The notes below the pieces were generated by a model. The model saw only the letters and a list, made by a program, of their open reading frames with translations. It had not been told where the DNA came from and ran no database searches. A program made the position numbers and the translations under genes. A DNA stretch of 64,000 nucleotides from Agrobacterium tumefaciens. GTDB lineage: Bacteria; Pseudomonadota; Alphaproteobacteria; Rhizobiales; Rhizobiaceae. The stretch is taken from positions 2,081,501 to 2,145,500 of the forward strand of contig NZ_CP039904.1 in NCBI RefSeq assembly GCF_005221385.1, given 5' to 3'. Within the stretch, counting starts at the first letter, position 1. Each line of letters opens with the position of its first letter. This document shows, piece after piece, positions 1 to 64,000 of the stretch.

Positions 1-2
1 GG

Positions 3-278
3 CCGAAGGTACTGCTGGTGGATGAGCCCTCGGTCGGCCTGTCGCCGGCCGCAATCGGTATCGTGTTCGATGAACTCCTGCGGCTGCATGCGAATGGCAT
101 GACCATCCTGCTGGTCGAGCAGAATACCAAAAAGGCCATGGAGGTGGCTGAGCGCGCCGTCATTCTGCGTCTCGGCAAAGTGATCTGGGACGGCACGCCG
201 GCGGAGATCACCCATGACGAACTTGGCGAATTGTTCCTGACCGGAAAGATGCGCGGCGAACTCGAAGCCGCGCACTGA
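3..278 (+). CDS. ABC transporter ATP-binding protein, LivF type (C-terminal part)
   Basis: The gene enters from outside the window; only about 91 C-terminal residues are visible, read from base 3. It opens with the Walker B and D-loop stretch KVLLVDEPSVGLSP, followed by the switch histidine region, here LLVEQNTKKAMEVAERAVIL. The Q in LVEQN where most ABC ATPases have TH is characteristic of the LivF branch of branched-chain amino acid importers, as is the ending around GELFLTGK. It would energise import of an amino acid or related small acid at the inner membrane. The aminotransferase 36 bp downstream is probably co-transcribed. LivF class is a confident call; the substrate is not known. Confidence 0.85.
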   Translation, partial: PKVLLVDEPSVGLSPAAIGIVFDELLRLHANGMTILLVEQNTKKAMEVAERAVILRLGKVIWDGTPAEITHDELGELFLTGKMRGELEAAH

Positions 279-314
279 CAGGTCCAAAGCTTTAGATTGA
301 GACGAGGAAAGACC

Positions 315-1523
315 ATGAGCACTTTCGTGCCAGCATCGCGCGTGTCGAAAATTAGGGTTTCGCCAAGCACGGCGGCGGCGGCCCGCGCCCGCGAATTGAA
401 GGCCGCCGGCCGCGATATCGCCGACCTGACGGTGGGCGAGCCGGATTTCGATACGCCGGAAACCGTCAAGGCCGCGGCGCATGCCGCCATCGACCGGGGA
501 GAGACCAAATATACCGCCGTCAACGGCACGCCAGCGCTGCGCAAGGCGATCATCGGCGATTTCCAGAAGCGTCTCGGCATCACCTATGGCGATAGCGAAA
601 TCTGCGTCGGCGGCGGCGCCAAGCAGATCCTGTTTCTGGCGCTGATGGCAAGCGTGGAGAATGGTGTGGAAGTGATTATTCCGGCTCCCTACTGGGTGTC
701 TTATCCAGATATGGTCATCGCCAATGACGGCACGCCCGTCATCGTCGCATGCCCGGAGGAAACAGGGTTCAAACTGACCGCCGAAGCGCTGGAAGCGGCG
801 ATCACCCCGAAGACGCTGTGGCTGATCCTCAACGCTCCCTCGAACCCGACGGGTGCTGCCTATAGCGAAGCGGAACTGAAGGCGCTGGGCGACGTATTGC
901 TGCGCCATCCGCATGTCATGGTCCTTTCCGACGATATTTACGATCAGGTCTGGTTCAGGGATGAGCCGATGAAAACCCTCGTTGCCGTCGTTCCTGAACT
1001 GAAGGACCGGGTGCTTCTGACCAACGGCGTTTCAAAATCCTATGCCATGACGGGATGGCGGATCGGTTACGGGGCAGGGCCGGCAGCACTCATCGCCGCC
1101 ATCAACAAGTTGCAGTCGCAGATGTCATCCTGCCCGTCCTCGGTCAGCCAGGCCGCCGCAGCCCACGCGCTTTCCGGCGACCAGACATTCGTGACGGAAA
1201 GTGTCGCGGTCTATAAGCGGCGGCGCGACTACGCCTGCGCGCGCCTGAATGCGATCCCCGGCCTCTCCTGCATGGTTCCGGATGGGGCCTTCTACCTCTA
1301 TCCGAGTTGCGCCGGGGTGATCGGCAGGACGACGGCGGATGGCAAGGTGATCGAAAACGATCTCGATTTCGTCCTCTATCTCCTCGACAGCGTCGGCGTG
1401 GCGGCCCTTCAAGGCGCGGCATACGGGCTTTCGCCCTATTTCCGCATTTCCTTCGCCACCTCCATGGAAGTTCTGGAGGATGCATGCAATCGCATTGAGA
1501 GCGCTGTGGCTGCGCTAAGGTAG
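315..1523 (+). CDS. class I/II pyridoxal-phosphate aminotransferase (aspartate aminotransferase-like)
   Basis: A full-length 402-residue fold-type I aminotransferase. Visible signatures are the N-terminal DLTVGEPDFDTP, the cofactor loop region GGGAKQ, the NAPSNPTG motif, SDDIYDQ, and the Schiff-base lysine K241 in NGVSKSYAMTGWRIGYG. The C-terminal arginine that binds the substrate carboxylate lies in YFRISFATS. The ATG at 315 is chosen because GAGGAAAG lies 4 bases ahead of it; the upstream TTG at 297 has no ribosome-binding site. It follows a LivF-type transporter gene and precedes a LysR regulator, so it may transaminate an imported amino acid. The substrate cannot be read from sequence. 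Confidence 0.9.
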   Translation: MSTFVPASRVSKIRVSPSTAAAARARELKAAGRDIADLTVGEPDFDTPETVKAAAHAAIDRGETKYTAVNGTPALRKAIIGDFQKRLGITYGDSEICVGGGAKQILFLALMASVENGVEVIIPAPYWVSYPDMVIANDGTPVIVACPEETGFKLTAEALEAAITPKTLWLILNAPSNPTGAAYSEAELKALGDVLLRHPHVMVLSDDIYDQVWFRDEPMKTLVAVVPELKDRVLLTNGVSKSYAMTGWRIGYGAGPAALIAAINKLQSQMSSCPSSVSQAAAAHALSGDQTFVTESVAVYKRRRDYACARLNAIPGLSCMVPDGAFYLYPSCAGVIGRTTADGKVIENDLDFVLYLLDSVGVAALQGAAYGLSPYFRISFATSMEVLEDACNRIESAVAALR

Positions 1524-1582
1524 GGCAAATCTGACCCCTAAACAGGCTCGCCTTTACAAGGGTTCTTGACGCTTTTCACTTC

Positions 1583-1697
1583 CCGTCATTCCGGCCTTGA
1601 GCCGGAATCCAGCCAGCCCAAGTCCTTGGGCTGAAAAGACTTGTCCCGCCGCTCAGACGCGCGTCGACTGGATTCCGGCTCAGGGCCGGAATGACGG
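1583..1697. repeat. RIME-like palindromic intergenic repeat
   Basis: Two arms of about 29 bases, 1583-1611 and 1669-1697, are near-perfect reverse complements. Each arm also contains a small internal palindrome (CCGGCCTTGAGCCGG and its partner). The cores CCGTCATTCCGG and CCGGAATGACGG are typical of dispersed palindromic units in rhizobial and related genomes. It occupies most of the 316-bp gap between the aminotransferase and LysR genes, where no coding signal is seen. Transcribed, it would form a long hairpin that could end the upstream transcript. Confidence 0.7.
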
Positions 1698-1839
1698 AGG
1701 TGGAGATGTACGCACACAGCTGTGTCGTGCACATATACCAAAAAACACCTATCCCATTGAAATTACGCGCCGTCCTCGCAGAAACCCATTCCTGTTTCCG
1801 CATCGATGCGCTAGGATTTCCCCCAAAAAGTGGGGACCG

Positions 1840-2778
1840 ATGAGCGTCGATTTCAAAAAACTCAAGAGCTTCGTCAAGATTGTCGATACCGGCAGTGTGT
1901 CGCGTGCCGCCGGCATTCTTCGTGTGGCGCAGCCGGCGCTGTCACAGCAGATCGCGTCGCTGGAACAGCATTTCAAACACCAGCTTCTTTTACGAAGCAA
2001 TGTCGGCATCGCACCGACCGAGGCCGGGCTGATCCTCTATCGCCATGCCCAGATCATGCTGAAGCAGATCGAGCAGGCGCAGACCGATATCGACCGCTCG
2101 GCCCGCTCGGTCTCCGGCCGCGTCTCCATCGGGCTTGCCACCTATTCCTCGTCCAGCGCACTGTCCCTGCCACTCATCAAGGAGATGAGGGCGCGGTTTC
2201 CCGCCATCACGGTCCATATCAACGACAGTTTCGGCCATATCCTCAGCGAGCTGATCATGACCGGCAAGATGGACATGGCGCTGATCTACACCTCCGATCC
2301 CATCAAGGGCGTAACGCTGGAACCTTTGTTCCGCGAAGAAATGTTCCTCGTCTCGCCCGCCGATATGAAGTTGCCGGCCGAACCCGGTCAGCCGCTTCCG
2401 CTCTCGGCGCTGGATGGCCACGCGATGTTGCTGCCGAGCAAAGCGCATTTTCTTCGCCGGCTCATCGATGAAGGGCTGGCCCGCGCCAGGGCGCGACCGG
2501 AGGTCATTTCCGAGCTGGAATCCGTGCCGGCGCTCGGGGCGGCGGTACTGGACGGTCTCGGCTCGACGATCCTTCCAGCCTCCGTTGTTCTGGAAACCCC
2601 GAGCTTCAGCGGCGCCCAACTGCACCCGCTCACAACCCCTGTCATCGACGCCACGGTTTCACTCTGCGTCTCCGATCATATGCCGCTTTCCGAGCCGGCT
2701 CTGGCAGCGCGTTCCGTGCTTCTCGAGATCGTCACCAAGCTCAAGAGCGGCCACCATCCTGGCATTCGCGCCATCTGA
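1840..2778 (+). CDS. LysR-family transcriptional regulator
   Basis: A 312-residue protein of normal LysR length. The winged helix-turn-helix is at residues 4-63 (KLKSFVKIVDTGSVSRAAGI, then VAQPALSQQIASLEQHF), followed by the linker helix and an effector-binding domain from about residue 92. The start at 1840 aligns with the usual LysR N-terminus; the open frame extends further upstream but there it translates the RIME repeat. The first helix (VKIVDTGSVSRAAGILRVAQPALSQ) resembles the NAC/Cbl-like subgroup. It lies directly upstream of, and in the same direction as, the hydantoinase operon, and is the likely regulator of that operon or of the aminotransferase. The effector is unknown. Confidence 0.92.
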   Translation: MSVDFKKLKSFVKIVDTGSVSRAAGILRVAQPALSQQIASLEQHFKHQLLLRSNVGIAPTEAGLILYRHAQIMLKQIEQAQTDIDRSARSVSGRVSIGLATYSSSSALSLPLIKEMRARFPAITVHINDSFGHILSELIMTGKMDMALIYTSDPIKGVTLEPLFREEMFLVSPADMKLPAEPGQPLPLSALDGHAMLLPSKAHFLRRLIDEGLARARARPEVISELESVPALGAAVLDGLGSTILPASVVLETPSFSGAQLHPLTTPVIDATVSLCVSDHMPLSEPALAARSVLLEIVTKLKSGHHPGIRAI

Positions 2779-2842
2779 ATTCGCTATAAGCAAACCCTAT
2801 GGCGGCAGACCGAGGTTGTGTTGGTAAAGGTGGGCTGAAGGC

Positions 2843-2862
2843 TTCAATTTTCCATCAGTGAA
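2843..2862. promoter_or_regulatory. possible LysR operator ahead of the hydantoinase operon
   Basis: An inverted repeat TTCA-N12-TGAA lies 61 bp upstream of the hyuA start, in the 145-bp gap after the LysR gene. It fits the loose dyad form that LysR proteins bind. The half-sites are only 4 bp, so this could be chance. Confidence 0.25.
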
Positions 2863-2923
2863 CGGATTCAAATTTGGGTCCACAAGGCAGCCAAAGAGGC
2901 TGCATGGTCGCTCGAGGGAAACA

Positions 2924-4987
2924 ATGGCAAAACTGGCTTTCGATACTGGCGGTACCTTTACCGATTTCGCGCTTCTGGACGACAGCGGCGAACTTCACCT
3001 CCATAAAGTCCTGAGCACGCCGAAAAATCCGGCGGAAGCCGTTGTGCAGGGCGTGTCGGAGCTGCTCGAAAAGAATGCGGACGCGATTGCGATCGAGAAC
3101 CTGCAGGTGCTGGGTGCAACCACCGTCGTCACCAATGCCGTTCTGGAGCGCAAGGGCGTTGAAACCGGCTTCGTCACCACCGACGGTTTTCAGGACATGC
3201 TGCGCATCCGCAACGAGGGGCGTTACGATCTCTACGACTTGAACATCAAATATCCCGATCCGCTGGTCACCCGCGCCAACAGTTTCGGCGCCGAAGAACG
3301 CATCGCCGCCGATGGTGAGGTGATGACGGAACTCAAGGAAGAGACCGTTCGCGAGATCGCCGAACGGCTGAAGGAAAAGGGTATTCGCTCTGTGGCGGTC
3401 TGCCTGCTGCACGCTTACAAATATCCGCAGCATGAGCATCGCGTCGCCGCCCTTCTGCGCGAGGAAGACCCTGACATTTTCGTGTCGCTGTCTTCCGAGG
3501 TCTGCCCGGAAATGCGCGAATTCGACCGCGCCTCGACAACGGTGGTCAACGCCTATACCCGCCCGCAAATGTCGGGCCACGTCGCCCATCTGCAGCGGGA
3601 GTTTGCTAAGAAAGGCATCGACCGGCAGGTGCTGTGGATGACCTCTTCAGGCGGTCTTGTGCCAAGCCGCCGCGCCGCCGAACTTCCCGTGCGCCTGATC
3701 GAATCCGGACCCGCAGCAGGCGCTGTCGCCGCCGCCGAATTCGGCCGCACGGCGGGCGAAGCAAGCGTTCTTTCCTTCGACATGGGCGGCACCACCGCCA
3801 AGCTCTGCCTCATTCCCGATGGCGAACCGAATGTCGGCACCGATCTCGAAGTCGCGCATTACCAGCGTTTCCGCAAGGGCTCCGGTTTTCCGCTGAAAAT
3901 CCAGTCGATCCAGATGATCGAGATCGGCGCTGGCGGCGGTTCCATCGCCGCGAAGAACCCTCTCGGCCTTCTCGATGTCGGCCCGCATTCCGCCGGTGCC
4001 ATGCCGGGTCCGGCCGCCTATCAGCGCGGCGGAACCGAACCGACGGTGACTGACGCCGATATTCTGCTCGGTTACATGGGAACTGAATCCTTCGTCGGCG
4101 GCTCGTTCAAGGTGTCGAAGGGCGCGGCCCATGGGGCGATGTCCAAACTGGCCGCTTCTCTCGATGTGTCCGTCGAGCGCTGCGCCTGGGGCATCCACGA
4201 TCTCGTCAATGAATCCATGAGCAAGGCGGCTGCCATGCATGCGACCGATCTCGGCGTCGATCCACGCTCTTTGCCGATGGTCGCTTTCGGCGGAGCAGGC
4301 CCAGTGCACGCCTACGGCATCGCCCGCAAGCTCGGCATTTCGCGCATCATCTGCCCGACCGGCGCCGGTGTCAGCTCCGCCATCGGCCTGTTGATCGCGC
4401 CGGTCGCCGTCGATCTCTCCGCAAGCCATCCGATGGCGCTCGATGCCTGGGATATCGATGCGATGAACCACCTGCTCGATGATCTTTCCGCTCAGGGTGC
4501 GGAAGTCGTTTCGGCCGCCGGCGTTCCGAAGGAGACGATCACCAATCGCTATACCGTGGATATGCGCCATGTGGGGCAGGGACACGAGATCACGGTGGTA
4601 CTGCCCGACCGTAACCTGCCGAAAGACCTTTTCCTTGAAGAATTGCGCGGCAGCTTCTTCAAGCTCTATCGCGAATTGTTCGGCCGCACGGTGGCCGCAC
4701 CGCTGGAAGTCATCACCTGGCGTCTCCGCGCCAGCGGCGAGAAGGATCAGGTCACCCGGCCGCATGAAACTGTTGTTGCCGAAGCCCGAAAGGGCAGCCG
4801 CCAGGTCTATTTTCAGGAGGCGGGCGGCTATGTCGAAACCTCGGTTTACGACCACTACAAGCTGCCGGTCGGCCACGAGGTGAAGGGGCCTGCCATTGTG
4901 GAACAGCGTGAATCGACGGCCGTTGTCGGGCCGAGCGGCGCCTTCCACGTCGATGCCCACGGCAATCTCGTGATCAACATTCTCTAA
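2924..4987 (+). CDS. hyuA: hydantoinase/oxoprolinase family protein, subunit A
   Basis: A 687-residue protein of the N-methylhydantoinase A / 5-oxoprolinase / acetone carboxylase beta family, which hydrolyses cyclic amides or carboxylates small ketones using ATP. The phosphate-binding motif AFDTGGTFTDFAL is at residues 5-17, the second actin-fold motif SFDMGGTTAKLCL near 283, and AFGGAGPVHAYGIARKLG near 452. The ATG at 2924 has GAGGG 5 bases upstream and puts DTGGTFTD at the usual position. Subunit B follows after 11 bp, so the two are translated together. In this family sequence alone does not separate hydantoin, oxoproline and other substrates; the downstream SDR and aldolase suggest use of an unusual carbonyl compound. 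Confidence 0.9.
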   Translation: MAKLAFDTGGTFTDFALLDDSGELHLHKVLSTPKNPAEAVVQGVSELLEKNADAIAIENLQVLGATTVVTNAVLERKGVETGFVTTDGFQDMLRIRNEGRYDLYDLNIKYPDPLVTRANSFGAEERIAADGEVMTELKEETVREIAERLKEKGIRSVAVCLLHAYKYPQHEHRVAALLREEDPDIFVSLSSEVCPEMREFDRASTTVVNAYTRPQMSGHVAHLQREFAKKGIDRQVLWMTSSGGLVPSRRAAELPVRLIESGPAAGAVAAAEFGRTAGEASVLSFDMGGTTAKLCLIPDGEPNVGTDLEVAHYQRFRKGSGFPLKIQSIQMIEIGAGGGSIAAKNPLGLLDVGPHSAGAMPGPAAYQRGGTEPTVTDADILLGYMGTESFVGGSFKVSKGAAHGAMSKLAASLDVSVERCAWGIHDLVNESMSKAAAMHATDLGVDPRSLPMVAFGGAGPVHAYGIARKLGISRIICPTGAGVSSAIGLLIAPVAVDLSASHPMALDAWDIDAMNHLLDDLSAQGAEVVSAAGVPKETITNRYTVDMRHVGQGHEITVVLPDRNLPKDLFLEELRGSFFKLYRELFGRTVAAPLEVITWRLRASGEKDQVTRPHETVVAEARKGSRQVYFQEAGGYVETSVYDHYKLPVGHEVKGPAIVEQRESTAVVGPSGAFHVDAHGNLVINIL

Positions 4988-4998
4988 GGGGCAGTCAG

Positions 4999-6675
4999 AT
5001 GTCGAAACCCGCAACCGATTTCAACGATCCGATCAACCTTCAGGTCATGTGGAACCGCCTGATCTTCATCGCGGATCAGGCCGACAATGTGCTTGGCAAG
5101 ACGGCATTTTCGCCGATCGTGCGTGAGAACCATGATTACGTTACGGTACTTCTCGACAGTAAGGGCAGGGCGCTGGCGCAATGCACCTGGTCGATCCCGG
5201 TTTTCATCACCTCGCTGCCCGCGGCGGCGCAGAAATATTTCCTGCCGAAGTTTCCGGTCGAGATGCTGGAAGAGGGCGATGTTCTCGCGACCAACGATCC
5301 GGAAATCGGAACCGGCCATCTGCCCGACGTGACGATGATCACGCCGATCTTCAAGAATGGCAAGGTCGTCGCCTATGCGGGATCGATCGCTCATCTTCCC
5401 GATATTGGCGGCGCGCCGCTGCATTCGGAAGCCAGCGACATTTTCGCGGAAGGCATCCGTTTCCCTATCGTCAAGCTGCTCAAGGCCGGCGTTCCGAACG
5501 AGGATGTGTTCGATATCATCGCAGCCTCCGTCCGCCTTCCCACGGAAGTGCGCGGTGACCTGGAATCGATGATCGCCGCCAACAATGTCATGGGCCGCGA
5601 ACTGGTGAAATTCCTCGATGAATACGGGCTGGACGATGTCGATGGGCTGGCCGACGCCATCCACACCCGTTCGGAGGCGCAGACGCGCAAGGCGATCCGC
5701 GAATGGCCGAACGGCACCTATTCCGCCGAAGTCCTGCTCGACGGCTACGATGTCGACGTCAAGCTGAAAGCCTCGGTGATTGTCAGGGACGATTCCATTC
5801 ATGTGGATTATACCGGCACGTCGGATCAGGTCCTGCACTCGATCAACTGCCGCACGAACTACCGTTACGCCCATTCGGTCTACGCGCTGAAATGCCTGCT
5901 CGATGCCGAAACACCCAATAATGAGGGCTGCATCGTCCCGATCACCGACGAGGCGCCGCTCGGCTGCATTCTCAATCCGCAGGAATGGACGGCGGGCAAT
6001 TCGCGCAACCTGATCGGCCACGTCATTCCCTCGCTCATCTTCAAGGCGCTGGAAGGCATCGTACCCGAAAAGGTTCTGGGCGATAGCGGCGGCGCGCCGA
6101 TCTGGGCGGCCAATTGCGTCGGCCAGCGCAACGATGGCACGCAATATGGCTCCGTGCAGAATTTCCATGGCGGGCAGGGCGCACGCGCCGAATTCGACGG
6201 GCTGGATACGCTGAGCTTCCCATCCAACTGCAAGGTCACGGCCATCGAAATGTTCGAGGTCGCCGTTCCGGTGCTGACGGAACGCAAGGAACTCATCGCC
6301 GATTCCGGCGGTGCCGGCAAACATCGCGGCGGTCTCGGTCAGCGCGTCGTTCTGCGCAATCTCGGCAAGAACCCGATGAACATCTATCTGGCGTCGGAAC
6401 GCGTCCGCCACCCTTGCTTCGGCGTAGTGGAAGGCCAGAGCGGGTCCGCTGGCAAGGTGATGAAGCAGGGCAAGTCGCATTTCCCCAAGGGCAAGGTCGT
6501 TCTTCAGACCGGTGAACGTCTGGAAGTCCAGACACCCGGCGGTGGCGGCTGGGGCAGGGCCAGCGAGCGTTCGCGCGCGCTGATCGAACAGGATATTTCC
6601 GAAGGTCTTGTCACCGCGAAGGCGGCGAAAGAAATCTTCGGCTATTCTGGCGCCATTGCCGCCGCAGCCGAATAG
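4999..6675 (+). CDS. hyuB: hydantoinase B/oxoprolinase family protein, subunit B
   Basis: A 558-residue partner of the preceding gene. Family marks are the N-terminal VMWNRLIFIADQADNVLGKTAFSP, the block TNDPEIGTGHLPDVTMITP near residue 98, the GGAPIWAANCVG region, and the C-terminal glycine loop TPGGGGWG near residue 511. It begins 11 bp after subunit A with GGGG upstream of the ATG. Subunits A and B normally form a heteromeric cytoplasmic enzyme. No acetone-carboxylase gamma-type small subunit gene follows, which favours a hydantoinase/oxoprolinase role over ketone carboxylation. Confidence 0.9.
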   Translation: MSKPATDFNDPINLQVMWNRLIFIADQADNVLGKTAFSPIVRENHDYVTVLLDSKGRALAQCTWSIPVFITSLPAAAQKYFLPKFPVEMLEEGDVLATNDPEIGTGHLPDVTMITPIFKNGKVVAYAGSIAHLPDIGGAPLHSEASDIFAEGIRFPIVKLLKAGVPNEDVFDIIAASVRLPTEVRGDLESMIAANNVMGRELVKFLDEYGLDDVDGLADAIHTRSEAQTRKAIREWPNGTYSAEVLLDGYDVDVKLKASVIVRDDSIHVDYTGTSDQVLHSINCRTNYRYAHSVYALKCLLDAETPNNEGCIVPITDEAPLGCILNPQEWTAGNSRNLIGHVIPSLIFKALEGIVPEKVLGDSGGAPIWAANCVGQRNDGTQYGSVQNFHGGQGARAEFDGLDTLSFPSNCKVTAIEMFEVAVPVLTERKELIADSGGAGKHRGGLGQRVVLRNLGKNPMNIYLASERVRHPCFGVVEGQSGSAGKVMKQGKSHFPKGKVVLQTGERLEVQTPGGGGWGRASERSRALIEQDISEGLVTAKAAKEIFGYSGAIAAAAE

Positions 6676-6684
6676 GAGATGAGA

Positions 6685-7491
6685 ATGGGACTGCTGAACG
6701 GAAAAATTACGCTGGTAACCGGCGCCGGTTCAGGCATCGGCCGCGAAACCGCAATTCTGCTGGCGAAAGAAGGGGCGACGGTCGTTCTGACTGGACGCCG
6801 TCTCGATCCGCTGCGCGAGGTCGCGGAACTGATCGAGAAGAAGAAGGGCAAGGCCATCGCGCGCACGCTCGACATCGCCTCGCGCGAGGCGATCTTCGAC
6901 ACGGTGAAGTCGATCGGCGAGGCCGTCGGTCCCATCGATATTCTGGTCAACAATGCCGGTTCCGCCAGCAAGGTGCTCAACGCCCGCTTCATCGGCGAGG
7001 AGGAGTGGAACGCCACCCTCAACGTCAATCTGACGGCCGTGTTCAACCTGACGCAGGCGGTGCTGCCGGAGATGATCGCAAAGGGTGAGGGCACCATCAT
7101 CACCGTCTCCTCGCTCGCCGCCCTCAATCCCAATCTTCTGGGCGGCGTGGCCTATGGGGCTGCCAAGGCGGGCGTGAAGAACTTCATGACCTTCCTGCAC
7201 AATACCTATCGCAACCAGGGTATCCGTGCGACGACCATCCTGCCGGGCGAGACCGATACGCCGATCATGAACAACCGCGCGCGGCCGCCCCTCAAGGAAG
7301 AACGCGCCGTGATGATGGATCCGCATGACGTGGCCCGCGCCATCGTGCTCTGCGCCAGCCTGAACAAAAGCGCGGTCATTCCGGAACTGCACATCTGCCC
7401 GACCCATATGCGTGACACGTCGAAGGATATCGATGTCGCGCGCTGGATAGGGGCGCCGGACGATACGCCGGATATGCCGAAAAAGAACTAG
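6685..7491 (+). CDS. SDR-family NAD(P)-dependent dehydrogenase
   Basis: A 268-residue classical short-chain dehydrogenase. The nucleotide-binding TGAGSGIG motif is at residues 12-19, NNAG near 92, the catalytic serine in TVSSLAAL, and the YxxxK pair at Y157/K161 (YGAAKAG). The ATG at 6685 is preferred to that at 6679 because AGGAG ends just before the earlier one and is well spaced from the later one. It lies 9 bp after hyuB and 12 bp before the aldolase gene, so it belongs to the same operon. The likely role is oxidation or reduction of an intermediate of the HyuAB substrate. Confidence 0.92.
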   Translation: MGLLNGKITLVTGAGSGIGRETAILLAKEGATVVLTGRRLDPLREVAELIEKKKGKAIARTLDIASREAIFDTVKSIGEAVGPIDILVNNAGSASKVLNARFIGEEEWNATLNVNLTAVFNLTQAVLPEMIAKGEGTIITVSSLAALNPNLLGGVAYGAAKAGVKNFMTFLHNTYRNQGIRATTILPGETDTPIMNNRARPPLKEERAVMMDPHDVARAIVLCASLNKSAVIPELHICPTHMRDTSKDIDVARWIGAPDDTPDMPKKN

Positions 7492-7503
7492 GGAGAGACG
7501 TCC

Positions 7504-8202
7504 ATGAATGGAGCAAAGCTGCGCGCCCGTCTTGCGGCGGGTGAAGCTATCAGCATGTTCACCCCGCACCACACGTCGTCGGGCCTTTCCGCCCGGCTGG
7601 TGGAACTGGGCGCGGACGCGGTCTTCCTCGATTGCGAGCACGGTACATGGAGCTTCGAGGATGTGCGGGCGACCGGGCAGGTGGTGCGTTCCGTCGGTGG
7701 CGCTGCCATCGTGCGCCCGCATTCGCACGAGCGGCCGATCATCATCCGCTACCTGAATGCTGGCGCGGACGGGATCATGGTACCCATGGTCGGCAATGCC
7801 GACGAGGCCCGCGCGATTGTCGACGCGGTGCGTTACGCCTTGCCGTCCGATCATGAAAAGCGGCTGGTCATCGCCATGATCGAGACCGTCGATGCGATCG
7901 ATGCTCTGGACGAGATGCTGACGGTCGAGGGGATCGACGTGTTCTTCATCGGTCCCGGCGATCTTTCGCAGGATATGGGCTATCCGCCCGCGCCGCCATT
8001 CGGCGAGCCGCGCCCGGATGTGGTGATGGAGAAGGTCGCCATCGCTGTCGACAAGATACGCGCGGCCGGAAAGATTGCGGGAACGCTCGCGACGCTGGAT
8101 GAATTGCCGCACTGGCGGGAACGCGGCGTACAATTCTTCTACGTCCATTCCGATCCGTTCCTGCGCCGTGGTCTCGCCGCGGTGAAGAAGGCTCTTGGTT
8201 GA
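7504..8202 (+). CDS. HpcH/HpaI-family aldolase
   Basis: A 232-residue class II (metal-dependent) pyruvate aldolase-like protein. The metal ligands fit E127 in AMIETVDAIDALDEM and D153 in FFIGPGDLSQDMG; the arginine in AIVRPHSH fits the carbonyl-binding residue. The usual family length is about 250. GGGAGAG lies just upstream of the ATG. As the last gene of the hyuA-hyuB-SDR-aldolase operon, it probably splits a hydroxy-keto acid into pyruvate or glyoxylate plus an aldehyde. It sits next to the boundary where the accessory island begins. Confidence 0.88.
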   Translation: MNGAKLRARLAAGEAISMFTPHHTSSGLSARLVELGADAVFLDCEHGTWSFEDVRATGQVVRSVGGAAIVRPHSHERPIIIRYLNAGADGIMVPMVGNADEARAIVDAVRYALPSDHEKRLVIAMIETVDAIDALDEMLTVEGIDVFFIGPGDLSQDMGYPPAPPFGEPRPDVVMEKVAIAVDKIRAAGKIAGTLATLDELPHWRERGVQFFYVHSDPFLRRGLAAVKKALG

Positions 8203-9025
8203 GGTAGCATATTGCAGATCCGTAGCAGGGCGCACGCTCGACTGGCACGCCCGTTTCCGTCATGCGCCGGTGTACCCAGCGCCCAGCCGTCGAAAGCTCA
8301 GCCGGCTTGGCGGGCTCCGAACGGGGTCCGCCGTCATCCCCGCCGCCGCGCTTGATCCGCCCACAGTGCGGCGTCTCCCGCGGTCCCCGCGTTTTTTTGG
8401 GTCCGGGTCCCCATTCAAATTACTCAGCCGCGGGTTTCATGCCGATACTGTCGATGTCGGCGATCGACTGAAACTCGCTTAGATACTACCGTCGCAATGC
8501 AAGCCTTACGCTGTCGTGCGAAATAGTCCGCCACGGTTATCAATAGCGAGAAACTTCACTATATCACTGCGTGGTTGGGGCGGCAGCAAGTAATGATTAA
8601 ATCCTTCCCCCGCAACCAGTTCCTACGCTATCGTATCCTACAATAGCCCGAAAACTGCGATCCAGTGCGCAAAAGCACTACGATCATGGGTGCAAGGTGC
8701 AAACCGAAGGCACACGTTCGCGCAGATGAGCGAGCGTGTCCGACGACGGTCATACGACGTGGCTGTAGGTCAACGGCACTCCTCGATGGGCCGGAAGCGT
8801 GAACGCCTAATGTTGCCTTATATAACGCGAAGTTGGTAGGTGCTACCGCAGATTCCTTTGCGCGAGGAAATGACTAAGGACGGATGTCGCTCGGTGGTAG
8901 CTTAAGTCAGAGTGAAAAAATGATATCCAATAAATTCTCTTATTTTCAATGTGTTTCTGAGAGTAATTCGGATCCATTTAAGTATATATGATCCTTTCGT
9001 TGCTATGGAAACATCTTATCTATTG

Positions 9026-9046
9026 TCGATAAGGGGTACTTATCGA
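9026..9046. promoter_or_regulatory. perfect palindrome upstream of the RHE_PE00001 gene
   Basis: TCGATAAG and CTTATCGA are exact reverse complements separated by 5 bases, in AT-rich sequence 81 bp before the downstream start codon. The form is that of a dimeric repressor operator. Not matched to any named regulator. Confidence 0.5.
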
Positions 9047-9080
9047 TGGTTAGAAGGCCAACTGACAATCATGCGATGTG

Positions 9081-9109
9081 AGGAACTCTAATATTCTGAT
9101 AGAGTTCCT
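9081..9109. promoter_or_regulatory. second perfect palindrome, next to the start codon
   Basis: AGGAACTCTA and TAGAGTTCCT form an exact 10-bp inverted repeat around a 9-base spacer and end 17 bp before the ATG at 9127. As DNA it could be an autoregulatory operator for the HTH protein encoded next. As RNA it would be a stable hairpin in the leader. Confidence 0.55.
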
Positions 9110-9126
9110 ATAAGAAATCATTTACC

Positions 9127-10278
9127 ATGATTTCAATGGCTTACGATCTCGCGAAAATCAGCATGACAGCCTTGATGCGACCGGCTTTCGACGCCGGTGT
9201 CGCCCTGGCGCGTCTCGATGAGCGCATCGCCCGTTCACCGATCGGCGCCGGCTGGATCGAACGCCAAAACTTCGCCGACGCCTGTGCTTCCCTCTGGATC
9301 GACGGCGAACTCGTCCATCTCGAAGACCTCGTCCTCCACGACGCGTTTCGCGATACCCGCGCGCCAACCCACGAACTCACCATCGCTCGTGACGTGCTCC
9401 GCACCCGTCGGCGCATTTCTGGGCAGTCGCCGGATTGGGCGTTGTCCGCAGAGGGTATCCGAACGTTGCGACAAACCCAGGCGTGGCCTGGACCATCAGA
9501 CGGTCCTGACAACGCTGAGAACGACCGCAGTATTCAGCCTGCACAAGTGGTAGAGCGGGAAGGGGAGGGGGATGATGATGGCGACGACAAAGATCTCCCG
9601 GGCGTGGACCTCGTGGCCATCGATGCCCTGCTAGCCCGATCTGACGCCGCGATCGAACACGCAAAACGCCCCGACCGGCCTGCGATCGACACCCGCGAGC
9701 GAGATACTCTCGTCTATGATCTCGACTGGGACGAGGATGCCCGGCTCGACGAATGGCGCGGCGTGCTGCGCCGGGCCAACGAGTTGCCGGCGGTGCTGCA
9801 GGCGATCATTGCCCTCGATGCCTGGAACGAACTGTCCGTGCTGCAGCACGCGCCCTGGCTCGGCCGGCTGTTGGCCGCGTCGATCCTGCGGCAGGCGGGG
9901 ATCACGTCAGGCGCCCATCTCGCCGCCATCAATCTCGGTCTGAAAACCATTCCGGTCGATCGGCGCCGGCATCGTGACCGGGAGACCCGGTTGCTCGCCA
10001 TAGCCCACGGACTGATCGCCGCCGCGGAGACCGGACTCAAGGAGCATGACAGGCTGGCGCTGGCCCGGACACTGTTCGAACGAAAGCTGGAGGGACGCCG
10101 AACTTCTTCAAAATTGCCCGAGCTCGTCGACTTGGTGATGGCAAAGCCGTTGGTGTCGGCCGGGATTGTGGCGAAGACGCTGGACATGACGCCGCAGGCG
10201 GCGCGGCGGATCGTTTTGGAGCTGGGTCTGCGCGAGATGACGGGGAGGGGGAGGTTTCGGGCGTGGGGGCTCCTATGA
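9127..10278 (+). CDS. RHE_PE00001 family protein (DUF1612 plus C-terminal helix-turn-helix)
   Basis: A 383-residue protein recognised by its N-terminal block ([20 protein letters not shown] then [20 protein letters not shown]) and the DUF1612 core around [20 protein letters not shown]. This family is confined to rhizobial accessory replicons and islands and has no known biochemical function. The C-terminus ([42 protein letters not shown]) reads as a helix-turn-helix followed by a wing, so DNA binding is likely. An acidic linker is present around residues 145-160 ([12 protein letters not shown]). No good ribosome-binding site is seen; the ATG at 9136 is an alternative start. Two palindromes upstream could be its own operators. 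Confidence 0.82.
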
Positions 10279-10526
10279 GTAGCATTTCTGATCTTCAAAG
10301 CCAATGAATCGCGGTGGACGACAAGCTGTAGGACTATCGGACAACCATAAAGCTGAATGCAACTATTGCGATATGGTCGCCCATGGCAATGCACAGTTTG
10401 CTGTTGCTGGCGACGAGAGTTTGTTAAAGAATGATGTTGTAGAGCCTTAAAAGAAAAGTCGGAGTTAGGTTAAGCGGTGATATTCGAACGGGTTATTCAG
10501 ATCTCCAGTAGGCTGAGCGGGTGGTG

Positions 10527-12245
10527 ATGAATTTTGTGAACGTCCATGCTGCTTTGGAAACGCAGGCGGGCGAGCGGGTCGCGTTCGATGCTTCTAATGC
10601 AGCGCGAGGATTGCAAGAACGACGCCAACTCGGGGCATTCTACACACCGCAAAGGCTTAGCGGGATGTTATCGGACTGGGCAATCCGGGGAGCTGACGAT
10701 CTTGTCCTCGAACCTAGCTTCGGCGGTTGCGGATTCCTTGCTTCCGCTTTGTCGACGTTAGCCCGCAGGGGTGCAGCTGACCCTGCGAAAAGAGTATTTG
10801 GCTGCGATATCGACTCTTTAGCATTCACCCACCTATCAAAACTGTTCGACGGCCGTAGCGACCTGGACGGTTTCGTGCAAGGTGATTTCCTCGACTGTTT
10901 TGAAGTTAACGTTTGGCCGAGCCAATTTACGGCGGTGATTGGAAATCCTCCATATATTCCCCATCAGCGCATAGGGAAGGAGAGGGTACGAGATCTCTCC
11001 TCGCGCGTGTGGCCAGTGACAGGCGTTGGAGGTCGGAGTAGCCTTTGGGCCTACTTCATCTGGCACAGTCTAAGATTCATCGCAATTGGCGGGCGTATGG
11101 CTTGGGTTTTGCCCGGCGCGTTCATGCAGGCCGACTATGCAAAAGCGCTGAGGGATTATTTGCCTCGCCGCTTCGAACGCGTCGCTGCATTTGTGGTCCG
11201 TGATAGACTCTTCATTTCGGAAGGAACTGACGAGGAAACGGTAGTCTTGCTAGCCGATGGTTTCCTGTCGTCAGAGGCCGATGGAAGGATGGCTGTCGGG
11301 ATAGCTGCCGATCTTGAGGAACTTGAGAAGACGATCTCGCGATGGAATGAAGGTCTCTGGACTGGTGATTTAAGCGGTCGCAGCGCGGCGAGCCTCAGCC
11401 TCACGTCAGCTGAGACCTCGCTGTTTTCGGCAGTGGCCGCTCACGAGAGCGTAGTAATGTTTGGCAAGCTCGCCAAAGTCCAGATCGGGGTTGTAACCGG
11501 CGCAAACGATTTTTTTGTGTTAAGTCGCTCGGGCCTGGAAGCCGCCGGGATCCCCGAGTCGGTCTGCATCAAAGTGCTTTCCAAGTTTAAGGCATCGGCG
11601 AGCATCACTCTTGTTGACGAGGATTTCCACAAATACGCTGCGGAAGGAGGTAAGACGTTTTTGGTTTCCCTTGGGAATGAAGACCAATGTGCCCCGATCG
11701 AAAAATACCTCTCGACCTTCGATACAAAGCGGCGCGAGGATAACAGTACCTTCCGCAAACGCCGTCATTGGTCTGAGACATATGATGGCAGACATCCAGA
11801 CGCTTTTTTTCCAGTGATGCATCATGATGGCCCGAGACTTGTGCTCAACGAAACCGATGGGACGTCGACGAACACGATACATCGCGTGTTCTTTCATGCC
11901 GCCGCGGCATCGGCCAAAATGCGCAAATTGGCCGCTATCAGCATTTTGACGTCATTCAGTCAGATGTCGGCAGAGATCGTGGGGCGAAGATACGGATCTG
12001 GCGTCTTGAAGCACGAACCACGTGACGCCGAGCGGCTGCAGCTACTGATGCCCAAAGTTGGTACAGCGGAATTGAATTCGGTGTTCCAAGAACTAGACCA
12101 GTTGCTTAGGCGCGGAAGCCGAATCGAAGCGTCCAAGCGAGCCGACAGCTTCATATATGCGGCTGCCGGCCTGACTTCTACGAAGAAAATTTCCGATGAT
12201 CTTCTACAGGCGCTTGCAGTGGTGCGCCAGCGCCGTCGCCCTTGA
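10527..12245 (+). CDS. adenine-specific DNA methyltransferase, Eco57I/N6-type
   Basis: A 572-residue class I SAM-dependent methyltransferase. It has GAFYTPQRLSGMLSDWAI near residue 37, the SAM-binding motif I LEPSFGGCGFLASAL near 62, an acidic motif II FGCDIDSLAF near 92, and the catalytic NPPY at residues 140-143 (VIGNPPYIPHQ). FYTP together with NPPY is typical of N6-adenine methylases of the gamma and Eco57I-like classes. The C-terminal half would be target recognition. The GTG codons at 10521 and 10524 are alternative starts. No endonuclease gene is visible beside it, and it converges with the ATPase operon, leaving 3 bp between stop codons. It may act as a solitary methylase or as the modification arm of that neighbouring system. 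Confidence 0.85.
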   Translation: MNFVNVHAALETQAGERVAFDASNAARGLQERRQLGAFYTPQRLSGMLSDWAIRGADDLVLEPSFGGCGFLASALSTLARRGAADPAKRVFGCDIDSLAFTHLSKLFDGRSDLDGFVQGDFLDCFEVNVWPSQFTAVIGNPPYIPHQRIGKERVRDLSSRVWPVTGVGGRSSLWAYFIWHSLRFIAIGGRMAWVLPGAFMQADYAKALRDYLPRRFERVAAFVVRDRLFISEGTDEETVVLLADGFLSSEADGRMAVGIAADLEELEKTISRWNEGLWTGDLSGRSAASLSLTSAETSLFSAVAAHESVVMFGKLAKVQIGVVTGANDFFVLSRSGLEAAGIPESVCIKVLSKFKASASITLVDEDFHKYAAEGGKTFLVSLGNEDQCAPIEKYLSTFDTKRREDNSTFRKRRHWSETYDGRHPDAFFPVMHHDGPRLVLNETDGTSTNTIHRVFFHAAAASAKMRKLAAISILTSFSQMSAEIVGRRYGSGVLKHEPRDAERLQLLMPKVGTAELNSVFQELDQLLRRGSRIEASKRADSFIYAAAGLTSTKKISDDLLQALAVVRQRRRP

Positions 12246-12248
12246 TCT

Positions 12249-12935
12249 CTATTTTTTTGCCTTTTGCACCCAGCGATCGCCCCACATTGAGCCCAGTGCC
12301 GTCGATTGACCGACACGCAGGCAATCTGCGAGTATTTTTGCGTAGGCTTCGAAGCAAAGCTGTTGGAACAGCTGGATGGACTTGCACCACGCGGGATCGT
12401 CGCGAAGGTGTTTTTTCCAAAGCGCCTCGAAGAAATTGGCAGAGACTACTTCGCAGAGGAGGGCAATCTCCATTGGTGGATGACACCAACGTGGTTCCTT
12501 GACGGGAAAATCCGTTGCACGATGTCCCCGCGCATGCCCGCCGAACTGCAAGTGGTAGGACGGACCGCTCTGCCCTGCATTCGCCCGATCTACATGCCAT
12601 CTTCCGATTGGGTCGCCGACGCGATCAAACATCTCCAACGCTATATCGAGAGATTCAAAAGGCGGATGATGTTCGTCTATCTGCGCGACTTTTATTTTCG
12701 AAATGAGATTGAGTTGAATGTCGTGACCATCTTTGTCCTTGGCGCGAGCGAACGAAATCGGCCGTGCAGGCTTAATTTCAACCGACCATGACTTTGATCT
12801 CTTCTGCTTGATTATGTTCTTGCTCTCGTCGGAAAGCGCGGAACGGCCCTCTTGGGTCAGTATACCGGCCAAGTGTAGCTTTTCCGCGATAACACTCAGA
12901 GCTTTTCCAGCGTCCTCCGCCCTGAAGTCAGTCAT
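12249..12935 (-). CDS. unrecognised protein, third gene of the double-GHKL operon
   Basis: A 228-residue protein that I cannot place in a family. Its start overlaps the stop of the receiver-domain gene by 4 bp (ATGA), which indicates translational coupling. Residues 1-40 are helical and charged. A central segment holds closely spaced His, Cys and aromatic residues (IGRWHVDRANAG, YHLQFGGHARGHRATDF, EPRWCHPPMEIALLCE), which could bind a metal or form an active site. The last 60 residues are predicted helical (ANFFEALWKKHL to FEAYAKILADCL). No signal peptide or membrane segment is seen. Given its position it may be the effector or adaptor of the relay; that is inference. Confidence 0.7.
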   Translation of the reverse strand: MTDFRAEDAGKALSVIAEKLHLAGILTQEGRSALSDESKNIIKQKRSKSWSVEIKPARPISFARAKDKDGHDIQLNLISKIKVAQIDEHHPPFESLDIALEMFDRVGDPIGRWHVDRANAGQSGPSYHLQFGGHARGHRATDFPVKEPRWCHPPMEIALLCEVVSANFFEALWKKHLRDDPAWCKSIQLFQQLCFEAYAKILADCLRVGQSTALGSMWGDRWVQKAKK

Positions 12936-14035
12936 TTTCCACCTTCGGTACGTTCCATTTCCTGGACGTCGTTTACAAGATCCGCATCTGTTTCATCTAC
13001 TTCCAAAGGTGAGTTTAGATGCTTATAGGTGTCTTTCTGTATGCAATCCCAGCAGATACGCCTACGCGTCGTGTATCGTGGGGCTCGAGGATCATAAGCG
13101 GCAAGCGAGTGGCGAAGTTCCGATGGACGGCCGCATGAAGCGCAGGCGAATACTGGATACTCGTCGACGCTACCGTTCCAAGGAGACATATTCGGTCTGA
13201 TTTCCTTCCCTAGCGTATCGCTTAGCTTTGCCGCGCGTTCGGCAGAGGTCAGGCCTGATGATCGGTCCTCGAATATCTTTTCACTGAAGACCTCAAGTCT
13301 CCCTGACCACCATCTGCGCCATCCATCTCCGAGAAGTCCTGTGTATAGGACGCCCGCCTCTTCGAGCGCACGTGCGATCAAATGAAAATCTTCCGGGTTG
13401 ATCCCGAGCATCGCACAGGCCCAATGGTCATCGATTAGGATTGCGGGCCTTTCGATCATGTTTCGAAGTAGCTGGCGAATGATAAGATGCGGAGCTGCGG
13501 CGGTCTCGAAAGAACGACGGAGTTCCTGGCTGTCGAGCTGCTCAGTATCAAGCTCATTCGCGCCGAGAATCTTTGAGATGTCAAATTTCGTGTGCATCTG
13601 TCGAAGAGTCTCGTATGCACGCGCTAGAGCGATCAGCTCTGTTCTGACTCGGCCCCGGTTTTCATTGACCTCTTCTTTGGAATATACTTTGTCGAAAAGA
13701 TCGTGGGCTGTCTTATCGGGATCATATGCCGCCTTGAGCTTGGTTTCGTTGGAGACCAGCACGAGACTAAAGTCGTTGGCTGGATGCATGATCGCTACAT
13801 CCCGCAAAAGCTGAGCTAGCCCGCTGCCTTTATAGGTATGTCCAGCCTCGATACCCGCATCGACTTCATCAAGCCTATAGTCCAACGCGACCACATGTGG
13901 GTTACGCTCGCGGATAGTCAGAGCCTGGGTGGTCAAAGGAGATACCTTTAGGAATTCGAATTCCAATTCACCAGGAGTGCTCATAACGCCGGCGTAGGCC
14001 TCGTCCGCGTCGTCTACAAAAACGCCCTTAAACAT
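12932..14035 (-). CDS. receiver-domain protein with C-terminal four-cysteine zinc cluster
   Basis: A 367-residue protein. Residues 1-120 fit a response-regulator receiver domain: acidic pair D8/D9 (GVFVDDADEAY), candidate phospho-acceptor D52 in VVALDYRL, S95 in LVLVSNE, and K116 in DLFDKVYS. No DNA-binding output domain follows. The middle is helical and the C-terminus carries CASC at 298-301 and CWDC at 328-331, a treble-clef or zinc-ribbon-like arrangement. It starts 14 bp after the ATPase/kinase gene and overlaps the next gene by 4 bp. The obvious inference is that the upstream kinase-like protein phosphorylates D52. What the output does is unknown. Confidence 0.8.
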   Translation of the reverse strand: MFKGVFVDDADEAYAGVMSTPGELEFEFLKVSPLTTQALTIRERNPHVVALDYRLDEVDAGIEAGHTYKGSGLAQLLRDVAIMHPANDFSLVLVSNETKLKAAYDPDKTAHDLFDKVYSKEEVNENRGRVRTELIALARAYETLRQMHTKFDISKILGANELDTEQLDSQELRRSFETAAAPHLIIRQLLRNMIERPAILIDDHWACAMLGINPEDFHLIARALEEAGVLYTGLLGDGWRRWWSGRLEVFSEKIFEDRSSGLTSAERAAKLSDTLGKEIRPNMSPWNGSVDEYPVFACASCGRPSELRHSLAAYDPRAPRYTTRRRICWDCIQKDTYKHLNSPLEVDETDADLVNDVQEMERTEGGK

Positions 14036-14049
14036 CGACTGCTGAAATC

Positions 14050-16560
14050 CTATTTTGAGAGAATGCGAAACTCAATCTTGAAATTGTACCCATGACTGGG
14101 CGTGGCAACCGAAACGGATCCGCCATAACTTTCGGCGATGTCTGAAACGATTTTTAGACCTAATCCCGTGCCGGGGCCTGCTATGCCGTCCTCCTCCGAA
14201 CCAGCACTGGTCGTGAAGAATGGATCGAATATGCGGTCAGCGATTTCCGGTTCTAACCCTGTGCCGTTGTCTTCGAATGCGAGCACGATGTGCTGATCGA
14301 TTTTCCGCGCGGATATCCTGATTCTTTTAGGATGGGCCTTGGCACGCTTCATCGATTTGACTGCATTGGTCAGGAAGTTAAGCAGCATAGAGTCAAATTC
14401 GGCCGAGTGCATCGCCGTTGTCCGGATAGAAGGTGGCGATATGTCGAGGACAAAGTCGACACCCTGCTTGGTCATGTAGTTTTTGAACTGCGCCACGAAC
14501 CGTTGGACGGATCCTTGCACTGACAGCTCGTTAAGTTCCCGGCTTTCGGTCTGGGACAGCAATCCAGCGATGTATCCTCCGATGTCGAAGACGCGGCTTA
14601 CCGCTTTCTGCAGCTCCAGATGCTGGTCGGAAAGCTTGCCCTTCATCACCGGGTCCGCTATTTCCAAAACGAGATCGTTCAGCAGATGAAGGTTCGATAC
14701 CAGTGCTCCCTGAGAGCCTTTGATTTCGTGGCCGAAGACGCCGATTGATATCCCAAGCGAAGCCAATATCCGCAGCATCTCCTCGTACTCGATGGAGGCC
14801 GCGCGCTGCTGCTCTACAACCCGCTCGTACTCGACGATGAGTTGTTCCGCTTCGGCAAGGCTTTCTTGGACTTCTTCGTTGACGTCGCTGTCTTGCCTAC
14901 TCGTAATTAGGCGCTCTCGGAAGTCTCTGAGGACCTCGGAGGGCTTTTTCTGTTCGGGAACGTAGTTGCGCTCGCTGGCTCTGGTCTTACGCTTGCGTGT
15001 TGAAGCTATTCTGATTGCAGCCCACTCTAACGCCCAGCGGGTGAAACGGCGCAATTCCACAAATGCTTCATTTTCTATGAGGCCTTCACGGCTACTAGTC
15101 TCTTCGAATAGCGATTCCGACAAAGGAGGAATGCTGACTTGACCGAAAAAATTCGAGTTGTTGGCTGGGACGAGAATATTTCTGCGACCAGTATCAGCAG
15201 CTAGCTGAAGCCAGTCGTCCGTGGGGTCACCGTACGGCTGGACGCGAAAGCCATTGCGGTAGATTCGAATGCCACCAAACTCGCGGCTCATACGTGCGGC
15301 TTGTTGAATGGATAAGCCTGAAAAATGTTCTGGGCTGTAAATGAAGTATCGCGAATCCAGTTTGACCGGACCAGTCAAAAGAAACTTTTCTTCGCATATT
15401 GCCTGCTCATCCAGCTCGAATTTCGGGGATGTAACCCGCAAGCTGGCAATTCCCTTATCATCGATAGCAGCCGTGATCGTTGCAAGCGCATGCGAGAGAA
15501 ACGATCGTTCGATAGAAAATAGTTCGCGCTGGCTCTCTTGGGAAACGTCGTTAATTTCTACTTTGAATCCGGGGTCCGCCCTAAAGCCCCCCTCCAGAAC
15601 GAGGTGGGTATCGTCGATCGCTACGGGGAATGGTGGCTGTAGCAGAACGACAGCTCGCCACACCTTTTCGATATCCGATGCTGACCATCGCTCACGCAGG
15701 TCCTCGATTTGAAGTCGGGTGCCATGATCTTCGGAGGGCTTTGAAAATCGCTCTATTGAGCTGAATACGTCTTGAAGTGAAGCACCCGCAATGAAGTCGC
15801 GGTCCCAGTCAAACTGAACTCGATAACCAAAGCTCTCACCTGCTGGTTTGGACACGAATGTGAGGCGCTTTCCCAGACGCTGCACAGAGAATCGTCCAAT
15901 ACCTTTTTTACCGGCACGAGCACGACCGAACACCGGCGAGGTGGGCTCGGTATCTTTCGCGTTCGTTGATATCCGCATCCACGACGACCGGATGACGTCC
16001 TCGGTCATCCCCACGCCGTCGTCTTCGATAACGAGACTGCCGCCTATTTTTTCCTGATTGCTGAAAGTAAGTGTGACCTTCGTAGCATCTGCGTCGTAGG
16101 CGTTCTTGATGAGTTCAGAGAGAGCGGTTTCCTGCTTGCTGACAAGCTGCTCGCCGAGCCTTTGGATATGGGCAGCATCGACAGAAAACCGAACTCGGTT
16201 AGGATCGTCATCAACAAACTCCCGGCTGGCCGCTTCCACGAGATGCCAATTCGGGATTTTCTTGCTGACCTCAGCTTCGACTATCTTCCGTGGGTCGATA
16301 CTGGTCGTGTGATCCAAGTCGGCGTCGTATTCTACGGGGTGCTCAGCATGCGAGACTTGAAAGCTCAAAACGCTTTCCCGACCCTTATCGACATAGCCGC
16401 CATGGACGATGCTGAGCTTGCCAGGGGTTATGCCAACGAACACGCCAGCTGCGGTGATCAGCTCGACTACCTCGTTGGCATTCCTAGCCTTTCTTATGTA
16501 CCAAGTACCGCCAAAACGAAAAGGGTAGCCAATAATCTTGTCTTCGGTCATGTTATCCAC
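14050..16560 (-). CDS. double-GHKL protein: Hsp90/MORC-like ATPase fused to a histidine-kinase module
   Basis: An 836-residue protein with two separate GHKL ATPase folds. The first, residues about 130-330, has ALSELIKNAYDADAT (catalytic E149, N153), VIEDDGVGM (D180/D181) and the glycine-rich GKKGIGRFS near 218, as in Hsp90, MutL and MORC. A charged coiled coil covers about 550-600 (ESLAEAEQLIVEYERVVEQQ). H611 in GVFGHEIKG resembles a phospho-acceptor histidine box. The C-terminal kinase ATPase has NFLTNAVKSM near 728, FEDNGTGL near 763, IFDPFFTT and GTGLGLKIV near 797. It has no membrane segment or signal peptide, so the sensor is cytoplasmic. It is the first gene of the operon with the receiver protein. 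GHKL ATPases of the MORC/MutL type are known in restriction-like operons; the fusion to a kinase is what is striking. Confidence 0.85.
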   Translation of the reverse strand: MDNMTEDKIIGYPFRFGGTWYIRKARNANEVVELITAAGVFVGITPGKLSIVHGGYVDKGRESVLSFQVSHAEHPVEYDADLDHTTSIDPRKIVEAEVSKKIPNWHLVEAASREFVDDDPNRVRFSVDAAHIQRLGEQLVSKQETALSELIKNAYDADATKVTLTFSNQEKIGGSLVIEDDGVGMTEDVIRSSWMRISTNAKDTEPTSPVFGRARAGKKGIGRFSVQRLGKRLTFVSKPAGESFGYRVQFDWDRDFIAGASLQDVFSSIERFSKPSEDHGTRLQIEDLRERWSASDIEKVWRAVVLLQPPFPVAIDDTHLVLEGGFRADPGFKVEINDVSQESQRELFSIERSFLSHALATITAAIDDKGIASLRVTSPKFELDEQAICEEKFLLTGPVKLDSRYFIYSPEHFSGLSIQQAARMSREFGGIRIYRNGFRVQPYGDPTDDWLQLAADTGRRNILVPANNSNFFGQVSIPPLSESLFEETSSREGLIENEAFVELRRFTRWALEWAAIRIASTRKRKTRASERNYVPEQKKPSEVLRDFRERLITSRQDSDVNEEVQESLAEAEQLIVEYERVVEQQRAASIEYEEMLRILASLGISIGVFGHEIKGSQGALVSNLHLLNDLVLEIADPVMKGKLSDQHLELQKAVSRVFDIGGYIAGLLSQTESRELNELSVQGSVQRFVAQFKNYMTKQGVDFVLDISPPSIRTTAMHSAEFDSMLLNFLTNAVKSMKRAKAHPKRIRISARKIDQHIVLAFEDNGTGLEPEIADRIFDPFFTTSAGSEEDGIAGPGTGLGLKIVSDIAESYGGSVSVATPSHGYNFKIEFRILSK

Positions 16561-16849
16561 GTTTAGCGCCGATCCTTGTTAGACCGTAGGCTTGATCGCA
16601 AAGCTTTGGAACCACGCCCAAGACCGGACTGGCCGTCTCAATAGCGACGGTCTTCTTCCGAAATGGCGGTGTAGGTGGTACTCCTCTCTGCGTTGCAAGC
16701 ACGTTAGGGCTGTTGTCTCGGTATTTCAACCTAGGACATACGCGAAACGCGAGCCCGAGCACATTTCAGGAACCCGTCGCCGAGGAAATCCTAGGCGAAG
16801 ACCGTGCGAAATCGTCATTTTTCACCTCAGAAAGAGGATGCTCGGCAAC

Positions 16850-16883
16850 GAAGGCGGGCGTCTTCAGTTCAGAGCCCGCCTTC
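16850..16883 (-). terminator. strong hairpin after the HAD-membrane gene, in the 16561-16916 gap
   Basis: GAAGGCGGGC and GCCCGCCTTC form an exact 10-bp stem around a 14-base loop, 33 bp past the stop of the minus-strand HAD gene. A clear U-run is missing, so termination strength is uncertain. The rest of this 356-bp gap has no gene and should hold the promoter of the double-GHKL operon. Confidence 0.55.
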
Positions 16884-16916
16884 TGCGTTAAAATTCGAGG
16901 TGGCCGCGTCTCGATG

Positions 16917-18401
16917 CTACGGCCGTTTAGACTCTTCGAGGACACGCGCATCGCGCGGGTAGTCACCCGGACGTTGCGGCTGCGCAATTAGCAGAGTGAG
17001 AAGGACTACTCCCAGCATGGCTAAGCCTGCAGCATAGAATATCGTCAGTCGTCGTTCGGAATTCGTTTTCCAGCAGAGGATTTTTACATCGCCGCTCATT
17101 TGCGAGATCGTCGTGCCGAGACCGATCCCCGGAATTCGATCGGCAAACTCTTTTTCGATCGTGCTAGCGTGTTTAACAGCTCCCCGGAGGAAGATATGGT
17201 ACCAATATCGATCCATAAAAAAGAAGGCTAACCAAGCGAAGCCGGCAGCGAGTACAAGCCCCACGCCCGCTGAAATCCTGACACCAAACACATCCGCCTG
17301 AAGGCCCTGCTGATAGGTAAAGCCCACCGAAGCGATCAGCGCACCCACCACCGTTATCGCGAAATTCCTTATGCGCATTTCTAGATCATTGAAATGCTGT
17401 TGGACGTCGACGGTCTTCTTCCAAGTTTCAAGAGCATACTGGGTTGCCGTTTTGTCATCGACGATCGCACCAGGCTTGATATTGAACGACTCGAATTCGC
17501 AGTGAATAAAAATTTCAGCGAAGGAATCTGTCAGCACTGCACTTGGTTCGAAGTCGTGACCCTTCTCAACGATGGCCTTTTCACGCTGTACATCGGCTTC
17601 CGTCCAATGAGACACTTGCCTTAAAAGGTCATATTCAGGGCGGCGCTGACTCTCGCCGTACTTTGCGTGTATATCGAAGACACCGACATCGCGAGCCATC
17701 GCAACATCTTTGAAAAGGCTGTCTCCGACGTAGGCGCATCGATTGACCGTCGCGCCTACCTCCTTGATGATATCCAGCAGCACGCGTGGATTTGGCTTGA
17801 GTTCATCCGGCGGGGTGTGGCGCGATTCCGTAACCTGTAGTTCGTAGAATTCCTCTGGAAGTCTTCGCATCCTGTCGACCGACACACCGCTTGGCATATC
17901 GTGGTCCTCGGGACTAAACATTACGTCTATAACACCGTCCAACCCGAAGCGCTTCAGGCGGTACGCGCTGTAAAACGCCATGGACTCCGTATAAGCGACG
18001 ATCTTCGTGCCTTGGCCTTTAATCCGCCACAGGGACCTCAAAACGCTTGGGTAGAGTTTGAGGTTGAGGTCCCGACCCTGCCGCGACAATTCGATAGCTT
18101 CTCGGAACGCTGTTCGAATGTCCCCGCGCTGGCGCAAGTCGGCAAGTGCTTCAATTTCCTCGAGAAGGAATGTGTATTCGGAGGTGCGACGTATCCGATG
18201 CACATTTCGAATGTCAGCCTGAATTTCTGCTTCGGCGCGGACGGTCTGTTTTATTATCTCGCGGTAGATTGGCTCAAAAGACGCGTACCATACCGCGAAC
18301 CAATCAAAGAGGGTGTTGTCAAGATCAAGGATGAGGGTATCGACGACTTTGCGCGGCACGGGATGTCTTTCAAAAGTTATGGTGGCGCTGTTCGCAGCCA
18401 T
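16917..18401 (-). CDS. HAD-superfamily hydrolase fused to C-terminal transmembrane helices
   Basis: A 494-residue protein. Residues 20-250 have all four HAD phosphatase motifs: LILDLDNTLFDW (D26, D28), AYTES (T138), KPNPRVL (K202) and YVGDSLFKDVAMARD (D227, D232). Residues about 330-475 are a membrane module: helices at 347-364, 373-397 and 450-473, with an amphipathic stretch between. The pairing of a soluble enzymatic domain with a small multi-helix module recalls membrane effectors of conflict systems, but I cannot name the membrane domain. Monocistronic on the minus strand, it ends in a strong hairpin. It could instead be a lipid or nucleotide phosphatase anchored in the inner membrane. 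Confidence 0.8.
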   Translation of the reverse strand: MAANSATITFERHPVPRKVVDTLILDLDNTLFDWFAVWYASFEPIYREIIKQTVRAEAEIQADIRNVHRIRRTSEYTFLLEEIEALADLRQRGDIRTAFREAIELSRQGRDLNLKLYPSVLRSLWRIKGQGTKIVAYTESMAFYSAYRLKRFGLDGVIDVMFSPEDHDMPSGVSVDRMRRLPEEFYELQVTESRHTPPDELKPNPRVLLDIIKEVGATVNRCAYVGDSLFKDVAMARDVGVFDIHAKYGESQRRPEYDLLRQVSHWTEADVQREKAIVEKGHDFEPSAVLTDSFAEIFIHCEFESFNIKPGAIVDDKTATQYALETWKKTVDVQQHFNDLEMRIRNFAITVVGALIASVGFTYQQGLQADVFGVRISAGVGLVLAAGFAWLAFFFMDRYWYHIFLRGAVKHASTIEKEFADRIPGIGLGTTISQMSGDVKILCWKTNSERRLTIFYAAGLAMLGVVLLTLLIAQPQRPGDYPRDARVLEESKRP

Positions 18402-18692
18402 AGCTGAGTATTGTCAGTGCGCCGGGCTACAGCGTGAGAATTCACAATAACGGTCTCTGTTCAATGATCATAGGGCTATATCAAACGAGCCAGCACAGAG
18501 GAGAGCCTTTTGGCATGCGCGGAAGCAGATGGGTGAGCAAAAGCCCTGCTTTTGCAGCACTATTTGCGGAGGATGCCGATCTGCCTCCACCCCGGAGCCA
18601 AGACTAATATCCTGACGAATGTCTAGCTAGAGAAAAACTTGAAGTCAGAGGTTGACGGTTCGTATCCGTTCAACGCGAGTATTACGGATTGA

Positions 18693-19613
18693 TTATTTGC
18701 TAGTGGCCGCGCCGAACGTGGCCGGCAGCGCCGTCTCCTTGATTTTACCTAGCATAGCCGCCAGTTTCTCCTTCTGCGAGCTTTCGTCGAGTCGGATCTG
18801 CCACCCGAGATGCTCATCGACGAACGTATCCATGATATCGAGATCGGTGAAAGCGACTTCAGCGCGGCCAAGCGTCAGGAAATTGAGAAAGGTCGCCTGC
18901 TGCCAGATCGTGAGTTTCTCAAGCTCGGCAGTGAGCGCAGGTTGCGAACACCAAAAAAGTCCGGACGTTGGGCTCAGGGCGAGTCCCACAAGGAAGTTTC
19001 GCTCATAACTACCGACGCGGCCAACCGGATAATTTGAGGACAGCAGCCGCGGGGCGTGTGTCTCGAACGCAATAGGCGGGCAGCCGAAAAGGATGTCGGA
19101 GAAGGTGAAGTCATTGGCGATCCCCAGGCCTGCTGCCGTTTTACCGGTGTGAATGGAAGACAAAAGACGTGCAGCCTCGCGAGCACCGACTGTGTCGCCA
19201 GAAACCGCGTTTTGACCGGCGTGCAGCGCTCCGACGTCGGCCTCGGATAGGCTCATCAGCGCAATCGTTCTAGGATTCCGCATTTCAAGCATCACGACAT
19301 AATGACTGAAGGTCCTGCGTTCTTCGGACGATAGTGAACGTATGCCTGTTTCCCTGGCTTTCTTGACGATCTCGGCACCGGGGGTATCGAGAAGTGCGGT
19401 CACGATTGTCGTTTCGAATTCAGCTCGCCCGTCGGTATTCTCTATCACGTAGAGGTCATTCTCAGAGCCAAGATTGACGATGCCGGCGCCCTTCCTGAAA
19501 TGCAACTTGCCGGTATGAGCGATGCGCACATATCGGCTAACGAGCCTGCCGTCCTGGGACCAAGCAGCTAGAAAATGCTGCGGAACATAGTGATGGTTAG
19601 TGGGTGTGTTCAT
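18693..19613 (-). CDS. DUF4238 domain-containing protein
   Basis: A 306-residue protein identified by its N-terminal NHHYVPQHFLAAW, the hallmark of DUF4238, followed by a tryptophan/arginine-rich sheet region (DGRLVSRYVRI) and helical blocks (EERRTFSHYVVMLEMRNPRT). The start at 19613 puts NHHYVPQ at residue 6, as is normal; upstream codons in the open frame are not conserved-looking. The HHxxP pattern suggests a metal site, and relatives often sit in defence or mobile regions, but no activity is established. It is flanked by unrelated single genes, so no operon partner is evident. Confidence 0.8.
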   Translation of the reverse strand: MNTPTNHHYVPQHFLAAWSQDGRLVSRYVRIAHTGKLHFRKGAGIVNLGSENDLYVIENTDGRAEFETTIVTALLDTPGAEIVKKARETGIRSLSSEERRTFSHYVVMLEMRNPRTIALMSLSEADVGALHAGQNAVSGDTVGAREAARLLSSIHTGKTAAGLGIANDFTFSDILFGCPPIAFETHAPRLLSSNYPVGRVGSYERNFLVGLALSPTSGLFWCSQPALTAELEKLTIWQQATFLNFLTLGRAEVAFTDLDIMDTFVDEHLGWQIRLDESSQKEKLAAMLGKIKETALPATFGAATSK

Positions 19614-19963
19614 AGCCTTCATCCTACGCGTTGCCGATGTTGCGACAGGTTCGGACGAACATGAAATCAAATTCTGTCAGAAACCTTACCGGTACGCGAA
19701 AAACGCCGGCCAAGGCGAGTGCCAAACCTACCGACCGCGGTTTTGGTGAGCAATTCGCCCTCGAAACCCATCTCGGCAGCAAATGCCGACAGCTTGCAGA
19801 GATCGAGGCTCATCTGGCCGCGACGCAAGAGTAAGAAGGCGGGGATGAGGGGCGGCGTGTGGCGTGAAATGCGCGGATGATCCTCGCAAATTATTACCCA
19901 AATATTTGCCTTTTGCTCGTTTTGGTTGTACGCTTGCGCTCTATGTCTCTGGGGGGAGGATCT
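19614..19963. other. intergenic gap between divergent DUF4238 and lipoprotein genes
   Basis: A 350-bp divergent spacer that should hold promoters for both genes. A short open frame on the + strand, 19661-19834 (57 codons, ending AEIEAHLAATQE), has no convincing ribosome-binding site and is not recognised. Confidence 0.4.
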
Positions 19964-20779
19964 ATGGAGTCGAGAAGTTTTCTGCCTGCACTGGCAACGG
20001 TCTTTTTGAGTGCCTGCACAACCGCAGATTTGGCGCCGAGCACGAGTGATCGCCCGGTTCCCCTCGAAGCGATCCTAAACCAAATGAAATGCGAGATGGC
20101 TCTCGCCTTCACGCAGGTCGATCCCAAAAAGCTTGATCTGACCGGCTGGTACATTGACGGTAAGCTTACCGCCAAGATCATAACCTCAAGCGGTTCATCC
20201 GCAGGCGTAAACACGCCTGAACTTGTTCCGTTGGGATCAGGGGTCAGTGCCGGTTTCAAGGTGGGTGGCGGAGTGATTGTATCGAGGACGTTGAATCAAG
20301 TCAGCGACTTCATTGTCTCTCCGTACGCTCACAACACCGATATCTGCAACGCACCCCGCGCACCTGGCGTGCGAAACGTAAACGGACTGGGCATTTATGC
20401 GTGGCTTCACAACCTGACCTCGACGGCGTCCGGAGATCCCAAAATCGCTTTGTCGAATTTGGGTTACACACTCGATTTTGGCGTCAAGCGGACGGGCGAT
20501 GCCGGCCTAGACGTTGTTGTCATTGGGATCAAAGCTTCGGCATCGACCAATGTTTCGCGTGACGATACAAACCAGCTGGTGCTTAACTTCTCACCGGGAG
20601 AGGCCGCGGTCAAAGGTGCGAAGGAACAGCTGCGGAGAAATCCAAGTCCCGGCAAGTTCGATGTAGGCGGCGCTGTATTTACGCCCTTCAACCTGAAGGT
20701 TCCGGGGGGCGGGGCTCTACTGAATGATGAGACCTTGCTAGAACTCCAGCAAAAGAGAGTATTGAAGGAGCCTGATTGA
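19964..20779 (+). CDS. putative lipoprotein, function unknown
   Basis: A 271-residue protein with a lipoprotein signal: MESRSFLPALATVFLSAC, lipobox LSAC with C18 as the lipid-modified residue. The ATG at 19964 is preferred because GGGGGGAGGA lies 3 bases before it; in-frame ATG codons upstream lack this. The mature part begins with a charged helix (ILNQMKCEMALAFTQVDPKK), then is rich in glycine, serine and alternating hydrophobic residues (GVSAGFKVGGGVIVSRTLN, GYTLDFGVKRTGDAGLDVVV), which suggests beta strands. No family is recognised. It probably sits on the periplasmic side of the inner or outer membrane. It stands alone on the + strand between defence-type genes. Confidence 0.7.
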   Translation: MESRSFLPALATVFLSACTTADLAPSTSDRPVPLEAILNQMKCEMALAFTQVDPKKLDLTGWYIDGKLTAKIITSSGSSAGVNTPELVPLGSGVSAGFKVGGGVIVSRTLNQVSDFIVSPYAHNTDICNAPRAPGVRNVNGLGIYAWLHNLTSTASGDPKIALSNLGYTLDFGVKRTGDAGLDVVVIGIKASASTNVSRDDTNQLVLNFSPGEAAVKGAKEQLRRNPSPGKFDVGGAVFTPFNLKVPGGGALLNDETLLELQQKRVLKEPD

Positions 20780-21189
20780 GACGAGGCTCTGGCATAACGC
20801 GCATGTCGCTCTTGTCGCCTAAGATGGCTGTTTACTTGGACTATCCCGGGGCGGGCAGTAGGTCCCGCTCGCCCTTTGGACCGTTATGCCGGAGCTCCTG
20901 CGGCTGCCCTTCGTCACACCGACATAGGGCGCGAGTTCCCGCTTTCCCGCGCGTCAAACGCGCCGCCCTCGTGGTAGCGCGTGACGGTCGCGCAAAGCGC
21001 TGCCTTCCCTTGCGGCCCGGATGCCGCAAGCGCCAAACGCGTCAGGGATGGAAGTCCTACAAGGGGAGGCGGTGCGAGGCACCGGCTTGCGCGTAAAATT
21101 GTGTCCTCCGCCTATGGCGCCCGTCATTGCGCCACGCACACACCGAGTGTTCTGCAGCCAGGCAGAGTAAGCGATCTCATGCGCGAGAG
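20780..21189. other. GC-rich gap without a supported gene
   Basis: No coding frame is convincing over 410 bp. Around 20848-20875 GC-rich inverted segments (GGGCG with CGCCC) could act as a terminator for the lipoprotein gene. The rest is GC-rich up to the DUF429 remnant. Confidence 0.4.
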
Positions 21190-21596
21190 CTCGAGACGTT
21201 CGGCTATCCGCTGATGACGATCGGCCCTATCGAGCACGGATTAGCCGAGGTCTATCCGCATCCGGCGCTCGTCGAGATGATGGCAGCACCGAAAAGACTG
21301 CTCTACAAATTCGCAAAGATCCGAAGCTACTGGCCGGCCGATGGCGCTGAGACACGACGCGATCACCTGCGCAACGTCTGGCAGACAATCGTCGCGCAAC
21401 TCGATGAAAACGTCGCCGGTAAGCAGACATGCTGCCGCTCCCCGACGCCGATGCCAACACCTGGGAGATGAAGGCATTCGACGATGGTCTCGACGCGGTG
21501 ATCTGCGCCTAGGCCGGCGCTTGCATGCTTATGGGACGGGCGATGGCATACGGCGACGACACCTCGGCCGCCTGGATACCGCGCGTCGCAGGCTAA
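21190..21596 (+). pseudogene. DUF429 family remnant
   Basis: The C-terminal half of a DUF429 protein (a predicted RNase H-fold nuclease family) can be read across two frames: ...IEHGLAEVYPHPALVEMM and YKFAKIRSYWP in one, then after about 21430 LPLPDADANTWEMKAFDDGL in another. An amber codon at 21510-21512 replaces the conserved tryptophan of the CAWAG-type motif, and the tail YGDDTSAAWIP continues beyond it. The N-terminal half is missing. So the gene is truncated, frameshifted and stopped, and not functional. Confidence 0.75.
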
Positions 21597-21597
21597 C

Positions 21598-22710
21598 TTA
21601 TATCTTGCCCGTCGAGCTGAGGTTCTTCAGTCCTTCTTTAAGTTCACCCCAGCCATCGATCCATGCTGGCCTGACGCCCAAATGCGTGAGACTTGCTAGG
21701 AGTATTTCCTGCGTGAGCGTGTCACTTGGCTTCGGCCGGATCCAGATATGCTGCGGATTGGATCGGTCGGAGTTCCCATGCGCGCGATGATAGTCCTTCG
21801 CGTCCGCCTCTAGGGAGCTCATCCATCGACGTATATTGGTATCCGACATCGACAGGCCACAGAAAACCATATGTGTCGATTGGCCATAAAAGAGATAGAC
21901 GCTCTGCGCCCAGGCGGATCGGCCGCTCGAAAGAGCGAGATATTCTTCTTCAAGGAATACGAGACGATCGCGGCGATCTCGCGTGCGGCCACCAACGCGC
22001 TCCAAGGGAGCGATCGAGCCGTGGCAATGATAGATCGGGATCTTGTCGTCGTAGGCGCCGCCGGTGCCATTCACTGCAGCGAAGAGGTAGGGCGGATGGC
22101 CGTGCGGCGGCGGACCGCGGTAGTGCTCGCGACGTAGATAGAGGTCTATGTACGTTTCGAGAAAAGTATCTGCGTTGAACGAAAGGACGGCCTGTGGACC
22201 GTGTCCCGCCTTGGCGGCTTCGATGAGGAACTGCCCAACCGGAAACAGAGAACATCCGGGGAAGCTGTCTTCGAGGAAGTCGCAGACTTCGATGGCTTTC
22301 TTTTTCTCGATTGTTTTCGGGTTGTTCAAAACTGCCGTGAGGTAGGACTCCAGACCTAGGCCGCGCGCCTTGCTTCTGATCGTGGCATACAGGCATTGCT
22401 CAATTGCCTCTGTCACATCGGCATTGCTCTTGCCTTTCCGCTTAAACTCGTTTGCGGCCGCCTGTATCAGGCCATCAAGCGACCAACCCAGGGCCAACAA
22501 GCGATCAAACGTCGTTTGTGGTATATCTTCGCCGAATGACTGAGACATGAGCTCTTGCGTCAAACTCTGCCAATCAGGGGCTATTCCTCTTGAAATTCCG
22601 GCCCCGAGGCACACCGTGTAGCGGTTTGGCTTCAGATATCCTCGAAATTTGGGATCACAAGCAAGAACGGGCTTGAGGAGGCCCTTGGCAGTGGAAGCGC
22701 TGATAGTCAT
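21598..22710 (-). CDS. SIR2-family protein (predicted NAD-consuming defence effector)
   Basis: A 370-residue SIR2 domain protein. The NAD-binding GAGIS is at residues 36-40 (YTVCLGAGISRGIAPDW), SFNAD at 178-182 (N180, D182), and the catalytic-type histidine in HCHGS at 229-233. The family's C-terminal VFCGLSMSD block is present. There is no zinc-ribbon of deacetylase sirtuins, which fits the bacterial NADase branch used in anti-phage systems such as Thoeris and DSR. The start is uncertain: 22710 gives the best-looking N-terminus, and 22746 is an alternative. It is a single gene with no obvious partner, converging on the DUF429 remnant. NAD depletion on infection is inference from the family. 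Confidence 0.85.
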   Translation of the reverse strand: MTISASTAKGLLKPVLACDPKFRGYLKPNRYTVCLGAGISRGIAPDWQSLTQELMSQSFGEDIPQTTFDRLLALGWSLDGLIQAAANEFKRKGKSNADVTEAIEQCLYATIRSKARGLGLESYLTAVLNNPKTIEKKKAIEVCDFLEDSFPGCSLFPVGQFLIEAAKAGHGPQAVLSFNADTFLETYIDLYLRREHYRGPPPHGHPPYLFAAVNGTGGAYDDKIPIYHCHGSIAPLERVGGRTRDRRDRLVFLEEEYLALSSGRSAWAQSVYLFYGQSTHMVFCGLSMSDTNIRRWMSSLEADAKDYHRAHGNSDRSNPQHIWIRPKPSDTLTQEILLASLTHLGVRPAWIDGWGELKEGLKNLSSTGKI

Positions 22711-23406
22711 CGATGTTCCAAATAATTGATTTAATGATTTAATCATCTCATAGTTGTGTTTCGTCCCGGTTAACGCGGTCTGCCATAGCGGGACATCGCG
22801 TCGATGCATAGTCGGCCCCGGGACCGGCCATGGGTGCTGATGCGGCACGTGCACCGAGAGCCTGCGCGGCGGCGCGGCTGGGCGGGTCTCGTGCCGTTTG
22901 AAAATCGCTTCCGTCGGGAAGGGCTTTGCCCCCAGCGCAAAATTCGGTACGGAGCAGGTTCCCGGACGCCTCCGCCTGCTGCCGGAAAGGATGCTGGATG
23001 AGCTGAAGGCGATTACTGAACCACGAGCACCCTACTCGGCAATGGCCGGCGCCTGGCTTGAGGACTTCATGCAAAAAATCGCATGGGCCGCCACGACGAA
23101 TGCGCGATAGTCGCACTCGCGATCACCTACAGCCATGCACATTGCGTTCGATTTGAGGCTCGTGAGTTAACCCCTTGTTTGCTCCATAAGCTGCCTTACG
23201 CCGCACCTATTATCCGCATACGCCAAATAAACGAGGTTTCAGCTACATAGAAGATTTGATGGGCAGGTCGCAGGTTCAATTCCCATCAAGAGCTTAACTT
23301 CAGGCCCAAAACTGTCCGCGCATTAAGAGCGTTGTCCTGACGATCACAAAGGGTGCGAAATAATGAAGTTGTCTTGCAACTCCCATCGCCGCCGCACGAA
23401 TTGATT
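22711..23406. other. gap between SIR2 and Fic genes
   Basis: About 700 bp without a supportable gene. The left part is GC-rich with overlapping short frames of no recognised family (one + frame, 22898-23110, ends EDFMQKIAWAATTNAR). The right part is AT-richer and holds the tRNA-3'-end-like element listed next. Confidence 0.4.
23256..23293 (+). repeat. tRNA-3'-end-like element, copy A
   Basis: TTGATGGG (23256-23263) pairs exactly with CCCATCAA (23282-23289), and between them lies GGTTCAATTCC, which looks like a tRNA T-arm. The 21-base core 23273-23293 recurs with few changes at 24853, 58764 and 63289. No complete tRNA cloverleaf can be drawn. It lies about 115 bp past the stop of the minus-strand fic gene. 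Confidence 0.55.
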
Positions 23407-24549
23407 TTACCCGGTATGAGAAGCGTGGTTCGCTGAGAAGTTTAAAACCAACTCGTAGGCCGTGCTGCGTCCACCAGCTTCGCCTCTTCGTAAAATTCCT
23501 TTCGCCATCAGGTCCGCAATATCGCGAGATGCCGTATCCTGGGAGGCGTTCGTCAATTTTGCCCACTTTGTCGATGTGAGCTTGCCCTGGAAATTTCCTT
23601 CTAAGAGCCGGTTGATGACTTTAGCTTGTCGTGAATTGAGATCGCTTGCAGAATGCGTATGCCAGAAATCATTCTTCAGCATCACGTTGTCGAGGGTCAG
23701 CAGCGCCTCACCTACAGCGTTGCCCAGACGATCGAGGAACCACTCGATCCAGCTCGTGATGTCGAGGCTTTTTTTGCTGGTAATTGATTGCAGTGCTTCA
23801 TAATACCCGATGCGGGATCGCTCGATTGCTGCGGACATGGAATAAAGTCGCTGCGCTCCGCCGCCGCCGCGTGCAAGCGTCATGTCAGCTATCGCACGAG
23901 TTATGCGGCCGTTGCCATCGCCGAAAGGGTGGATCGCAACAAACCAGAGATGGGCAATGGCTGCTTTGATGAGGGGATCCGGTTCGTGCGAACCGTTAAA
24001 CCACTCAAGAAAAGTTAACATCTCAGCTTCAACGCGATCTGCGGGCGGAGCAACATAGTGGACTTTCTCATGCCCGAATGCACCAGAAACGATTTCCATA
24101 CGGCCGCCAGAGTCGTCACGCCAATCGCCGACACGAAGCCTATGACCCCATTCGTTGCGGCCGGTCGGGAATAGGGCCGCATGCCATTGGAACAGTCGCT
24201 CGGCCGTCAGTGGTTCCGCGCAATTGATGGTGGCATCGAGCGTGATATGGACGATGCCCTCGATTGAGCGGTTTGGAGTAACAAATCCATCGATATCGAT
24301 ACCTAGGCGCCTGGCGAGCGAGGATCGAACCTGTTGCTCATCCAACTGTTCTCCCTCGATCGCTGATGACTTTACGACGTCATCGGTCAATGCTCGCAGA
24401 AATGTCGCCTCGCGGGTACGAAAGCCGAGGCTTTCGACGCGGCCAATAAGTCGTCCTTGATCAAGGCGTACATCCGCAATCCTTGATGTAAGGCGGTCAT
24501 TATGCCACTCGAAGTTTGGCCATAGGGTGGATTGCCAGATATAGGTCAT
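23407..24549 (-). CDS. Fic family protein (DUF4172-type N-terminus, predicted AMP transferase)
   Basis: A 380-residue Fic protein. The catalytic motif HPFGDGNGR begins at H207, giving the full HxFx(D/E)GNGRxxR pattern. An inhibitory helix SSAIEGE at residues 61-67 fits the (S/T)xxxE(G/N) form, so the enzyme is probably self-inhibited in cis (class II). The N-terminus YIWQSTLWPNFEWHNDRL is the DUF4172 type. The C-terminus, about 300-365, reads as a winged helix (LTNASQDTASRDIADLMAKGILRR), which could bind DNA. Such proteins transfer AMP from ATP to a target protein. Palindromic repeats at 24568-24631, just upstream, could be bound by its own winged helix. Confidence 0.9.
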   Translation of the reverse strand: MTYIWQSTLWPNFEWHNDRLTSRIADVRLDQGRLIGRVESLGFRTREATFLRALTDDVVKSSAIEGEQLDEQQVRSSLARRLGIDIDGFVTPNRSIEGIVHITLDATINCAEPLTAERLFQWHAALFPTGRNEWGHRLRVGDWRDDSGGRMEIVSGAFGHEKVHYVAPPADRVEAEMLTFLEWFNGSHEPDPLIKAAIAHLWFVAIHPFGDGNGRITRAIADMTLARGGGGAQRLYSMSAAIERSRIGYYEALQSITSKKSLDITSWIEWFLDRLGNAVGEALLTLDNVMLKNDFWHTHSASDLNSRQAKVINRLLEGNFQGKLTSTKWAKLTNASQDTASRDIADLMAKGILRRGEAGGRSTAYELVLNFSANHASHTG

Positions 24550-24567
24550 GTCCCACGATAAAGCTCA

Positions 24568-24631
24568 TTTGCGGAGAATAGCAAGGTTTATCTCCGCAAA
24601 ATTGCGGAGTTTGTCGTCCGTAATCTCCGCA
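24568..24631. promoter_or_regulatory. operator-like double inverted repeat upstream of fic
   Basis: TTTGCGGAGA (24568-24577) and TCTCCGCAAA (24591-24600) are exact reverse complements 13 bases apart. A second pair, TTGCGGAG (24602-24609) and TCTCCGC (24624-24630), repeats the same half-site and spacing. The array starts 19 bp upstream of the fic ATG. Four matching half-sites in register strongly suggest a dimeric repressor. Confidence 0.65.
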
Positions 24632-25190
24632 CCCATCCGGAGTTGGGCACTTCAACATCACCGGTTCACCGGTTCTACCACGCGACCGTCACGCTTCTGA
24701 CTGTTAGGACTGAAACTCATTGACCAAATCTTACTTGTGACAGCCCGGTCCATTATGGTCTGGGAGATGAAAATGCAGACGGATCAATAATGTTAGTAGC
24801 TAAAGTGGGCTATAATTTCTGGAAGAATACGATTTTCTATTTGTATGCCGCGGGTTCGAATCTCTTCAACTGCGCCATTACTAGCTCAAAATAGTCCTCT
24901 AAGTTGTTCGGTAAGAGACGTGGTCGGCTTAAAACTTCAAAGTCTGATGGTTATCGTAGCGTGACATTTGCATCGTCGCAAATTAAGGCTCTCCGCGACA
25001 AACCGTCGTCGCCAAAATGGATTGCCACTTTCCCATATAGCCGTGCATCCACTGATCCCAATCTCATAGAGCCGATCACCACCCATTTTGCGGAGCACGG
25101 GGCGCTGGCGATACCGATCCGACCATATAAAAAGATCATACGGTCGTGTTGAGCAACCCATGACATGCGGTATCTCTACACATGATCCAG
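24632..25190. other. gap between Fic gene and sulfur cluster
   Basis: A 559-bp stretch without a supported gene and the right edge of the accessory island. It contains the fourth tRNA-like element at 24853. Short frames on both strands around 24904-25166 have no recognisable product. The neighbouring msuE-like gene ends at 25191 with no clear terminator. Confidence 0.4.
24853..24873 (+). repeat. tRNA-3'-end-like element, divergent copy D
   Basis: The 21 bases match copy B at 17 positions by eye and contain GGTTCGAATC, a T-arm-like core. It lies about 300 bp upstream of the fic start, on the side opposite to copy A. Confidence 0.4.
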
Positions 25191-25751
25191 TTATTCCGCA
25201 GCGATTGTTACGCTTTCATAACGTGCTTTTACAAGCAAGGCAGCTTCTGCGATTGCCTGATTTACCCGTGCGTTTATGGTCGGTGAAAGCTCACCTTCTA
25301 CGAAATCTCGGCTGGAGGTATAGATTGCGGTCGGTGTCACGAAAGCTTCGAAAAATGCAAATAGCGGTCTGAGCTGATGCTCCACCACAAGTGAATGCCG
25401 GTCTCCGCCGCCTGTCGCCGTCAGGATGATCGGCTTGCCTCTGAGGTCGGCGGGGTCGAGAAGATCGATGACGTGTTTAAAGAGGCCGGTATAGCTGCCC
25501 TTGTAGGTCGGTGAGCCGATCACCAGAGCTTCGGCATCGATGATCGTTTGAACAATCCGCCGCGCATCACCATCGAGATCCGCCACGGATCGTGCCGAGC
25601 TCAATGATGCCCCGAGATCCTCGATGTCGAAAACCTGATGCTGCAGGCCCAGTTGCCCGGCCAGCGCTTCGCTGACGTTTTCGACAAAGCGCTTCGTGCT
25701 GGATGGGCGCGATGTGTTGCCGGAGAAACCGACGATCAGATTGTTGCTCAT
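25191..25751 (-). CDS. msuE: NADPH-dependent FMN reductase, MsuE/SsuE type
   Basis: A 186-residue flavodoxin-fold reductase. FMN-phosphate binding fits GFSGNTSRPSSTKRFVENV at the N-terminus; GSPTYKGSYTGLFKHVIDLL near residue 78 is the MsuE/SsuE signature, followed by ATGGGDRHSLVVEHQLRPLF. It would supply reduced FMN to the flavin monooxygenases encoded upstream in the same direction. It is the last gene of the run, 50 bp after the SfnB-like gene. SsuE and MsuE cannot be separated with certainty here. Confidence 0.9.
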   Translation of the reverse strand: MSNNLIVGFSGNTSRPSSTKRFVENVSEALAGQLGLQHQVFDIEDLGASLSSARSVADLDGDARRIVQTIIDAEALVIGSPTYKGSYTGLFKHVIDLLDPADLRGKPIILTATGGGDRHSLVVEHQLRPLFAFFEAFVTPTAIYTSSRDFVEGELSPTINARVNQAIAEAALLVKARYESVTIAAE

Positions 25752-25801
25752 TGACGTTCTTTCGAGTGATCTTGGGGAAGGGTGGTTCGCGCCAACGCGT
25801 C

Positions 25802-26983
25802 TTAAGCCGTCTTCAGGATTGAAAGGGCGGCTGGATGTGTCGATCGGTCATTCTCACTGGTTTTCCAACGATCAAAGGCGGCACGTCCGAGAATGGCGAC
25901 GGACGTATCTTCCTGGGGTGCATGGACGAGAACTGACTGGATATCGCGGAAATGCCGCTCCAGGCCGAGATCGGCGTTGAGGCCGGGATTGCCGATGCCA
26001 CGAACAGCCAGTTGCACAGCTTCGCGGATCTGCCTGCCGGCGAGGAGCCGGGCCCTTATCAGGTGTTCGGCATCGCCAATATGGCCTGTGAGCGCGCCGA
26101 AGATGATCTGCCGGGCGCCGGAGACCAGAAGGTCGATCTCACCCGAAAGCGTGACAAAACGTTCTGTCCGCGCAATGGGATGGCCCAGATTGGCGGGCAC
26201 ACGTTCATGCGCGAAGCGGATGAAGGCTTCCTGAGCCGCTTCGGCTGCGCCGAGATAGATTGCGGTCAGCGCAAGCGTCATTGCCGCATGGCTGCGATTA
26301 TCCTGCTGCGCAACGGAGGGATCAACGAGTTCCAGCACATTTTCTGCCGGGATTTCAACCTCGGTATATTCGACGTCATGCGAACCTGTCGCCCGCATTC
26401 CGAGGCTCTTCCAGTTCTCGATAATCCTGATGCCGGGCAGGCCGTTAGGCACGACAAACGTGCCGACCCGCGCCTGAGCCTCGTCGGTGTGCGCCCAGAC
26501 GAGAAAATGGGTGAGGCCGTGCGCGCCCGTCACGAAGCGCTTGCGGCCCGTGATCGACCAGCCATTTGCCGTCCGGCGCGCACGCGTGGCCGGCAATCCG
26601 CCGCGCGCCGGCGAGCCCAGTTCCGGCTCCACACGGGCGGCGTTCAGCAGCAGTGGCCGATCTTTGGCTCTGGAAAGAAGGTCCCTGTAAAGACCGTCGG
26701 GCCAATGATCCTTCGTCGCCTGTCCCAGGTGGGTGAAGATCGTCATTGCGCTGATGAGCGCCACGGAGGGATCGCCGCGCCCAAGGGCCGCCAGAATATG
26801 GGCCGCGGTGCTCAAGGTTCCTCCCGGGCCGCCGTAACGCGTGGCCACGGTGCTCTCCAGAAGTCCGGCCTGATGAACGGCGCGAATGCCGGTCCAGGGA
26901 AACTGACCGGTCTGATCCGCCTCCGGTGCGGCTTCGGAAACGGCGCGCACAGCGGCGTCAAGTGCGGTGGGATCGTAAGACAT
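25802..26983 (-). CDS. acyl-CoA dehydrogenase-fold flavoprotein, SfnB/DszC-like sulfur-acquisition oxidoreductase
   Basis: A 393-residue protein of the acyl-CoA dehydrogenase fold. N-terminal helices (AVHQAGLLESTVATRYGGPG), the beta domain (GWSITGRKRFVTGAHGLTHF) and C-terminal helices (AVRGIGNPGLNADLGLERHF, then RDIQSVLVHAPQEDTSVAIL) are in the expected order. The C-terminal HAPQED lacks the acyl-CoA dehydrogenase catalytic glutamate pattern, as in SfnB/DszC monooxygenases. Those enzymes use reduced flavin to oxidise organosulfur compounds. It lies between the SsuD-like and MsuE-like genes, so it draws FMNH2 from the latter. The exact sulfur substrate is unknown. Confidence 0.85.
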   Translation of the reverse strand: MSYDPTALDAAVRAVSEAAPEADQTGQFPWTGIRAVHQAGLLESTVATRYGGPGGTLSTAAHILAALGRGDPSVALISAMTIFTHLGQATKDHWPDGLYRDLLSRAKDRPLLLNAARVEPELGSPARGGLPATRARRTANGWSITGRKRFVTGAHGLTHFLVWAHTDEAQARVGTFVVPNGLPGIRIIENWKSLGMRATGSHDVEYTEVEIPAENVLELVDPSVAQQDNRSHAAMTLALTAIYLGAAEAAQEAFIRFAHERVPANLGHPIARTERFVTLSGEIDLLVSGARQIIFGALTGHIGDAEHLIRARLLAGRQIREAVQLAVRGIGNPGLNADLGLERHFRDIQSVLVHAPQEDTSVAILGRAAFDRWKTSENDRSTHPAALSILKTA

Positions 26984-27015
26984 GCGGATAACGGCTTTCT
27001 GGAAGGTCGAGAGGC

Positions 27016-27046
27016 GGGATCATCCGTTGCGGGCGTGGATGATCCC
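27016..27046 (-). terminator. hairpin between the SsuD-like and SfnB-like genes
   Basis: GGGATCATCC and GGATGATCCC form an exact 10-bp stem with an 11-base loop, 53 bp after the SsuD-like stop and 33 bp before the SfnB-like start. No U-run follows, so it may act as an attenuator or mRNA-stabilising stem rather than a full terminator. Confidence 0.45.
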
Positions 27047-27098
27047 GGTCTTGGAGGAAGAGGTGGGCAGGTCCGACGGCCTGGCCGGACTGCCGTGA

Positions 27099-28202
27099 TC
27101 AGGCGGCTGCCTTCTTCTTTGCCTCTTCACGTTCGCGAATGCCCTCGCGGACGAGAGGCAGGATGTATCGTCCGTAGTCGACGGCATCATTGTAATTGTC
27201 ATATCCACGGATCGAAATCAGATCGGCGCCGAGATCAATATAGTCGAGAATGGAGTCGGCGATTGTGCGCGGCGATCCGACCAGAGCGGTTGTCGCGCCG
27301 CTTGCATTGGTCGCGGTGACGGTCGGATACCAGAGCGCGCGGTCATGGACATCGCCGCGTTTGGCGATATCGAGCAGGCGCTGGGAGCCGATATTGGCGG
27401 GGGGTGTTGCGTTGACCGGCGCGCGCGAAAGGCCCCTCTGACGGTTCTCGTTCAGACGGTCGAGAACCCTGTGCGCCTTATCCCAGGCCAGTTCGTCTGT
27501 TTCAGCCACGATTGGCCGGAAGGTAACCCAGATGCGCGGGCGATCGGTTCGGCCTGCTTTTGCGGCTTCGGCATAGATGCGGTCAATCTGCTGCTTGGTT
27601 TCAGCCAGCGGCTCGCCCCAGAGCCCGAAAATGTCGCACAGCGAGCCACCGATACGATAGGCGGCATCTGACGAACCACCGAGCGAAATCGGGATAAGAC
27701 CGTTGGTGGGACGCACGGCGCTGCGAAACTGCTTGAACTGGTAATATTTGCCGTCGAAATCGAAGGGCTCGGTCGAACTCCAGGCAAGGCGGAGAATGCG
27801 GATATATTCTTCCTGGCGTTCGTAACGCTCTTCCTTGTTGAGGAAATCTCCTTCGCGCGCCTGCTCCTCGTCGCTTCCGCCTGCGATGAAGTGGACGACG
27901 ACGCGACCGCCGCTCAACTGGTCGAGCGTGGCGAGGGACTTGGCCGCAACCGTCGGATAAACGGTGTTGGGCCGGAGCGCGACGATGATCTTGATGTTCT
28001 TCGTATGCGCAAGCACGGTGGCGCCCAGCGTGAAGGGATCGAACGAAGAGGAGGAATAGGGAATGAGCGTGTAGTTGAACCCGTAGTCGTCCAGTGCACG
28101 CGCATAACGTTCCAGGAACAGCGGATCAACCGGAGCATCAGGGATGGGGTTCAGATCATTGGACTCGTTGGGAAAGCTGACGCTGATGAATTCCGCAGCC
28201 AT
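27099..28202 (-). CDS. LLM-class flavin-dependent monooxygenase, SsuD-like
   Basis: A 367-residue bacterial luciferase-like TIM-barrel protein. SsuD-family marks are IIVALRPNTVYPTVAAKSLA, LDQLSGGRVVVHFIAGGSDEEQAREGDFLNKEERYERQEEYI and the phosphate-binding LIPISLGGSSDAAYRIGG. The ending IRGYDNYNDAVDYGRYILPLV is also family-typical. Such enzymes cleave C-S bonds of alkanesulfonates or related compounds with FMNH2 and O2. It starts its own unit: a 41-bp motif shared with two other operons sits 58 bp upstream. The downstream genes are SfnB-like and MsuE-like. Confidence 0.9.
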   Translation of the reverse strand: MAAEFISVSFPNESNDLNPIPDAPVDPLFLERYARALDDYGFNYTLIPYSSSSFDPFTLGATVLAHTKNIKIIVALRPNTVYPTVAAKSLATLDQLSGGRVVVHFIAGGSDEEQAREGDFLNKEERYERQEEYIRILRLAWSSTEPFDFDGKYYQFKQFRSAVRPTNGLIPISLGGSSDAAYRIGGSLCDIFGLWGEPLAETKQQIDRIYAEAAKAGRTDRPRIWVTFRPIVAETDELAWDKAHRVLDRLNENRQRGLSRAPVNATPPANIGSQRLLDIAKRGDVHDRALWYPTVTATNASGATTALVGSPRTIADSILDYIDLGADLISIRGYDNYNDAVDYGRYILPLVREGIREREEAKKKAAA

Positions 28203-28260
28203 GGGAGCTCCTTGGTGTTTCTGAGTGTCGGGTAAAAGCTAAAGCCGGTGTGGCATATGA

Positions 28261-28301
28261 GGAAGACAGGTCTTTCTATTTCTATGGAATATGTAGAAAA
28301 T
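28261..28301 (-). promoter_or_regulatory. shared sulfur-cluster motif, copy 1
   Basis: This 41-base stretch matches 41375-41415 at 33 of 41 positions with no gap. It contains the dyad TTCTA-N9-TAGAA when read on the minus strand, flanked by AAAGACCTGTCTTCC. It lies 58 bp upstream of the SsuD-like start, where a promoter or operator is expected. Confidence 0.6.
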
Positions 28302-28331
28302 ATTGCCTGACTATCCTGATGGTCTAGAACC

Positions 28332-29444
28332 TTAGATTGCCGCCCGTTCCGGCCCTTCGTGATCGGGAGCAGGTTTCCACCCCAGAGATGGAGCAACCGT
28401 CGTCGCAAGATCGGTGAGCAGTCGTATGTTTTCGGACAGTCCGAAAGCGGGAGGCAAAAAAAGAACGAGCTCATCTGCGGCCGCCAGTCCCGGATCGCTC
28501 AAAACCGCCTCTATGACTTCTTCCGGTGTACCTTGAAAGACCGGGGAAATCTGCGCGCCAACAGGCGGGCCGGCAGGGGCCAGCGCACCCTTCGGGCGTG
28601 AGGCGGCAATTCCCACCGTGCGACGCTCAAGGTCGTAAGCCGCGTATTTCTCACGCAGCTCCGGGGTGGTGCCAACGAGAATGGAAGCGGCAACAGCGAC
28701 CGGGGGTGGCGTCGTCTTCCAGATGCGGAGCCAGTGGGTGCGATAGGCATCAATGATCCGCGCCTGATATTGACCGAAAGTCTCGCCTTCTGCCTGATCG
28801 TGAAGGACGGTCCCGGAAATCAGGCCAATCCCAAGTTCGGCGGCCTGTATTGCTGAATCGAGGCTGGCGGAGCCTTGTCGGATACGGCTGCGCAAGGTTG
28901 GGCTATGAGGGGTCACCCGCAACTCGGCTCCCGGAGGTGCACCAATGTCCCGCTCGGTAACAGTGTGCAAAACATCACCGGCAATGGCGGCGAGGAAACG
29001 CGACTGGCGTCGCTTTGCCTCTGTGCGGGCATCGGTATCGACGGTTCCGAAAACGGCATCGAACGCGCCGTTGGTCCCGGTCGAAATGGCAAGTTCAAGC
29101 CGACCGTCGATCAAGAGGTCGGTTGTTCCCGCCGCCTCAGCCAGGAGGATGGGGTCCTGATAACGCATCGGGATGACGGCGGAGCCAAGCGTGATGTGCC
29201 GCGTATGCTGGCCGACTGCCGCAAAGAAGGGTAACGGGGAAGAAAGATAGTGGTCGAAGTGACGCTGATAGGCCCAGCCTGACTGATAACCCAGCCTTTC
29301 CGCCTGCCTGAACAGCTCTATGCCCTGTCGCAGCCCCTGTGCCGGACCGTCATCGTCGTTGAACGACACGCGCGTATTGAAACCCAGCCGCTGTTTCGGT
29401 CGAAACAACGCGGGAAGGTCGCGGGAAGCTGCTGCAATATTCAT
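28332..29444 (-). CDS. second LLM-class flavin-dependent monooxygenase
   Basis: A 370-residue luciferase-like protein, distinct from the SsuD-like one. It has FNDDDGPAQGLRQGIELFRQ, AERLGYQSGWAYQRHFDHYL, HITLGSAVIPMRYQDPILLA and DGRLELAISTGTNGAFDAVF, typical of the putative FMN-dependent luciferase-like group found beside peptide-type ABC importers. The start overlaps the stop of the ABC ATPase gene by 4 bp (ATGA), so it is the last gene of the importer operon. It should oxidise the imported compound using FMNH2 made by the MsuE-like reductase. The substrate is unknown. Confidence 0.85.
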   Translation of the reverse strand: MNIAAASRDLPALFRPKQRLGFNTRVSFNDDDGPAQGLRQGIELFRQAERLGYQSGWAYQRHFDHYLSSPLPFFAAVGQHTRHITLGSAVIPMRYQDPILLAEAAGTTDLLIDGRLELAISTGTNGAFDAVFGTVDTDARTEAKRRQSRFLAAIAGDVLHTVTERDIGAPPGAELRVTPHSPTLRSRIRQGSASLDSAIQAAELGIGLISGTVLHDQAEGETFGQYQARIIDAYRTHWLRIWKTTPPPVAVAASILVGTTPELREKYAAYDLERRTVGIAASRPKGALAPAGPPVGAQISPVFQGTPEEVIEAVLSDPGLAAADELVLFLPPAFGLSENIRLLTDLATTVAPSLGWKPAPDHEGPERAAI

Positions 29445-31159
29445 GCGAGTTGCTCCTTCCGCAGAGCGCGCTGGACAGCGGGAGCGCGAACCGTTCCGGC
29501 AATGCCCGACGGGATGGAGTTCAGCAGCGACGCGGTATATTCGTGTCTCGGATTGGCGAATATCTCGGTGACGGCTCCATGTTCGACAATGCGTCCCCGC
29601 TGCATCACCGAAACGCTGTGCGCAAGTTGCCGGACGAGGGCGAGGTCGTGCGAAACGAAAACATAGGTCAGGCCGAGCTTCGCCTGTAGCGACAGCAGAA
29701 CCTCGACGATATCCGCCTGAACGCTGACATCGAGTGCGGATGTGGGTTCGTCCAGCACGATCACATCAGGCTTGAGGACCAGCGAACGGGCGATTGCCAC
29801 ACGCTGACGCTGCCCGCCGGACAGGGCCGACGGTTTACGCTCCAGGAGGTGCTCGCTCAAGCCGACATTCGCGAGAGCTTCCTGTACGCGTTCGGATCGC
29901 TCTTTCGGCGTCCCGATCTCGAACCGGTCGAGTGGTTCACGGACAAGCTGCCCCACCTTCCACGTCGGGTCGAGGGACGTAAACGGGTTCTGGTAAACCA
30001 GTTGAAGATGCCGCCATACGGACCGCAGCGAAGCGCGGTTTTTGTTCGTGACGGTCTCGTCGGCAACCGTAATCGTGCCGCTTTCCGGCTCTTCGAGCCC
30101 CAGCAGCAGGCGGATCGTCGTCGTCTTGCCGGAGCCGGATTCGCCGACGAGGGCATGAGTCGTGCCCGCCGGAACCGTAAACGAAATATCGTCCACCGCA
30201 GTCAGGGTTTTGCCATCGACAGTGAAGCGTTTGGTGACGCCGCGGACGGCGATCTTTGGCGACTTGTCGCCATCAAGGAGGCTGAACCCCGGATCGCGGA
30301 ATTTGGCATAGCGCTCCGGGTTGAGCGCGGGGACGTCGCCATGGAGTTTTTTGGCATAGGGTGAGGAAGGGGAGGAAAAAACCGCGGACGTCCTGCCTTT
30401 CTCCTGCACGACGCCGTTCTTCAGCACGACGAGATTATCCGCCCTTTCGGCCGCTATTGCGAGATCGTGGGTAATAAGAAGGAGGCTGATGTTCAGCTCA
30501 TCCCGAAGACGGGAGAGGAGATCGAGGATGCGCTTCTGGATCGTTACGTCGAGTGCCGAGGTCGGTTCGTCCGCCACCAGCAGTGCAGGGCGCGGCAATA
30601 TTGCCAGAGCGATCAGCACGCGCTGCAGCATCCCTCCGGACAACTGGTGCGGATAGGAATCGTAAACCCGTTGCGGATTGTCGAGACCCACCTTGGCGAA
30701 GGTTTCGAGAATAAGTGTCCTGCGGATCGCTGGATTGGTCTCTTCCATCAGCGCTGCCGCTTCCAGCGCCTGGGAGCCGATTGTTCTCACAGGATTGAGA
30801 GAGTTGCCGGGATCCTGCGGCACGAAGCCGATTTCACGGCCGCGAAGCGGCCTGAAGCGGCGTTCTGGCAATGCGAGAATGTTCTGCCTGTCGAAAATAA
30901 CCTGCCCTGTGGCGTTTGCGCCGGTGGGGAGAAGCCTCAGCACGGCTTTCGCGATGGTCGATTTTCCAGAACCGGATTCTCCGATGAGGGCGAGGCTTTC
31001 GCCACGTCCGATTTCGAAGCCGACATTATGGACGACCTCCTGCCGTCCGTAGGACACGGCAAGATTTTCGACCTTGAGAAGGGGTATCGCGTGTTGTGGA
31101 GACGCAGCCCCGAACTCGGGAAGGATTGGCGCTGTTTTCAGTGCGATTTGCGAAGCCAT
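29441..31159 (-). CDS. peptide/nickel-type ABC importer, fused double ATPase (DppD-DppF type)
   Basis: A 572-residue protein with two complete ABC cassettes. Each has a Walker A GESGSGKST or GESGSGKTT, a signature LSGGMLQRV or LSGGQRQRV, and a Walker B ending VADEPTSALD or VLDEPTSALD. The ATG at 31159 is chosen because it begins MASQIALK and gives a 22-bp overlap with the permease gene, while the longer frame adds permease-overlapping sequence. Fusion of the two ATPases is common in alphaproteobacterial members. It powers the importer made by the three genes upstream and is coupled to the flavin monooxygenase gene downstream. Confidence 0.93.
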   Translation of the reverse strand: MASQIALKTAPILPEFGAASPQHAIPLLKVENLAVSYGRQEVVHNVGFEIGRGESLALIGESGSGKSTIAKAVLRLLPTGANATGQVIFDRQNILALPERRFRPLRGREIGFVPQDPGNSLNPVRTIGSQALEAAALMEETNPAIRRTLILETFAKVGLDNPQRVYDSYPHQLSGGMLQRVLIALAILPRPALLVADEPTSALDVTIQKRILDLLSRLRDELNISLLLITHDLAIAAERADNLVVLKNGVVQEKGRTSAVFSSPSSPYAKKLHGDVPALNPERYAKFRDPGFSLLDGDKSPKIAVRGVTKRFTVDGKTLTAVDDISFTVPAGTTHALVGESGSGKTTTIRLLLGLEEPESGTITVADETVTNKNRASLRSVWRHLQLVYQNPFTSLDPTWKVGQLVREPLDRFEIGTPKERSERVQEALANVGLSEHLLERKPSALSGGQRQRVAIARSLVLKPDVIVLDEPTSALDVSVQADIVEVLLSLQAKLGLTYVFVSHDLALVRQLAHSVSVMQRGRIVEHGAVTEIFANPRHEYTASLLNSIPSGIAGTVRAPAVQRALRKEQLA

Positions 31160-31983
31160 CGGCTGATCCTGTTGACAGAGAGGACGGTCACGATCGTAAC
31201 GAACGCGGGCGCATAAACGAGCCAGGGCCATTTGAGGTAGTCCTTGCCGATTGAAATCAGCAGGCCCCAGTCGGAAGAAGGCGGAGGGTCGCCGTAGCCG
31301 AGGAAGGCGAGGCTGGCGATCACCAGAATGGACTCGCCGAATTGCAGCACGGCAAGCGGCAGCATCGAGCGGGACGCATTTGGAAGGACGTGTCTGAGAA
31401 CGATGTAGCCGCGCGAGCCACCCGAGAGAAAAGATGCCTCCACGAAGGTCGCCTGACGTGTCTTGATAACCTCGGAGCGTGCCACGCGGGCGAAGAAGGC
31501 AATGGCCGATATGCCTGTCGCAATCGCTGCGTTGATCGTTTCGAAGCCGATGGCCGTGACGATGATGACCGCGAGCAGGAACTTCGGGATGGAGAGCAGC
31601 ACGTCGACAAAACGCGCAAAGACGATATCCACCCAGCCGCCGAAAAATCCGGCGAGCAAACCGATCACACCACCGATGAAGACACCGATGACGACAGCGA
31701 CCAAAGCGCTCGATACGGATGAAGCCGTGCCATAAACGACCCTTGTATAGAGATCACGCCCGAGATGATCGGTGCCGAACCAGTGCGCAAAACTGGGCGC
31801 AAGAAGCTTGTCGGCCGGGACACCGTTGATCGGGCTCTGGCTGGTGAACAGTTGCGGCGCAATCGACCAGGCGACGACGATTGCGATGACGAGGAGGGAA
31901 AGGGCAACCGTTGGAGTAAGGTTGAGAGCTCTCAGCTTCTCGAACGGATTGCTGCCGGAAACCGGGCTGGAGATAAGGCTCAT
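31138..31983 (-). CDS. ABC importer permease, DppC type
   Basis: A 281-residue inner-membrane permease with about six hydrophobic segments, starting LSLLVIAIVVAWSIAPQLF. APSFAHWFGTDHLGRDLYTRVVYG is the DppC-family N-terminal signature. The EAA-type coupling loop is in FLSGGSRGYIVLRHVLPNA, followed by SLAFLGYGDPPPSSDWG. It overlaps the first permease by 4 bp and the ATPase gene by 22 bp, so these genes are translationally coupled. Confidence 0.93.
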   Translation of the reverse strand: MSLISSPVSGSNPFEKLRALNLTPTVALSLLVIAIVVAWSIAPQLFTSQSPINGVPADKLLAPSFAHWFGTDHLGRDLYTRVVYGTASSVSSALVAVVIGVFIGGVIGLLAGFFGGWVDIVFARFVDVLLSIPKFLLAVIIVTAIGFETINAAIATGISAIAFFARVARSEVIKTRQATFVEASFLSGGSRGYIVLRHVLPNASRSMLPLAVLQFGESILVIASLAFLGYGDPPPSSDWGLLISIGKDYLKWPWLVYAPAFVTIVTVLSVNRISRWLRKSH

Positions 31984-32990
31984 GGTTTGGCCCCCGTTTC
32001 AAGGCCAAGCGGCGTGTCGTCGATGGTTGCCAGACGACGTTTCCGGCCAACGATAATTTTCACCCGTGGATCGAGCAGCGGATAGAGAAGATCGGCGATG
32101 AGGTTGACGACGACGAACACCACGGCTCCAAGCGAGACGATGGCCTGCAGGACGGGCAGGTCCTGCGTGCTGACGGAGCGCTGGACGAGACTGCCGATAC
32201 CGGTACGGCCGAACACGGTTTCCGTGATCAGCGAGTTGCCCAGAAGCTCGCCCACGGTAAGGGCGATAACGGTCACCACCGGTAGCGAAGCGGGCTTGAG
32301 CAGATGTGTAGTGAAAAGTCGTTTCGGCCCGATGCCGCGGCTGCGGGCAACCGCCGCGTAATCCTGTTCCGCTTCATGATCGAGATTGGCGATCAGCACT
32401 TCCGCGATCTGTGCGGAAAACGGTATGCCGATGGTGATCGCCGCAAACAGCGTCGCCCAGAAGCTGTCGGGCTCGATGACCCGGAACAGCCGGAGCTGAA
32501 ACCCGAAAAGGTGGATCAGAAACAGGCCGATGACGAAATTGGGCGTCGACAGGAACAGCGAAGGGAATGCCCGCAGCAGCCCCTGCCCATATCGTTTCGG
32601 CACGACCTGTGTGCCATAGGCAACGGCGAAGGCGAGGATCAACGCAACCGTGAGCCCGGCGGAGGCCAGTACCAGCGTCGATGGCAGCACCTCGGCGATC
32701 AGGGTCGAGACGGGTCGATTGGAGCGCATGGAGATGCCGAGATCGCCCGTCAGGAATGCCGACAGGGAGTGCCAGAGCTGCACGATGATCGGCCTGTCCA
32801 GCCCCTGTGCAGCAATGATTTCGGCGATTTCTTGCTCGGTGAAACCGTTCTGCGGGTTGCGCAGAACGCTGGTGATCGGGTCGCCAGGCAGGACGCTGAC
32901 GACGACGAACGTGAAGACATAGGCCAGAAGGATGACGACGATCGCCTGGCCGAGCCGCTTTGCGGCGTAGGTTAGGTAGGCATTGCTCAT
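31980..32990 (-). CDS. ABC importer permease, DppB type
   Basis: A 336-residue permease. The N-terminal helix AIVVILLAYVFTFVVVSVLPGDP is the DppB/OppB signature, followed by a periplasmic loop (ITSVLRNPQNGFTEQEIAEI) and about five more helices. The coupling loop is AAVARSRGIGPKRLFTTHLL. It starts 38 bp after the substrate-binding protein gene and overlaps the DppC-type gene by 4 bp. Confidence 0.93.
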   Translation of the reverse strand: MSNAYLTYAAKRLGQAIVVILLAYVFTFVVVSVLPGDPITSVLRNPQNGFTEQEIAEIIAAQGLDRPIIVQLWHSLSAFLTGDLGISMRSNRPVSTLIAEVLPSTLVLASAGLTVALILAFAVAYGTQVVPKRYGQGLLRAFPSLFLSTPNFVIGLFLIHLFGFQLRLFRVIEPDSFWATLFAAITIGIPFSAQIAEVLIANLDHEAEQDYAAVARSRGIGPKRLFTTHLLKPASLPVVTVIALTVGELLGNSLITETVFGRTGIGSLVQRSVSTQDLPVLQAIVSLGAVVFVVVNLIADLLYPLLDPRVKIIVGRKRRLATIDDTPLGLETGAKP

Positions 32991-33028
32991 GCCGTCACCT
33001 CCTTGACGTTACTTGGTGGGCGCTGGCC

Positions 33029-34684
33029 TCATTCGGCAATGAACGCTGTGTAGTAGCTGGCGTAAGCGACGCCGTTATAGACTTCGCCCTTCAGCTTCGG
33101 CGATTGCACGTAAATGCGCTGGACGATTTGGGTGCGTGGTATGAAATAGCCCTGTTCCAGCACGTATTTTTGCAGGCCGTCCAGAAGAGGCTTTCGTTCC
33201 TCGACCGAACCCGCGCCGGCGATTTTGTCACGCAGGTCGTTGAGCTTTGCATCACGCTCATCCAGCGCGAACCAGTTCTCGCCATTGTTGGCGTTGGTCA
33301 GGATGCTGGCGACCGTGCCGGCATCGATGAAGCTGCGCGTGACTTCATATGCGGGAACTGCGGCGCCACCGAATTTGACCTTCTCGCCATAGGTCACGAC
33401 ATCATAAGCCCTGATGTTGACCTTCCATCCGAGCCTGCCAAGCTGCTGGGCAATCAGTTCATCGACGGATTTCGAAGTTGCCAGATAGGGATTGGAATGG
33501 ATCGTCAATTCCAGCGGCTTGCCGTCTTTCACCCGAACGCCGTCCGCGCCCTTGGCCCATCCGGCTTCGTCCAGAAGCTTCTCCGCCCTGTCCGGATTGT
33601 AGGCGAGGAGATCGCTATGATCGGTCGCGCCGGGGACGTTGCTCTGGATGAACGACGTCGCAAGCTTCCAGTCCTGCGTATAGACGGTGTCGATGATTTC
33701 CTGGCGATTGATGCCTGCCTGGAGTGCCTGACGCACCTTCGCATCATCATAGGGTTGAAGCTTGGTGTTGACCGCCCAGCCGTTGACGAAGCCGAGATAA
33801 CGCGGCGTCGCGACGGTAAAGCCTTCCTCCTTGAGTGATTTCAGTTCCTGGGGCGAGGCGTTATAGGCGACGTCCGCCTGACCGGACTGAACCGAAGCGA
33901 CGCGAAGGGATGGTTCCGACACCAGCTTGTAGGTGATGGTATCGAGATAGGCGGGTCCGGTATGGCCGACTGCGGCGGGGCCCCAATTATAGTCCTTGCG
34001 CTTGACCAGAGTGACATGGTCGCCCTCTTTCCAGGACTCCACCACATAAGGTCCGCTGCCGGCGGTTTTGCTGAGGTCTGCCTGCTGGCTGGCAGGCTGG
34101 GCGATGCTTTTGGGAGAGATCAGGATGGAACCGTGATAGCCAAGGGTCGGAATGAAACCGAGCGTGGGCTTCTTGAAGACTACCTTGACCGTCGTGGCAT
34201 CGACCGCTTCCGCGTGATCATAGGTCTTGGGGAAAAGGCCGATCGGGTTGATCCCCTCGTTCTTGCGGCCGGCATACCAGATGTCGAGATTGGCGACGAC
34301 GGCCTTCGCATCAAGCGGTTCGCCGTCGGAGAAAGTCACGCCGCTTTTGAGGTGCAGGGTGAATTCCGTTGCGGTGTCGTTCTGCTCCCAGCGTTCGGCA
34401 AGCCAGGGGCTGACCTTGCCTTCGGCATCGACGTAAAGCAGCTTATCCGTAACATGACCCCAGATGTGGCCCTGGAAACTGGAGATGGCGCTGTTGTTGG
34501 GGATCCACGTGTCGCCCAGTGAATCGATCAGAAACGTGATGTCACCGCCATCGCGCGGCGTATCTGCCGCCAGTGCGCTCAGAGGTGCCAATGTCGATAA
34601 AAACAGCGAGGCCGAGACCGCCAAGGAGGCTGTGAAACGCAGCCGGCGACGCGACAGGGAGAATGAGAAAGAACGTTTTGTCAT
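33029..34684 (-). CDS. ABC importer periplasmic substrate-binding protein, family 5
   Basis: A 551-residue secreted protein. The signal peptide has a basic start (MTKRSFSFSLSRRRLRF), a hydrophobic core (ASLAVSASLFLSTLAPLSA) and cleavage after ALA. The mature protein has the SBP_bac_5 layout: GHVTDKLLYVDAEGKVSPWLAERW, the strand FTLHLKSGVTFSDGEPLDA, and DAKVRQALQAGINRQEIIDT. Family 5 binds peptides, nickel or assorted organic solutes. With two flavin monooxygenase genes downstream, the cargo is likely an organosulfur compound; this is inference. It is the first gene of the importer operon. Confidence 0.9.
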   Translation of the reverse strand: MTKRSFSFSLSRRRLRFTASLAVSASLFLSTLAPLSALAADTPRDGGDITFLIDSLGDTWIPNNSAISSFQGHIWGHVTDKLLYVDAEGKVSPWLAERWEQNDTATEFTLHLKSGVTFSDGEPLDAKAVVANLDIWYAGRKNEGINPIGLFPKTYDHAEAVDATTVKVVFKKPTLGFIPTLGYHGSILISPKSIAQPASQQADLSKTAGSGPYVVESWKEGDHVTLVKRKDYNWGPAAVGHTGPAYLDTITYKLVSEPSLRVASVQSGQADVAYNASPQELKSLKEEGFTVATPRYLGFVNGWAVNTKLQPYDDAKVRQALQAGINRQEIIDTVYTQDWKLATSFIQSNVPGATDHSDLLAYNPDRAEKLLDEAGWAKGADGVRVKDGKPLELTIHSNPYLATSKSVDELIAQQLGRLGWKVNIRAYDVVTYGEKVKFGGAAVPAYEVTRSFIDAGTVASILTNANNGENWFALDERDAKLNDLRDKIAGAGSVEERKPLLDGLQKYVLEQGYFIPRTQIVQRIYVQSPKLKGEVYNGVAYASYYTAFIAE

Positions 34685-35016
34685 GGTATGATCCTGATAA
34701 ATTCAAAGTTTTTTTCGTTGCAATTTCTGCATCTACTGCGGACGGACTGCTGCTGCCATCGGCACAACGCACGTCAAACCGTTGCCGCACCGGCTTTTCA
34801 GCCGGGCGGGAGAATGCTGGAGTTCATTGATGATCGGGTTGGGCGTCGCGGGGTTAGCGAGCGGCTTCCGGAAGCCTGCTTGGCTGAGGAGCGCGCCCGC
34901 TTCTACATATTCCAGTCATGACGCGGTCCCTCGTTGCGGTGTTCATCTTGCCCATAACCTAGCAGTCAGGCGTGAGGGAGAAAGACTGGTTGTTCTTTTT
35001 CTATCGATTTAGTGAA
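34685..35016. other. promoter region of the importer operon
   Basis: This 332-bp gap between the molybdoenzyme stop and the binding-protein start has no gene. At about 34979-35014 there is a third, more diverged copy of the motif seen at 28261 and 41375 (shared parts are AAAGAC, GGT, TTCT and TTTCTAT). It lies nearly 300 bp from the start codon, so a long leader or a second promoter is possible. Confidence 0.45.
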
Positions 35017-37422
35017 TTATTTTATCGCCATTTTGCCGACAGTTTGGATTGGTGTTTCAGGCGCCCTTAAATTGCCGTCTCGCGCCGGTGATTGATGATG
35101 GCCCGGCGCCGAAGATGCCGTGTCACGCGGGGCAAATGTCATGACTTCGAAAATCCTGACCGGCGGCAAATCACCGGTAAAAAGCTCAATCTCCACCCTG
35201 GCGATCTGGCCAGTCGACCCCTGAGACAGTTTCGAAGTGCCGATGTCGCGGGTCAGGATATTGGGGTTGCCATGGATGCAGATGGCATTGTCGTCAGCGG
35301 AATCCTGCGGCTCGAACCATGCGCCGGTGGCAAGCTGCATCACCCCCGGCATGACGTCCTCACTGACGATGGCGCCAGCGAGGCAGCTGCCGCGCGCATT
35401 AAAAAGCCTGACGACGTCGCCGTCAGATATTCCGCGGGCCGCGGCATCGGCCGGATGGATGCGGACAGGCTCCCGATCCCTGATCTTGGTCGAACGGCTG
35501 AAATCGCCATAGTCCAGCTGGCTGTGCAGACGTTGATACGGCTGATTGCAGACGAGGTGCAGGGGATGCAGGCGGGCGTCATCGGGCGTCTCCATTCTTG
35601 GGGGATACCAGCGCGGATGACCTTTGCAGTCCTCATAACCGAAACCCTCGACCGTTTCGGAATAAATCTCGATCTTTCCTGAAGGTGTCGGCAGCGGCTC
35701 CGTCCCGGGACCCTGAAGGAAAGCGCGCGCCGGGCCACCATCGTCGGGTTTAACCGGAAGAAGCAGTTCCCCCCGCTCCCAGAAGGTTTCAAAATCGGGC
35801 GCGTCGTGGCCGCCCGCAGCAAGCACCTGACGGGTCGTTTCGTACAGGAAGGCGAGCCATTCTCTGCTGCTGCGGTTTTCGGTAAAGGCATCGAACCTGC
35901 CAAGTTCCCGCGCAATCCCGGCGAATATCTCATAATCGTCGCGTGCTTCGCCGACAGGGGCGATCAGGCGCTTCATGGCGATCATCAGGGGATCGCGATC
36001 GGCGGCGCCGATGTCGTCACGCTCAAGCGTGGTCGTGGCGGGCAGCACGATATCGGCATGTCGCGCGGTCGAGGTCCAGGCGGACTCGTGGACGATGATC
36101 GTTTCGGGACGCCGGAAAGCGGCCCGCAACCGGTTGATATCCTGATGATGGTGAAACGGATTGCCACCCGCCCAATAGACAAGCCGGATATCAGGATAGC
36201 GGAGTGCGTTTCCATTGTAATGAAACTCGGTGCCGGGATTGAGCAGCATATCGGCGATGCGCGCACAGGGAATATAGTCCGGCACGGGATTTTTGAATTG
36301 CTGCAGCGTTGGCAAGGGAACGGCGGGAAGGTTCTTGCCGATATTGCCCAATGCGCCAAGGGAATAGGAAAATCCGCCGCCGTCCAGTCCGATCTGGCCA
36401 AGCATGGCGGCAAGGACAATGCCCATCCACACCGGCTGTTCGCCATAATCGGCCCGCTGCAGCGAATGGCTGACCGTGATCAGGGTTCTGGAACTGGCCA
36501 TCTTTCGCGCCAGCTTGCGGATCGTCTCCGGGTCGATGTTGCAGATCGCGGCCGCCCATTCGGGGCTTTTATGCTGGCCGTCCTCCCTGCCAAGAAGATA
36601 GTTCTCGAACCGATCATATCCAGCCGTATAACGCTCCAGAAACGCCCGGTCGTGCAGTCCTTCCGCGACGAGGACATGAGCAAGCCCGAGCATCATCGCC
36701 GTGTCCGTACCGGGAATAATGGGAAGCCACTCGGCATTCAAATCACCCGGAAAATCGTCTGCCAACGGGCTGATGAATGTGAAATGCGCACCGCGAGCGC
36801 TCGCGCCGGCCAGTTTCTGCCGTACGGAATGCGTGCTGATCCCTCCACCGTGGACATCGGCGTTCTTGATCGCCATTCCACCGAAGGCGAGCACCAGCTC
36901 GCTGCTGCGTTCGATCGCGTCCCAGGTCACGCTCTTGCGGTCGAAGCTGTCATACGGTCCAAGCACATGGGGGATTATGACCATGGCAGCGCCGGAACTA
37001 TACGTGTTGACGGACCGGACATATCCGCCAAGGACGTTCAAAAAGCGGTGAATCTGGCTTTGTGCGTGATGAAACCGGCCGGCACTCGACCAGCCATAGG
37101 AGCCGCCGAACACCGCGCTCGGGCCATGACCGTCATAGACCCTTTTCAGCTCATCCGCGACCAGCTTCGTCGCTTCGGCCCAGCTGACCTCGACGTAATC
37201 GTCAGCGCCGCGTCGCTGCGCGTGGCCGGTCTCGCGTTCAAGCCAGCCCCGCCGGACGGCAGGCCGTTTGATGCGAACGGGGCTGTCGGCAATCGCTGGA
37301 AGATTGCCCAGAAGCGGTGATGGATGCGGGTCACCGGGGTGGGGCTCTATCTCCAGTCGCCCATTTGCAAAGCGTCCGGAGAATGCACCCCAGTGGGAAC
37401 TGTGAGTCTTGAAGGAATTCAT
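35017..37422 (-). CDS. molybdopterin-dependent S/N-oxide reductase, BisC-like
   Basis: An 801-residue enzyme of the DMSO/TMAO/biotin-sulfoxide reductase family. FGGSYGWSSAGRFHHAQSQIHR near residue 104 carries the serine that ligates molybdenum. Other family blocks are SLQRADYGEQPVWMGIVLAA, ESAWTSTARHADIVLPATTT, and the C-terminal cofactor-binding domain beginning HPLHLVCNQPYQRLHSQLDY. There is no N-terminal iron-sulfur motif and no Tat signal, so it is cytoplasmic like BisC rather than periplasmic like DorA. It likely reduces a sulfoxide, such as methionine or biotin sulfoxide, which fits the sulfur theme of the cluster. It starts 38 bp after the FAD-oxidase gene. Confidence 0.88.
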   Translation of the reverse strand: MNSFKTHSSHWGAFSGRFANGRLEIEPHPGDPHPSPLLGNLPAIADSPVRIKRPAVRRGWLERETGHAQRRGADDYVEVSWAEATKLVADELKRVYDGHGPSAVFGGSYGWSSAGRFHHAQSQIHRFLNVLGGYVRSVNTYSSGAAMVIIPHVLGPYDSFDRKSVTWDAIERSSELVLAFGGMAIKNADVHGGGISTHSVRQKLAGASARGAHFTFISPLADDFPGDLNAEWLPIIPGTDTAMMLGLAHVLVAEGLHDRAFLERYTAGYDRFENYLLGREDGQHKSPEWAAAICNIDPETIRKLARKMASSRTLITVSHSLQRADYGEQPVWMGIVLAAMLGQIGLDGGGFSYSLGALGNIGKNLPAVPLPTLQQFKNPVPDYIPCARIADMLLNPGTEFHYNGNALRYPDIRLVYWAGGNPFHHHQDINRLRAAFRRPETIIVHESAWTSTARHADIVLPATTTLERDDIGAADRDPLMIAMKRLIAPVGEARDDYEIFAGIARELGRFDAFTENRSSREWLAFLYETTRQVLAAGGHDAPDFETFWERGELLLPVKPDDGGPARAFLQGPGTEPLPTPSGKIEIYSETVEGFGYEDCKGHPRWYPPRMETPDDARLHPLHLVCNQPYQRLHSQLDYGDFSRSTKIRDREPVRIHPADAAARGISDGDVVRLFNARGSCLAGAIVSEDVMPGVMQLATGAWFEPQDSADDNAICIHGNPNILTRDIGTSKLSQGSTGQIARVEIELFTGDLPPVRIFEVMTFAPRDTASSAPGHHQSPARDGNLRAPETPIQTVGKMAIK

Positions 37423-37460
37423 CGCATGGCCTCACGATCATGGATTGCAACGTGGCAATT

Positions 37461-38837
37461 CTATTTCGGCAGGATTTTCCCCGGATTCATGATGCCGGCA
37501 GGGTCGACCGCATGTTTGATGAGCGCCATCAGATCAACCGCGTCGCCATGTTCCTCGCGCAGATAAGCGATTTTCCCGGTGCCGACGCCGTGTTCGCCGG
37601 TCGAGGTACCGCCGACAGAGAGGGCATATTGCACCATCTTCTTGTTGATGGCCGCCACTTCGCCGAGCTCTTCCGCATTGCCGGGATCGACCGCGAAGAC
37701 GACATGATAATTGCCGTCGCCGACATGGCCGAGAATAGCCGCCGGCACGCTGCAATCCTTCAGAAGTTCGCGGGTCTTTAATATGCAATTGCTGAGCTGG
37801 GAGACCGGGACACAGACATCCGATGACCAGCCTTTGGCGTTTGGCCTCTGCGATACGACGGCATAAAACGCGTTATGCCTCGCTTTCCAGAGACGATTGC
37901 GCTCTTCGGGTGCATTGGCCCACTCGAAATCCTTGCCGCCATGTTCCTCCACGATGGCGGATACCATGTCGACCTGTTCCTGAACGCCGGCGGGTGAGCC
38001 ATGAAACTCGAAAGCCAGCGTGTCCTCGATCTCCAGGTCCAGCCCGGAATAGGCGTTGACGGCCCTGATCAGGCCACGGTCCATAAGCTCCATGCGGGCG
38101 ACCGGGATGCCCAGCTGCACGACCTGAATGGCTGATGCCACCGCCTGTTCGACGTTCTCGAAAGAGCAGAGCGCCGCCGAGATGGTTTCCGGTATTCCGT
38201 AGAGACGAAGCGTTATTTCGGTGATGATCCCCAGCGTTCCTTCCGAGCCTACAAACAGCCGCGTCAGATCATATCCGGCGGAAGATTTTCTGGCGCGACC
38301 GCCGGTTCTGATGATCTGACCGGTCGGCAGCACCACGGTCAGCCCGAGCACGTTTTCCCGCATCGTTCCGTAGCGGACGGCATTGGTGCCCGAAGCGCGG
38401 GTTGCGGCCATGCCGCCAATCGAGGCGTTTGCGCCAGGGTCGATGGGAAAGAACAATCCCATGTCGCGCAGATATATGTTCAACTGCTCCCGCGTGACGC
38501 CGGCCTCAACCGTGCAATCCAGATCCTCACTGCTGATACGGGTTATCGTCGACATCCGCGAAAGGTCGATTGAGACCCCGCCATTGACAGCCGTCAAATG
38601 CCCCTCGAGCGAAGTGCCGGCGCCGAAAGCGATGACGGGCACCCCTTCCGCTGCGCATAGCCGCACGATCTCGGATACTTCGGAGGTGGTTTCAGCGAAA
38701 GCGACCGCGTCGGGAAACACGGCTGCATGATGCGCTTCGCCGCGCCCATGCTGCTCGCGCAATGTCAGGGACGTTGAAAGACGCTCCCCGAGGAGGTCCC
38801 CCAGGGATTGGATGAGAGAAGGGGATAGTTCAGGCAT
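37461..38837 (-). CDS. FAD-linked oxidase (GlcD / D-lactate dehydrogenase type)
   Basis: A 458-residue flavoprotein with the PCMH FAD-binding domain (VPVIAFGAGTSLEGHLTAVN, FPIDPGANASIGGMAATRAS, GYDLTRLFVGSEGTLGIITE) and the C-terminal oxidase domain ending GGTSTGEHGVGTGKIAYL. The pair of histidines in the C-terminal region (ILGHVGDGNYH) fits the metal or substrate site of D-2-hydroxyacid dehydrogenases. It would oxidise a D-2-hydroxy acid, perhaps released from a larger molecule by the other enzymes. It lies upstream of the BisC-like gene in the same direction. Confidence 0.9.
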   Translation of the reverse strand: MPELSPSLIQSLGDLLGERLSTSLTLREQHGRGEAHHAAVFPDAVAFAETTSEVSEIVRLCAAEGVPVIAFGAGTSLEGHLTAVNGGVSIDLSRMSTITRISSEDLDCTVEAGVTREQLNIYLRDMGLFFPIDPGANASIGGMAATRASGTNAVRYGTMRENVLGLTVVLPTGQIIRTGGRARKSSAGYDLTRLFVGSEGTLGIITEITLRLYGIPETISAALCSFENVEQAVASAIQVVQLGIPVARMELMDRGLIRAVNAYSGLDLEIEDTLAFEFHGSPAGVQEQVDMVSAIVEEHGGKDFEWANAPEERNRLWKARHNAFYAVVSQRPNAKGWSSDVCVPVSQLSNCILKTRELLKDCSVPAAILGHVGDGNYHVVFAVDPGNAEELGEVAAINKKMVQYALSVGGTSTGEHGVGTGKIAYLREEHGDAVDLMALIKHAVDPAGIMNPGKILPK

Positions 38838-38918
38838 AGGAAGATTCCGTGGGAGCCAGGCAGCAAAATGCCACGACAGACTTACAAACGTTGAAGGCGA
38901 AGCGCGCGCCCGGCGGAA

Positions 38919-38944
38919 CGCCAGACTGTCTCCGCCATCTGGCG
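38919..38944 (-). terminator. possible hairpin after the isomerase gene
   Basis: CGCCAGA and TCTGGCG pair across 12 bases, 7 bp past the stop of the isomerase-like gene. There is no U-run. It may be a weak terminator inside the gene run. Confidence 0.3.
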
Positions 38945-38950
38945 GTGATA

Positions 38951-39553
38951 TCAGGCGGCGAGCTTTTCGCCCCTGAGATGACGCTCTAGGAATGGAAGGC
39001 TATCCTGCCCCCAGTAGAGTTCATCCTGATAGCGATAGGTCGGCACGCCGAACACGCCGGCTGTCCTGGCGGCTTCGAAGCTGGCCTTTTGCAATGCTGC
39101 AACCGCATCGCTTTGGCCGTGTTTGTCGAGCGCTGCAGCATCAAAGCCTGCGGCTGTCGCAATGGCCCCGCGGACATCTGCGTTGCCGATGTCTTCACCA
39201 CGAACCCAGAAGGCCTCCTGAAGCGCAACCGCCAGCTTGAGCCAGTCATCGCCCGTCTCGATCGCCGCCGCGACCATCAGGCCGGCGGGTGCGGGATCCG
39301 AGAGAGCTGCGCGATTGTCGAAATTGAGCACTTTTTCGCGCAATGCCGCCCAGCGCTTCAGATCCCTGATCCAGTAGGCGCGTCTGGCCTCTGGCCGGTT
39401 TCGTGAATAAATGCCGCCGTTCTCCTCGATCAGCGGAATGACATGAGGGCGGATCGCGGCACCCTGTTCTTTCGCCAGCGCAGCAAACGGTTCAAGACCG
39501 ATGAAGGCCCAAGGGGAGCCGATGCTAAAAAAATAATCGATCGTCTTTGTCAT
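38951..39553 (-). CDS. DsbA-fold 2-hydroxychromene-2-carboxylate isomerase family protein
   Basis: A 200-residue thioredoxin-fold protein. The family opening IDYFFSIGSPWAFIGLEPF has serine in place of a CxxC cysteine, as in the kappa-class glutathione transferase/HCCA isomerase group. The C-terminal AARTAGVFGVPTYRYQDELYWGQDSLPFLERHL is also typical, with the cis-proline in GVPTY. It probably uses glutathione. It begins 12 bp after the TetR gene. A natural aromatic substrate is not evident here, so a glutathione-linked step on a sulfur or xenobiotic compound is more likely. Confidence 0.85.
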   Translation of the reverse strand: MTKTIDYFFSIGSPWAFIGLEPFAALAKEQGAAIRPHVIPLIEENGGIYSRNRPEARRAYWIRDLKRWAALREKVLNFDNRAALSDPAPAGLMVAAAIETGDDWLKLAVALQEAFWVRGEDIGNADVRGAIATAAGFDAAALDKHGQSDAVAALQKASFEAARTAGVFGVPTYRYQDELYWGQDSLPFLERHLRGEKLAA

Positions 39554-39565
39554 TATCTGCTGCTT

Positions 39566-40138
39566 TCAGTTGGGTTGATTGGTGGAGGCGGCGGCCGTGT
39601 CGAAGACGGAGAGAGCACAGTCTCGCGCAATCAGCACTGCTTTGGGATCGCGTCCGACGGCGACGGTTGCCAGTGCCCCTTCGTAGAGAAGGGAGAGATG
39701 GGCAGAGGCAATCTCCACCGTGCTGCCGGCTCTTGCCAGGACAGCGGCAAACACGTCCCTGACCTTCGCCTTATGGGCACGCGCAACGACCACGACGCGT
39801 TCGGATTCGCCATGTTCCGCAACCGCAAGAGCGAAGGCGCAGCCGCGAAAATCCGGGCTATCGGCCTTTTCGTGGAGTTGCTCGAAGATCAACCGGATCT
39901 GCTCCTTCGGAGCCATGTCCTCCTCCAGTACCTTCTGAAGCGAGTATATCACTCGCTCGTGCCGCGCCTGCAGATAGGCCGCAACTAGATGATCCTTTGA
40001 CGGGAAATGCCGATAAAGCGTCGCCTTCGCAACATTTGCTTCTTCGATGATCCGATCTATGCCGACGGCCCGGATGCCCTCGCGATAGAAGAGTGTGCCA
40101 GCGGCGGTGAGGATATGGTCTGATATGGCTTCTCGCAT
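39566..40138 (-). CDS. TetR/AcrR-family transcriptional regulator
   Basis: A 190-residue TetR-type repressor. The helix-turn-helix is residues about 12-55 (AAGTLFYREGIRAVGIDRII, ANVAKATLYRHFPSKDHLVA). The ligand domain has a family-typical ADSPDFRGCAFALAVAEHGE. The ATG at 40138 begins MREAISDHI, the normal distance before the HTH; the longer open frame runs into the neighbouring gene's tail. It lies 50 bp after the reductase gene and 12 bp before the isomerase gene, so it probably controls this group. Confidence 0.9.
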   Translation of the reverse strand: MREAISDHILTAAGTLFYREGIRAVGIDRIIEEANVAKATLYRHFPSKDHLVAAYLQARHERVIYSLQKVLEEDMAPKEQIRLIFEQLHEKADSPDFRGCAFALAVAEHGESERVVVVARAHKAKVRDVFAAVLARAGSTVEIASAHLSLLYEGALATVAVGRDPKAVLIARDCALSVFDTAAASTNQPN

Positions 40139-40187
40139 TATCGTTTCACACTGTCGTTTCAAAAGTCGCGCTGATACGGATTGCCGG

Positions 40188-41216
40188 TCATGAAGTGACG
40201 GCAGGACTGGCATGCGCCGCCCGGTCCGGGGCGGCGATGAGAGACGTGATCGCATCGAGCGGCAGCGGCTTTGAAAACCCGCCCTGATGTGCCAGCTTTC
40301 CGGCAAGCGTTTGCACGGCTTCGTTATAGGGCGTCGGAACGCCGTGAATCCGGCCCAGCAGAACGATTTCGCCGTTGAGGAAATCCACTTCGCTCGAGGC
40401 TCCGCGCCTGAATCTCTGCCAGGTCGATTGCTGGCCCGGGTGAATTCCGCTGTTCGGCGCGACCCGCCAGTTCGAGATGTCGAGGCTTCGCTCGGAAGGC
40501 GAGGCAAGGGTGTAGCCTGCCGCTTCCAGCACATGGCGGGCCTCATCCACCAAAGCCGTGCTGATCCTGTCGTTCAGATCGGCCGGACCGTCGAACAGTT
40601 CCAGGGCATTGCGAACGTTGTGAAGGAGCTTTGCTGCTTTCCATCGGCGGATATCGTCGCTTGGCTCAGCAAGATATCCCGCCCTGTTCAGGTCTGCCGT
40701 GACCTGCGCGGTCACGTCATCCTGCCCGAGCGGAAAGCGCCCGACTGTCACGATGCCCAATTGCGGCTCGCCGCCAACCACCACCTTGCCGGTTTCGGTG
40801 AACCGCGCCGGGGTCAGAATGCTTGCGCCATAGACCCTGGAAAATGTTCTCAGGGCATTTGCTTCGGTCGCCAGTCCATTTTGAAAAGTTACGATCGGAA
40901 GATTTGCCGCCGCCGGTGTCGTTGTGTTCGAGACGCTTTGCCAGGACCAGAAGGCGAGCGCGCTGACGGCATCCTGCGCTTTCACGGTGAGCAAGAGGAC
41001 ATCATCCGGCGTCAATTCCGGAATATCTGTCAGGTCGAAAACCCTCAAATCGATCTGCCGCGTCTCCGAGGGGCGCTGAAAGGTGAGGCCATGCTGCCTG
41101 ATATGGCTGATCTGGGCGCCCCGTCCGAAAAGTGCATAGTCAATGCCGGAAAGTGCGAACTGCGCTGCAAGGCTCGCGCCCACCGCACCGGCGCCGATGA
41201 TAACGTAACGTGGCAT
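40188..41216 (-). CDS. ketopantoate reductase family protein (ApbA/PanE-like)
   Basis: A 342-residue protein with an N-terminal Rossmann motif (YVIIGAGAVGASLAAQFALSG, GAGAVG at 8-13), LLTVKAQDAVSALAFW, and the C-terminal helical domain with KAAKLLHNVRNALE holding the catalytic-type lysine, and RFRRGASSEVDFLNGEIVLLG with the family's ExDxxNG-type motif. It is a NADPH-dependent 2-ketoacid reductase; many genomes carry extra copies unrelated to pantothenate. Here it is the first gene of a run leading to the BisC-like enzyme. A copy of the shared 41-bp motif sits about 160 bp upstream. Confidence 0.87.
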   Translation of the reverse strand: MPRYVIIGAGAVGASLAAQFALSGIDYALFGRGAQISHIRQHGLTFQRPSETRQIDLRVFDLTDIPELTPDDVLLLTVKAQDAVSALAFWSWQSVSNTTTPAAANLPIVTFQNGLATEANALRTFSRVYGASILTPARFTETGKVVVGGEPQLGIVTVGRFPLGQDDVTAQVTADLNRAGYLAEPSDDIRRWKAAKLLHNVRNALELFDGPADLNDRISTALVDEARHVLEAAGYTLASPSERSLDISNWRVAPNSGIHPGQQSTWQRFRRGASSEVDFLNGEIVLLGRIHGVPTPYNEAVQTLAGKLAHQGGFSKPLPLDAITSLIAAPDRAAHASPAVTS

Positions 41217-41374
41217 CTGTCGTTTCTCGTCTTGTCTTTTTCGCGCTCCGGATTTCCCGGAGAGCTTGGCTGCTGATAGGTTCGGCGCTCTGTGCGGATA
41301 GCAATTGAGGATCGCGGTAACACACGGTTCAAAAGCACTCTGGGACAGATCGTAAAGCCTGCGAGCAGTATGAA

Positions 41375-41415
41375 GGAAGACCGGTCATTCTATATCTACT
41401 AATTTTGTAGAAAAT
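41375..41415 (-). promoter_or_regulatory. shared sulfur-cluster motif, copy 3
   Basis: This 41-base stretch matches 28261-28301 at 33 of 41 positions. On the minus strand it contains TCTAC-N7-GTAGA, an exact dyad. The 309-bp gap 41217-41525 that holds it has no other recognisable feature and should contain the promoter of the reductase/TetR/isomerase/oxidase/BisC run. Confidence 0.6.
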
Positions 41416-41525
41416 CAGTTCCCGAAATCGGCGATTTCGGGAGAGATTGCGCTGCCCCTGGCCGGCGCTTCGCATTGCCGAGCCGGAGGCGCGTCAGCGT
41501 TCAATACCGTCAGCCGCAACGGAGT

Positions 41526-41963
41526 TTATTTGATGCCGAAACCGAGGCGACGCAATGTCTGGCTCAGTTCCGCGCGGCCCTTCAGCGCGGCGGCGTTCTC
41601 CACACGTTGGGCGATGGGCGCCGTCCAGCCGTTTTGCTGCAGGCCCTGTTTTTTCTGAAACACCTTCAAGACCTCATCGTAAGAATTGAGATCGTCGCGT
41701 GCCGGTTCCGAATAGGTTTCATGAAACAGAATGGATGATTGCGACAGGCGCGGTTTGACATCGGTTTTCACCGCCGGGTCGGGATAGCCGACCGTCAGGT
41801 CAAAGACGGCAATCGTCGCGGGAGGCAGGTTCAGTTCGCGGGATACGTCTTCCGGCCTGTTGCGAATGCCGCCAACGTAGCAAGAGCCGAGACCGAGTGA
41901 ATCGATTGCGGCAACGGCGTTTTGCGCGGCCAGCCGCGAGCTGCCGGTTCGATTCCTATGCAA
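41526..41963 (-). pseudogene. nitroreductase, NfsA-like, N-terminal half missing
   Basis: About 140 residues of the C-terminal half of an NfsA/FRP-type flavin nitroreductase: AAQNAVAAIDSLGLGSCYVG, IRNRPEDVSRELNLPPATI, FDLTVGYPD, then the helical tail TAPIAQRVENAAALKGRAEL. Intact members are about 240-280 residues and begin with an FMN-binding SxRxF motif that is absent. The homology stops near 41945, where unrelated sequence starts. This marks a recombination junction between the sulfur cluster and the efflux region. Confidence 0.75.
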
Positions 41964-42150
41964 GAGCTACTGGGTTGGTAGTAGCATGCTTTGCGGCTTA
42001 ACGTGGTCCCAGACACCATGCTTTCGGAATGCCTTAAACCAGACAAATGCATGGCTCATCGCCGAGGAAACCCTTGACAGAATGAGGTCACGAAAAAGCT
42101 GGGACGCGCGTGCACCTTGATCTACGCATTCCGACGCATGGGTTTACGCC

Positions 42151-43029
42151 TCAGTTGCCCCTCGGTTTAACAGAGACTGTTGCGGTCCTCCCCGCAATCA
42201 GGTTGACCGACTTCGGAACGTCGTCGATCTCGATCCGCACCGGAACCCTCTGGGCCAGACGGACCCATGAAAATGTCGGAGCAACGCTAGCTAGCGAGCC
42301 TGCAGAATCGCTTCGCTCACGATCCTCAATCCCGGCGGCAACACCTGCGACATGGCCGATAATCGGTTGCTGTTCTCCCATGATCTCGATCTTCACGCGA
42401 TCTCCGACGTGGATCCGCGGGAGTTTCGTTTCTTCAAAATACCCCGCAACGTAGATGGCGTCACTTTCGATTAGCACCCCGACCGCATTTCCGGCGGAGA
42501 CATAGGTGCCCCGACGTAAAGGGAAGTTCGTGATTTTGCCCGAGACTGGCGCTTTCACGGTTGTCCGGTCAAGGTTCAGCTTCGCCAGATCAAGGGCGAC
42601 GATCGCCGATTGGTAAGCGGCGTCTGCCTGGTGCCGCAGGCTTTCTGCGTGCTGCCGCTCCTTGAGGCTGGCGGCTTCTTTAGAGGCGAGCAGTTGATAT
42701 CGTTCGAATTCGATCTTCGCCAGATCCGCTGCGGCCTTACTGCTCCGCACTTGGGCCTCTGCCTGGCGTAGCGAGAGTTCGAAACGGTCTGCTTCGATCC
42801 GAAACAGGGGCATCCCTTTTTCGACTTGCGCGTTGTCGGATACTAAAACCTCTGTGACGGGTCCCGACACATCTGGTGCCAGACGAACGATATCTGCCCG
42901 GATGTGAGCGTCGCGTGTCCACGGCGCTTCCATGTAGAAAGACCACAGGTGCCAGCTTAGTACCGCTGCGCAACATGCCATGGATAAGGTCAACAGGGCT
43001 CTGCCCAAGGTGATGGTAAAATTTGTCAT
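42151..43029 (-). CDS. HlyD-family periplasmic adaptor of an aromatic-acid-type efflux pump (AaeA-like)
   Basis: A 292-residue membrane-fusion protein. It has an N-terminal membrane anchor (ALLTLSMACCAAVLSWHLW), the first biotinyl-lipoyl half (IRADIVRLAPDVSGPVTEVL then DNAQVEKGMPLFRIE), a helical hairpin, and the second half (LNLDRTTVKAPVSGKITNFP then GTYVSAGNAVGVL). The ATG at 43029 overlaps the DUF1656 stop by 4 bp. With DUF1656 and FUSC it makes an AaeX-AaeA-AaeB-like exporter of aromatic acids or xenobiotics. Confidence 0.9.
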   Translation of the reverse strand: MTNFTITLGRALLTLSMACCAAVLSWHLWSFYMEAPWTRDAHIRADIVRLAPDVSGPVTEVLVSDNAQVEKGMPLFRIEADRFELSLRQAEAQVRSSKAAADLAKIEFERYQLLASKEAASLKERQHAESLRHQADAAYQSAIVALDLAKLNLDRTTVKAPVSGKITNFPLRRGTYVSAGNAVGVLIESDAIYVAGYFEETKLPRIHVGDRVKIEIMGEQQPIIGHVAGVAAGIEDRERSDSAGSLASVAPTFSWVRLAQRVPVRIEIDDVPKSVNLIAGRTATVSVKPRGN

Positions 43030-43235
43030 GTCTGCAACCAGTTGAGAATAGCGGAAAGCACGCCAAGGAGGGTGATATAAAGCGCGAGGTTGAACAGCGA
43101 GCGATGCCACACCGCTGAATAAAGCCCCAGCCTGCCGAACACCGGTATGAGTACCCGGAGCAGACCGTATGCACACACCGCGAGCGCGGATAACCAAGGC
43201 AGGAAGACACCATAGAGGTCGAATTGTCCGGTCAC
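43026..43235 (-). CDS. DUF1656 membrane protein (AaeX-like)
   Basis: A 69-residue inner-membrane protein with two hydrophobic segments (FLPWLSALAVCAYGLLRVLI and SLFNLALYITLLGVLSAIL), beginning MTGQFDLYGVFLP. Length and pattern match the DUF1656 family, which nearly always lies between FUSC and HlyD genes. It overlaps both neighbours by 4 bp, so all three are translationally coupled. Confidence 0.9.
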   Translation of the reverse strand: MTGQFDLYGVFLPWLSALAVCAYGLLRVLIPVFGRLGLYSAVWHRSLFNLALYITLLGVLSAILNWLQT

Positions 43236-45253
43236 TTGGCATTCCTATTCGATGGGGAGGTTGTCGAAACCGGAGGATCCGTCTCCGGTGCAAGGCACAG
43301 ACGAAGAGCGGCCGCGTGCACCATGAGTTCCGTGTCGGCGTCCGTTACGCAGAGGTCCGCGGTTGAAAGAATAAAGGCGTCCAGCATACCAAGTGCACGC
43401 TCCATGGCCTCGCCACGCTTGGCGGGCGTCATCCGATACAAGAGCTCCAACGCCGAGAAGATAACTTCGGCCTGGACACAAACAGGTATCGAGGCTTCAT
43501 CTAAGCGCACCTGCATTGCCGTTATGTGCAGCCCCGCGCGCAGGTCCCTTATCAGGTCGGCATCGGAGGTGTCGGAGGTGGCAGGGAGTTTCGCCGCCCT
43601 GACTGCAAACATGCCTGCCACGTCGATGACGTGATGGCGCGTGACATGCGCGTCGGCATGCTGGCCCGCCGCGATCCCGGCAACATGCGCCCGTGTCACT
43701 GAGAAAAGCCTCCTGGCATTCGTCTCTGCTCTCACAGATCGAAAGATGCCGCACACCACGATCGCCCAGACCATCCCAAGAACAGTCGCGGTAGCCGAGT
43801 TTGCAAACGTCATGAAGTCGCTGCTCTGGTGTGCCTGAAGAGTAAGAAGAAGTGGAAAGTTTATACAAAGGCCCATGCCGACGATCGCAAGCGAAGGCAC
43901 GGCAAGGCAAATCCCTGCAGGTATCAGGAAGAGGCCTAGTGCAGCGACAAGCGGCACAAAACCATCGATCGCCGGAAGGATCGCGAAGGCATAGACGGAC
44001 GCAGCGATGACCGACCCTAGGGTGACGTACACGAATTTGCGCATGGCTGGCACCGGATCGTCCATCGTCGCCAGAAGGCAGCAAAGTACGCCTGAAATCT
44101 GGGCAAATGTCATGCCATCGGTCCATCCGCTGGCGATCCAGAAGGCGATTGATGTTGTTAGGCAGATCGCAACCGCCAGTGCCGAAAGTAACGCCATGGC
44201 GATGTCAGCGTGCTGGGCTGGGATGTTTTCCCGACACGCGAAGCGACCAACTGCCCTCGCTGCATTCTCTTCCTTCAAAGCGTCTCGAAGCGACTGATAC
44301 TCATGAGAAACTTGAGCAATATCTCGCAAGTTCCGCGAAACATTGGCAAGAAGAAGCACTTTCCATGATCGAGTCGCTTCGACAAAGGCTGGCGCCTCGG
44401 TTTTGATCCCGAAGAATTCCGGGGAGCTTAATGATGTTGATCCGATCGCCGCAATCATCGACATGGCCTGCTCCGTGCCCGGAGTATCGAGCCTGGTCAA
44501 TACCCTTCGCTGATCCTCGAGTTCGCTCAACAACGGAAGAATGGCGACCATGCGGTGCTGCAGTGACCTCACAAGCGAAACGGCAGCTCGATATCTCGAC
44601 CCGTCATATCGAAGGTGGACTGTGAACGACCGCAGGTCCGCCGCTTCTGCCGCCAAGGCGTATCGTTCCGCTCTGTTTCGGGCTTGATCCGCCTTGGCGG
44701 TTGCAGTTGCCGCAAGGAGCGCCTGCGCCCTTGCCATCCAAGCATCGATCCGCCCGAGCAGTGCAGTGCCGACATGGACTGGAAAAACAACGTGGCTGAC
44801 GATCGAGGCACACAGGATCGCAAGTCCGATCTCCTCGACCCGCGCAACGACAGTGTCAAACGTGCTTGCCGGCGCCGTGACAAGTGGAAATCCTGCGAGA
44901 AGCACGGTGTATCCGGCCAGCAGGGAAATATAGCTGCGGGGTGTGCGGTCAAGAAGGCTGATGAACGTGCATCCCGACACCCACAAGATAATCGCTGCGG
45001 AAAGCAGTGCGGGTGAGTTCACGAGATTTGGGACCATAATGATGGTCGCCCCGCCCCCGATCAGCGTTCCCAGCAGTCGATAGAATGATTTTGATGAGAT
45101 GGCGCCCGAAAAGGGATGAGCAATGATGTAGACGGTTGAAACGGCCCAAAACGGTCGCGGCAGATCGAACCTTATCGCGATGTAATAAGCAAGCATTGCC
45201 GCAAGGAACGTAAGCCCACGGTGAGGGCCGTCTTGCGAGCTTGATGCGAACAT
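43232..45253 (-). CDS. FUSC-family efflux transporter, 5' end replaced by IS66 sequence
   Basis: A 673-residue frame covering nearly all of an AaeB/FUSC exporter: LAYYIAIRFDLPRPFWAVST in the first helical block, a soluble middle, and the second block (SGWTDGMTFAQISGVLCCLL, FVYVTLGSVIAASVYAFAIL). The true gene starts at 47829 but is split after 17 codons plus two bases by the IS66 element at 45210-47768. The first 14 codons of the frame given here come from the IS end (MFASSSQDGPHRGL), joined in frame to the native TFLAAML. AGGA lies about 8 bases before this ATG, so a near-full-length hybrid could be made if the IS end is transcribed. Otherwise the gene is dead and HlyD/DUF1656 are polar-affected. 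Confidence 0.85.
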   Translation of the reverse strand: MFASSSQDGPHRGLTFLAAMLAYYIAIRFDLPRPFWAVSTVYIIAHPFSGAISSKSFYRLLGTLIGGGATIIMVPNLVNSPALLSAAIILWVSGCTFISLLDRTPRSYISLLAGYTVLLAGFPLVTAPASTFDTVVARVEEIGLAILCASIVSHVVFPVHVGTALLGRIDAWMARAQALLAATATAKADQARNRAERYALAAEAADLRSFTVHLRYDGSRYRAAVSLVRSLQHRMVAILPLLSELEDQRRVLTRLDTPGTEQAMSMIAAIGSTSLSSPEFFGIKTEAPAFVEATRSWKVLLLANVSRNLRDIAQVSHEYQSLRDALKEENAARAVGRFACRENIPAQHADIAMALLSALAVAICLTTSIAFWIASGWTDGMTFAQISGVLCCLLATMDDPVPAMRKFVYVTLGSVIAASVYAFAILPAIDGFVPLVAALGLFLIPAGICLAVPSLAIVGMGLCINFPLLLTLQAHQSSDFMTFANSATATVLGMVWAIVVCGIFRSVRAETNARRLFSVTRAHVAGIAAGQHADAHVTRHHVIDVAGMFAVRAAKLPATSDTSDADLIRDLRAGLHITAMQVRLDEASIPVCVQAEVIFSALELLYRMTPAKRGEAMERALGMLDAFILSTADLCVTDADTELMVHAAALRLCLAPETDPPVSTTSPSNRNAK
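45202..45209. repeat. IS66 target-site duplication, left copy
   Basis: CAAGGAAC, identical to 47769-47776. Eight bases is the normal target duplication for IS66. Confidence 0.9.
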
Positions 45254-45287
45254 CGGAAGTCCTAGTGCAAACACTAGGAGTAGTCCT

Positions 45288-45698
45288 ATGACGAAGCATC
45301 CGATTGAAGTGATCACGTCTGTCGAGCGCCGTCGGCGCTGGTCTCGCGAGGACAAAGAGCGGCTAGTTGCAGCCTGCCTTGAGCCTGGTGCGGTTCTTTC
45401 CGAGATTGCCCGTGCGGCCGGCATCCACGTGAGCCAGCTCTTTCGGTGGCGCAAGGAACTCTGCCGAATCGAGGAACCGAGGCCTGATACGGCGAGCACG
45501 TTGGTGCCCGTGATCGTGTCGGAGGCCTCGCCGGCAGTCCAGCCCGCCGCCACGGAAACGCCAGTCGCGCCGCAACCCCGTCGGAAGCGTAGCGATGTGA
45601 CGATTGAGCTGGGCCGCGGTCGCCGTGTCCGTGTGGACAGCGACATCGACACGGAGGCGCTCGGTCGCATTCTCGACTGTGTGCTGGGTCGGCGATGA
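45288..45698 (+). CDS. tnpA: IS66 accessory protein TnpA
   Basis: A 136-residue helix-turn-helix protein: RWSREDKERLVAACLEPGAV, then ARAAGIHVSQLFRWRKEL, as in the transposase_8/IS66 Orf1 family. Its stop overlaps the tnpB start by 4 bp. TnpA is needed for IS66 transposition in known elements but its precise role is not settled. Confidence 0.93.
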   Translation: MTKHPIEVITSVERRRRWSREDKERLVAACLEPGAVLSEIARAAGIHVSQLFRWRKELCRIEEPRPDTASTLVPVIVSEASPAVQPAATETPVAPQPRRKRSDVTIELGRGRRVRVDSDIDTEALGRILDCVLGRR

Positions 45699-46042
45699 TC
45701 CCGGTCCCCGCTGGTGTGAAGGTCTGGCTGGCGACAGGCCATACAGACATGCGCAAGGGTTTCCCTGGTCTGTCACTGATGGTGCAAGAGACGCTGAAGC
45801 GCGATCCGATGTGCGGACACCTGTTCGTCTTCCGCGGTCGTGGCGGTGGCCTGATCAAGGTCATCTGGCATGATGGCCAAGGAGCCTGCCTGTTCACGAA
45901 GAAGCTGGAACGTGGACGCTTCATATGGCCATCGTCGGCCGATGGGACGGTCGTGATTACCCCTGGGCAACTCGGTTATTTGCTGGAAGGGATCGACTGG
46001 CGGATGCCGCAAAAAACCTGGCGACCGACGTCGGCCGGATAA
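45695..46042 (+). CDS. tnpB: IS66 accessory protein TnpB (Orf2)
   Basis: A 115-residue IS66 Orf2-type protein, standard length. The family signature MIPVPAGVKVWLATGHTDMR then KGFPGLSLMVQ opens it, followed by LFVFRGRGGGLIKVIWHDGQ and CLFTKKLERGRFIWP. It lies between tnpA and tnpC and is translationally coupled to tnpA. Confidence 0.95.
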   Translation: MIPVPAGVKVWLATGHTDMRKGFPGLSLMVQETLKRDPMCGHLFVFRGRGGGLIKVIWHDGQGACLFTKKLERGRFIWPSSADGTVVITPGQLGYLLEGIDWRMPQKTWRPTSAG

Positions 46043-46087
46043 GCAAAAACGCTGGAATCGCTGGATGGAATATGATTCCATCAGGTC

Positions 46088-47743
46088 ATGGACGATGCGG
46101 CTGAACAGCTTCCCGACGACCTTGCCGGCGCACTTGCGGCCCTGGCGGCGGAGCGTGCTCTGCGGATTGCGGCCGAGGCAGAGGCCGCGACCGCCAAGGC
46201 AGAGGCCGCCAGCGCGAAGGCGCTCGTATCGCATTCCGAGGCGCTAATCGCGCGGTTGAAGCTGGAGATCGAGAAGGTCCGCCGCGAGCTCTACGGCAGC
46301 CGCTCCGAGCGCAAAGCGCGGCTTCTCGAACAGATGGAACTGCAGCTCGAGGAGCTGGAGGCTGATGCTGGCGAAGATGAACTGGCGGCGGAGATCGCAG
46401 CCAATGCCTCGACCGTCAGGGCCTTCGAGCGCAAGCGACCATCACGGAAACCGTTCCCCGAACATCTGCCGCGCGAGCGCGTCGTCATCGCTGCCCCGAC
46501 GAGTTGCCCCTGCTGCGGCTCGGCCAAGCTGTCGAAGCTCGGTGAGGACATCACGGAGACCCTGGAGGTCATCCCGCGTCAGTGGAAGGTCATTCAGACC
46601 GTGCGGGAGAAGTTCTCCTGCCGCGAATGCGAGAAGATCTCGCAGCCGCCAGCACCCTTCCATGTGACGCCGCGCGGCTTTGCCGGCCCGAACCTTCTGG
46701 CGATGATCCTGTTCGAGAAGTTCGCCCAGCATCAGCCGCTCAATCGCCAGAGCGAGCGCTATGCCCGCGAGGGGATCGACCTCAGCATGTCGACGCTGGC
46801 CGATCAGGTCGGCGCTTGTGCAGCGGCCCTGAAGCCAATCCATTCGTTAATCGAGGCCCATGTCCTGGCGGCCGAGCGACTGCATGGCGACGACACGACC
46901 GTGCCGATCCTGGCGAAGGGAAAGACCGATACGGGCCGCATCTGGACCTATGTCCGGGATGACCGGCCGTTTGGCGGGCTGTCACCGCCTGCGGCTTTGT
47001 TCTACGCATCGCGAGACCGGCGACAGGAGCATCCCGAACGCCACCTGAAGACCTTCTCCGGCATTCTGCAGGCGGATGCCTATGGCGGCTACAATCCGCT
47101 GTTCAAGGTAGATCGCGATCCCGCGCCTCTGCGCCAAGCACTTTGCTGGGCACATTCACGCCGCAAGTTCTTCGTGCTGGCCGACATCGCCGCGAACGCC
47201 AAACGTGGCAGCAAAGCTGCGCCGATCTCGCCAATGGCATTGGAGGCCGTCAAACGGATCGATGCCCTGTTCTATGTCGAACGGGAGATCAACGGTCTTG
47301 CCGCCGAGCAGCGTCTGGAGCGCCGCCGCAAAGACAGCCAGCCACTCGCCGAAGAGCTGCATGATTGGCTCCAAACCGAGCGGGCAAAATTGTCGCGCAG
47401 TTCTCCCGTCGCCGAGGTGATAGATTACATGCTCAAGCGATGGGATGGCTTCACGTCATTCCTGGAAGACGGCCGGATTTGCCTGACGAACAATGCTGCC
47501 GAACGAGCGCTCAGAGGCTTTGCGCTCGGCAGGAAGTCATGGCTGTTTGCCGGATCGGATCGTGGTGCTGAACGTGCGGCGTTCATGGCGACACTGATCA
47601 TGAGCGCCAAGTTCAATGACATCGACCCGCAGGCCTGGCTTGCCGACGTCCTTGCCAACATTGCGGACACGCCGATCAGCAGGCTCGAGCAATTGCTGCC
47701 GTGGAACTGGACACCCAAGACGCTGAGTGCTCAGGCGGCCTGA
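46088..47743 (+). CDS. tnpC: IS66 transposase TnpC
   Basis: A 551-residue DDE transposase. An N-terminal coiled coil (ALAAERALRIAAEAEAATAK) and the leucine-rich LKLEIEKVRRELYGSRSERK lead to a zinc finger (CPCC then CREC). The catalytic residues fit D in RLHGDDTTVP, D in LQADAYGGYNPL and E in CLTNNAAERALRGFALGRK. It is full length and undamaged, ending 25 bp before the right terminus. Confidence 0.95.
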   Translation: MDDAAEQLPDDLAGALAALAAERALRIAAEAEAATAKAEAASAKALVSHSEALIARLKLEIEKVRRELYGSRSERKARLLEQMELQLEELEADAGEDELAAEIAANASTVRAFERKRPSRKPFPEHLPRERVVIAAPTSCPCCGSAKLSKLGEDITETLEVIPRQWKVIQTVREKFSCRECEKISQPPAPFHVTPRGFAGPNLLAMILFEKFAQHQPLNRQSERYAREGIDLSMSTLADQVGACAAALKPIHSLIEAHVLAAERLHGDDTTVPILAKGKTDTGRIWTYVRDDRPFGGLSPPAALFYASRDRRQEHPERHLKTFSGILQADAYGGYNPLFKVDRDPAPLRQALCWAHSRRKFFVLADIAANAKRGSKAAPISPMALEAVKRIDALFYVEREINGLAAEQRLERRRKDSQPLAEELHDWLQTERAKLSRSSPVAEVIDYMLKRWDGFTSFLEDGRICLTNNAAERALRGFALGRKSWLFAGSDRGAERAAFMATLIMSAKFNDIDPQAWLADVLANIADTPISRLEQLLPWNWTPKTLSAQAA

Positions 47744-47768
47744 CCTGCGGCCTTCGCCGGATGCTTAC

Positions 47769-47776
47769 CAAGGAAC
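47769..47776. repeat. IS66 target-site duplication, right copy
   Basis: CAAGGAAC, identical to 45202-45209. On the minus strand it reads GTTCCTTG, which belongs to the FUSC coding sequence. Confidence 0.9.
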
Positions 47777-47829
47777 GTCTTCAATGAAAAAATCACGTTC
47801 CCGGGGGTGACAAAGGTTCGAGCGCTCAT
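47777..47829 (-). pseudogene. 5' fragment of the split FUSC gene
   Basis: On the minus strand an ATG at 47829 opens MSARTFVTPGNVIFSLK plus two bases, stopping exactly at the target duplication. Joined across the IS it gives ...FSLKTFLAAMLAYYIAIRF, the expected N-terminus of an AaeB/FUSC protein. GGTGGA lies 7 bases before the ATG. So this is the native start, now cut off from the rest of the gene. Confidence 0.85.
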
Positions 47830-48261
47830 AAGTCATCCACCGGGTGAGCGTCGACCTGCGTCGCGCCTCTGTCACCCCTGGAGGTGGTCAGTCCATAGAG
47901 TTCAGGCGAGACGTAGCAAAAAAACGGTGTCGCTAAGCATGCATGCATATAAGCATCCGACAGATCAGCGCGTGAAACGACCGACGGTGTCCGTGATCGG
48001 CGGGCAAACCAAACGCCAACTCTCTCAAGGAAGGTTTTTACGGCCATTCGCGCGATAGCTATGCGGCTGGCCCCGCGACCCACGCTGTCTGGAAGCATGA
48101 TGCAATGCTTGGAATCACACGTCTGAGGCAATCGAATTTCTGTCTGAAAGATATCAGACCAGTATCCAGGCTCATGATGTTGCACCGACATTGTCGTTCT
48201 CCGAATTATCTGGAATGACTCTATCGACAAAGCCTGTTGATGAATTTAGATATCCTCTCAA
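47830..48261. other. divergent promoter region between the split efflux operon and the AraC gene
   Basis: 432 bp without a gene. It separates the native FUSC start (leftward) from the AraC gene (rightward) and should hold the promoters of both. No clear operator was found, but this layout is common for an efflux operon and its activator. Confidence 0.5.
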
Positions 48262-49068
48262 ATGATGACTAAATTCCACCATCCACCTTTATCCCTTTCT
48301 GCAGCCTTGGACGACCACGACCTAGAAAAGTCCGCGGCGCGAGTGCACGCTGTGAGGATCGATGTATCCCAGAACGAACGGGAGGCACCTGAACACCGCC
48401 ACCAAAAAGGACAGCTTGTCATGGCCTCACGGGGCGGCGTGACCTGTCGCGTTCCAAGCGGGATGTGGATGGTGCCGCCCCATTGCGGCGTCTGGGTTCC
48501 CGGTGGCATGCCGCATAGCAACGTGGCAACCGCCAACGCCCGTTTGTTTTTTCTGTTCATCGAGCCGGGCGCTGCCGATCTGCCGGATCGGTGCTGCACA
48601 CTGTCTCTATCACCGCTCATCCGGGAACTTATCATTGAGATGGCTAGTCAGCCTGCAGCAGTGACCGCAGATTCAGAACTCATGGCAACACTGCTTCTGT
48701 CGGCATTGCCGCAGATGCCGATAGAACATCTTCATCTCCCGCTTACAGATGAGCCCCGGCTTGTGCGGATTGCATCAGAGCTGGCCGACCACCCTGCCGA
48801 TCGCAGTACGATGGCGCTATGGGCAAGGCGGGTCGGGATGAGTGAGAATTCGCTCGCACGTCTCGTCCAGCACCAGACCGGCCTCACATTCGGTCGTTGG
48901 CGACAGCAGCTGCAATTGATCGTCGCAATCCGTAGCCTTGCGGCCGGGTCGACAGTTCAGCAGGTTTCGGGCGACCTTGGATATGAATCCGTGTCTGCGT
49001 TTATCACCATGTTCAAGAAAGCACTTGGCACATCGCCAGCCAGATATTTAGGTAACTTTGAGCGGTAG
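48262..49068 (+). CDS. AraC-family transcriptional regulator
   Basis: A 268-residue regulator. The N-terminal half is a cupin-like sensor (PEHRHQKGQLVMASRGGVTC, then GMWMVPPHCGVWVPGGMPHS). The C-terminal AraC domain has both helix-turn-helices: MALWARRVGMSENSLARLVQ and VQQVSGDLGYESVSAFITMF, ending FKKALGTSPARYL. An ATG at 48265 is an equally possible start. It is divergent from the FUSC/DUF1656/HlyD operon and probably regulates it in response to a small aromatic or acidic ligand. Confidence 0.92.
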   Translation: MMTKFHHPPLSLSAALDDHDLEKSAARVHAVRIDVSQNEREAPEHRHQKGQLVMASRGGVTCRVPSGMWMVPPHCGVWVPGGMPHSNVATANARLFFLFIEPGAADLPDRCCTLSLSPLIRELIIEMASQPAAVTADSELMATLLLSALPQMPIEHLHLPLTDEPRLVRIASELADHPADRSTMALWARRVGMSENSLARLVQHQTGLTFGRWRQQLQLIVAIRSLAAGSTVQQVSGDLGYESVSAFITMFKKALGTSPARYLGNFER

Positions 49069-49107
49069 CATCATGAAATTCAGCTATCACCTGAAAGGGG
49101 ATAAAGC

Positions 49108-49482
49108 ATGTTCACCCACGTCATGATCGGCAGTAACGACTTGGAACGATCCAGAAAATTCTACGACGCAACCTTTGTTGCCCTAGGGGGCAAGCCCGGC
49201 GAGATGGATGCGAGAGGTCGACTGATCTACGCTCATGAAGGAGGGCAGTTGATGATAACGAAACCGATCGACGGGAAGCCGGCGACCGCTGCCAATGGCG
49301 GAACGATCGGTATTGCGGCGACGACCCCCGACCATGTCGTGGCATGGCATGCCGCTGGTGTCGCACATGGCGGCATGGCAATCGAGAACCCGCCCACGGA
49401 ACGTCCAAACGGTGCGTTCGTCGCATATCTTCGCGACCCCGACGGAAACAAACTTTCCGCGCGGACGCATCAGTTGAAATGA
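49108..49482 (+). CDS. VOC-family (glyoxalase-like) protein
   Basis: A 124-residue vicinal-oxygen-chelate protein with the two beta-alpha-beta-beta-beta halves: FTHVMIGSNDLERSRKFYDA at the start and AFVAYLRDPDGNKLSARTHQ at the end. AAAGGGG lies upstream of the ATG. Candidate metal residues are H4 and the paired acidic and histidine positions of each half. It follows the AraC gene by 39 bp and may belong to the same unit. Substrate unknown. Confidence 0.88.
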   Translation: MFTHVMIGSNDLERSRKFYDATFVALGGKPGEMDARGRLIYAHEGGQLMITKPIDGKPATAANGGTIGIAATTPDHVVAWHAAGVAHGGMAIENPPTERPNGAFVAYLRDPDGNKLSARTHQLK

Positions 49483-49936
49483 GGTTGCTCAGCGTCGCGC
49501 CTAGTGATCAAGGACGGGAGGGTGAGCGGGCGTGTAGCGTGGGTCTGGATCGCCTCTAAAAATACCGAATCGGAGGTTTTGCATTCCCAGCCTGAGTAAT
49601 AAAGAGAATACATGCAGTCAGCATGTCGTCGGTATGTAGCTTCCCAAACCTGATTGATGATTTTGGCGGCTATGCGACTTTGTCTTGCGGCAGGAACAGA
49701 TCATAGTGCTGCTACACGACGTCAGGCGTATCTTGAATGGCATAGCAACCGACCCGGGATTCACCACAAAGCGCCGCAGGAGGGACGTAAGTCCCAACCG
49801 GTAGCTGATTTAGGCGCCCTGTCTAGAAGACCTATCGGGGAACTCCCACTCCCGATCATCCGTTTATAACGATCCGCGATCTCGCTCCGGTGATACGAGA
49901 CCTTTGGTTTCTCCAACCGATGAAGTGGAACTGATC
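49483..49936. other. gap ahead of the aldehyde oxidoreductase operon
   Basis: 454 bp with no supported gene. It should hold the paoA promoter. No clear terminator for the VOC gene or named operator is seen. Confidence 0.4.
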
Positions 49937-50572
49937 ATGCCAGGCACCAGTCAATTTGAACTTTCACGCCGGAATTTACTTATCTCTTCTGCCGCCACCG
50001 TCGCTGCCACCACTGTCACCAGGGCAGCGGCAGCCCAGTCCGCAGGAGAAACCATGAATCACATGTCAAACGTATCGCTGAAGGTCAACGGGCAAATCCG
50101 CGACCTAGAGGTTGATAATCGGACGACCCTTCTCGACGCTCTGCGCGAGCATCTTCACCTGACCGGCACCAAGAAGGGGTGCGATCACGGTCAGTGTGGG
50201 GCGTGCACGGTGATGGTCGGTGGACGCCGCATCAACTCGTGCCTTTCGCTGGCCGTGATGCACGATGGTGACGAAGTGACGACGATCGAGGGTCTCGGAC
50301 AACCCGGCAATCTGCACACGATGCAGGCTGCGTTCGTCAAGCATGACGGCTTCCAGTGTGGCTACTGTACGCCAGGGCAAATCTGTTCCTCCGTGGCGGT
50401 GCTCGAGGAGATCAGGGCGAACGTCCCGAGCCACGTCACTGGCGATCTCAATGCGCAGACCACGATTAGCGAGGCGGAAATTCGCGAGCGGATGAGCGGC
50501 AACATCTGTCGCTGCGGCGCTTATTCCAACATCGTCGAGGCCATCGTAGAAGTCGCGGGGACAAAAGCATGA
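49937..50572 (+). CDS. paoA: periplasmic aldehyde oxidoreductase, [2Fe-2S] subunit
   Basis: A 211-residue iron-sulfur subunit of the xanthine oxidase family. A Tat signal (SRRNLL at 10-15, then [17 protein letters not shown]) sends the folded complex to the periplasm. The first cluster is held by [16 protein letters not shown] plus a later C (RRINSC), and the second by CGYC and CRCG. The ATG at 49937 is chosen because it places the Tat motif near the start. It overlaps paoB by 4 bp. PaoABC-type enzymes oxidise aromatic aldehydes to acids, which may connect to the aromatic-acid-type exporter nearby. Confidence 0.92.
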
Positions 50573-51519
50573 AAGCCTTCACCTACGAAAAGGCCTCATC
50601 TATTGAGGCTGCAACCAAGGCGGCCGTCTCGAACTCCGAGGCAAAGTTTATTGCCGGTGGCACCAATCTTCTCGACCTGATGAAACTTGAGATCGAGACG
50701 CCGACACATCTGATCGACGTGAATGGTCTCGGTCTCGACACGATAGAAAAGACGTCTGAGGGAGGCCTGCGCATTGGAGCGCTGGTTCGCAACACCAACC
50801 TTGCCGCCGACGTAACCGTCCGGCGCGACTATGGGCTCCTGTCACGCGCCTTGCTCGCTGGCGCTTCGGGCCAGCTTCGCAACAAGGCGACGACCGCAGG
50901 TAACCTCTTGCAGCGCACACGCTGTCCATATTTCTATGACACCGCACAGCCCTGCAACAAGCGCTCGCCGGGAAGTGGCTGTTCCGCCATCGGCGGCTTC
51001 AGTCGCCAGCACGCCGTGGTGGGGGTGAGCGACACCTGTATCGCAACGCATCCGAGCGACATGGCGATCGCCATGCGCGCACTCGATGCGCTCGTCGAGA
51101 CCGTAAAGCCGGATGGCAGCCGCCGAACAATCCAGATCGCCGACTTCTATCGCTTGCCCGGCGATACGCCCGAAATCGAAACGGTCCTGGAGAAGGGCGA
51201 GTTCATTACCGCAGTGGTGCTACCGCCGGCGATCGGAGGAAAGCATATCTATCGCAAGGTCCGCGACCGAGCTTCCTACGCGTTCGCGCTGGTCTCTGTT
51301 GGTGCAGTCATTCAGCCGGACGGCACAGGGCGGGTGGCAGTTGGTGGCGTCGCTCACAAGCCGTGGCGCCTCGAAGCTGCGGACGAGGAACTCTCCAAGG
51401 GAGTAAAGGTCGCAGCGAACGCTCTCCTCGCCGACGCTCATCCTACCGAGCAGAACAAGTTCAAGATCGATCTCGTTGAGCGCACACTCGGCGCCGTGAT
51501 CGCCGAAGCGAGAGGATGA
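50569..51519 (+). CDS. paoB: aldehyde oxidoreductase, FAD-binding subunit
   Basis: A 316-residue FAD subunit. FAD binding fits [20 protein letters not shown] and [15 protein letters not shown]. The extra cysteine-rich loop [20 protein letters not shown] plus GC, typical of PaoB, holds a [4Fe-4S] cluster not found in ordinary xanthine dehydrogenases. Starts and stops overlap paoA and paoC. It has no signal and would travel with PaoA through Tat. Confidence 0.92.
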
Positions 51520-51524
51520 TCGCC

Positions 51525-53729
51525 ATGAAGTTCGATACACCAGCAACCACCAATCCAATCGACCAGCTGAAGATGGTCGGCCAGCCTGTCCACCGCATCG
51601 ACGGCGAGCTCAAGACGACTGGGCAGGCGATGTACGCCTATGAGTGGCATGATCCGAACATGCCTTACGCCTACGGTTATCCCGTGGGATCGACCATCGC
51701 CAGGGGCCGCATCATCTCGATGAATGTCGATGCTGCCAAACGCGCGCCGGGCGTGCTTGCCGTGGTAACGACACTTGACGTCGGCAAACGCGAAAAGGGC
51801 AAGTTCAATACCGCGAAACTCTTCGGTGGCGATGAGATCCAGCACTACCACCAGGCAATCGCCGTAATCGTCGCCGAGACGTTTGAACAGGCACGAGCAG
51901 CAGCAGCCCTGGTGAAGGTCGACTACACGGAAGAGCAGGGTACGTATGATCTCGCCGAGGCGAGGGATTCGGCGGTCAAGCCGAAAGACGCAGGCGGTGC
52001 TCCACCAGATACCACCGTTGGAGATTTCGAAGGTGCGTTCAAGTCCGCCGAAGTGACGTTGGACGAGACCTACACGACCCCGGATCAGTCGCATTCGATG
52101 ATGGAGCCGCATGCATCCATAGCTGCCTGGGACGGTGATGAGCTGACGGTTTGGACGTCCAGCCAGATGATCGACTGGTGGCGGTCCGACCTCGCAACGA
52201 CGCTTGGTGTCGACAAGGAAAAAATCCACCTCATGTCGCCGTTCATCGGCGGCGGCTTCGGCGGCAAGCTGTTCCTGCGTGCCGACGCGGTTCTGGCCGC
52301 GTTCGGTGCAAAAGCAACAAAGCGGCCCGTAAAGGTCGCGCTGCCGAGGCCGTTTCTCGTCAACAACACGACGCATCGTCCAGCGACGATCCAGCGTATC
52401 CGCATCGGTGCGGGCCGCGATGGAAAAATAACCGCAATCGCCCATGAAAGCTGGTCCGGCGATCAACCCGATGGCCAGCTTGAAACGGCTGCCATGCAGA
52501 CGCGGCTTCTTTATGCGGGCGAGAACCGCATGACGGCGATGCGGCTGGCGACGCTGCACCTTCCCGAGGGCAACGCCATGCGCGCGCCCGGCGAGGCGCC
52601 GGGACTGATGGCGCTCGAGATCGCCATCGACGAAATGGCCGAAAAGCTCGGCATTGATCCGGTGCAGTTCCGTATCCTCAACGACACGCAGGTGGATCCG
52701 GAGAAGCCAGAGCGCCCGTTTTCGCATCGCGATTTTGTCGGTTGTCTCAAGCTTGGAGCGGAACGTTTCGGCTGGCGTGGACGAGTTCGTCCTGGTTCTC
52801 GTCGCGAAGGCAACTGGATGATCGGTTTCGGTGTCGCGGCCGCATTCCGCAACAACCTCCTGGTCCCATCGGGCGCACGCGTGCGTCTGGACAGGGAAGG
52901 GGTCGTCACCGTTGAGACCGACATGACCGATATCGGAACCGGCAGTTACACGATCATCGCCCAAACCGCTGCGGAAATGATGGGGCTGCCGATCGGCAAG
53001 ATCGCGGTCCAGCTTGGTGATTCTCGCTTTCCCGTATCCGCAGGCTCTGGCGGACAGTTCGGCGCGAACTGTTCGACCTCTGGCGTCTATGCAGCCTGTG
53101 TCAAGCTCCGGGACGCTATTGTCCAGAAACTCGGGTTCAATGAACAGGACGTCGTCTTCGAGGGCGGTCGGGTCCTCTCCGGTTCGCGCTCGGTTTCTCT
53201 TGCCGAAGCGGCGGGCGCCGAAGGACTAGTGGCCGAGGACAAGATCGAGTGGGAGAAGCTTTCGGACAGCCATCAGCAGTCGACCTTCGGAGCGCATTTC
53301 GTGGAGGTCGGCGTCGATGCGGCTACGGGCGAGAGTCGAATCCGCCGCATGCTTGCGGTATGTGCCGCCGGCCGCATCCTTAATCCGATCACGGCGCGCA
53401 GCCAGGTGATTGGTGCGATGACGATGGGTGCTGGTCTGGCGTTGTCGGAGGAACTTGCGGTTGATACCCGTCGGGGGTTCTTCGTCAACCATGACTTGGC
53501 TGGCTATGAGGTGCCGGTGCATGCAGACATCCCGCACCAGGACGTCGTGTTTATGGATGAGACCGATCCGATTTCCTCGCCGATGAAGGCGAAGGGCATT
53601 GGCGAACTCGGACTATGCGGCGTCTCGGCCGCGATCGCGAACGCGATCCACAATGCGACAGGTATTCGCCTCCGGAACTATCCGATGACCCTGGACAAGC
53701 TGATCGGCGGCCTGCCTGACCTTGCGTAA
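51525..53729 (+). CDS. paoC: aldehyde oxidoreductase, molybdenum-cofactor subunit
   Basis: A 734-residue catalytic subunit. Visible marks are GQPVHRIDGELKTTGQAMYA, SPFIGGGFGGKLFLRADAVL, the AMRAPGEAPGLMALE loop with the active-site arginine, and the catalytic glutamate in KGIGELGLCGVSAAIANAI. The ATG at 51525 is chosen since AGAGG sits 9 bases before it and MKFDTPATTNPIDQ matches the family start; the ATG at 51516 is too close to the same site. The cofactor is probably molybdopterin cytosine dinucleotide, which fits the MocA-like gene downstream. Confidence 0.92.
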   Translation: MKFDTPATTNPIDQLKMVGQPVHRIDGELKTTGQAMYAYEWHDPNMPYAYGYPVGSTIARGRIISMNVDAAKRAPGVLAVVTTLDVGKREKGKFNTAKLFGGDEIQHYHQAIAVIVAETFEQARAAAALVKVDYTEEQGTYDLAEARDSAVKPKDAGGAPPDTTVGDFEGAFKSAEVTLDETYTTPDQSHSMMEPHASIAAWDGDELTVWTSSQMIDWWRSDLATTLGVDKEKIHLMSPFIGGGFGGKLFLRADAVLAAFGAKATKRPVKVALPRPFLVNNTTHRPATIQRIRIGAGRDGKITAIAHESWSGDQPDGQLETAAMQTRLLYAGENRMTAMRLATLHLPEGNAMRAPGEAPGLMALEIAIDEMAEKLGIDPVQFRILNDTQVDPEKPERPFSHRDFVGCLKLGAERFGWRGRVRPGSRREGNWMIGFGVAAAFRNNLLVPSGARVRLDREGVVTVETDMTDIGTGSYTIIAQTAAEMMGLPIGKIAVQLGDSRFPVSAGSGGQFGANCSTSGVYAACVKLRDAIVQKLGFNEQDVVFEGGRVLSGSRSVSLAEAAGAEGLVAEDKIEWEKLSDSHQQSTFGAHFVEVGVDAATGESRIRRMLAVCAAGRILNPITARSQVIGAMTMGAGLALSEELAVDTRRGFFVNHDLAGYEVPVHADIPHQDVVFMDETDPISSPMKAKGIGELGLCGVSAAIANAIHNATGIRLRNYPMTLDKLIGGLPDLA

Positions 53730-53770
53730 CCATGCTCGGCGTCAGGCTGGCTTTGACAGGAATAAGGTCT

Positions 53771-54700
53771 ATGAACGTGTTGCTGGATACGACGGAAATG
53801 CGGGCTCCAAGGAGATCATCGACTAGCGACGATCCTTTGGACATCCTGGAGTTCGCCATCGCTTCTTTTCGGCACGGCGGGGCAGCGCTCGCAACGCTCG
53901 TCGAAATCCGGGGAGGCGCCGCCCGCGCTCTTGGTGCGCACGTCGCCGTGGCGGCAAATGGTAGCTTCTGCGGCTATGTTTCCGGCGGATGCGTAGAAGC
54001 GGCGGTCGCCTCGGAAGCGATCCTGGCTATTGCTGAAGGCCGCGACCGGAACGTGGTCTATGGCGACGGCTCGCCGTTCTTCGATATCGTTCTTCCTTGC
54101 GGAGGCGGGATCACGGTTGCCATTCACGTGCTGCGCGACGTCAAGGCGCTGGAAGGTGTTATAAACGAAGTACGACATCGTCGGCCTGTCGCACTGCGGT
54201 ATTGCCCGAACAGCCAGACAGTTGCCTGCATGGAACCACCTTCACGGGCGCGTTGGATGTGTGGACGGTTCGAGACAGTTTACCGCCCCAGGACCAGAAT
54301 CGTGGTGTCTGGTTATGGCGCCGAGGCACTGATGGTGGCAAGAATCGCGGAGGCGGCGGGACACGACGTGACAGTCTTGGGCAACGGCGAAGCATGCGAT
54401 GGCCGTTATCCAGCGATCGACCCGTTCACCGCCATCGCGCTTCTGCACCACGATCTTGACGCGGAGGAGCGGATTCTGAGACGTGCACTGCGTTCGAAGG
54501 CTTTTTACATTGGCGCCCTTGGAAGCACGCGCACCCATCGGAAGCGTGTGGAGTGTCTGCGGCGCGCGGGGTTTTCGAAAGCTGAGATAGACCGCATCAA
54601 GGCGCCCATCGGATTGTTCGGGCCGACCAAGGACACTACGTCGCTGGCATTGTCAGTCCTTGCCGACGTTGCCGCTTCTAGGCTGACCGCATATGCATAA
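53771..54700 (+). CDS. XdhC/PaoD-family molybdenum-cofactor insertion chaperone
   Basis: A 309-residue protein. The N-terminal XdhC domain has LVEIRGGAARALGAHVAVAA and FCGYVSGGCVEAAVA; the C-terminal Rossmann domain has IVVSGYGAEALMVARIAEAA and AFYIGALGSTRTHRKRVE. It binds, sulfurates and inserts the cofactor into PaoC. The ATG at 53771 is preceded by AGGAATAAGG. It begins 41 bp after paoC and overlaps the next gene by 8 bp. Confidence 0.9.
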   Translation: MNVLLDTTEMRAPRRSSTSDDPLDILEFAIASFRHGGAALATLVEIRGGAARALGAHVAVAANGSFCGYVSGGCVEAAVASEAILAIAEGRDRNVVYGDGSPFFDIVLPCGGGITVAIHVLRDVKALEGVINEVRHRRPVALRYCPNSQTVACMEPPSRARWMCGRFETVYRPRTRIVVSGYGAEALMVARIAEAAGHDVTVLGNGEACDGRYPAIDPFTAIALLHHDLDAEERILRRALRSKAFYIGALGSTRTHRKRVECLRRAGFSKAEIDRIKAPIGLFGPTKDTTSLALSVLADVAASRLTAYA

Positions 54701-55334
54701 ATACGAGCGGTGTGACCAGATAGGCGGACGTCTTACGATTGCCGTGCTCGTCCTTGCCGCAGGGAGATCGACCCGCACCGGTGGCTGGCACAAGCTGTTG
54801 GCGACATTCGATGGCATCCCGCTCATTCGGAGATCAGTTCTAGCGGCGAGTGGGTCAGCCTGTGATAACGTGGTCGTAGTGACTGGACATCTGGATGACG
54901 AAATCCGTTCCGCGATCAAGGATATTCCGGCACAAGTTGTTCACAACTCGGACTTCGAGTCAGGAATGGCAACGTCGATCATCGTCGGCCTGCGGGAAGC
55001 GATCCGTTTGCGGGCCACCGGGGTTATGATCTGTTTGTCCGACATGCCCGATATCACGAGTGAGCATCTCGATCTCCTTGCCACCAAATTCCGACAACGT
55101 AATGGAAAACCAATCGTCCGGGCTGTAGCTGCCGGCGAACCTGGCCACCCGATAATCTTTCCTGATTGCACGTATCCGGAGCTAGTGAAGCTGGCTGGAG
55201 ATGTCGGCGCGCGCGCGGTGGTTCGGCGCCATAGGAGGTCGATAGTCGACGTCGAGATCGGACCAGCAGCCACGACCGATCTCGATACGCTCGAGTCATT
55301 GCGCGAAAGGGGCTGGTTGCCCGCCCAAGGTTGA
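54693..55334 (+). CDS. molybdenum cofactor nucleotidyltransferase, MocA-like
   Basis: A 213-residue NTP transferase of the MobA/MocA fold. The nucleotide loop is VLVLAAGRSTRTGGWHKLLA, then VVVVTGHLDDEIRSAIKD, MICLSDMPDITSEHLDLLAT and GEPGHPIIF. MocA makes molybdopterin cytosine dinucleotide for PaoC-type enzymes; the GxGxHKLL spelling differs from MobA (which uses GTP). It ends the pao operon, so the locus carries its own cofactor-finishing gene. Confidence 0.88.
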   Translation: MHKYERCDQIGGRLTIAVLVLAAGRSTRTGGWHKLLATFDGIPLIRRSVLAASGSACDNVVVVTGHLDDEIRSAIKDIPAQVVHNSDFESGMATSIIVGLREAIRLRATGVMICLSDMPDITSEHLDLLATKFRQRNGKPIVRAVAAGEPGHPIIFPDCTYPELVKLAGDVGARAVVRRHRRSIVDVEIGPAATTDLDTLESLRERGWLPAQG

Positions 55335-55589
55335 AAAATCGGGTGCGTCCAGTTCCTGTCGCGTTGGTTGGGATTCAAAGGTTGGGTGGGAGAGAAACGT
55401 CACCGGTGTCATTCCGCTCAGGAGTGCGGGTTCATGATCAAGGGCCATGAGTCCTTGCCTAGCAGAGCATCCAATCTTGCGAAAAAAGAATGCCGGCCGG
55501 GATAAGTCTCATTGAGACAGCCTGGAAAGCAGTACAATTTTTTTATTGCAAATCTTGAATCCGAAAATCGTCAAAACCAAATCGATTGC

Positions 55590-55675
55590 CGCCAGCCACT
55601 GAAATAAGGGCTGGTATCGCCGGGAGCGCCGCTTTTGGCATTCCCGTACCATGTTGCTTCAAGGAGGATATGGCT
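55590..55675 (+). promoter_or_regulatory. ROSE-type RNA thermometer in the hsp20 leader
   Basis: Three stems can be drawn: CCAGCC (55592-55597) with GGCTGG (55609-55614); CGGGA (55621-55625) with TCCCG (55642-55646) extended by GGTA/TACC; and CCAT (55649-55652) with ATGG (55670-55673). The last stem holds GTTGCTT paired to AAGGAGGAT, hiding the GGAGG at 55663-55667, with one G left as a bulge opposite it. That is the defining 3' hairpin of ROSE elements, which open at heat-shock temperature. The rest of the 341-bp gap from 55335 has no gene. Confidence 0.82.
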
Positions 55676-56149
55676 ATGGCAACATCTTACGACTTCGCAC
55701 CGCTGTTCCGATCGAGCGTCGGCTTCGACCGGGTGTTCCATCTGTTGGAAAATGCTCAGCGCGCCCGCTCAATCAGCGACTGGCCGCCTTACGATATCGT
55801 CAAGACTGACGACGATACCTACCGGATCTCAATAGCGGTCGCCGGCTTCACCCAGGACGATCTCGATATCACCTTCCAGTCCAACCTGCTGACTGTAACC
55901 GGCAAGAAACATGAGGTATCTGCCGTTGGTTACCTCCATCGCGGGATCGCTGGGCGTCCATTCGAACACAGGTTCGAACTTGCAGATCACGTCAGGGTGA
56001 ACGGAGCGGACCTTAGAAAAGGCCTCCTGTCGATCGAGCTTGTTCGAGAGATTCCGGAGGCGTTGAAGCCTCGAAAGATATTGATCCAGAGCACGCCTGC
56101 GTTGACGTCCGCCGTTCCGGCGCAGATCGAAGCACAGAAGGCCGCTTGA
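55676..56149 (+). CDS. small heat-shock protein, Hsp20/IbpA type
   Basis: A 157-residue alpha-crystallin-domain chaperone. SVGFDRVFHLLENAQRARS opens it, the domain runs from YDIVKTDDDTYRISIAVAGF through QSNLLTVTGKK to ADLRKGLLSIEL, and the C-terminal tail KPRKILIQ carries an I-x-I-like oligomer motif. ATG 55676 is spaced 8 bases from GGAGG; ATG 55670 is too close. It holds unfolding proteins during heat stress. Translation is probably controlled by the ROSE element. Confidence 0.93.
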   Translation: MATSYDFAPLFRSSVGFDRVFHLLENAQRARSISDWPPYDIVKTDDDTYRISIAVAGFTQDDLDITFQSNLLTVTGKKHEVSAVGYLHRGIAGRPFEHRFELADHVRVNGADLRKGLLSIELVREIPEALKPRKILIQSTPALTSAVPAQIEAQKAA

Positions 56150-56226
56150 TATCCAGGCTCGTCCAGTAAGCAAGGGTGCCATTGCGATGGCGCCCATCAC
56201 CATTCCGGGTTGGGAAGGAGAGACCA

Positions 56227-56526
56227 ATGAAACCCGATATGTTCAGAAAACCTGTCACTATCCTTGTCGGCTTAGGCTTTCCTGTGGAAGTACGCGGCGT
56301 AATGGATGCCTACCGGCATCTTGTCGAATGGCCGACCTCGTTCAGAGACACGGCACACTCGATTGCACTAAAGGCTTCTCAAGCGGCGCTTCGCGGAGAG
56401 ATCGAAGCGGAGACCGCGCGCGGCTTGTTTGCCGCATTCGCCGCGAAGCATGATCTTCTGGCCCCGCAGTTGCCGGTAATTAGCGCTTCTCTCATGCATG
56501 GCGACAGCGGTCCCCATATAAAGTGA
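56227..56526 (+). CDS. DUF982 domain-containing protein
   Basis: A 99-residue protein of the rhizobial DUF982 family: KPVTILVGLGFPVEVRGVMD, AYRHLVEWPTSFRDTAH and a helix with AALRGEIEAETARGLFAAFA. The ATG at 56227 has GGAAGGAGAG upstream. The family is of unknown function, often multi-copy, and here follows hsp20 by 77 bp in the same direction, so shared expression is possible. Confidence 0.85.
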   Translation: MKPDMFRKPVTILVGLGFPVEVRGVMDAYRHLVEWPTSFRDTAHSIALKASQAALRGEIEAETARGLFAAFAAKHDLLAPQLPVISASLMHGDSGPHIK

Positions 56527-56680
56527 GGACCTGCCCACAGCAAGCGGCCTGCCACGAAACTACGGGTTCTTACGCTGCTCGAGCGATGCATAAATCGCAT
56601 CCATGCCGACATGATTGCCACTGAGAACTGACCGGGCGTTGGAGTGAACCCCTCGGCCTGGACCAGCGAGGCACTTCAAA

Positions 56681-57185
56681 CTAAGCCGCTTGCTGGGCGA
56701 GTTGAGTTTCAAATTCTGCTGGCGACCTATAGCTAAGGGCCGAGTGCAGCCGCTTGCATTGTAGACTTCTTCGATGAAGCTGGGCAATCGCTCGGCGACG
56801 TCTGCGAAGGTTTCGTACCCGGCAGGATGAATGCCCTCTATTTTCAGAGTCTTCATAAAGCTCTCTGCCTGCGCATTGTGATAAGGGTTGCCAACGGCAC
56901 TCGTGGATCCCTGTAGGGCTGCCGCATCGAGTGCTCGTCGATAGGTCTCATTTGCGTACTGGCATCCGTGGTCCGTGTGGTGAATGCAGCCAAGCGGAGG
57001 CATTCTGTTCTCGATGGCCGAATGTAGTGCGGCCAGCGCCAGCGGCGTATCCGGCCGTGTCGACAGGCCATAGCCGAAGACTTTCCGGCTGCAGGCGCCG
57101 AGAATGACGGCGAGATAGCAACAGCCGATGGCGGTGCGGATGTAGGTGAAGTTGGCCACCCAGACCCGTTGAATATGCATACAAG
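56681..57185 (-). pseudogene. IS3-family transposase OrfB remnant
   Basis: The catalytic core of an IS3-type integrase is readable: VWVANFTYIRTAIGCCYLAV, CIHHTDHGCQYANETYRRAL, YHNAQAESFMKTLKIE, then EEVYNA. The first catalytic aspartate of WVAD is asparagine here. A missing A near 56753 shifts the frame; in the restored frame the usual end HSALSYRSPAEFETQLAQQAA appears and stops at 56681. OrfA and the 5' part of OrfB are gone, and no matching terminal repeats were found. It is a dead fragment. Confidence 0.85.
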
Positions 57186-57378
57186 TGTTGGTCGGTAATG
57201 GTAGCGCTTTCTTTGTATTGAAAATGACATTTAACAAGTTTAACGACTCGCATGCGGAGTTGGGGACATACCCTCGGCTGATACGATTCCCGTCAGACCG
57301 GTCGCCATCTCCGCAAATTCAAATTCCAGTTGGACCCCGCAACCGGGATTTGCCGACTATGTGATATCCGGCCTGAGC

Positions 57379-57567
57379 CTACCAAAAATTGGTATTTGGT
57401 GATGCGTCGTTATCGAGATCACGGTCCACAATCTTATAATTTCCTTTATGTATTTCAGGGAATTTCCTGGTCTGTGTCCTAATCCAACCGAAACACCGAG
57501 TAATGTCATCGGCTTCGAAAACTGGACTTTCCTCGCCAGCGCATTTTAATATTACGATGTACCGCAA
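57379..57567 (-). CDS. small unrecognised protein
   Basis: A 62-codon frame beginning at a TTG with GGAGCG six bases before it. The product (IVILKCAGEESPVFEADDIT then RCFGWIRTQTRKFP) is mixed alpha/beta-looking, acidic and without signal or membrane segment. No family is recognised. The base composition is lower in GC than the surrounding genes. A real gene is possible but unproven. Confidence 0.3.
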   Translation of the reverse strand: MRYIVILKCAGEESPVFEADDITRCFGWIRTQTRKFPEIHKGNYKIVDRDLDNDASPNTNFW

Positions 57568-58398
57568 TCATCGCTCCATTATGAAATACTGAAATAAATA
57601 AATACGTGTATAGATTTTATTGGCAATTTCGCAACGAATGCCTTCGGTGCAGTAAATTTTACCCTATCTGAGTAGTTTAGAAACCTCCCGATGTACACTT
57701 TGAAGCGGCGTTGCAGAATGGCCTGCTGCCGAGCATGAACCTCAGCAAAGATGGAATTCCCCCCCGCGACCCGCCCCAACGGGGCGGCCCCCGACCGGCC
57801 GCAAGTTATGATGGTTGCGCCCTTCCGTAACCGGTAGACGCGGCTATGCCAGAACGGGCACCGCGCCAAACTCCAGGCGTGGCAGCCGCGCGAAATTCCC
57901 GGCCGGGTTGCCGTAGCTGACATTCACCATGAAGTTGACCTTGATCGCTGTGTCCTCGAAGAAGCCACCATCTTGGCTACGCTGTCGCGCGATATGTTGA
58001 AATGCTGCTGCCTGCCGCTACGTCATCCCTTCGGAAACAGCCAGGCGAACCCACAGATAAAGTTCCACGGTATAGATCCCCTGTCCCACCTGCGCTCATT
58101 GCAGAAAGAAAATAAGTGGCCGGTTTTTACTCCGCTTGCGGACGGATTATTCCGCCGCGACTGTGGCCGACTTTTCCACCGCCGAGGCTCACGTCACGCG
58201 AGGGTCTTGCTTTCCTGCGTCTCGGGCGGCTCGAAGAGGGGCGGATAGCTTATTCGAAGGCTTGCCACTGATCCCGCCTGCGACGAGGCCCGCCTGTTCA
58301 GCTTGGTGAGATCGATTCCGAACCAAGCAGCGCTTCCGGGACTCGGAACCTTCCGTGTGGCCAGCCAGTTTTTGTCGGTGAAGCTAGAGGAACTGACC
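57568..58398. other. AT-rich then GC-rich gap with a possible gene-tail remnant
   Basis: No intact gene in 831 bp. On the minus strand at about 57844-57966 an open tail reads [20 protein letters not shown] and ends EFGAVPVLA before a stop at 57844. It looks like the end of a real protein, but the upstream part is missing and I do not recognise it. The region probably records deletions and insertions. Confidence 0.4.
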
Positions 58399-58581
58399 AT
58401 GCCCAAGAAAATTTCGGTCCCCTCCAAGACGACCGACCCTAAAGAGCAGCCTGTCCGCCGTTCTGACGACCAGGTGGCGCCCGCCGAGCCGGACGATCGC
58501 CAACATCCGCCGCGAGATACAAGAGAGACGCCGGCTCCGAACCCAAACGACAAAGGGCTTTCGAACAGGGCGCCTGAATAA
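58399..58581 (+). CDS. small hydrophilic, proline-rich protein
   Basis: A 60-residue frame with AGAGGA 7 bases before the ATG at 58399. The product is nearly all charged and proline residues (VPSKTTDPKEQPVRRSDDQV, PAEPDDRQHPPRDTRETPAP) and is likely disordered. Small proteins of this sort are common as unnamed genes in Rhizobiaceae. No function can be proposed. Confidence 0.45.
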   Translation: MPKKISVPSKTTDPKEQPVRRSDDQVAPAEPDDRQHPPRDTRETPAPNPNDKGLSNRAPE

Positions 58582-59237
58582 GTCGGAAACCGAGACGGAC
58601 TTAAGATGCGCGATCGGTAAGAGCGTCGGCTCCCTCCTGCTCGACGCCATGCCCTGAATAACGTCCCAAGTTTGGGATCACCACAGGTTTGCCCTCAATA
58701 CTTGAGCAAATCAGTGCGTGAAACCTATGTGCCTGATTTAGTGCATTTCACGCGGTGGCCGCTGGTTCGATTCCCTTCAAGAGCTAATTGGATGAGAGTC
58801 GTTTATCCGTGAACCAAAGTACGCCGGATCGTAAGCTGAAGTCCGGACTTGAACTTTTAGACACCCGGCGTGATTGTGAGAGACGGACAAATCGGAGAAA
58901 AAACTCTCCGGTCCTAACTTAATCGGTGTTGGAGTTTACATGATCAGAAAATCGATAATGGCGGTATCGCATGCGGTTCTTGCCGTACCCAATCCCCTCC
59001 GCGCCCAGCGACGATGAGCGGACGACGAAGTAATTCTACGCTTTCGGTCGTATCGATGCCCTCTACCAACCATGCAGCAAAATAAGGGAAATGCCGCATT
59101 GGTTTCCTGCGTTGTAGCTGCCCGATGGAAATTTCGCACAAGGATATCGCCTCGGCCACTTCGAGGCCGAGGCGAGCGCAGAAGTCTGTGAATGATTGGC
59201 CCATGAATTGACAAAACTGAGTTAACAAAGGCGCGAG
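58582..59237. other. gap with inverted repeat and tRNA-like element
   Basis: 656 bp without a well supported gene. GCGTGAAA (58716-58723) and TTTCACGC (58746-58753) form an exact inverted repeat just before tRNA-like copy B. A minus-strand frame at 58944-59204 (GQSFTDFCARLGLEVAEAIS) lacks a ribosome-binding site. Confidence 0.4.
58764..58784 (+). repeat. tRNA-3'-end-like element, copy B
   Basis: GGTTCGATTCCC followed by TTCAAGAGC; differs from copy A at two positions of 21. It looks like the T-arm and acceptor end of a tRNA gene, but no full tRNA precedes it. Such ends are common attachment sites for integrases. Confidence 0.5.
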
Positions 59238-60178
59238 ATGATGATGCCAAAAATGCAGATTGTATTAGGGCTCGTCGTGGCCAGTGTTGTGGCGCTGTCT
59301 GGACTGGCTGCACCTGCTATAGGTGCTTCGAGTATTGAACAGGGAATAGATTTACAGTTCACGCCACCGAAGGGTCTTTGTCAGGTCGATCCGTCACGCT
59401 CGAAAGCAGACCAGTACCTTTGGACTAGTCTTCCTGATAAAAAGACGCCGAATTGACACATACATTGTTTGTCGATTGCCTTCCGCTGGAACAGGCGCGG
59501 AAAGGTGATTTTTCGGGTAAAATGCCAACGAATGTGATTTTTCTCGCAGTGATTCCGCGTACAAAAGACCAGACACCTCCCATCCCATACAATCTGAAAG
59601 ATTTATTGTCGGCTTTGGTAGCGAGGGACGCGCCGCGTTATAAGGACGCAAAGCCGTTTTTTGGGTCGCGGAAAGAGACAGCCGACGTTTTCGCATTACT
59701 CGGCAGCGACGAAAACGGCGTGTATTACGGCATCCGAAAATTTGACAAATCCGGCAAGGAAATAGGAGGCGGCATTTCGATTTACACGATGATCGAAACA
59801 TCCCCCATCCTCATCTGGGTGCTCGCTTTTGAAAACACGATTGATGAAGCCAAGTTTGACACGGCAAAGCAGCTGGCCGCACAATTACAGGCTGAAAACA
59901 GCCGCCCCGTATCAGTAAATCTAAAGGAGCTGCCGCACTTGGCAAAAAAGGTACAATCCTGCTTCAACGTGCCCGCAGGAATAGGGGGAAAGGCGGTTGT
60001 TTCATTCAAAATTAACGAGGCGGGCGCTCTCGAAGGAATGCCGGTGGTTATCGAGCAGGGTGGTGGCGAAGCAAGCGAGGTCATTGGTAAGGCAGCGATA
60101 AGGGCGCTTCAAAAATGTCAGCCGTACCTGGAATTCGGTTTGCAAGGCCAATTTCATCTCCCGTTTGTAATTCAATAG
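59238..60178 (+). pseudogene. secreted TonB-C-domain-like protein, frameshifted at a poly-A run
   Basis: Two frames make one protein of about 313 residues. The first (59238-59456) has a signal peptide (IVLGLVVASVVALSGLAAPAIGA) and GIDLQFTPPKGLCQVDPSRS. The second continues KDAELTHTLFVDCLPLEQ to the stop at 60178. The join falls at five A residues, 59439-59443; six would give an unbroken frame through DKKDAELTH. The C-terminal 90 residues (HLAKKVQSCFNVPAGIGGKA, VVSFKINEAGALEGMPVVIE, AIRALQKCQPYLEF) resemble the TonB C-terminal/TolA-like fold. A one-base error in the assembly, or slippage, would restore it. Confidence 0.7.
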
Positions 60179-60505
60179 GTGGAGGGTTCCATGACATGTG
60201 GCATCTAAACCTTGCATCCTATAGCGCGACAGCGAGTTAATTCCAGATAAGTCGGAGTAGAAGATGAGCGGCGGTGGCCGACATATGGTTGGCGCGAGTT
60301 GGCCATGAAAATCGGCTTGGGCAGGGTCGTATTCGCGAGGAGCAGCTTGTGGAATTGCTGGAAAAGCGTTTGCGAACGACAGGAAGCCTGTTGCGCCCGG
60401 TATGAACGCCGGGGCATGATCTTCAACTGGCTGCATCCATCCCGCAACGTTTACTTTCGGACGCGGCGGTCTGATCCCATGGACGATGACGAACCGGAGA
60501 AGAAA
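60179..60505. other. gap between two secreted-protein genes
   Basis: 327 bp with no supported gene. An open frame continues upstream from the next gene, but has no ribosome-binding site and an unlikely composition. No terminator is clear. Confidence 0.35.
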
Positions 60506-61042
60506 ATGAGGAACGCAGGGCGTGCAAGTCCGCTTCGGTATCTTGAGGTATCGACCATCGGCAGTTTTTGCGCTGCATTTTTGAGTTTCGGGGTGGCCAC
60601 GGCGATGCCGGCGGACATGACGGCGGAGCGCCTTCTCAATATTTGTGAAGCGCCCACCGTGCAGACCGCGATGACCAAGGGTGATGAACTTGGCTGGCCG
60701 CGGCTGACCGATGCGGAAACAGAGGAATGGCGTCGTAGCTTCGTCGCCTATAATGGCGGTTCGGTGGACGTTGTGGGCTGGCGGCACGAGAAGGCCGGCG
60801 GAGCCGAGTCATTGTCTTTTTGGATTGCCATTGGTCCGAACGGACACAAAGCATGCGCATATTCCACACCAAGACCTGCCGGTTTCCTGGATGCGTTATC
60901 GGAGAGGCTTGGTGCACCGGATAATCTCGACAAGAATGACGCAATCGAAAGTACGACAGCCTGGTGGAAACGAGGTGCGGTCGAGTATTCTTTTGTTCAG
61001 GTAGGTTCATCCGCCGTCATCAATATCGGCTCAAGTCGGTGA
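60506..61042 (+). CDS. secreted protein of unknown function
   Basis: A 178-residue protein. GGAG lies 7 bases before the ATG at 60506. An N-terminal basic stretch (MRNAGRASPLRYLEVSTIG) and hydrophobic core (SFCAAFLSFGVATAMPA) form a signal peptide with likely cleavage after AMPA. The mature domain holds two cysteines that could pair (LLNICEAP and HKACAYSTP) and tryptophan-rich strands (VDVVGWRHEKAGGAESLSFW). No family name can be given. It probably acts in the periplasm. Confidence 0.6.
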   Translation: MRNAGRASPLRYLEVSTIGSFCAAFLSFGVATAMPADMTAERLLNICEAPTVQTAMTKGDELGWPRLTDAETEEWRRSFVAYNGGSVDVVGWRHEKAGGAESLSFWIAIGPNGHKACAYSTPRPAGFLDALSERLGAPDNLDKNDAIESTTAWWKRGAVEYSFVQVGSSAVINIGSSR

Positions 61043-61299
61043 GGTCGTGGCGTATACCCGCAGGTAAATTGTCACGCAACCCGACAGACCGCCCCAAAAT
61101 GCGAGGCGTAAAAGGTTTCAGGTTTTTCGCGAGATAATATCGCTGGAACTGAAGGCGAAGATCGCAATCATCAAGAAGCTCAATGCGGATGCCACTTGGG
61201 CACCCCATGATTGACTTTGAGCGACGAGCATACTTCCCCAGCTAGGTTCAGGCGGCGACACACCGAGTCCGAGAATGTCCAACAGGTACGACAGGTGGG

Positions 61300-61746
61300 C
61301 TATTTCTTTTGATTGCCAGCAAAAGCGGCCGTCAAGCCAAGACCGATATACACGAAACCACTAACCCAGCGTTCAGCCCTTAGGTACGCGGGACTGCGCT
61401 TCAGCCACTTGCCAGCCGTGCCGGCGGCAAGCGCGTAGGAGCTGTCCGTCAGAACGCCAATCGCTGTGTAAACAAGCCCGAGAAAGGCGATCTGCATAGC
61501 CACATGGCCACGGTCGACCTCAACGAACTGCGGCAAGAAAGCCAGAAAAAACAGTGCTGATACGCCGAGCCAGCGGATGATTGCATCCAGGCCTGGCCGG
61601 AGCTGTTTTTTCAGTTCTGCCGTCAACTCGGCTTCGATCCCATAGGCCTGACCGATCATCCTCCAGTCGATATGGCCATTCAGAAGCGGGGGCGATTTTC
61701 GGTAGATGATCAAACTGGCCAGATAAGGCCGAATATTCTCCAACAC
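61300..61746 (-). pseudogene. chimeric frame: unidentified N-terminus joined to a LysE-family exporter tail
   Basis: Residues from about 63 on (SALFFLAFLPQFV, then HVAMQIAFLGLVYTAIGVLT, LKRSPAYLRAERWVSGFVYI) are the C-terminal half of a LysE/RhtB-type amino acid exporter. Residues 1-61 (LENIRPYLASLIIYRKSPPL, DWRMIGQAYGIEAELTAELK) are a soluble, helical piece of a different protein. The junction is near 61563. The first helices of LysE are missing, so transport is unlikely. It records a deletion or recombination that fused two genes in frame. Confidence 0.65.
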
Positions 61747-62082
61747 TCGCCTGGATGCGATTGGAGCGATACGAAGCTCGCAGAATTCCGAAATTTTTCG
61801 CTAAAAATGACGTGATGAAAGATCGTTTTTGGGCATGCTCATTCCGTTTCTCTCGGCACCAGTGCCGAGGGCGAGCGGGAATAGGGGGCGAGCTTTAACA
61901 AAGGATTTATCGGGCGTGTCACTTCTAACGGCGCATAGTTATCGTACTCGGCACCTACGCCGTCTGGACCAAAGCTCAGGAGACCAATGTCGGCGTGTTA
62001 ATTAAGCGGGCTTATCTAAGTCTGTCGATTAATTAAATGAAATGCGTCTTGCTTAAATAGCGGGCGCAGCTGATATTGGGTT
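61747..62082. other. gap before the Fic pseudogene
   Basis: 336 bp with no gene. AT-rich near the right end. It should have held the promoter of the downstream fic gene; no operator like the one at 24568 is present. Confidence 0.35.
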
Positions 62083-63271
62083 ATGTCTGATTCCGAATCC
62101 AAAAACCGCCTGGGTCGTTTCGTCGAGACGGTTGCTGCCAGTGAAACAGTGCGGGCGTTCGTGCCCCCACCATTGCCGCCCGAGCCGGTGATTGATGTGC
62201 TTTCATAGCTAGAGCGCCTCAGCTTGGCTGAGCGCGCACTAGGACGCCTGAATGGTATCACAATGCTGCTGCCGAGACAGGAGCTTTTCCTTTATATGTA
62301 TGTAAGGAAGGAAGCCGTTCTTTCCTCGCAGATTGAAGGCACGCAGTCGACGCTTTCTAATCTCTTGCGGTTTGAGACCGAAGCTCAAGCCGGGCAGCCG
62401 GTTGATGATATCCGTGAAGTATCCAACTATGTTGACGCCATGATGTATGGTTTAGAGCGGCTGGAAACGTTGCCCATGTCGTTGCGTCTGATCCGTGAGA
62501 TGCACGCCAAGCTCCTGCACAGTGGGCGAGGAGGTACCAAAGATCCAGGAGAGTTTCGCCGCTCGCAAAATTGGATTGGTGGCACGCGCCCCGGTAACGC
62601 ACTCTTTGTACCGCCACCCGTTACTGAAATGGCCGGTTGCCTGGATGCGTTCGAGCGTTTCATGCATGACGACCAATCGAGGTTACCGGCGCTGATCAAA
62701 GCTGGCCTGCTGCATGTGCAGTTTGAAACGATCCATCCATTTCTCGATGGCAATGGCCGTATCGGCCGCCTACTTGTAACCCTATATCTTTGCATGAACG
62801 GCGTTCTGCGAAAGCCGCTACTCTACCTCAGCCTCTATCTGAAGTCCCATAGGAGAGAATATTATCGGCTACTGCAAGAAGTTCGGGAACATGGAACATG
62901 GAAACTGGGAAGCTTGGCTAGACTTTTTCCTGACCGGCGTCGCCGACACTGCCAATCAAGCGTTTGAGGCTGCTACCCAGATCGTCGATCTTTTCAAGGA
63001 AGATCGAGAGCGGATAACCGTAGGGAGTGATAGAGCAGGGTCGGCTCTTCGTATTCACGAGCTTTTCCAGCAGAATCCTTTTCACACAGCGAACCAGATT
63101 GTTCAGGTGACGGGTTTGTCCGCACCAACGGTCAACGCCGCACTCGCCGACCTAGAGCGATTGGGCATCGTTGATGAGGTTACCGGACGCAAGCGTGGCC
63201 GGGTGTTCAGCTATCGACGATACCTTGCGATTCTAGGAGAAGGCACCGATCCCTTGCCTCTCAATTCATGA
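62083..63271 (+). pseudogene. Fic family gene, inactivated by amber codon and 7-bp duplication
   Basis: The intended product, about 395 residues, starts MSDSESKNRLGRFVETVAAS and shows the inhibitory SSQIEGTQST, and the catalytic HPFLDGNGRIGR. An amber codon at 62206-62208 interrupts the N-terminus after 41 residues. At 62888-62901 the heptamer AACATGG is repeated in tandem, which shifts the frame so that EHGNWEAWLDFFL is broken; the winged-helix C-terminus (NQIVQVTGLSAPTVNAALAD) continues in the other frame to 63271. A restart at 62224 could give a protein with the Fic core but a scrambled tail. This Fic is of a different subfamily from the one at 23407. Confidence 0.88.
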
Positions 63272-63275
63272 CAAA

Positions 63276-63309
63276 TTGATGGGCCGAAGGTTCGACTTTC
63301 ATCAAGAGC
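63276..63309 (+). repeat. tRNA-3'-end-like element, copy C
   Basis: TTGATGGG (63276-63283) and the core GGTTCGACTTTCATCAAGAG (from 63289) mirror copy A, including TTGATG pairing with CATCAA. It lies 5 bp past the stop of the Fic pseudogene, so both Fic genes of this window have such an element downstream. Confidence 0.5.
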
Positions 63310-63465
63310 AAAAACATCAATCTATTTGACTTTTCCCGCCGGTAACTTGGAATCTCGAAATTAGGCGCTTCGTCTCGCCTTTACATAAAAATATCGATTT
63401 ATTTCCAACGATAAGGCAACGTCTCAGTGGCATACCGCCCAGCGTATTTGGCTCAGGGGCACAAA

Positions 63466-64000
63466 ATGAGTTTCGTTTCATGGTTCTATCGCAAGCGGCG
63501 TGTAATGCTCGATATTTGGCAGAGGTTCGCATCTGGTTGCGGAACGTTCGTGCTTTTGCTTTTCGCGGCCTCGGCCGCTGATTATGCATTTTCGCAACAG
63601 GGATATTGGTACGGTCTGTTTCTCTCGCATGTGGGGATCAGTTTCGTTCTACTGACCCTCGCATATAATAGCTTTCAGTCATCGATCGGTGTTCTCGATT
63701 CTCGATTCGATGAACGACGTGCGGAGGGTTACGTTAGTGACATCCTGCCTGCGGTGGCGCCGTATGGAAAGCTCGTCGCGGTTGGTGCGATTGCCTGGCT
63801 GTTGGAGGATAACCGTGTGGCAATCGTTTTAATGTCTTACGCTGGAGCTGTTATCCTGTTGGGCTTCGTCTTGCTCGCAGTATTTCGATATTGCGGACAT
63901 AAAGCTCCTGATTTTGTAAGGTTTATGTGCTTTCTATCTCTTAGCTTTCTCGGGTATGGTGCAGTTATTTCCGCTCTGAAAATTGCTGCAGGCCCGAGTT
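63466..64000 (+). CDS. multi-pass membrane protein, unrecognised (continues past the window)
   Basis: An ATG at 63466 with AGGGG 6 bases before it opens a frame of 178 codons that is still open at the end of the window. The start is MSFVSWFYRKRRVMLDIWQR, positive-inside, followed by at least four hydrophobic helices: TFVLLLFAASAADYAF, LFLSHVGISFVLLTLAY, VAIVLMSYAGAVILLGFVLL and FLSLSFLGYGAVISAL. It is likely in the inner membrane. No family is recognised and the C-terminus is not visible. Confidence 0.65.
   Translation, partial: MSFVSWFYRKRRVMLDIWQRFASGCGTFVLLLFAASAADYAFSQQGYWYGLFLSHVGISFVLLTLAYNSFQSSIGVLDSRFDERRAEGYVSDILPAVAPYGKLVAVGAIAWLLEDNRVAIVLMSYAGAVILLGFVLLAVFRYCGHKAPDFVRFMCFLSLSFLGYGAVISALKIAAGPS

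Follow-up and report, generated by a model that had tools for sequence, protein, structure and literature searches.

Gene content and layout of the locus

The window (the whole 64,000-nucleotide stretch of Agrobacterium tumefaciens DNA analysed here) carries on its minus strand three genes whose places, given in a preliminary description, were confirmed from the open reading frames. They encode a paraMORC-like ATPase fused to a histidine kinase (836 aa; 14050..16560), a receiver protein of 367 aa with a CheY-like receiver, a possibly winged-helix-like middle and a four-cysteine C-terminal part (12932..14035), and a third protein of 228 aa (12249..12935), a candidate effector. The operon of three proposed in that description held good as a trio but not as a complete unit, the adjoining adenine methyltransferase (MTase) gene having been overlooked. 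This fourth gene (10521..12245, plus strand) is convergent with the trio, its end lying 3 bp from that of the third gene, and its 574-aa product is predicted to be an Eco57I-like, gamma-type (NPPY) N6-adenine MTase. It was recognised by Pfam (Eco57I, E 2.5e-11; M_Eco57I_C, E 8.7e-10; N6_Mtase, E 3.7e-9) and by PADLOC (MTase_II PDLC03267, E 3.2e-70 over residues 38-553), and the NPPY motif was found in 11 of 11 sequences and then in 19 of 19 in a wider set. Window neighbours within 12 kb of the set included a HAD hydrolase with a membrane part and a Fic protein. Because the MTase belongs to it, the set can be called restriction-modification-like, and the four genes together look like a mobile unit resembling a DNA restriction system activated by a phosphate relay.

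The four genes are kept together in distant loci

The first 15 loci compared (14 from genome_contigs and 1 from viral_contigs) were retrieved with the receiver profile. The kinase, receiver and third genes were adjacent in 13 of them, and an MTase homologue adjoined the trio in 12 of the 15, including L009, whose contig holds just the last 138 residues of the MTase; in the 13th trio locus (L023) the contig edge lies directly beyond the third gene. Both loci without the arrangement were from Thiomargarita: L022 holds shortened remnants, and L021 encodes a receiver and a third protein, with no kinase or MTase match on its 10.5-kb contig, which may be a pair with a life of its own or a remnant. 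On a Hymenobacter (Bacteroidota) plasmid, the kinase, receiver, third gene and N6 MTase follow one another in the same direction, separated by 1, 13 and 0 bp, and profiles built without the Hymenobacter record matched all four genes (E 3e-169, 1.6e-43, 1.5e-10 and 3e-11; 82 frames).

Nineteen complete loci were then compared. Besides the window they comprised 10 from Alphaproteobacteria, one on the Hymenobacter plasmid and 7 on viral contigs; in one of the 19, L063, the MTase frame is short and without the first motifs. Omitted from this set were L009 and L016 (kinase in two frames), L023 and L059 (MTase beyond the contig), as well as L055, L021, L022 and L064. The four genes occurred together in all 19, with the MTase upstream and co-directional, downstream and co-directional, or downstream and convergent as in the window; since all four were present in these three orders, gene content is constant while the MTase moves. 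Four loci found later (L081, L090, L101 and L106) match all four profiles and stand outside the 19-locus count; in L090 the MTase is upstream on the other strand.

Pairwise distances among the kinase, receiver and third protein were correlated (r 0.957-0.965, n=19, p 0.0001), as were those of the MTase with each of the other three (r 0.778-0.798, n=19, p 0.0001); for the 11 alpha-type loci alone the values were 0.88-0.94 for the trio and 0.65-0.76 for the MTase against the others. These correlations, calculated without a housekeeping control, speak for joint descent at most and not for interaction. That the four genes are unrelated defence-island neighbours merely travelling together is highly improbable: the region does hold other defence-like genes and the place of the MTase varies, but the same four families recur, with correlated distances, in Alphaproteobacteria, a Bacteroidota plasmid and viral contigs. 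Among the PADLOC matches listed beside relatives, there was one each for Avs2, type IIG, pAgo, DrmMI, mad3 and DruM, and one each for type II methyltransferase, caspase and TniQ models, in a scan of 87 of 122 listed neighbour frames at E<=1e-15 run without a background control.

The kinase and receiver carry a two-component residue set

Two GHKL ATPases had been read in the kinase polypeptide, and Pfam did find both an HATPase_c_3 (E 3.8e-25) and an HATPase_c domain (E 1.5e-27). The former belongs to an N-terminal GHKL module (residues ~124-300, including E149, N153, DDGVGM and KKGIGRFS; 15661..16191, minus strand), so that the paraMORC feature of an N-terminal GHKL ATPase with conserved motifs is present. 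Residues 124-320 matched the BbrUII/HgiDII model NF050001 (NCBIfam) with 93.4 bits, short of its whole-protein cut-off of 550 bits, and the PADLOC REase_II and NF050001 matches covered the GHKL part only. Region 300-525 was conserved, and the C-terminal ATPase occupies residues 723-832 (14065..14394, minus strand). H611 (14728..14730, minus strand), already singled out in the preliminary description as a possible phospho-histidine, fell on the SHELRT histidine of a solved histidine kinase in the kinase profile alignment and is thus a candidate phospho-donor. E149, N153, D180, G220, G222, H611, E612, N728 and N732 were each present in 19 of the 19 loci.

The receiver protein was modelled with a CheY-like receiver fold (pLDDT 89.6), the domain being placed at residues 1-146 (13598..14035, minus strand) from the beta/alpha order in the model and from its top solved-structure matches in the PDB, which were receivers. 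In this model, strands are predicted at residues 2-8, 24-30, 48-52, 90-95 and 116-119, and D8/D9, D52, S95 and K120 would be suitably placed. None of 44 receivers matched the standard receiver family PF00072 and none matched PF19192 (Response_reg_2) at E up to 10; with PF00072 unmatched, the receiver assignment rests on residues and fold. In an alignment of 136 sequences that are not all independent (the window, 119 of 211 proteins retrieved and 16 loci), the candidate phospho-acceptor at position 52 (13880..13882, minus strand) was D in 135, the exception being N in the Thiomargarita locus L021. The lysine following beta-5, K120 (13676..13678, minus strand), was K in 136/136. K116, previously named as the receiver lysine, was rejected, being K in just 16/136; the other residues named with it, D8/D9, D52 and S95, were upheld by the model and by the loci, where D8, D9, D52, S95 and K120 were each found in 19/19. 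The two-component residue set (histidine and ATP-binding residues in the kinase; acidic pair, D, S/T and K in the receiver) was therefore present in 19/19 for each protein. With D52 retained in 135/136 sequences, H611 in 19/19 loci and the arrangement in 13 of the 15 first-fetched loci, the claim of a conserved signalling/defence-like module comprising a kinase histidine, a receiver aspartate and a third partner gained support.

The four-cysteine cluster (C298/C301...C328/C331; 13043..13144, minus strand), a putative zinc site, fared less uniformly: each cysteine was present in 134 to 135 of the 136 sequences and C298 in 19/19 loci, but C301, C328 and C331 in only 11/19 of the wider loci, so the site appears lineage-specific and is not a defining feature. 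For the middle of the receiver protein, a winged-helix-like character is weakly suggested.

The third protein and its counterparts in sibling loci

The third protein was, as had been claimed, of no recognised kind, with no family in Pfam, NCBIfam, PADLOC or PHROGs. Its profile, searched against 5.8 billion proteins, retrieved 54 at E<=1, and no Pfam domain had been precomputed for any of them. Structure prediction of its 228 residues, also proposed earlier, gave a confident AlphaFold2 model (pLDDT 92.4, pTM 0.90), in which two N-terminal helices are predicted to be followed by a run of long strands and then helices; with it, Foldseek found no match at E<=0.001 in the PDB or in BFVD (viral models). 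H114 and D116 were conserved in 71/71 sequences, and H128, R149 and P154 in 70/71, the remaining row being gapped; these five, N167, W173 and Y198 were each present in 19/19 loci, H152 in 18/19 and Q130 in 15/19. Because the invariant polar residues fall in three short segments, HxD (114-116), Hx[QH] (128-130) and PRxxHxP (148-154), their conservation suggests that they form one candidate active site (residues 114-154; 12474..12596, minus strand). No restriction endonuclease was recognised in the kinase, receiver or third protein (Pfam, PADLOC, NCBIfam), and no nuclease signature was found in the third protein with these, PHROGs or structure searches; the third protein is the candidate restriction endonuclease of the set.

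What fills the third position elsewhere bears on this assignment. A wider scan gave 105 relatives; 80 of these were retained, and a full-length kinase of the cassette type was encoded in 66 of 72 loci examined, some rows being the same or near-identical contigs. The sibling locus L064 has the order weak N6 MTase match (profile E 1.1e-6; Pfam N6_Mtase E 0.0022, below its cut-off), kinase, receiver (PF00072 E 0.00019, below its cut-off) and HNH endonuclease (PF01844, 23.3 bits, above its cut-off). In 9 rows, corresponding to 8 contigs (L138 is L064's own), an HNH of this type was encoded two genes downstream of the kinase, with one more copy at another place in L134. Among the matches listed for neighbours of relatives, there were 10 C5 methylases, 8 N6_N4, 7 Eco57I and 7 N6_Mtase, together with 8 HNH, 5 Response_reg, 3 Vsr and 3 Lactamase_B; these counts cover 95 of 155 listed genes with positions unresolved, and one protein may count repeatedly. 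A Vsr-like gene, identified by eye, followed the receiver gene in 2 of 4 PF19192 loci, the contig ending ~0.3 kb past the receiver gene in the other two. In several sibling loci the third-position gene is hit by neither of the two profiles, HNH or third-protein, so other outputs exist. It is chiefly because siblings hold nucleases in this position that the third protein is called an effector, by analogy and not by demonstration.

A phosphorelay also operates in Detocs, a defence system with a TPR-bearing kinase and a nucleosidase-type effector. By comparison, an unlikely course of events here would be a Detocs-like abortive infection, in which the relay would activate a third protein that is toxic by some means other than cutting DNA, while the MTase only protects the host or aids sensing. 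Such a course would share the logic of phosphorelay and effector and would agree with the lack of any DNA-cutting motif recognised in the third protein (Pfam, PADLOC, NCBIfam, PHROGs, Foldseek). Detocs, however, is not known to include a methyltransferase, whereas the MTase is constant in the 19 loci, HNH nucleases occupy the third position of siblings, and no TPR or nucleosidase-type domain was found in the trio (Pfam, E<=1).

Occurrence on viral contigs

A scan of viral contigs with the kinase alignment returned 11 loci, one of them on a contig already among the first 15. Seven of the 10 new ones have the complete order MTase-kinase-receiver-third; in L059 the contig starts at the kinase, followed by the receiver and third gene, L055 holds only a kinase, split in two frames at the contig end, and L064 is the HNH-bearing sibling. 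The cassette is flanked by an integrase and an opposite-strand phage repressor-type gene in L057, L058, L060 and L061 (4/10), one extra frame separating cassette and repressor in L058. Prophages often carry their defence genes in such a place.

In the 7 complete viral loci, frames overlap at 18 of 21 junctions, as counted on longest frames, whose true starts may be later. This packing bears on another interpretation, that kinase and receiver regulate the MTase as a control circuit or epigenetic switch, with a winged helix binding DNA and the third protein as an accessory. The suggested winged-helix-like middle of the receiver would suit it, as would the proposal in PMC8011034 that signalling by a related pair controls restriction-modification. 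We nevertheless consider it decidedly unlikely: closely packed and mostly overlapping frames leave little room for separate control of the MTase, the third protein is conserved as strictly as the other proteins, and siblings place an HNH nuclease where it sits.

Relation to known systems

The set is not undescribed in the widest sense, as had been claimed, since the available text of Bellieny-Rabelo et al. (2021; PMC8011034) describes HEF_HK (PF19191)/Response_reg_2 (PF19192) two-component-like pairs encoded next to type II restriction-modification genes, whose signalling its authors suggest controls these systems; that text reports higher expression of the genes from which the study started, in a single plant-associated bacterium, and holds no further functional experiment. 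Our set shares with this pair a kinase composed of HATPase_c_3, H-box and HATPase_c, an adjacent receiver and a nearby MTase. The HEF_HK profile aligned with our kinase profile over H-box and ATPase (hhalign probability 97, E 8.9e-11), by which the window kinase is, at the level of profiles, a distant homologue of the HEF_HK kinases. In contrast, PF19191 did not match the window kinase and matched 2 of 13 kinases weakly (best E 0.049), and PF19192 aligned only weakly with the receiver profile (hhalign probability 10.6), on the phospho-aspartate strand. The receiver has 367 aa here against 600 aa for the query in the same text (PF19192-type receiver frames had 590-596 aa in 3 of 4 loci examined), the MTase is adenine Eco57I-like where those pairs have mainly a C5 methyltransferase, and a third-protein family of its own sets our set apart from the pair described there. 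Because the domain tests failed and receiver, MTase class and third protein differ, we regard the set as a variant of a known, predicted kind.

Iyer et al. (2008; PMC2292703) place paraMORC GHKL ATPases in restriction-modification operons and propose that MORC-type ATPases loop DNA in restriction systems. Like those paraMORC proteins, the window protein has an N-terminal GHKL ATPase linked to MTase genes; unlike them, it is fused to a histidine kinase and has a receiver as its partner. It likewise shares the N-terminal GHKL region of BbrUII/HgiDII (NF050001) but differs in its C-terminal part, which is a kinase.

A proposed phosphorelay-gated restriction mechanism

Taken together, we think it probable that the four genes make up a single mobile anti-phage cassette of restriction-modification-like character, with its attack step under the control of the phosphorelay, and we infer its DNA sensing, the direction of the relay and the activation and chemistry of the third protein as follows. 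The MTase would mark host DNA at a target sequence, and the paraMORC-like N-terminal ATPase of the kinase would engage DNA without the mark; the earlier idea that this Hsp90-like module senses damage found no support in our analysis. An ATP-driven shape change would switch on the C-terminal kinase, leading to autophosphorylation at H611. From there the phosphate would pass to the receiver's D52, and the winged-helix-like and C-terminal parts of that protein might then bind or release the third protein and so license the effector. The third protein would most likely cut DNA, or another nucleic acid, via the H114/D116/H128/R149 cluster. Against the cassette reading it can be said that the sharing of the third position with HNH and Vsr is an argument by analogy, that an integrase and a repressor lie on both sides in just 4/10 viral loci, and that L021 has a receiver and a third protein with no kinase or MTase match. 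The narrower proposition that a histidine-aspartate phosphorelay licenses cutting, with a MORC-like ATPase reading DNA methylation and a cutter whose fold is unmatched among solved structures, is put forward tentatively, as quite possible although short of probable.

On this narrower proposition, the wider family made up of a paraMORC-kinase, a receiver and an exchangeable effector (HNH, possibly Vsr, or the orphan protein) would be a large class of restriction systems, carried by phages and gated by a kinase. If the cassette reading is true, a DNA restriction machine would be switched by two-component signalling, which normally leads to transcription, and the intact phosphorelay in GHKL kinases linked to restriction-modification genes would be explained. 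The set is compact, with four genes, defined residues (H611, D52, H114/D116) and a candidate effector family for which no fold has been recognised.

Distribution among genomes

The cassette is rare and patchy across genomes. The source genome was the sole carrier among 39 genomes in the genus scan, among 385 in the class scan with receiver and third protein, and among 299 in the phylum scan with the kinase at E 1e-60. By protein similarity the window would probably come from Shinella or a near relative, the closest proteins being those of Shinella sp. BE166 (88% for the receiver and 93% for the third protein). PADLOC has no model that matches the receiver or the third protein of the window, so a scan relying on its models would miss the set as a system.

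Variation in the kinase and receiver genes

The kinase encoded in the window (14050-16560) carries an N-terminal extension (residues 1-88) that alignment A3 shows in none of the other members from Alphaproteobacteria or viral contigs; a kinase extension of similar length is found in the Hymenobacter plasmid copy. The GTG start of the window gene may not be the true one. At two of the compared loci the kinase gene lies in two frames (L009:438-2732 and L016:7647-9998), reflecting either decay or a sequencing error.

In the receiver protein, C298 (window 13142-13144) was the single invariant cysteine of the four-cysteine cluster, retained in all 19 complete loci, including those where the other three had been lost. 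A Thiomargarita receiver (L021:5314-7148) harbours an asparagine at the phospho-acceptor position and is adjoined by the third gene; no kinase or methyltransferase match was found on that contig.

Viral contigs and the wider kinase family

Three viral contigs with a complete cassette (L058, L060 and L061) begin with a same-looking IMPDH/GMP reductase-type gene, assigned by Pfam on L058 and, for the other two, by a protein start identical in all three, and this shared beginning points to a common integration site. Beyond these, viral contigs at the sibling and wider-scan loci (L064 and L080-L150) revealed a large paraMORC-kinase family, with full-length members at 66 of 72 loci; the accompanying methyltransferases and third-position genes are diverse, and the family is broader than the type present in the window.

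Genes surrounding the cassette

The gene at window 16917-18401 (minus strand) encodes a HAD-type hydrolase that has a membrane part at its C-terminus; among the PADLOC models it matches Hydrolase at E = 4e-79 and, less strongly, Hydrolase-TM at E = 5.8e-39. Since no homologue was listed adjoining the cassette among the 15 fetched loci, it is probably a defence-like gene separate from the cassette. GC content is lower over about 10-26 kb of the window, a stretch that includes, on the minus strand, a DUF4238 protein (18693-19670; Pfam) and a candidate SIR2-like protein (21598-22854), so named from its appearance by eye and with no match among the PADLOC models searched. Two Fic-type proteins, at 23407-24549 (minus strand) and 62224-62967 (plus strand), matched SoFic in PADLOC. 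On the Hymenobacter plasmid (L024/L052), a Piwi-domain protein is encoded near the four-gene run, as is a second DNA methyltransferase of large size.
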